Shown: one piece after another, positions 1-19,177 of the stretch | Position numbering within the stretch: position 1 is the stretch's first letter | Layout of the letters: each line of letters opens with the position of its first letter | Origin: Actinobacteria bacterium 21-64-8 | Lineage (GTDB): Bacteria; Actinomycetota; Acidimicrobiia; Acidimicrobiales; RAAP-2 | Assembly: GCA_002255315.1 (NCBI GenBank) | Contig: NCBD01000002.1 | Location: 1-19,177 of the forward strand | DNA length: 19,177 nucleotides | Direction of reading: 5' to 3' | Position numbers and translations under genes: made by a program | Notes under the pieces: model-generated | Told to the model about the DNA's origin: nothing | Database searches by the model: none | The model's input: only the letters and a program-made list of their open reading frames with translations

Positions 1-1026
1 CAGATTGGCGTCGACGTTTACAGCGACCCCTCGACGCCCGTGCAGGTCGCTCGTCACGGACTCGACGAGGCCAAGCGCCTCGGTCGCGACGTCGTGATCA
101 TTGACACCGCGGGTCGACTCGCCGTTGACGAGGCGCTCATGGAGGAAGTTCGCGCGATCGCCGACGCGACGAACCCGCACTACACGTTCCTCGTCATTGA
201 CGCGGTCACGGGACAAGACGCGGTGCTGACCGCGCGCAGCTTCCACGAACGCCTGGCACTCACGGGCATCATCGTGACCAAACTCGACTACGACGCGCGC
301 GGCGGCGCGGTGCTGTCGGCGCGCGGGGTCGTGGGCCGTCCCGTCGTCTTTGCGTCCCAAGGCGAGAAGGTTGCCGACTTCGACCTCTTTTACCCCGAGC
401 GCATGGCGTCGCGCATTTTGGGTATGGGCGACGTCTTGAGTCTCATCGAACAGGCCGAGCGTTCCATGGACGCCGACGTCGTCGCCGAGTCGACGGGTCG
501 CATGATGAGCGGCACGTTCACCTTCGACGACTTCTTGGCCCAACTGAACCAGGTGAAGAAGATGGGTTCGCTCGGGGGCATCATGAAGTTGCTGCCCGGC
601 ATGACCAAGGAGATGCGTCAAGCCGCGAACAATCTTGACGGGGGAGAGATTACGCGCGTCGAAGCGATGATTCGTTCGATGACCCCGCGTGAGCGTCGTG
701 ACCCCAATCTGATAGACGGTTCACGCCGGGCACGCATTGCGCGCGGTTCAGGTACCACCGTGCCCGCGGTCAATCAACTCATCAAACAGTTCTCCGAGAT
801 GAAGAAGATGATGCGTCAGATGAGTTCGGGCGCGGGCCCCCAACTCCCGGGCCCCCTGGCCAAGATGGCCCCGATGATGGCGCGCGCGAAGGGTGCCGAG
901 TCGCTGCCGGCGGGCTTTGAGGCGCTCGAAGCGGGGATGCGCTCGGCCCACGGTAGTCCGCGGGTGAACTCGTCCAAGGGCAAGAAGAAAAAGGGCGGTC
1001 GAGTTACCCCGCCCAAACAACGCTAA
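1..1026 (+). CDS. ffh: Signal recognition particle GTPase Ffh (SRP54), 5'-truncated by the window edge
   Basis: The reading frame is open from base 1, so this is the C-terminal 341 residues of a gene that starts outside the window. Ffh binds SRP RNA and signal peptides of nascent membrane proteins and, through its GTPase, docks ribosomes to FtsY at the membrane. The second half of the G domain is visible: DTAGR (G3), TKLD followed by ARGG (G4 region) and the closing motif ERMASRILGMGDV. The methionine-rich M domain follows, with FDDFLAQLNQVKKMG and many Met residues for signal-peptide binding, and then a basic Lys/Gly tail. The N domain and P-loop are not in the window. One small departure is a Tyr in TKLDYDARGG, where most family members have Gly. 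Identification is secure. It lies 70 bp upstream of rpsP, the usual order. Confidence 0.97.
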   Translation, partial: QIGVDVYSDPSTPVQVARHGLDEAKRLGRDVVIIDTAGRLAVDEALMEEVRAIADATNPHYTFLVIDAVTGQDAVLTARSFHERLALTGIIVTKLDYDARGGAVLSARGVVGRPVVFASQGEKVADFDLFYPERMASRILGMGDVLSLIEQAERSMDADVVAESTGRMMSGTFTFDDFLAQLNQVKKMGSLGGIMKLLPGMTKEMRQAANNLDGGEITRVEAMIRSMTPRERRDPNLIDGSRRARIARGSGTTVPAVNQLIKQFSEMKKMMRQMSSGAGPQLPGPLAKMAPMMARAKGAESLPAGFEALEAGMRSAHGSPRVNSSKGKKKKGGRVTPPKQR

Positions 1027-1096
1027 ACTCTGACGCTCGGGTATATCGCCCAGCTGAGATGTCGTTGGACCCCCGGTTCGAGAGGAATAGTTCGTC

Positions 1097-1498
1097 GTGG
1101 CAGTGAAACTCCGTTTGGTGCGCATGGGTAAGAAGAAGCAGCCCACCTATCGCGTCGTGGCCGCCGAGAGCCGCCGTGCTCGCTCGGGCGCCTTTTTAGA
1201 GATCGTCGGTACCTACCAGCCTCGTGGCCTGTCGGTCGCAGAACCCGAAACGATCATCAACATTGACAACGACAAGGTCGTCGCGTGGCTGCGCCAAGGC
1301 GCTCAGCCCACCGAGCGTGTCGCGAAGATTTTGAAGGTCAGCGGGGCGCTCGACGCCTTCGCGGCGTCAAAGTCGGGGGCCGCGGTCACGAGCGAGAGTC
1401 CCGTGGCACCGGTCGCGCCCGTCGCGGCTGCGGTCCACGCCGTCATCGAAGACGACGTCGAGGACTCCGTCGACGCGGCCGAGGATGACGCGTCGTGA
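1097..1498 (+). CDS. rpsP: 30S ribosomal protein S16
   Basis: S16 is a primary assembly protein of the small ribosomal subunit. The N-terminal 80 residues match the family closely (MAVKLRLVRMGKKKQPTYR, and the following VVAAESRRARSG and EIVGTYQP segments). The GTG start is preceded by a purine-rich GAGAGGAA sequence. At 133 residues it is longer than typical bacterial S16 (about 80-90). The extra C-terminal ~40 residues are Ala/Pro/Val-rich and then strongly acidic (EDDVEDSVDAAEDD), a kind of tail common in actinobacterial S16. The stop overlaps the next gene's GTG start by 4 nt (GTGA), indicating translational coupling with khpA. Confidence 0.97.
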   Translation: MAVKLRLVRMGKKKQPTYRVVAAESRRARSGAFLEIVGTYQPRGLSVAEPETIINIDNDKVVAWLRQGAQPTERVAKILKVSGALDAFAASKSGAAVTSESPVAPVAPVAAAVHAVIEDDVEDSVDAAEDDAS

Positions 1499-1830
1499 GT
1501 GACGTGAACGACGAGTACGTCGCGGGCGACGTCAACACCATCGACGACGACGGGTACGACGACCTCGACGGCATTGACGCCGCCGAGCTCGCCCTGAGCG
1601 CCTCGAACGTGCTCGCCTACATTGCGAAATCGCTCACCGAAGACCCCAGCGCCGTGTCCGTGGGCGTGAGCGAGCGTTCGGGCAAAGTTGTGTTGTCCCT
1701 CACCGTCGGGCCAAACGACATGGGCCGCGTGATTGGTCGTCGTGGCCGCACCGCTCAGGCCATTCGGGCACTCGTGGGTGCCGCCGGCGCGCGCGACGGC
1801 GTGACGACCTCGGTCGACATCGTCGACTAA
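1495..1830 (+). CDS. khpA: KH-domain RNA-binding protein KhpA
   Basis: This is a small KH-domain protein of the KhpA/YlqC family, which binds RNA, typically with KhpB, and sits between rpsP and rimM in many Gram-positive bacteria. The single KH domain occupies about residues 36-110, with the RNA-binding GxxG loop visible as G81-R-R-G84 in GRVIGRRGRTAQAIR. At 111 residues it is longer than the usual ~75-80, because of an N-terminal acidic extension of about 30 residues rich in Asp. The GTG start overlaps the rpsP stop (GTGA), with a GAGGA sequence about 9 nt upstream inside rpsP. The start is well supported by this coupling, although a later start would remove only the acidic head. Confidence 0.93.
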   Translation: MSDVNDEYVAGDVNTIDDDGYDDLDGIDAAELALSASNVLAYIAKSLTEDPSAVSVGVSERSGKVVLSLTVGPNDMGRVIGRRGRTAQAIRALVGAAGARDGVTTSVDIVD

Positions 1831-1832
1831 GC

Positions 1833-2300
1833 GTGACGCGCGACTCGCTCGACGTGGGTCGCATCGTCAAGGCTCACGGCCTTAAGGGTCACGTGCTCGT
1901 GGACCTGTGGAGCGATCGCACGGAACGCCTCGCCGTAGGTGCGGTGCTCGAGACCGAGCGCGGACCCCTTCAAGTGATCTCGGGTGCGCCGCACCAAGAG
2001 CGATTTCTGGTGCGTTTTGATCGGATTGATTCGCGAGACGAGGCCGAGCACTGGCGAGGCGTCGTGCTGAGCGCACCACGCCTCGACGACGTCGACGCCC
2101 TATGGATCGATCAGCTCTTCGAGGCTCGCGTGGTGGACCAGCACGGTACCGAGCGCGGGCGCGTCGTTGAGGTAGAGGCGAATCCCGCGAGCGACCTCAT
2201 GGTGCTCGATACGGGTGCGCTCGTGCCCTTGGCCTTCGTGGTACGAGTCGAGGCGAACGAACTCGTCGAAGTAGAGGTCCCCGAGGGGCTCTTCGAATGA
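1833..2300 (+). CDS. rimM: Ribosome maturation factor RimM
   Basis: RimM assists 30S subunit assembly by binding S19 and 16S rRNA helices. The N-terminal RimM barrel is recognisable from VGRIVKAHGLKGHVLVDLWSD. The C-terminal PRC-barrel follows, with LWIDQLFEARVVD and LVPLAFVVRVE. Length is 155 residues, slightly short for the family (about 165-180). The GTG start lies 2 nt after the khpA stop with no Shine-Dalgarno of its own, so translation probably depends on re-initiation from khpA. Its stop overlaps the trmD start by 4 nt (ATGA). The order rpsP-khpA-rimM-trmD-rplS is the standard bacterial one. Confidence 0.96.
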   Translation: MTRDSLDVGRIVKAHGLKGHVLVDLWSDRTERLAVGAVLETERGPLQVISGAPHQERFLVRFDRIDSRDEAEHWRGVVLSAPRLDDVDALWIDQLFEARVVDQHGTERGRVVEVEANPASDLMVLDTGALVPLAFVVRVEANELVEVEVPEGLFE

Positions 2301-3049
2301 CGCTGCGCATCGACGTGTTGACGTTGTTTCCCGACGCGGTGTCGCACTACGCCACGACTTCGGTACTCGGTCGAGCCCACGAGCGAGCAATCTGGCGCCT
2401 ACGCGCCATCGACCTGCGCGCGGCGTCGGACGACCCGCATCGTCGCGTCGACGACACGCCCTTTGGCGGCGGCGCCGGGATGGTCATGCGCGCCGAACCG
2501 ATTGTGCGCAGCGTCGAAGCAACGCCAGATCTGGCGCGCCCCGTCATTGCGCTGACGCCCTCGGGGCGCGTCTTTAATCAGTCGCTCGCCCACGAACTGG
2601 CCGCGCTCGATGGCTTCACGCTGCTCTGTGGTCGCTACGAAGGCTTCGACCAACGAGCGCTCGATCTCGTGGCCGACGATGAGCTGTCGGTGGGTGATTT
2701 CGTGCTCGCCGGAGGCGAGCTGGCGGCTCTGTGCGTGATTGAGTCGGTGGTGCGCCTCATGCCGGGCGCGCTGGGCAACGACGAATCCGTGCTCGAGGAG
2801 TCCTTTAGCGACGGGCTGCTCGAATACCCTCACTACACGAAGCCGTCGGTCGTGCGGGCGCTCGAGGTGCCCGACGTCCTTCGTTCGGGCGACCACGAAC
2901 GGATACGGCGCTGGCGTCGCGCCCAGGCGCTGCGGCGAACGATGCAACGTCGCCCCGACCTGATGGCGCGCCGGGGGCCGCTCACTGCGTCGGACCAGGC
3001 GATGTTGGAGGAGTTTCTAGATGTGGAGTCCGCGCCCGAGAACGGCTAA
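2297..3049 (+). CDS. trmD: tRNA (guanine-N1-)-methyltransferase TrmD
   Basis: TrmD methylates G37 of tRNAs with S-adenosylmethionine, preventing +1 frameshifting. It is a SPOUT-class enzyme with a trefoil knot. Visible motifs are GGGAGMVMRAEPI (about residues 57-69), the knot segment CGRYEGFDQR (111-120), LSVGDFVLAGGELA (130-143) and the catalytic region FSDGLLEYPHYTKP, where D172 corresponds to the catalytic Asp169 of the E. coli enzyme. At 250 residues it has the normal length. The ATG overlaps the rimM stop, and GAGGGG lies about 8 nt upstream inside rimM. Confidence 0.98.
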   Translation: MTLRIDVLTLFPDAVSHYATTSVLGRAHERAIWRLRAIDLRAASDDPHRRVDDTPFGGGAGMVMRAEPIVRSVEATPDLARPVIALTPSGRVFNQSLAHELAALDGFTLLCGRYEGFDQRALDLVADDELSVGDFVLAGGELAALCVIESVVRLMPGALGNDESVLEESFSDGLLEYPHYTKPSVVRALEVPDVLRSGDHERIRRWRRAQALRRTMQRRPDLMARRGPLTASDQAMLEEFLDVESAPENG

Positions 3050-3085
3050 ACTTCTACAGCCCGTGATCCGAAAGGGACCGCTCTC

Positions 3086-3442
3086 ATGAATCCGACCGAC
3101 CTTATTGACCGCGACTCGCTTCGCGACGACGTTCCCTCCTTTCGCGCGGGCGACACGCTGAAGGTGCACGTACGCGTCGTTGAAGGTACCCGCGAGCGCG
3201 TTCAGGTCTTCCAGGGCGTAGTTATCCGTCGCCAGGGCTCGGGTCTCCAAGAGACCTTCACCGTGCGAAAGATCAGTTTCGGCGTCGGCGTCGAGCGCAC
3301 GTTTCCGTTGCACACGCCCACGATCGCGAAGATCGAAGTTGAGTCGTACGGCGACGTACGTCGCGCGAAGCTCTACTACCTACGCGACCTTCGAGGCAAA
3401 GCGGCGAAGATCAAGGAACTACGCGTCACCGAGCGCGCCTAA
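3086..3442 (+). CDS. rplS: 50S ribosomal protein L19
   Basis: L19 sits at the 30S/50S interface of the ribosome. The 118-residue product matches the family over its whole length: [20 protein letters not shown], the central [20 protein letters not shown] and the C-terminal [15 protein letters not shown]. The ATG start is preceded by AAAGGGA with an 8-nt spacer. The 36-bp gap after trmD is the largest in this block after ffh-rpsP and shows no obvious terminator, so co-transcription with trmD is likely. Confidence 0.98.
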
Positions 3443-3445
3443 GCC

Positions 3446-3745
3446 TTGGGCGACGAAGAGCTTGACGACTTCGAGTCGACGCTAGAACTCGCGCTCGTTC
3501 ACGAGTACAAGGCGGTCGTGGGGACCTTTGACTACGCCGTGGAGACTGATCGGCGTTTCTACCTCGCCAACGACGTCTCGGTCGAAGTACGTTCAGCGTC
3601 GACGCCCACCTTGCTCGAAGTGACACTGCACGACGCGTGGGTGTGGGACATGTACCGCAGTGCGCGCTTCGTACCGTCCGTGCGCATTCTCACTTTTCGT
3701 GACGTCAATATTGAGCGTCTCGCCAAGGAAGAGTTGCGCCCCTAG
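3446..3745 (+). CDS. DUF2469 family protein (actinobacterial conserved hypothetical)
   Basis: This 99-residue acidic protein belongs to the actinobacterial DUF2469 family, recognised from EYKAVVGTFDYAVETDRRFY, the central YLANDVSVEVR and the signature VTLHDAWVWDMYRSARFV, then VRILTFRDVNIE. Its function is unknown. Family members commonly lie just downstream of rplS, lepB and rnhB in actinobacteria. Here lepB and rnhB are missing and the gene follows rplS directly. The start is TTG, 3 nt after the rplS stop, with no Shine-Dalgarno. It is chosen because it gives the normal family N-terminus (an acidic leader before YE/FE-type residues). Translation probably relies on coupling to rplS. Confidence 0.93.
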   Translation: MGDEELDDFESTLELALVHEYKAVVGTFDYAVETDRRFYLANDVSVEVRSASTPTLLEVTLHDAWVWDMYRSARFVPSVRILTFRDVNIERLAKEELRP

Positions 3746-3748
3746 GCC

Positions 3749-4231
3749 ATGGCGTTTCGTCGATGCGTCGTGTCGCTCGAAGTGCTCGACGACGCGCGTG
3801 CGGACTTCGAGACCGGCGATCTCGTGGACGTCGTCAACGGGGACGCGACGATGGTGATCGCGGCTCTGGGGAGCGCGAGCCCGGTCGAGCTCGGACTGTG
3901 GTTGCGTGTTGACGAGCAGCGTCCCGCCGCATTGGCGGCGCGCGATCTCGCCACGTTGTCACATCTGGTGCACTTTGGCGTCGTGGTGATTGCCGCGCAG
4001 GTGGACTGTCGCGCGCAGGCCGACGCCGTGCGCGCGCTCTTGAGCGCGGATGAGGTGAACTTTTCGAACGAGGTCGCGACGCTGCGGGGCGCCTACAACC
4101 GTCCCGCGCCGGCGTGGCCCCTCGAGGTGGTGAGCAGTGACGGCGTGACAATCTTTCGCGGCGACGACCGCTGGGTGCTGCGAGCGCGCGACGCTCGACC
4201 TTGGGGCGAGGTCCTGTCTTATGGTCCCTAG
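3749..4231 (+). CDS. Hypothetical protein resembling a truncated luciferase-like monooxygenase
   Basis: This 160-residue product follows the DUF2469 gene by 3 bp and so belongs to the same operon. No family is assigned with confidence. Two segments resemble luciferase-like (LLM) flavin/F420 oxidoreductases in the same order. AALAARDLATLSHLVHFGVV is like the helix and strand usually reading LAKxLATLDxLSxGR. DAVRALLSADEVNF followed by LRGAYNRPAP is like the LWTxxxVxFxGxxxxLxxxxxxPxP region. LLM proteins are normally about 280-350 residues, and the catalytic and cofactor-binding stretch between these segments is missing here. It may be a shrunken, non-catalytic descendant. The LLM link is inference from pattern. 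The last bases overlap the convergent PPOX gene by 4 bp. Confidence 0.75.
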   Translation: MAFRRCVVSLEVLDDARADFETGDLVDVVNGDATMVIAALGSASPVELGLWLRVDEQRPAALAARDLATLSHLVHFGVVVIAAQVDCRAQADAVRALLSADEVNFSNEVATLRGAYNRPAPAWPLEVVSSDGVTIFRGDDRWVLRARDARPWGEVLSYGP

Positions 4232-4629
4232 GCCAGCTGCTGTGAAATACGGTCGGGGCGGATGCGAACGGTTACGCGCACCTCACCCTCTTTGCGCAAG
4301 GGGTACGTGTCAACGTCCATGTACTTCTTCGCCAGCTGGTCAATAACGTCGTCGGCGCCCTCGGTCGTAAAGCCCACGACCGTGCCTCGAATGGCAATCA
4401 CCGCATAGGGGTTGTCGGGATCGGTGAGCGAGATCGCGACCCGGGCGTCGTTCGCGAGATTCTTCGCCTTCGCGCGCCCGAGGGCGGTGTTGATCACGAT
4501 GTCGTCGCCGTCGAGTCGACACCACACGGGCGTGACGTTCGGTGAGCCGTCGGCTTCGAGGGTCGCTAGGTGGGCGAAGACTTTTTTCGCGAACAGTTCG
4601 CGCGAGGCGTCAGAGAAGGTGTCGGCCAT
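4228..4629 (-). CDS. PPOX-class (pyridoxamine 5'-phosphate oxidase-like) flavin/F420-dependent enzyme
   Basis: This 133-residue split-barrel protein is of the pyridoxamine-phosphate-oxidase-like superfamily, whose actinobacterial members bind FMN or F420 and reduce diverse substrates. Evidence is the ordered pattern ATLEADGSPNVTPVWCRLDG, the following INTALGRAKAKNLANDARVA with ISLTDPDNPYAVIAIRG, and a C-terminal VRVTVRIRPDRIS. Substrate and true cofactor cannot be read from sequence. The start is the ATG preceded by AAAGGAG with a 6-nt spacer. A longer frame upstream to 4695 would run across the nfo start and has no ribosome-binding site, so it was rejected. Convergent with the preceding gene, sharing a CTAG with it, and divergent from nfo across 48 bp. 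Confidence 0.92.
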   Translation of the reverse strand: MADTFSDASRELFAKKVFAHLATLEADGSPNVTPVWCRLDGDDIVINTALGRAKAKNLANDARVAISLTDPDNPYAVIAIRGTVVGFTTEGADDVIDQLAKKYMDVDTYPLRKEGEVRVTVRIRPDRISQQLA

Positions 4630-4664
4630 GGTGGCTCCTTTTCGAGGGTTCGAGTGGGGGGAAC

Positions 4665-4670
4665 TAGGTT
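4665..4670 (+). promoter_or_regulatory. Candidate -10 element of a leaderless nfo promoter
   Basis: TAGGTT lies exactly 7 nt before the GTG start of nfo, which would place the transcription start at the start codon. There is no well-spaced Shine-Dalgarno for that GTG. No convincing -35 box is visible. The same arrangement recurs at several other genes in this window. Confidence 0.5.
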
Positions 4671-4677
4671 TACTGTA

Positions 4678-5703
4678 GTGAATATTGGAGCGCACGTACG
4701 CGGGGGCGGCAAGCTCGTGCCCTCACTCGAAGCCGGCGTTGAAATAGGCGCCACGTCGATTCAGATCTTCGTACAGAGTCCGCGCATGTGGAAACCCTCG
4801 CAGTACGCACCCGAGGTACTCGCCGCCTTTCGTGAAGCCCAAGCCGCTCACCCGAGCGTGCGCCAAACGTTTTGTCACGCGACCTATCTAATTAACCTCG
4901 CCTCGAGTGACGCCGAACTTTACGAGAAGTCGGTCGCTTGCCTAACGAGCAACTTGTCGGTGGCGCGCGGCATGGCCTCGTCGGGCGTCGTCTTACACGT
5001 GGGTTCGCACAAGGGTGCCGGATTCGACGACGTGATCGGCCAAATCAGTGAAGCCTTTTTGCGTGCGCTGAGTGACGCCGACCCCACGCCCGAAGGTTGG
5101 CCCGACTGTCCGATCCTGATTGAGAACGCCGCGGGCGCGGGAGGAACGGTGGGTCGAAGTCTTGACGAAATCGCGGCGCTGATCGACGCCTGTGATGGCG
5201 ACGAGCGCTTAGGACTGTGCATCGACACCCAGCATCTGTGGGCGAGTGGCGTTGACTATTCGAGTGTCGAGGGCACCGAAGCGCTCGTGGCAACGATAGA
5301 TGCCGCCGTGGGTCTTGAGCGTCTGCGCTGCTTTCACCTGAATGACTCGAAGATTGAACTTGGGGGTAACCGCGATCGCCACGCCAACATTGGTGAGGGC
5401 ACGATTGGGGCCCAGGGGCTCGCCCCCCTCGTCGGACATCCGCGCTTTCGTGACCTGCCGTTGTTGCTCGAAGTGCCCGGCGACGGTGAGGGCCCACGCG
5501 CGGTGGACGTCGCGGCGGCTCGAAGGGTGGTGAACGCCGGGATCAAGCTGTACGACGCGCCGTCGGCGACCGGCGCGGCCACTAAGGCAACCAGAATCGC
5601 CAAAGCATCGAAGTCCACGAAGTCGACGAAGACAACGACGGCGCCGGCGACGGTCAAAGCCGTGAAGAATTCAAAGAAGTCATCGACCAACAAAGGGAAG
5701 TAA
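4678..5703 (+). CDS. nfo: Endonuclease IV (AP endonuclease) with Lys/Thr/Ser-rich C-terminal tail
   Basis: Endonuclease IV cleaves 5' to abasic sites in base-excision repair, using a trinuclear zinc site in a TIM barrel. The metal ligands are all visible by position: H67, H107, E149 (ILIEN), D183 and H186 ([11 protein letters not shown]), H220 (HLNDSK), D233 and H235 ([11 protein letters not shown]) and E265 (LLEVPGDG). The catalytic barrel ends near residue 293. A further ~48 residues form a low-complexity basic tail of Lys, Ser, Thr and Ala with repeated KST/KSTK units, which is not part of the standard enzyme (about 280 residues). The GTG start gives the normal N-terminus (MNIGAHV); the frame is open further upstream but that part overlaps the PPOX gene. 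The gene probably shares a transcript with fumC 5 bp downstream. Confidence 0.95.
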
Positions 5704-5708
5704 GAGCT

Positions 5709-7097
5709 ATGAGTGACGTTCGCGTTGAATCGGACACGATGGGCAGTATTGAAGTGCCCGCGCAGCACTACTGGGGTGCCCAGACCGAGCGCAGTTTGCA
5801 TCACTTCGCGATTGGCCACGAGACGATGCCCCCCGCGCTGATTCGTGCCTTTGGCGTCTTGAAGTTGGCCTCCGCACAAGTGAATCGGGAACTGGGCAAA
5901 CTGAGCGATGAGAAGGCTGCGCTCATCGAACGCGCCGCTCGCGAAGTCATTGACGGCACCCTCGCCGACGAGTTTCCCCTTCGTATTTGGCAGACCGGCT
6001 CTGGTACGCAGACCAACATGAACGTTAATGAAGTGATTTCCAATCGCGCCATCGAATTAGCTGGGGGCGTCATGGGTTCCAAGTCGCCCATACACCCCAA
6101 CGACGACGTCAACATGTCCCAATCCTCCAACGACACGTTCCCCACCGCGATGCACATCGCCGCGGTCCTTGAGGTCACGGATCGCTTGGTGCCTTCGCTG
6201 CGTCGACTGCGTGACGCCCTCGACGACAAAGCGCGCGCCTACGCCGAGGTCACGAAGATCGGCCGAACACATCTCATGGATGCGGTACCACTGACCCTCG
6301 GCCAAGAGTTCTCCGGCTACGTCGCCCAACTCGACGCCGATCTTGTGCGACTCGACCAGGTGCTCGGGGGGCTGTACGAGTTGGCCGCCGGTGGCACGGC
6401 CGTCGGCACGGGGCTGAACACCCACCCCGAATTCGGCGTGCGCGTCGCGGCCTCGATCGCCGCCTTAACCGGGCAGCCCTTCGTCACGGCGCCCAATAAG
6501 TTCGCCGCCCTCGCCGCCCACGACGCGCTCGTCTTTGCCCACGGTGCACTAAAGACCCTGGCGGCGAGTCTCGCCAAAATCGCAGACGACTTGCGCTGGC
6601 TCGGTTCGGGACCGCGCTCGGGCTTGGGCGAACTGAAGCTACCCGAGAACGAACCGGGAAGTTCCATCATGCCCGGCAAGGTCAACCCCACCCAGAGCGA
6701 GGCGATGATCATGGTCACGATTCAGGTCTACGGAAACGACGCGGCGTTGGCGATCGCTGGCGCGCGGGGCAACCTCGAGCTCAACGTCTGCAAACCCGTG
6801 ATGATTCATAATTTCTGCAACTCGATTGATCTCTTGAGCGACGCCTGTGATCGCTTTCGTGAGTTCTGCGTTGAGGGTCTCGAGCCCGACTACGAGCAGA
6901 TTGATCGTCACTTGCGAAATTCGTTGATGTTGGTCACCGCGCTCAACCCCCACATTGGCTACGACCGCGCGGCCCAGGTCGCGAAAAAGGCGCACAAGGA
7001 CCATTCAACGCTGCGCGAGGCCGCGGTGACGCTGGGCTTTTTAACGGGCGAGGAATTCGACGCTGCGGTCGTGCCCGAAGACATGACCCACCCCTAG
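5709..7097 (+). CDS. fumC: Class II fumarate hydratase
   Basis: This enzyme converts fumarate to L-malate in the TCA cycle as an iron-independent homotetramer. The 462-residue product has all family landmarks: [16 protein letters not shown] (94-109), [11 protein letters not shown] (139-149), [10 protein letters not shown] with H188, which falls at the same number as E. coli FumC His188, and the signature [11 protein letters not shown] (317-327) with the catalytic Ser318 loop. Length is normal. The ATG is preceded by AAAGGGAAG with an 8-nt spacer. It ends 4 bp from the convergent pspAB stop, leaving no room for a separate terminator hairpin. Confidence 0.98.
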
Positions 7098-7101
7098 TCC
7101 T

Positions 7102-7677
7102 TTAACGCACGGGCAAGTTCCACAGCGCCATCCAGCGCGACAGATCCTTTTCAATCGGTAGATCGGTGCCGAGAAATGAACGCACGCGAAGCTCGAGTTC
7201 GTTATCGCGCGCGTTCGCGCTCGTCGGGGCGAAGGGGTAGAACGTGCCCTGCTTTAAGAGATAGACGAGGCGCACCGATCCCTCACCCGGCGGCGTCTTG
7301 GGCTGGAAACCAAAGACCGCACACAACAGTCGAGGACCGAGACCGTGTTCTACCATCGAGGTATTGGCCGCGTGCACCCGGGTGACTTGACTCTCGAGAT
7401 CGGGGTCGGTTACGACGAGCCAGCGAAAGCCGAGATCGTCAGTCGTGAGCGTCACGGAGTCATTCGTCGGATCAAAGTCGAGCAGGCCCTTGATGTCGTC
7501 GTCGGTCTCGAGCGTCGTTTCGCCGCTGCTGGCCTTAAAGCACAGCCCCGCCTGACCCGAGGTGACCAGGTCCAGTTCGGTCTCGAGGGTAATCGCCGCG
7601 TTGGTGAGGGCGAAGAGGTTGTCGAGTTTGGGCGCGACCTGTTTCGTGCGTCCAAAGAGTGAGTCGCGCAGTCCCAC
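7102..7677 (-). CDS. pspAB: PspA-associated protein PspAB
   Basis: This 191-residue protein belongs to the actinobacterial PspAB family, named for its linkage to pspA. Recognised from the start VGLRDSLFGRTKQVAPKLDN, LFALTNAAITLE, FRWLVVTDPDLESQVTR, the LLCAVFGF strand and the signature LVYLLKQGTFYPFAP, then DLSRWMALWNLP at the end. Its biochemical role is not established; it is presumed to act in the PspA membrane-stress response. The start is GTG overlapping the htpX stop by 1 nt (TAGTG). The longer frame upstream to 7995 is an out-of-frame shadow of htpX and was rejected. Last gene of the pspA-htpX-pspAB operon. Confidence 0.93.
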   Translation of the reverse strand: MGLRDSLFGRTKQVAPKLDNLFALTNAAITLETELDLVTSGQAGLCFKASSGETTLETDDDIKGLLDFDPTNDSVTLTTDDLGFRWLVVTDPDLESQVTRVHAANTSMVEHGLGPRLLCAVFGFQPKTPPGEGSVRLVYLLKQGTFYPFAPTSANARDNELELRVRSFLGTDLPIEKDLSRWMALWNLPVR

Positions 7678-8582
7678 TAGCCGTTGAGTTCGCGCTCGAG
7701 TTTGTTGAGTTGGTCGAGACGCTTTTCGAGCGAGGGGTGCGTCGAAAAGAGCGTCGCCGCCGTACCGCCAGCGAGTGCGGGGGCGAAGAAGAAGGCGTTC
7801 ATACCTTCGGCCTTGCGAAGGTCGGTGCGGGGAATTTTCCCCATGTCGCCGGTGATGTGCACCAGCGCGCTCGCGAGCACGCTGGGCTTGCCGATCAAGA
7901 TGGCGCCCGAGCGGTCGGCGGCGAGCTCGCGGTATCGCGATAGGGCCATGGTGAGCAAAAAGGCAATCACGTAGATCACCATCGACACGAGCCAAGTCAC
8001 CATCTCGAGCAGGACGAGATTCTCACCGTCTCGTGAACGTCCGCCGCCCGAGAGCATCGCGCCCCACATCGCCATACGACTGATGAGTCCCGCGAGCATC
8101 CCTACGCCCGAGGCGATCGTCATCATCGCCACGTCGCGGTGCGCGACGTGGGAGAGCTCGTGACTCAACACGGCCTCTACCTCTTCGTCACTGAGGCGGC
8201 TCATGAGTCCGCGCGTCGTGCAGATGACCGCGTTCTTCGGGCTGCGTCCGGTGGCGAAGGCGTTGGGGATGTCCATCTCCGAAACTCCCACGCGCGGCTT
8301 GGGCATGTTCGCGAGCAGGCAGAGTCGATCGACGATTTCGTGGAGACGAGGCTCTTGTTGGGGCGTCACTTCGTGCGCGCGCATCGAGAACATGGCGATC
8401 TTGTCGGAGAAGTAGTACTGGGAGAACAAGAGGGCGGCACCAATCACCACCACGACGAGCGTTGAGACGCCCAGTTTCAACATCACGGTGACGAGGATTG
8501 CGTAGAGCAGCACGAGCGCGAGACCCGTGATGAACATCCGAACGTTCAGTCCGTGATCGCTTTCAATCTTTGATTTCGCCAT
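7677..8582 (-). CDS. htpX: M48-family membrane zinc metalloprotease HtpX
   Basis: HtpX degrades misfolded or damaged inner-membrane proteins. The 301-residue product shows two N-terminal membrane helices (about 14-35 and 38-54), the zinc motif HELSH (H141, E142, H145) followed by VAHRD, two further membrane segments (about 152-175 and 192-214), and the third zinc ligand E219 in YRELAADRSGA. The ATG overlaps the pspA stop by 1 nt (TAATG) and its stop overlaps pspAB by 1 nt, so the three genes are translationally coupled. Linkage to PspA suggests joint handling of membrane damage. Confidence 0.97.
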   Translation of the reverse strand: MAKSKIESDHGLNVRMFITGLALVLLYAILVTVMLKLGVSTLVVVVIGAALLFSQYYFSDKIAMFSMRAHEVTPQQEPRLHEIVDRLCLLANMPKPRVGVSEMDIPNAFATGRSPKNAVICTTRGLMSRLSDEEVEAVLSHELSHVAHRDVAMMTIASGVGMLAGLISRMAMWGAMLSGGGRSRDGENLVLLEMVTWLVSMVIYVIAFLLTMALSRYRELAADRSGAILIGKPSVLASALVHITGDMGKIPRTDLRKAEGMNAFFFAPALAGGTAATLFSTHPSLEKRLDQLNKLERELNG

Positions 8583-9325
8583 TATTGCGGCTCCCCACTG
8601 GCCGGCAGTTCGGCGCTGACGGGTGCGCTCGACACTTGATTCTTCAGCGCCGCGAGTTGGGCGTCGATGTCGGAGTTGGCGCTCGCCTTGTCGAGCTGGG
8701 CCTGGATGTCGTCGGTGTTGGTACCCGTGAGATCGGTCAAGGCGCCTGAACTCATCAGTTCGTCCAGGGCGCCACTACGGGCCTGCATTTGGGCGACCTT
8801 ATCCTGGGCGCGCTGCATCGCGGCGCCGGCATCACCCATGGAGGTCGAGATGCCGCTGATGGCTTCAGAGACGTGGGCCGACGCTTCGGCGGCGGTGTAA
8901 GTCGCCTTGATGGTCTCTTTCTTCGTGCGAAAGGCCTCCACTTCGGTCTGGAGTTTGGTGGCGGTGTCTTCGAGCTTGTGCTGTTGTTCTTCGACCTGGG
9001 CGTGCTGGGTCTCGAGATCCTTGAGTTGGGCGACGAGCGCTTCGCGCCGCGTGAGTGCTTCGCGCGCGAGGGGCTCGTTGCCTTGGCTCATCGCCGCCTT
9101 GGCCTGGTCGGCGAGTTTGTCACCCTGGGCCTTAATCTGTTCGGCCTGGATTTCGACGCGCTTGCGCGCGGTGGCGACGTCGGCGACGGCGCGCTTGACC
9201 TTGGTGAGGTTTTCGAGCTGCTGCTCGTACGAGAGATCCAGCGTCTCACGCGGGTCTTCGGCGTTATTGAGAGCCGTGTTCGCCTTGGCCTGAAAGATGG
9301 TGGAGATTCGCTTCATGACACCCAC
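8582..9325 (-). CDS. pspA: Phage shock protein A (PspA/IM30 family)
   Basis: PspA is an ESCRT-III-like coiled-coil protein that coats damaged cytoplasmic membrane and protects the proton gradient. The 247-residue product has the amphipathic N-terminal helix (KRISTIFQAKANTALNNAED), the conserved DPRETLDLSYEQQ, and then long heptad-like Gln/Lys/Glu/Ala coiled coil to about residue 190. A flexible Ser/Ala/Pro C-terminus follows. The GTG start (MGVMKRIS) has AAAGGAGG 5 nt upstream. An ATG three codons later would be 14 nt away, and the frame extending to 9376 crosses the promoter. First gene of the envelope-stress operon with htpX and pspAB. Confidence 0.96.
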   Translation of the reverse strand: MGVMKRISTIFQAKANTALNNAEDPRETLDLSYEQQLENLTKVKRAVADVATARKRVEIQAEQIKAQGDKLADQAKAAMSQGNEPLAREALTRREALVAQLKDLETQHAQVEEQQHKLEDTATKLQTEVEAFRTKKETIKATYTAAEASAHVSEAISGISTSMGDAGAAMQRAQDKVAQMQARSGALDELMSSGALTDLTGTNTDDIQAQLDKASANSDIDAQLAALKNQVSSAPVSAELPASGEPQ

Positions 9326-9350
9326 GAGGGCCTCCTTTACGTTGGAACCC

Positions 9351-9356
9351 AGACTA
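9351..9356 (-). promoter_or_regulatory. Candidate -10 element of the pspA operon
   Basis: TAGTCT on the minus strand fits the actinobacterial TANNNT pattern and lies about 25 nt upstream of the pspA GTG, leaving room for the AAAGGAGG ribosome-binding site in a short leader. A weak GTGAGT sits about 18 nt further upstream as a possible -35. No enhancer-type sigma-54 site was seen. Confidence 0.4.
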
Positions 9357-9399
9357 GGGCGAAGAGGGTGGTGCACTCACGGGCATCCCCATGATTTTG

Positions 9400-9903
9400 T
9401 TAAGGATTTGCCGACTCGCGTGGGAGATTTTGGTCCTGAGCTTGGGCGTGGGCCTCGAGTGACGCACGGTAAGCCACGAGCGCCTCGGCGAGTGCGGGGT
9501 CGCTGAGGGCGAGTACGCGTACGGCCAGCAGGCCCGCGTTGGCCGCGCCGTTAATGGCGACCGTCGCCACCGGCACGCCGCGGGGCATCTGGACGATGGA
9601 CAGTAACGAATCGAGGCCGTCGAGTCGAGCGAGCGCGATGGGAACGCCAATCACGGGCAACGTGGTCCCCGCGGCGATCATGCCCGGCAGGTGCGCCGCG
9701 CCGCCGGCCCCCGCGATAATGACCTGTAGGCCGCGACCCTTCGCGTCGCGGGCGTAGGCGAGCATCGCGTCAGGCGTACGGTGCGCCGAGAGTACGTGGA
9801 CTTCGCTCGAGACGTGAAACTCCCTCAGTATCGTGACGGCGTCGACCATGATCGCGTGGTCTGATGCGCTGCCCATCACGACGCCAACACGTGCACTGTC
9901 CAT
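9400..9903 (-). CDS. purE: N5-carboxyaminoimidazole ribonucleotide mutase PurE
   Basis: PurE moves the carboxyl group of N5-CAIR to give CAIR in de novo purine synthesis. The 167-residue protein has the class I motifs [37 protein letters not shown] and LPVIGVPI. The ATG start overlaps the purK stop by 3 nt (TAATG, sharing TA-A/ATG bases) and is preceded by GAAGGGGG. The longer upstream frame to 9948 lies inside purK and was rejected. The C-terminus carries a short Gln/Ala-rich end. Forms a two-gene operon with purK. Confidence 0.97.
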
Positions 9904-11060
9904 TAGGCCCCCTTCGCGGCGGTGCCGTAGAGGCGCGCGCTCTTCCATGCTCGCACGTGGGTGTCGGTGAGGTGGTCACCGAGCGCCGTGACGTGACCCA
10001 ACTTTCGACCCTTGCGAAAGGACTTGCCGTAGTCGTGGACGAAGACCCCGGCCACGGTGCTCGCGTCGTCGCGCGAGCCAGCCTGTTCGCCACCCACCAC
10101 GTTCACCATCACGGCGTTGGTCGTGAGGGTGGTTACCGGCCCGAGCGCCTGACCACTGACGGCGAGGAGGTGCTGGGTGAACTGACTCGTCGCGACACCT
10201 TCAATGGTCCAGTGACCCGTGTTGTGTGGGCGCAGCGCCAACTCGTTGATGACGAGTCCCTCGTCGGTGAGGAAGTATTCGACGGCCATCATGCCTACGG
10301 GTTGGACCAACGCAGCGAGGGCCCTCGTCAGGTCTTCGGCTTCGGCCAGCACCGCATCGGACACGCCCGCCGGGAAGCGCACCTCGACGCACATCCCCTC
10401 GGATTGCACGCTCGCCACGAGTGGGTACAGCGCGATCGATCCATCGACCCCTCGAGCGACCTGTTGTGCGAATTCACCCACGAGCTCAAGGCGCTCTTCG
10501 ACGAGGACGTCGCCGAGCGCGCCGAGCTCGTCGACGAGACGAACTGTTTCGGCGCGAGACTTTGGGAAGAAAACGCCACGCCCGTCGTATCCACCGCGAG
10601 GCGTCTTGACGACCGGCTCCGCGCGCAGCGCGTCCAGCCACCCGGCGAGTTCGGCGTCGTCACTAGTGCGCACGACGAGAAAGCGCGGCACCGGCAGGCC
10701 TCGAGCGTGAAGTTCGCGGCGCTGGTGGGCCTTATCGACGGCGAAGCGCAGTGCGTGCGAACTTGGACGCACGTTGAGTCCACTGTTTTCGAGGTTGGTC
10801 AGCACATCAAGATCGACGAGTTCGTGATCAAAGGTCACAAAATCGACGAGCTGAGCGAGTTGACGAAGGGCCACTTCGTCGCGCGCGCCGCCGAGCAGGA
10901 CGTGGTCGCAGGTGTCGCAGGCCGATTCGAGTTCGTGTTCGGCGAGGACCGTCAATTCGACGTGGGCGTCGTGGGCGACTTCGCCCATCATTCGCGCGAG
11001 TTGTCCCGCGCCGACGACGCCGACCCTCGCGCGGGCGTTGGCTTCAGCGGTCCGCGACAC
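9903..11060 (-). CDS. purK: N5-carboxyaminoimidazole ribonucleotide synthase PurK
   Basis: PurK is an ATP-grasp enzyme that carboxylates AIR with bicarbonate and ATP to N5-CAIR, the substrate for PurE encoded next. Of 385 residues, the N-terminal fold shows [13 protein letters not shown]. The ATP-grasp core has [14 protein letters not shown] and later the catalytic loop [18 protein letters not shown], with VGMMAVEYF before it. Length is typical. The start is GTG (MSRTAEAN). It has no Shine-Dalgarno, but a TAGCGT hexamer lies 7 nt upstream, which suggests a leaderless transcript. Divergent from the membrane-protein gene at 11141. Confidence 0.96.
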
Positions 11061-11067
11061 GGACTGA

Positions 11068-11073
11068 ACGCTA
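11068..11073 (-). promoter_or_regulatory. Candidate -10 element of a leaderless purK promoter
   Basis: TAGCGT on the minus strand is 7 nt from the purK GTG. The identical hexamer occurs 6 nt before the ATG of the PD-(D/E)XK nuclease gene. No clear -35 box is visible. Confidence 0.5.
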
Positions 11074-11113
11074 GTAGTTCCACTCGTTAGAGTAATGAAC
11101 GCGTCTCGTCGGC

Positions 11114-11119
11114 TAAGTT
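11114..11119 (+). promoter_or_regulatory. Candidate -10 element of the small membrane protein gene
   Basis: TAAGTT fits TANNNT and would give a leader of about 15 nt carrying the AAAGGAG ribosome-binding site of the gene at 11141. No -35 box is evident. Confidence 0.35.
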
Positions 11120-11140
11120 TGTTGGGCCAAAGGAGACCTG

Positions 11141-11509
11141 TTGTTAGTCGTTGCCAGCCTCACGTCCATCGCACTCTTTCTCACCTTCTTTTCGATTGGC
11201 GCGCCCCGCATCGTCTTTAATCCGCACGCGTCGAGTCAGGCCGATCGACTCGACTACACCAAGCGTCGCTTCCAACTACAAGGCATCCTCGAAATCGTCC
11301 TCGGTGTACTCCTCGTCATTGGACTTAAGGCCACCGGGTCGTCGCTGCTGGCCATTGTGAACGAAGTCGCGGCGCTGAGCCTCTTGGTCCTCGCCTCGTT
11401 GACCGGGTGGCGTCTTCGCCAAATGCGGGCTGCGACGCGGGTGTACGGACCTTGGCTGGCGCTCGCGCTCGCCTGCCTCCTCGAGTTAGTGTTTCGCCTC
11501 GCCGCCTGA
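11141..11509 (+). CDS. Small four-helix integral membrane protein, function unknown
   Basis: This 122-residue protein is not assigned to a family. Four hydrophobic segments are visible at about residues 2-20, 46-62, 67-88 and 102-118. A polar, basic loop (SSQADRLDYTKRRFQ) lies between the first and second, and a basic RLRQMRAATR stretch before the last. The start is TTG with AAAGGAG 5 nt upstream, which decides the start despite the weak codon. It is divergent from purK and ends 3 bp before the convergent DsbA-like gene. No catalytic motif is visible. A role in transport or membrane organisation cannot be distinguished from sequence. Confidence 0.8.
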   Translation: MLVVASLTSIALFLTFFSIGAPRIVFNPHASSQADRLDYTKRRFQLQGILEIVLGVLLVIGLKATGSSLLAIVNEVAALSLLVLASLTGWRLRQMRAATRVYGPWLALALACLLELVFRLAA

Positions 11510-11512
11510 GTC

Positions 11513-12109
11513 CTAATACGGCACGGTCGTGTGCTTGAACTCGTTGAGGTCGCGCTGCGTGCTCATGAGCGCCACCAGTGAGGTCACGAGCGTCGTCGAA
11601 GCGTTCTCGTCAGCAGTGGGCTCTTTCATGTAGCGCACGAAAGTGGCGTCGTCGTCCACCACGAACGTCGGAACGCCGAAGGCCTCGTAGCGCTCGAATC
11701 GCCGGAAATTTTCGCCCAGCACCTTGTGGGGACGACGCGTGCGAAGGTCGGCCTCAACGAGAGCCAGGTCGACGGGAATCGCGCTCAGCGCGCGCTCGAT
11801 ATCGCTCCACGTCTTAAGGGCGAGCCCCTGTTCGTGGCGAGCACGAAAGAGCGCCTCGTGCGCCGCGAGAAAGAGCTCAGGTTGTTGGTCGCGAATGGAG
11901 ATACTCACCGCGAGCGCGAGGTGGTCGGGGTCTCGCTCGGGGTCGTCCCACACGTCGGGAGCCCCCTCGAGGCGGTAGCCCTGACTCATCGTCCACGGTA
12001 CGAACTCGACGTCAAAGTCGGCGCCGGCACGCAGCGCCGTGACGACGTGGAGGTGAATATTTTTGGCGAACGGACAGCGGTAATCGTAAGAAAGTTGGAA
12101 AGTCAACAC
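11513..12109 (-). CDS. DsbA-family thioredoxin-like protein with single-cysteine CPFA motif
   Basis: This 198-residue protein has the DsbA/FrnE-like thioredoxin fold with helical insertion. The active-site position reads YDYRCPFAKN with C12 but Ala at the second cysteine position, so it cannot form the usual CxxC disulfide and may act as a monothiol enzyme, for example a mycothiol- or thiol-dependent transferase or isomerase. The cis-Pro loop is visible as YEAFGVPTFVV, and the conserved actinobacterial ending LNEFKHTTVP is present. No signal peptide, so cytoplasmic. The GTG start gives the fold's first strand directly (LTFQLSYDYRC) and lies 6 nt after a TACACT hexamer. The longer frame upstream overlaps the nuclease gene. 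Substrate unknown. Confidence 0.88.
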   Translation of the reverse strand: MLTFQLSYDYRCPFAKNIHLHVVTALRAGADFDVEFVPWTMSQGYRLEGAPDVWDDPERDPDHLALAVSISIRDQQPELFLAAHEALFRARHEQGLALKTWSDIERALSAIPVDLALVEADLRTRRPHKVLGENFRRFERYEAFGVPTFVVDDDATFVRYMKEPTADENASTTLVTSLVALMSTQRDLNEFKHTTVPY

Positions 12110-12115
12110 CAACCA

Positions 12116-12121
12116 AGTGTA
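12116..12121 (-). promoter_or_regulatory. Candidate -10 element of a leaderless dsbA-like gene
   Basis: TACACT on the minus strand lies 6 nt before the GTG, in the short gap after the nuclease gene's stop. It would allow transcription independent of the upstream gene. No Shine-Dalgarno is present for this start. Confidence 0.4.
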
Positions 12122-12125
12122 GGGA

Positions 12126-12917
12126 TTAGCGCACCACGACCGGCACGCCGTTGGCGCGGCATCGTTCCTTAAAGGCGCAGAATCGACAGGCCTGCGCCGA
12201 GGGAGTCGCGGGAAAGTCCCCTTCGTCGTAGTAGCGCACGATGCGCGCCCACGCGTCGTGTGCCGCTTGGACTCGCGCCTGAACGACGACGTCGCTGACG
12301 CGTCGCTCGAGGACGCTGCCCTTAGCGACGTAGAGGAGACGAATCGTGTCGGGTCGTTCGCCGAACGCCGTTTCGCACAGCGCCGCATAGAGATCGGTAT
12401 TCGCGAAGGTTGACGCGTCGTAGCGCCGATCCGGTACCGCACCCGTTTTATAGTCGATGATCGCCAGCGTGCCGTCGTCATCGCGGTCAAGGCGATCCAG
12501 AATTCCTAGCAGTGGTGTGTCGGCGACGGTGGCGCTTAGGCGAAGTTCGGCGCCCTCGGAGACAATGGTGCGGGGATCTTCCATCTGGAAATACGTCACG
12601 AGAATCTCGTCGCTTTCGCGACGGAGCTTGTCGAGTAAGTCCTCGTCCATCGCCAGATCGGCGCGCACGTCGTCGGTCAACACTTCGAGTTCCGCGGCGT
12701 CGCGAAAGCCTCGCGCCGCCGCGAGCGAGCGCGCGCTGGGTTCGAGGCGAAAGAGTTGCTCGAGCAGGAAGTGCACGAAACGGCCCTTCGTACTGGCGTA
12801 GGAAGCGGGCTGGGCGATGCGGTCGACCGAGGCGTGTTGGTAACGCCGCGGGCAGGCGCGAAAGTCGTTTAGTCGAGAGGGCGAGAGCGCGACGGGGAGG
12901 GGTTGGTCAAAGGCCAT
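12126..12917 (-). CDS. PD-(D/E)XK (RecB/Cas4-like) nuclease with predicted Fe-S cluster
   Basis: This 263-residue stand-alone nuclease is of the RecB/Cas4-like PD-(D/E)XK superfamily. Nuclease motifs are in order: GRFVHFLLE with H49, GILDRLD with D141, IIDYKTG with D155 and K157, and a DLYAAL helix. Four cysteines, C22 (FRACPRRY) and C244, C247 and C253 (ACRFCAFKERC), are placed as in the iron-sulfur 'staple' of AddB and Cas4 proteins. It probably cuts or resects DNA in repair. There is no CRISPR array, Cas gene or fused helicase nearby. The ATG has no Shine-Dalgarno but follows a TAGCGT hexamer by 6 nt. The family is confident; the specific role is unknown. Confidence 0.9.
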   Translation of the reverse strand: MAFDQPLPVALSPSRLNDFRACPRRYQHASVDRIAQPASYASTKGRFVHFLLEQLFRLEPSARSLAAARGFRDAAELEVLTDDVRADLAMDEDLLDKLRRESDEILVTYFQMEDPRTIVSEGAELRLSATVADTPLLGILDRLDRDDDGTLAIIDYKTGAVPDRRYDASTFANTDLYAALCETAFGERPDTIRLLYVAKGSVLERRVSDVVVQARVQAAHDAWARIVRYYDEGDFPATPSAQACRFCAFKERCRANGVPVVVR

Positions 12918-12923
12918 GGCGCC

Positions 12924-12929
12924 ACGCTA
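12924..12929 (-). promoter_or_regulatory. Candidate -10 element of the leaderless nuclease promoter
   Basis: TAGCGT on the minus strand, 6 nt before the ATG of the PD-(D/E)XK gene. Same hexamer as at purK. No Shine-Dalgarno lies between it and the start. Confidence 0.5.
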
Positions 12930-12942
12930 CGTGGCGGCTGTC

Positions 12943-12961
12943 ACGTCACGCTCGATGACGT
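12943..12961. repeat. Inverted repeat in a divergent intergenic region
   Basis: ACGTCA and TGACGT arms are separated by 7 bp, in the middle of the 60-bp space between the nuclease gene and the divergent small gene at 12978. The position would suit an operator affecting both promoters. A second partial copy of the GTCAC half is adjacent. Function is inferred from position only. Confidence 0.35.
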
Positions 12962-12977
12962 CCGCCAAACTGGAGGC

Positions 12978-13280
12978 GTGTGTGAGGACGAATCAGCCAC
13001 CCGAGCGGTCATCGTGCGCCACGCGCGATGGCAGGGTCTGCGACCCGGTGACCCTGTCGCGGTGAACGTGGAGCGTGAGTATCGAAGGTCGTGGACGTTC
13101 GTCGCGTTCGCCAGAAACGAGCGAACCGGTGAGGAGTGGGTGGAGGTACGCGGCGGTCGGGTGGGCGAATCCAAGGGTCGGGCCTTTCGACCCGAATTGA
13201 TTTATCCAATCCACGCGCGGCACGGGGCGCGATTTAGGGGGCTGTCGTTTCGTGACGCGCCGCAGTTGGACTTCGACTAG
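12978..13280 (+). CDS. Small conserved-looking hypothetical protein
   Basis: This is a 100-residue, Arg-rich protein not assigned to a named family. The sequence has the look of a compact beta-barrel protein: LRPGDPVAVNV, then SWTFVAFARNERTGEEWVEV, followed by GGRVGES and a C-terminal RAFRPELIYPI. Actinobacteria encode small uncharacterised proteins of similar layout ending in a SFRPEx(V/I)xP segment, but this link is from memory of pattern only. Start choice is uncertain. GTG at 12978 follows a CAAACT hexamer by 6 nt, whereas a GTG at 13014 would give 88 residues. The frame is open to 12903 but that part overlaps the divergent nuclease gene. The 3' end overlaps the convergent MFS gene by 47 bp. 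Confidence 0.65.
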   Translation: MCEDESATRAVIVRHARWQGLRPGDPVAVNVEREYRRSWTFVAFARNERTGEEWVEVRGGRVGESKGRAFRPELIYPIHARHGARFRGLSFRDAPQLDFD

Positions 13281-14505
13281 AACGCGAGTCGTCGATGGCG
13301 TTCGCGCGACGCGAGAACAAAATAGCGATTCCCGGTACCGCGCTGACGAGTGACGCGATGAGGTAGTACGTGCCAACACTCAAGGTCTTTGCTAGCGCGC
13401 CCGCTACGACGAGGCCAACGGGCATCATCCCGAGCGAGACGAACCAATCGATGGAGCTCGTACGCCCCAAAAGTTCGCGAGGCACTTCGCTCTGCATCAT
13501 CGACTCCCAAATGACGTTGCCAAAGAGCATCAGTGGTGACGCGATGAGTGGAAAAAGCAGCACGAGCCACAGGTTGGTCGCGACCGCCATAAGGAGCCCC
13601 GCCAGGGTCGAGACACTCCAATACAGCCACATCATGCGCACGCGCCGCCGCGGACTTGGCAGATTCGCTGAAATCAAAGCGCCGACGCTGCCCGACAGAC
13701 CCGACACCGCGAAGGCGTACCCCACGACGGCCTTACCTTCGTGGAGATGGTGCCGCAGAAAATACGGGATGAGAACGCCCATCGGCGAAAAGACGAATGC
13801 GTTGGTCAAGGTTACCGCCACGAGGGTGGTCCAGAGCCACGTCGTGGATCTCACGTAACGAAGCCCTTCTCGAATCTCGTGCCACATATTGGGTGCGTGG
13901 GGCGACGTCGGAGGCAGCGTGGCGCTCATAAGCGCGAGCGCGCTCGCACTCACGAAGAACGTCAGGCAGTCAAGAGCAATAGCCCAGGTGGTCGAATACG
14001 CGACGAGCAGACCGCCGACGGCGGGCCCAATCATCTGACCCATGAGGTTGTTCGACAGCGGGCGAAGTGAGTTCATAGCTGGCAGAAGGTCCTCGGGGAC
14101 AATCTCGGGAATGAGTGCCGACATCGCGGGAAAAAACAGTGCGTCAAAGACGCCAAAGCTCAACGCGTAGACGACGAGTTCCCAAAAATGCAGCGAATGA
14201 GTCACGAGCACGAGCACGAGCCCCGCCGTGAGCAGTCCGCGCGCGACGTCGGAGATTATGAGCAATAACCGACGCGAAAAGCGATCCACAATCGCCCCAC
14301 CGATCAGTAAGAAGACCACTTGAGGGGTGACGCGCGCCGCGGCCGTCCAGGCGAGTTTCGAAGGACTGTGGGTGGTATCGAGCACGAGCAGTGTCAAGGC
14401 CACGAGGCCGACGCCGTCACCTAATTGCGAGATTGCCTGTCCGAACAGCAGACGTATCGGATCGGGGTGCCACCGAAGCGCCTTCAGGGCGCCGCGCTTA
14501 CGCAT
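13234..14505 (-). CDS. MFS transporter, MFS_3/EntS-like exporter
   Basis: This 423-residue major facilitator has about 12 hydrophobic helices. The N-terminus reads LRWHPDPIRLLFGQAISQLG, followed by a family-typical loop VDRFSRRLLLIISDVARGL between helices 2 and 3. Also visible are LIPEIVPEDLLPAMNSL and EVPRELLGRTSSIDWF, both characteristic of the MFS_3 (enterobactin exporter EntS-like) group, which often exports siderophores, drugs or macrolides. Substrate unknown. The ATG has no Shine-Dalgarno but follows TAACCT by 6 nt. The C-terminal ~20 residues are polar (SRSSRSPTAARHE) and overlap the convergent small gene. No regulator gene is adjacent. Confidence 0.92.
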   Translation of the reverse strand: MRKRGALKALRWHPDPIRLLFGQAISQLGDGVGLVALTLLVLDTTHSPSKLAWTAAARVTPQVVFLLIGGAIVDRFSRRLLLIISDVARGLLTAGLVLVLVTHSLHFWELVVYALSFGVFDALFFPAMSALIPEIVPEDLLPAMNSLRPLSNNLMGQMIGPAVGGLLVAYSTTWAIALDCLTFFVSASALALMSATLPPTSPHAPNMWHEIREGLRYVRSTTWLWTTLVAVTLTNAFVFSPMGVLIPYFLRHHLHEGKAVVGYAFAVSGLSGSVGALISANLPSPRRRVRMMWLYWSVSTLAGLLMAVATNLWLVLLFPLIASPLMLFGNVIWESMMQSEVPRELLGRTSSIDWFVSLGMMPVGLVVAGALAKTLSVGTYYLIASLVSAVPGIAILFSRRANAIDDSRSSRSPTAARHETTAP

Positions 14506-14511
14506 TGTTTC

Positions 14512-14517
14512 AGGTTA
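14512..14517 (-). promoter_or_regulatory. Candidate -10 element of a leaderless MFS-gene promoter
   Basis: TAACCT on the minus strand, 6 nt before the ATG of the MFS transporter gene. No Shine-Dalgarno is present. Confidence 0.5.
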
Positions 14518-14692
14518 GAGCGCTGGCGAGCAGCGACGAAGAGCTCACGCTCTCCATGTTGCGGTTTCGTGACAATGTGCCACGACGGGTGCTTCGCAGG
14601 ATTCTCACAGACCAGGCAAAGCCAATTCTGAAGTTCACTCGTCAAAATGAAGTCCGTTGTTCAATCGAACAGCGAGAGAGAGGTACAAGAAG

Positions 14693-15355
14693 ATGACGAA
14701 GAAATCTATGAACGTGGCGCGCGTCGCCACGTCGTCTGCCCTAGGTATCGCCCTCGCCGTTGGCGGGACCAGCGTTGCCTTTGCGCACGGCGCTAAGGAT
14801 CACGGTCGATCCAACGATCACCACGCCGCCCGAGGCCACCGCCACGGAGTCGACGGCACGATTAGTGCCCTCAGCGCCACGACGCCGGGTACGTTGACGT
14901 TGACGATGCGTGACGGTTCCACCGTGACCTACACGACCACCGCCGCGACGACCTACTTCGAAGGCCGCGCGAGCGCGACCTCGAGTGCGCTCGCCGTGGG
15001 TGAGCAAGTGGACGTGGCTCTGAACGCCACGACCCCGACCACGCTCGACAGTGTCCGTATTGACTTGACGCACTTTGAGGGCAAGATCCTCGCGATTACC
15101 GGTGCTGCTGGTGCGGCCACGATTACCTTGAGTGGACCCAACAACACCACGCGCACCGTGCTGGTGACGCCCTCGACCACCTTTGAGATGAAGGGCCAAA
15201 CGGCCACCTTTAGCTCACTGGTTGTTGGTGCGGAGATGGGCGCCATGGGTCTTGACGCTTCGAACAACACACTCAGTGCGTTGTCGATTCGTGTCAGTGC
15301 GCCTGAGTCATCACCGCAACAACACTCGTTGAACAACGATGGCGGACGTAACTAA
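14693..15355 (+). CDS. Secreted His-rich protein with tandem DUF5666-like domains
   Basis: The 220-residue product has a Sec signal peptide: basic MTKKSMNVAR, a hydrophobic core to about residue 27, and a likely cleavage after AFA at residue 31. The mature N-terminus begins with a short histidine cluster (six His between residues 32 and 51), which could bind metal. Two DUF5666-like beta units follow. The first runs from about GVDGTISALSATTPGTLTLT to the VDVAL region, the second from about HFEGKILAITG to the end. The domain's function is unknown. The ATG has GAGAGAGG about 9 nt upstream; an earlier in-frame start at 14657 lacks this and would spoil the signal peptide. A strong terminator follows. 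Confidence 0.85.
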   Translation: MTKKSMNVARVATSSALGIALAVGGTSVAFAHGAKDHGRSNDHHAARGHRHGVDGTISALSATTPGTLTLTMRDGSTVTYTTTAATTYFEGRASATSSALAVGEQVDVALNATTPTTLDSVRIDLTHFEGKILAITGAAGAATITLSGPNNTTRTVLVTPSTTFEMKGQTATFSSLVVGAEMGAMGLDASNNTLSALSIRVSAPESSPQQHSLNNDGGRN

Positions 15356-15383
15356 GTCCTCAGCGCGAACGTGATTCGACGTG

Positions 15384-15432
15384 GCCGCACCTTGAGTGAG
15401 TCCTTGGGATCGCTCAAGGTGCGGCTTTTCGT
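15384..15432 (+). terminator. Rho-independent terminator after the DUF5666 gene
   Basis: A 16-bp stem has arms at 15384-15399 and 15410-15425, with a single G.T pair and otherwise perfect match (GCCGCACCTTGAG paired with CTCAAGGTGCGGC). The loop is 10 nt and TTTTCGTTT follows the stem directly. It lies 28 bp after the DUF5666 stop. Confidence 0.92.
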
Positions 15433-15449
15433 TTGAAGCCCCAGCGCGC

Positions 15450-15471
15450 CTCTTCGCGATTCCGCGAAGAG
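15450..15471. repeat. Second perfect hairpin downstream of the terminator
   Basis: CTCTTCGCG and CGCGAAGAG arms (9 bp, perfect) flank a 4-nt loop. It lies between the + strand terminator and the minus-strand isomerase gene, 22 bp past the latter's stop. There is no T-run on either side, so it may serve as a transcript-end stabiliser or Rho-dependent/bidirectional stop for the minus-strand gene. Confidence 0.5.
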
Positions 15472-15492
15472 ATTTCACTCGTGGTCGGGACT

Positions 15493-16167
15493 TCAGCCGA
15501 ACGCAGGGAACAAGGAACTGAGTTCTCCGAGTTCTCGGCGTTCATCAAGATTCAGCCGCTCCCTTCCGGTCGATTTTCGGATGAAGGAAAGGTCATCCCA
15601 ACGCTCAAGCCGCGTGGACTCCGTCAGGGCGTCGAGGGTGGTAACTAACGAGCGCATCACCTCCTCCGAAGGCGACAGCCCACGTTCGAGGTTCTCGACG
15701 AGATCAAAATGATGTACGGCGAACTCGGTATTCCACATCGAGAGAAAGTGGTCCGTCTCCATTACGTGCGACTGGAAGACGACGCGACCCTGCGACGCGT
15801 GCGTACACGCCGTTTGCGCGGCGCACGCCGAGACGTCGAAGTGGCTCTTCAGCGAGTTGGTGCTTGCGTACGAGGCGGTTTGGGCCCAGAGCCAGCGAAC
15901 ATCCGTGAATCCCGTCGGCCCTTGAGGCGGCCAATCTTTCCAGTACGACAGGGCGTCGCGGTCTGCTGGATCGTCGGTTTCGGAAACTAGGCCTTGCAGA
16001 ATCTCATTGGTGCCCAGTCGCAGATGGGTAATCAAATCGGCGACGCGCCAGCCAGCGCACGCCGTCGGCTTTATTACGTCGGCGTCGCTCAGTCCCGCCA
16101 CGATGGTTCGAAGATGGAGGATTTCTCGTTGGAGCAATTCTCTGGGGTCGACGTTCGTCATTTCCAT
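15493..16167 (-). CDS. Mycothiol-dependent maleylpyruvate isomerase family (DinB-like) protein
   Basis: This 224-residue protein is of the MDMPI_N/DinB four-helix-bundle group, whose actinobacterial members use mycothiol and a divalent metal. The N-terminal segment PTACAGWRVADLITHLRLG and the later TEFAVHHFDL supply the expected metal ligands H48, E148 and H152, matching the H-E-H set known in the family. The actual substrate is unknown; few members are true maleylpyruvate isomerases. ATG at 16167 starts the longest form; a second ATG two codons later (16161) lies 6 nt after CAATGT and could be the real start. Neither has a Shine-Dalgarno. The gene supports an actinobacterial, mycothiol-making host. 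Confidence 0.88.
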   Translation of the reverse strand: MEMTNVDPRELLQREILHLRTIVAGLSDADVIKPTACAGWRVADLITHLRLGTNEILQGLVSETDDPADRDALSYWKDWPPQGPTGFTDVRWLWAQTASYASTNSLKSHFDVSACAAQTACTHASQGRVVFQSHVMETDHFLSMWNTEFAVHHFDLVENLERGLSPSEEVMRSLVTTLDALTESTRLERWDDLSFIRKSTGRERLNLDERRELGELSSLFPAFG

Positions 16168-16415
16168 ACATTGGCACGTGTCGTCGTCGCTGAGATTACC
16201 GGTGAGGGTTTATTTTGCTGGGGAGATGGCGAGCAGCCCCGCCATTTTCGCCGCCGCAGCGCGATCACGGGCAGATCGGTTTCGCGAACTAGTACCGAGA
16301 AGATGGTGGCGCCCAAGAGTGCGGGCGAATCGGGCCTGAGTGGACACGGCGCGCACCGTTTCTGCCCTCCTTACCGAGCGCGACGGCGCCACCAGCGCTG
16401 GCGCTTCTCGCAGTT
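16168..16415. other. Intergenic stretch without recognised gene
   Basis: 248 bp lie between two minus-strand genes. Open frames across it on both strands have no ribosome-binding site or recognisable protein and extend over flanking genes. A 6-bp stem (ATGGCG/CGCCAT at 16226-16245) followed by TTTT on the + strand has no + strand gene to terminate. Confidence 0.5.
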
Positions 16416-17006
16416 CTAACCCGTGCGTGGAACGGGACCTCGTTGGATTGAGGTCACCGAAAAGTGAAACCCGGCATAGCAGAAATTGATGTTCACGCTC
16501 GTGTCGAAAAACTGCGTGAAGGGGTGCGTGCGCAGAGGGAGCGAGAAGTAAAAGTGTTGCGTCATGCACGGGCCAGCGTTTGGAGCTTGTTGGTCATACG
16601 CGTCGCCGTAGTCAATGCCAAACGAAGCGGTGGCGCCGGGTTTGATGATCACTGATCTCGGTTTGACGGCCACAAAAATCATGCCGCCACCATTCACTAC
16701 CTTTACCGCCACCCCTTGGTACGAGGCTGGCGACACGCGGACTTTGGGGTATCCCTTCAGGCGACAGGCCGAGTGGCTTCGATTCACCATCAGAAAGGGA
16801 ATACCCTCGTTGCCCGCTGCGGCGTATGCCCCGGAGCTACTCACGACCGCGACTTCGAGTTGTGAGAAGGAACACGTGGGGATTCCAGTGGACGCCGAAG
16901 CATCGGTCGTCACCGAATACAAGGGCAGCCCAATTGAACTCACCGTGGCGAGCAACAGAGCCAACGTTCGTGGCGAGAAATGTGCGTGCGCTTGCCGTGT
17001 ACTCAT
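16416..17006 (-). CDS. Secreted DUF4232-domain protein
   Basis: The 196-residue product has an N-terminal signal peptide (hydrophobic stretch from about residue 13 to 30, likely processing near DASASTG). It is followed by one DUF4232 domain, a family common among actinobacterial exported and lipoproteins of unknown function. Landmarks are the Cys-containing first strand TCSFSQLEV, GAYAAAGNEGIPFLMVNRS, CRLKGYPKVRVSP and later PCMTQH and INFCYAG; four Cys suggest two disulfides. There is no lipobox. The ATG follows an AGGGG sequence; a GTG directly upstream (17009) is too close to it. It is downstream of the DUF929 gene on the same strand, with 198 bp between, so co-transcription is uncertain. 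Confidence 0.88.
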   Translation of the reverse strand: MSTRQAHAHFSPRTLALLLATVSSIGLPLYSVTTDASASTGIPTCSFSQLEVAVVSSSGAYAAAGNEGIPFLMVNRSHSACRLKGYPKVRVSPASYQGVAVKVVNGGGMIFVAVKPRSVIIKPGATASFGIDYGDAYDQQAPNAGPCMTQHFYFSLPLRTHPFTQFFDTSVNINFCYAGFHFSVTSIQRGPVPRTG

Positions 17007-17204
17007 CACACCCCTGGAATCACTCGCTTTGAATCACCATACTTAGACCTTGACGACATCGCATGACGTGATCATCCCAACCGAGTCGGCGCGGAGCCGT
17101 CCAGTCGCCCCAATAGGTCTGGCGCCCAGCCCTGGGTGTCTTCACGGTGAGGAGTCCTAGGTTCGGCCAAGGTCGTTCGTGCTCCTCGACGCCGATCCAG
17201 CTGG

Positions 17205-18395
17205 TCACAGTCCTTTGCCGCTGGTACCTGGAGGACACTTGCCTTCAAGTGACAGTGCCCAGACGGTGATCCCGGGTGGAATACCGAGCGTGGTCTTCTG
17301 GTATCGAGTTGAAACGACGGAGATTTTGATGACGGTACACGCCGGATTGGGCGCCCGATAGGTCGCGGCGGCGTGGAGCATGAAGTCGTGCTGACGCACG
17401 CTCCAGGCCCGCCAGAGCGACCGTGGCGCGTTGGTGGGCGGCGGCGTGGGATACGTCGACGCACTGGGCGACTGCGAGGTCGGTGACACTCCAGAGACGA
17501 GTGCCTTCGACGCCGCGCGAATCACAGGCGTCGCACACAGCGGCGGGCTCGCTCCTTGCACCATGGTGCACAGCGCGGCGATCAGATAGTTCGCGGTGCC
17601 ATCTACCGCTTGGGCGACGGGACTCGACGCGACACTGAGGTCTCGTCCGATGCCGGCGAGCGTGAGACCCTCAAGTACCGAGGGGGACGCGCTGGCGCCG
17701 AGTGTGACGTAGCGGTTACCCACGTCGACAAAGGGCAACTCACTACTGGGGTTGTATCTCGTAAAGGCAAGCTTTTGTGCCGGCGACATCGATTCGAGTG
17801 GCGCATATCCGCCCCGGGCGTTGGGCGTCGACGAAGTCAGTTCGGTGGGATCAAACGTGAAGTAGGGACTGGAATACTTCGCGCCGATAAAGCTCCAACT
17901 CGCCAAATGTGGATAAACGTCGCTTGACGACGAGAGGATTTGATGATCGAGGTTGGTAAACGTGCCGAACTTGGACAGCGCCACCAGCAGTGCCCAGCGC
18001 TGTAACGCACAAAAGGGGCAGTACTCGGCGCCGACGTAGGAGACGACGCCGTTGGTCGCGGCGGTGGTGACGGACGGCGTGACGTGGTTGGGCACGGAGA
18101 TGTTCGCGGGAAGTCCCACGGCTTCGAGGGTGGCGATGGGCACGCTGCCCGCGGCCCGAAAGTACGACGCGAGTTGTACAGGGGCAGCGTTCGAGTTCGG
18201 CGAGGTAGGTGCTGGCGAGCCGTTGAGTGTGGTGAAACTAAAGGCGCCGACGACGACGAGCGCGAGTAGTCCAAACGCGAAGGAGCGACGACGAACGTGG
18301 CGTCGGCGACTCCGGGCGCGAAGATGCTCGATGTTCGGGCGTGGTGCCAGCGGTTCGTCGATGAGGGCTTGGGTCAATCGCGTGAGTTGTGACAT
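17205..18395 (-). CDS. Membrane-anchored DUF929 (thioredoxin-like) protein with anti-sigma-like N-terminus
   Basis: The 396-residue product has a cytoplasmic N-terminus of about 37 residues ending in a strongly basic stretch ([12 protein letters not shown]), one membrane helix at about 38-54, and a Ser/Pro/Thr linker. A DUF929 domain at about 75-290 contains [20 protein letters not shown] with a CxxC pair C126/C129, [12 protein letters not shown] as the likely cis-Pro-like region, and C276/C287 at its end. A Pro-rich linker ([14 protein letters not shown]) leads to an unrecognised ~70-residue C-terminal part with C353 and C387. The start layout is typical of genes placed after SigE-type ECF sigma factors. 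The ATG has TAGGAGA upstream, which includes the sigma gene's TAG stop 10 bp away. An anti-sigma role is inferred, not shown. Confidence 0.88.
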
Positions 18396-18405
18396 GGCTT
18401 ATCTC

Positions 18406-18927
18406 CTAGATTTCTTCTTCGCCGAGGAGGCGACCTAAATGTTGATGGGCGTCGTGCAAGGTGCTCGAGACCGTGCCTCGACTAATACCCAAGACCACCC
18501 CAATTTCGTTCTCGCTTAATTCGGCGACGTGGCGCAACATCACTACCTGTCGTTGACGTGGTGAAAGCGATTCGACGAGCTGCCAGACCTCGCCGGCGGG
18601 CGAGGGGAGATCGGGCATGGGCGTCGGCTTTTGAAAGAACCGTTGCTCGAAACTTCTGCGACGTGCCACTCGTCGTGCGTGGTTCATGGCAACGCGGTAG
18701 ACCCAGCCAGAGGGCGATTCCAACACACTGACGCGCTTCCAACGCTCCAGCGCCCGTGAGCACGCTTCGTCGACGCCTTCTTTGGCGAGTTCTAGGTCAC
18801 CCGTTGACAACGCCAAAGTGGCAATCATCCGGTCGTGTTCGCGCGAGTACCAGGCTTCAAAGGACTCCACGAAAATCAATTCTCCCTGCTGAATCTGAGC
18901 GACGCGCGGTCCACTGACAATGTCCAT
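18406..18927 (-). CDS. ECF (SigE-like) RNA polymerase sigma factor
   Basis: This 173-residue sigma factor directs RNA polymerase to a dedicated promoter set. Region 2 starts near FEAWYSREHDRMIATLAL and includes ALERWKRV and GWVYRVAMNHARRVARRR. Region 4 reads LSPRQRQVVMLRHVAELS, then the helix-turn-helix ENEIGVVLGISRGTVSSTL. This arrangement matches actinobacterial SigE-type ECF factors, whose partner gene is normally adjacent. Start uncertain: GTG-GTG-ATG occur in tandem at 18933, 18930 and 18927, none with a Shine-Dalgarno; ATG was chosen. A later GTG just before ESFEAW is also possible. It is co-transcribed with the DUF929 gene 10 bp downstream. Confidence 0.93.
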   Translation of the reverse strand: MDIVSGPRVAQIQQGELIFVESFEAWYSREHDRMIATLALSTGDLELAKEGVDEACSRALERWKRVSVLESPSGWVYRVAMNHARRVARRRSFEQRFFQKPTPMPDLPSPAGEVWQLVESLSPRQRQVVMLRHVAELSENEIGVVLGISRGTVSSTLHDAHQHLGRLLGEEEI

Positions 18928-18963
18928 CACCACTTCAAGTCACGGGAGAGGCAAATCGCTGGG

Positions 18964-18976
18964 TACGACTGTCGTA
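18964..18976. promoter_or_regulatory. Perfect palindrome upstream of the sigma factor gene
   Basis: TACGACTGTCGTA has 6-bp arms around one base. On the minus strand it overlaps a TATACG hexamer that could be a -10 box, about 35-45 nt before the sigma gene start. This position suits an operator. No known regulator family is assigned. Confidence 0.4.
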
Positions 18977-19089
18977 TAGGCACCAAGCCCTTTGTGTTGT
19001 CGCGCAATCGGGCTCGCGAATTGCTGACGATCGGATAAAGCCCCTTAGCCAAGAGAGTCGAACGCTGGCGTCACATCAGAACGTCTGCG

Positions 19090-19095
19090 TAGCCT
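19090..19095 (+). promoter_or_regulatory. Candidate -10 element of a leaderless gene at the right edge
   Basis: TAGCCT lies exactly 7 nt before a GTG at 19103, the same spacing as at nfo and purK. No -35 box or Shine-Dalgarno is visible. Confidence 0.35.
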
Positions 19096-19102
19096 CGTTG
19101 CC

Positions 19103-19177
19103 GTGAGGGTGGTTCTTGGCGGCGGCGTCGTTGCCGTGTGTCATGGAGTCTGTATTGGCGCAATCCCAACAACGTCG
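19103..19177 (+). CDS. Possible start of a gene running off the window
   Basis: A GTG opens a frame of 25 codons with no stop before the window ends. The product begins MRVVLGGGVVAVCHGV, a Gly/Val-rich hydrophobic stretch that could be a signal segment or the first strand of a nucleotide-binding fold; too little is present to choose. The call rests mainly on the well-placed TAGCCT 7 nt upstream. It would be divergent from the sigma factor gene. Confidence 0.35.
   Translation, partial: MRVVLGGGVVAVCHGVCIGAIPTTS

Follow-up and report, generated by a model that had tools for sequence, protein, structure and literature searches.

Do the sigma factor gene of this locus and the membrane protein gene that follows it form a regulatory switch, in which a thioredoxin-like domain outside the cell is connected to transcription? 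We analyzed this question in the window, that is, the whole stretch of DNA under study (19,177 nucleotides), and in related genomes. The original prediction, that two open reading frames represent a sigma gene and a coupled second gene joined by TAGGAGA as both stop codon and ribosome-binding site, agreed with our examination of the two frames, which, like all features of the window given below with a coordinate range, lie on the minus strand. Based on Pfam and NCBIfam matches and on alignment, the first gene (18406-18933) encodes an ECF sigma factor that contains sigma2 and sigma4 only. Region 4 scored 48.3 bits, over its Pfam cut-off, and region 2 fell just under its own (23.2 bits, cut-off 24), whereas the TIGR02937 (sigma70-ECF) score of 57.1 bits exceeded the required 42.9, which places the protein among the ECF sigma factors. 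Its proposed designation as SigE-type holds as a nearest likeness, but not as membership: TIGR02983 (SigE-fam_strep) was the best NCBIfam model, with 107.8 bits, below the cut-off of 141.55. The TAGGAGA sequence (18402-18408) contains the sigma stop TAG and GGAG, with 10 nt between the stop and the ATG of the partner gene, and TAGGAG was likewise placed in loci L004-L009.

The partner gene (17205-18395) encodes a protein of 396 aa which, judged from its Pfam match and its linkage, is predicted to span the membrane once and to carry a DUF929 domain on its extracytoplasmic side; it is a candidate anti-sigma factor and sensor. Its PF06053 (DUF929) score was 53.9 bits (cut-off 24.6), which supports membership, with residues 114-187 only aligned to part of the profile. 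The translation and this match showed the expected layout of a basic N-terminus (about 39 residues), one hydrophobic stretch and an outer DUF929 domain with CPFC at residues 126-129. Residues 1-39 (18279-18395) appear to form a basic cytoplasmic tail, with a predicted helix at residues 2-12 followed by a second helix from residue 22; the structure model contains helices 2-12 and 22-51, with only moderate pLDDT in the tail (about 59-72 per block). This tail, similar forms of which were found elsewhere, was better conserved (mean top-residue frequency 0.63) than both the transmembrane segment (0.42) and the linker (0.32). The predicted transmembrane helix, whose limits are approximate, comprises residues 40-58 (18222-18278), as indicated by a hydrophobic stretch, the model helix 22-51 and the hydropathy of relatives.

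The outer part contains a DUF929 domain, probably thioredoxin-like, at residues 100-287 (17535-18098), an assignment that draws on Pfam, the structure model and the available text of PMC3091736. The CPFC motif (18009-18020), defined by frame conservation and the model, opens helix 127-140. Both of its cysteines were found in all 15 sigma-linked frames and in all 69 other DUF929 frames, and its proline in 15/15 and 66/69, respectively; the equal conservation of the CPxC cysteines in DUF929 proteins without a sigma factor indicates that they are not special to sensing. P221 (17733-17735), which precedes strand 222-225 in the model, is a candidate cis-proline (14/15 sigma-linked and 69/69 other frames), and C276 and C287 (17535-17570) form a second conserved cysteine pair (15/15 and 69/69). 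Frame alignment further distinguished a C-terminal extension at residues 326-396 (17208-17420), with C353 in 12 and C387 in 10 of the 15 sigma-linked frames; neither was aligned in any of the 69 others. The zinc anti-sigma motif is HxxxCxxC and the class I anti-sigma domain has a size of 101 ± 33 residues according to the available text of PMC7406223. By eye, the translation shows a tail of about 39 residues and is free of cysteine up to residue 60, so that the protein fits neither the zinc nor the class I type; the absence of a zinc motif was as predicted. Searches with the tail gave no match among PDB sequences or Pfam anti-sigma families. Foldseek alone gave no match at E 0.001 or better, and a PDB profile search for the partner returned only weak, unrelated-looking matches (E 0.22 or worse).

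Conserved linkage of sigma and DUF929 genes had been set beforehand as a test of the proposed switch, and such linkage was observed. Among 80 named DUF929 loci (of 172 encoding a relative), a sigma gene lay directly upstream in all 15 tail-bearing loci, whereas it was found in none of the 65 tail-less ones. Tail-bearing loci were defined by a profile match from position 1 or 2, and the other 65 matched from position 12 or later; five tail-less loci (L049, L053, L068, L091 and L112) had less than 600 bases upstream. The partner gene thus shows the anti-sigma trait of adjoining its ECF sigma gene in 15/15 tail-bearing loci. Within the first 32 loci, a sigma gene was directly upstream in the locus of the window (L002, identical to L003), L004-L009 and L011-L015, and in none of the rest, of which L010 and L018 are truncated by the contig end and lack upstream DNA. 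Since 11 of the 15 named-record pair loci lie on the same contigs as family-genome loci, there are 16 distinct pair loci including the window. At least 11 pairs besides that of the window occurred in 150 genomes of the family, plus two truncated at contig ends (30 loci examined), and some DUF929 match was present in 140 of these genomes. Identity to the sigma factor of the window went down to 45% among 10 aligned relatives. The pair-bearing named records, which go by the titles Acidimicrobiaceae, Actinomycetes or actinobacterium, are metagenome assemblies. A protein database search found 364 matches, and among the matches listed the tail was present in 98 of 120 relatives; several of the 22 tail-less ones look clipped or mis-started.

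Plain synteny was rejected as the cause of this linkage. When seven ORFs of the window were compared with the surroundings of the other 15 pair loci (4.3-11.2 kb per locus) at E 1e-5, none matched, and the sigma and DUF929 controls in the same search each matched in 15/15 loci; therefore, the linkage does not reflect plain synteny. Judged by these comparisons, what is conserved is a tightly coupled two-gene unit, not a large block. A plasmid location was also considered and rejected, as one plasmid record matched, with 31% identity over 55% of the query. The Site-2 protease family PF02163 was present in 14/14 pair genomes and also in 14/14 controls, and was thus uninformative.

Several other observations were made on these loci. 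In L043 (genome G016, about 4150-4830), the sigma gene of the pair lacks region 2 and the promoter-like element described below is missing; by eye, the DNA preceding this gene looks, in a different frame, like the terminal part of a TetR-type regulator. This locus may be either a rearranged remnant or a misassembly. L051, L053 and L076 carry tandem DUF929 genes and no sigma gene. DUF929 relatives were also seen on contigs titled as archaeal MAGs (L064, L067, L074, L087, L105, L108 and others), with no sigma match around them. In the window itself, a DSBA-like protein (PF01323) is encoded at 11513-12490, where the listed ORF overlaps a PDDEXK gene and probably starts too early, and a PspA/IM30 family gene adjoins an M48 membrane peptidase gene (7677-9376), a pairing of envelope-stress type.

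Analysis of the DNA preceding the sigma gene revealed a promoter-like element, CCCAGC-N15-TGACTTG (18936-18963), which is likely the sigma factor's own promoter and was recovered with zero mismatches in its own genome. Its general form, CCCVGC-N15/16-TGACTTG (V is A, C or G), was located directly upstream of the sigma gene in 15 of the 16 pair loci, with L043 as the exception, and in none of 121 other loci (823,270 bases). Such a distribution suggests autoregulation of the sigma factor through this candidate element. A looser pattern gave an extra match at window position 15039, which is probably due to chance, and a scan of 15400-19177 for sigma-70-type promoters found none. In 14 of the 15 loci with the element, the start codon lies 7-9 nt past it (for the window and L037, this uses the ATG located at 8 nt); for L041, the script placed the start 61 nt away. 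Because the start codons of relatives fall 7-9 nt past the conserved TGACTTG, the sigma protein of the window more likely starts at ATG 18927 (173 aa) than at GTG 18933. The same short spacing, together with the lack of any ribosome-binding site visible by eye between the element and the sigma start, suggests a leaderless sigma message.

The regulon appeared to be narrow. When at most one mismatch was allowed, 14 genomes yielded 10 matches, of which nine lie at the pair's sigma gene and one lies within a DUF929 gene; in G106, the match is at the contig edge and the sigma start is still readable. With up to two mismatches, there were 33 matches in the 14 genomes vs 27 for the control. With up to three mismatches in eight genomes, 42 matches were obtained, of which eight were the pair promoter and 34 were outside the operon, vs 25 for the control. 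A wider regulon was therefore rejected: beyond the operon itself the numbers were near the control, and no second target promoter stood out. As near-exact matches occur at the pair and non-operon matches are close to control level, the sigma factor probably controls mainly its own operon, plus a few other genes or others whose elements are too degenerate to see.

To place the tail in a broader context, we searched the partner alignment against 296 genomes of the class and found at least 12 matches that were confined to the N-terminal part and had no DUF929 domain, a lower bound as at most six candidates were scored per genome. Ten of these 12 were encoded directly behind an ECF sigma gene (48 to 205 bits with the profile of the window's group). 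The other two (L151, FKBP-like by eye, and L152) had no sigma gene, and such matches should be read with caution, since profiles of a basic stretch plus a transmembrane helix can match by composition. The outer parts included LysM (L146), DUF6923 (L147) and a weak BNR-like match (L150), and several had no Pfam match. A DUF6923-like repeat is common to the outer parts in L147 (2369-3481) and L153 (1770-2912), which come from different class-level genomes, although it passed the Pfam cut-off in L147 only; perhaps it represents a recurring sensor type. In L205 (2012-3091), a locus from the sigma-based search described below, the partner of a SigE-like sigma factor has a DUF4232 outer domain. A DUF4232 protein gene is also present in the window (16416-17009), on the same strand as the DUF929 gene and some 195 nt downstream of it.

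A search that started from the sigma factors in 12 genomes turned 30 of 36 places into loci, 24 of which, from six genomes, were not the DUF929 pair. In these six genomes, 22 of the 23 SigE-like sigma genes with an evaluable next ORF precede a gene for a protein in which the best hydrophobic window begins at residue 34-53. The exception was L209, in which the frame behind the sigma gene is without a membrane helix and seems spurious; at L207 and L210, no following gene could be evaluated. In the genomes examined, the SigE-like sigma factors of the class thus have, by sequence, a coupled partner that crosses the membrane once, has a short tail and varies in its outer domain. Conservation of the tail and its likeness to the tails of other ECF sigma partners fit a sigma-contacting module, and DUF929 looks like one interchangeable sensor on this wider architecture. 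Accordingly, the earlier view that no system of this form had been described needs to be narrowed: the layout of a SigE-like sigma factor with a coupled, basic-tailed single-pass protein recurs in the genomes of the class that were examined, and it is the DUF929 outer domain that is special.

For the 22 non-DUF929 pairs, whose partner ORFs were chosen by a script as the longest that begin close to the sigma stop, the correlation of sigma and tail similarity was weak and not significant (Spearman 0.39, p 0.07; Mantel p 0.34), so that co-evolution of sigma factor and tail is not supported for this set. The values within single genomes were 0.75 (p 0.05) for G280 and 0.32 (p 0.48) for G169, and the outer-domain control gave a Mantel p of 0.91. 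In the 15 DUF929 pairs, sigma identity tracked the DUF929 core (Spearman 0.87) and tracked the tail (0.68) better than the transmembrane segment plus linker (0.25); shared descent also accounts for the agreement with core and tail.

Comparison with known systems, made by description from the available text of the cited papers, revealed partial parallels. In Bradyrhizobium japonicum, the membrane anti-sigma factor OsrA of the pair OsrA-EcfF reportedly reacts to oxidants via a cysteine on the outer, periplasmic side (PMC4598750). The partner in the window would likewise be a membrane anti-sigma factor with cysteines on the outer side, but it has a thioredoxin-like CPxC domain in place of a single periplasmic cysteine. 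CnrY, the class II anti-sigma factor of the CnrY/CnrX-CnrH system, embraces sigma2 and sigma4 with two helices (PMC7406223, PMC4598750); for the tail in the window, two helices are also predicted, at moderate confidence and with no PDB sequence match. In the Cnr system the sensor CnrX is a separate protein, whereas here the sensor candidate is within the same protein as the tail. In RsiV-SigV, as in the proposed switch, the anti-sigma factor doubles as the sensor; RsiV, in contrast, is a lysozyme binder that signal peptidase cleaves (PMC4183432). RsrA-SigR represents thiol redox control of an actinobacterial ECF sigma factor (PMC4598750, PMC4960319), but RsrA is a zinc protein with no membrane segment or outer domain, whereas the partner in the window has no zinc motif and has its cysteines outside. 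Although the SigE family gives its name to the nearest model of our sigma factor, SigE of S. coelicolor is described as having no anti-sigma factor, not targeting its own gene and being controlled by a two-component system (SigE-CseABC, PMC6767563). For the CU044_5270 family (NF038083), an ECF sigma match was found in 17 of 20 loci examined, and a family match above the cut-off was present in 14 of these 20. This family has another outer domain, and its sigma factors mostly score low to the window's group. The partner in the window scored 15.7 bits vs a cut-off of 100, so that its assignment to this family was rejected and the likeness considered generic. A long series of low-scoring NF038083 matches covers the basic-plus-transmembrane stretch only.

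Taken together, we favor, with reasonable though not strong confidence, a self-regulating ECF sigma/membrane-regulator switch whose partner is an anti-sigma-like regulator with a thioredoxin-like sensor. Such a switch would probably read chemical conditions outside the membrane and turn its own gene pair on. The tail, through its two predicted helices, would tether the sigma factor to the membrane and, by analogy with CnrY, probably wrap sigma2 and sigma4. A change in the outer domain, either in the thiol-disulfide state of C126/C129 or by binding of a thiol, an oxidant or a metal, might then free the sigma factor via conformational change or proteolysis. Once free, the sigma factor would act mostly on its own operon, with transcription from the element at 18936-18963, so that the loop would be positive and the regulon narrow. 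Within this model, the regulon and the assumption of a redox signal are the weakest steps. Sensing of redox, oxidant or metal is plausible because of the CPxC motif, the candidate cis-proline and the thioredoxin-like model; these conserved features speak against a partner that is a membrane anti-sigma factor but senses a non-redox cue, such as protein fold state, a peptide, a metal or the cell wall, with CPxC being structural or inherited. We regard this alternative as rather unlikely, yet of some weight, as the CPxC cysteines are just as conserved in sigma-less DUF929 proteins and the outer parts of other sigma partners (L146, L147, L150 and L205) are not thioredoxin-like by Pfam.

A role of the partner as a co-transcribed thiol-disulfide enzyme, which would be the main target of the sigma factor and use its tail as a mere membrane anchor, is harder to accept: the 65 tail-less DUF929 loci show no sigma gene, the tail is conserved, and similar tails precede other outer domains behind other sigma factors. 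That near-exact copies of the element are found almost only at the pair itself and that stand-alone DUF929 proteins are common in relatives would agree with such an enzyme, and we consider it improbable rather than negligible. The conserved coupling and the tail fit any direct partner, and hence also one that assists the sigma factor, as a positive co-factor, or recruits it to the membrane; as the membrane partners of ECF sigma factors in the cited literature, as far as its available text goes, are inhibitors (PMC7406223, PMC4598750), we give this possibility very little credence. Chance or an assembly artefact, to which the fragmented, 65% complete genome assembly of the window and the damaged sigma gene of L043 might have pointed, is refuted and has practically no probability, since the pair is conserved in 15 loci of other assemblies, 14 times together with the element.

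In the open full-text literature on DUF929, as far as its available text goes and with subscription papers and preprints outside its scope, no sigma partner was mentioned. Pairs of an ECF sigma factor and a membrane regulator are known; a thioredoxin-like sensor on such a pair was not found in the open literature searched. Beyond the switch itself, we propose tentatively, and with less than even confidence, that in actinobacteria of this class the short, Arg-rich, zinc-free two-helix tail is a general sigma-binding plug on which many outer sensors are exchanged, here a thioredoxin-like thiol-disulfide reader that feeds a self-amplifying sigma factor. If true, the favored switch would allow extracytoplasmic redox state to be sensed by a thioredoxin-like domain with a direct link to a sigma factor. 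In that case it would also assign a function to those proteins of the functionally uncharacterized DUF929 family that are linked to sigma genes, and would hint at a group of partners of SigE-like sigma factors that differ by exchange of their outer domains.
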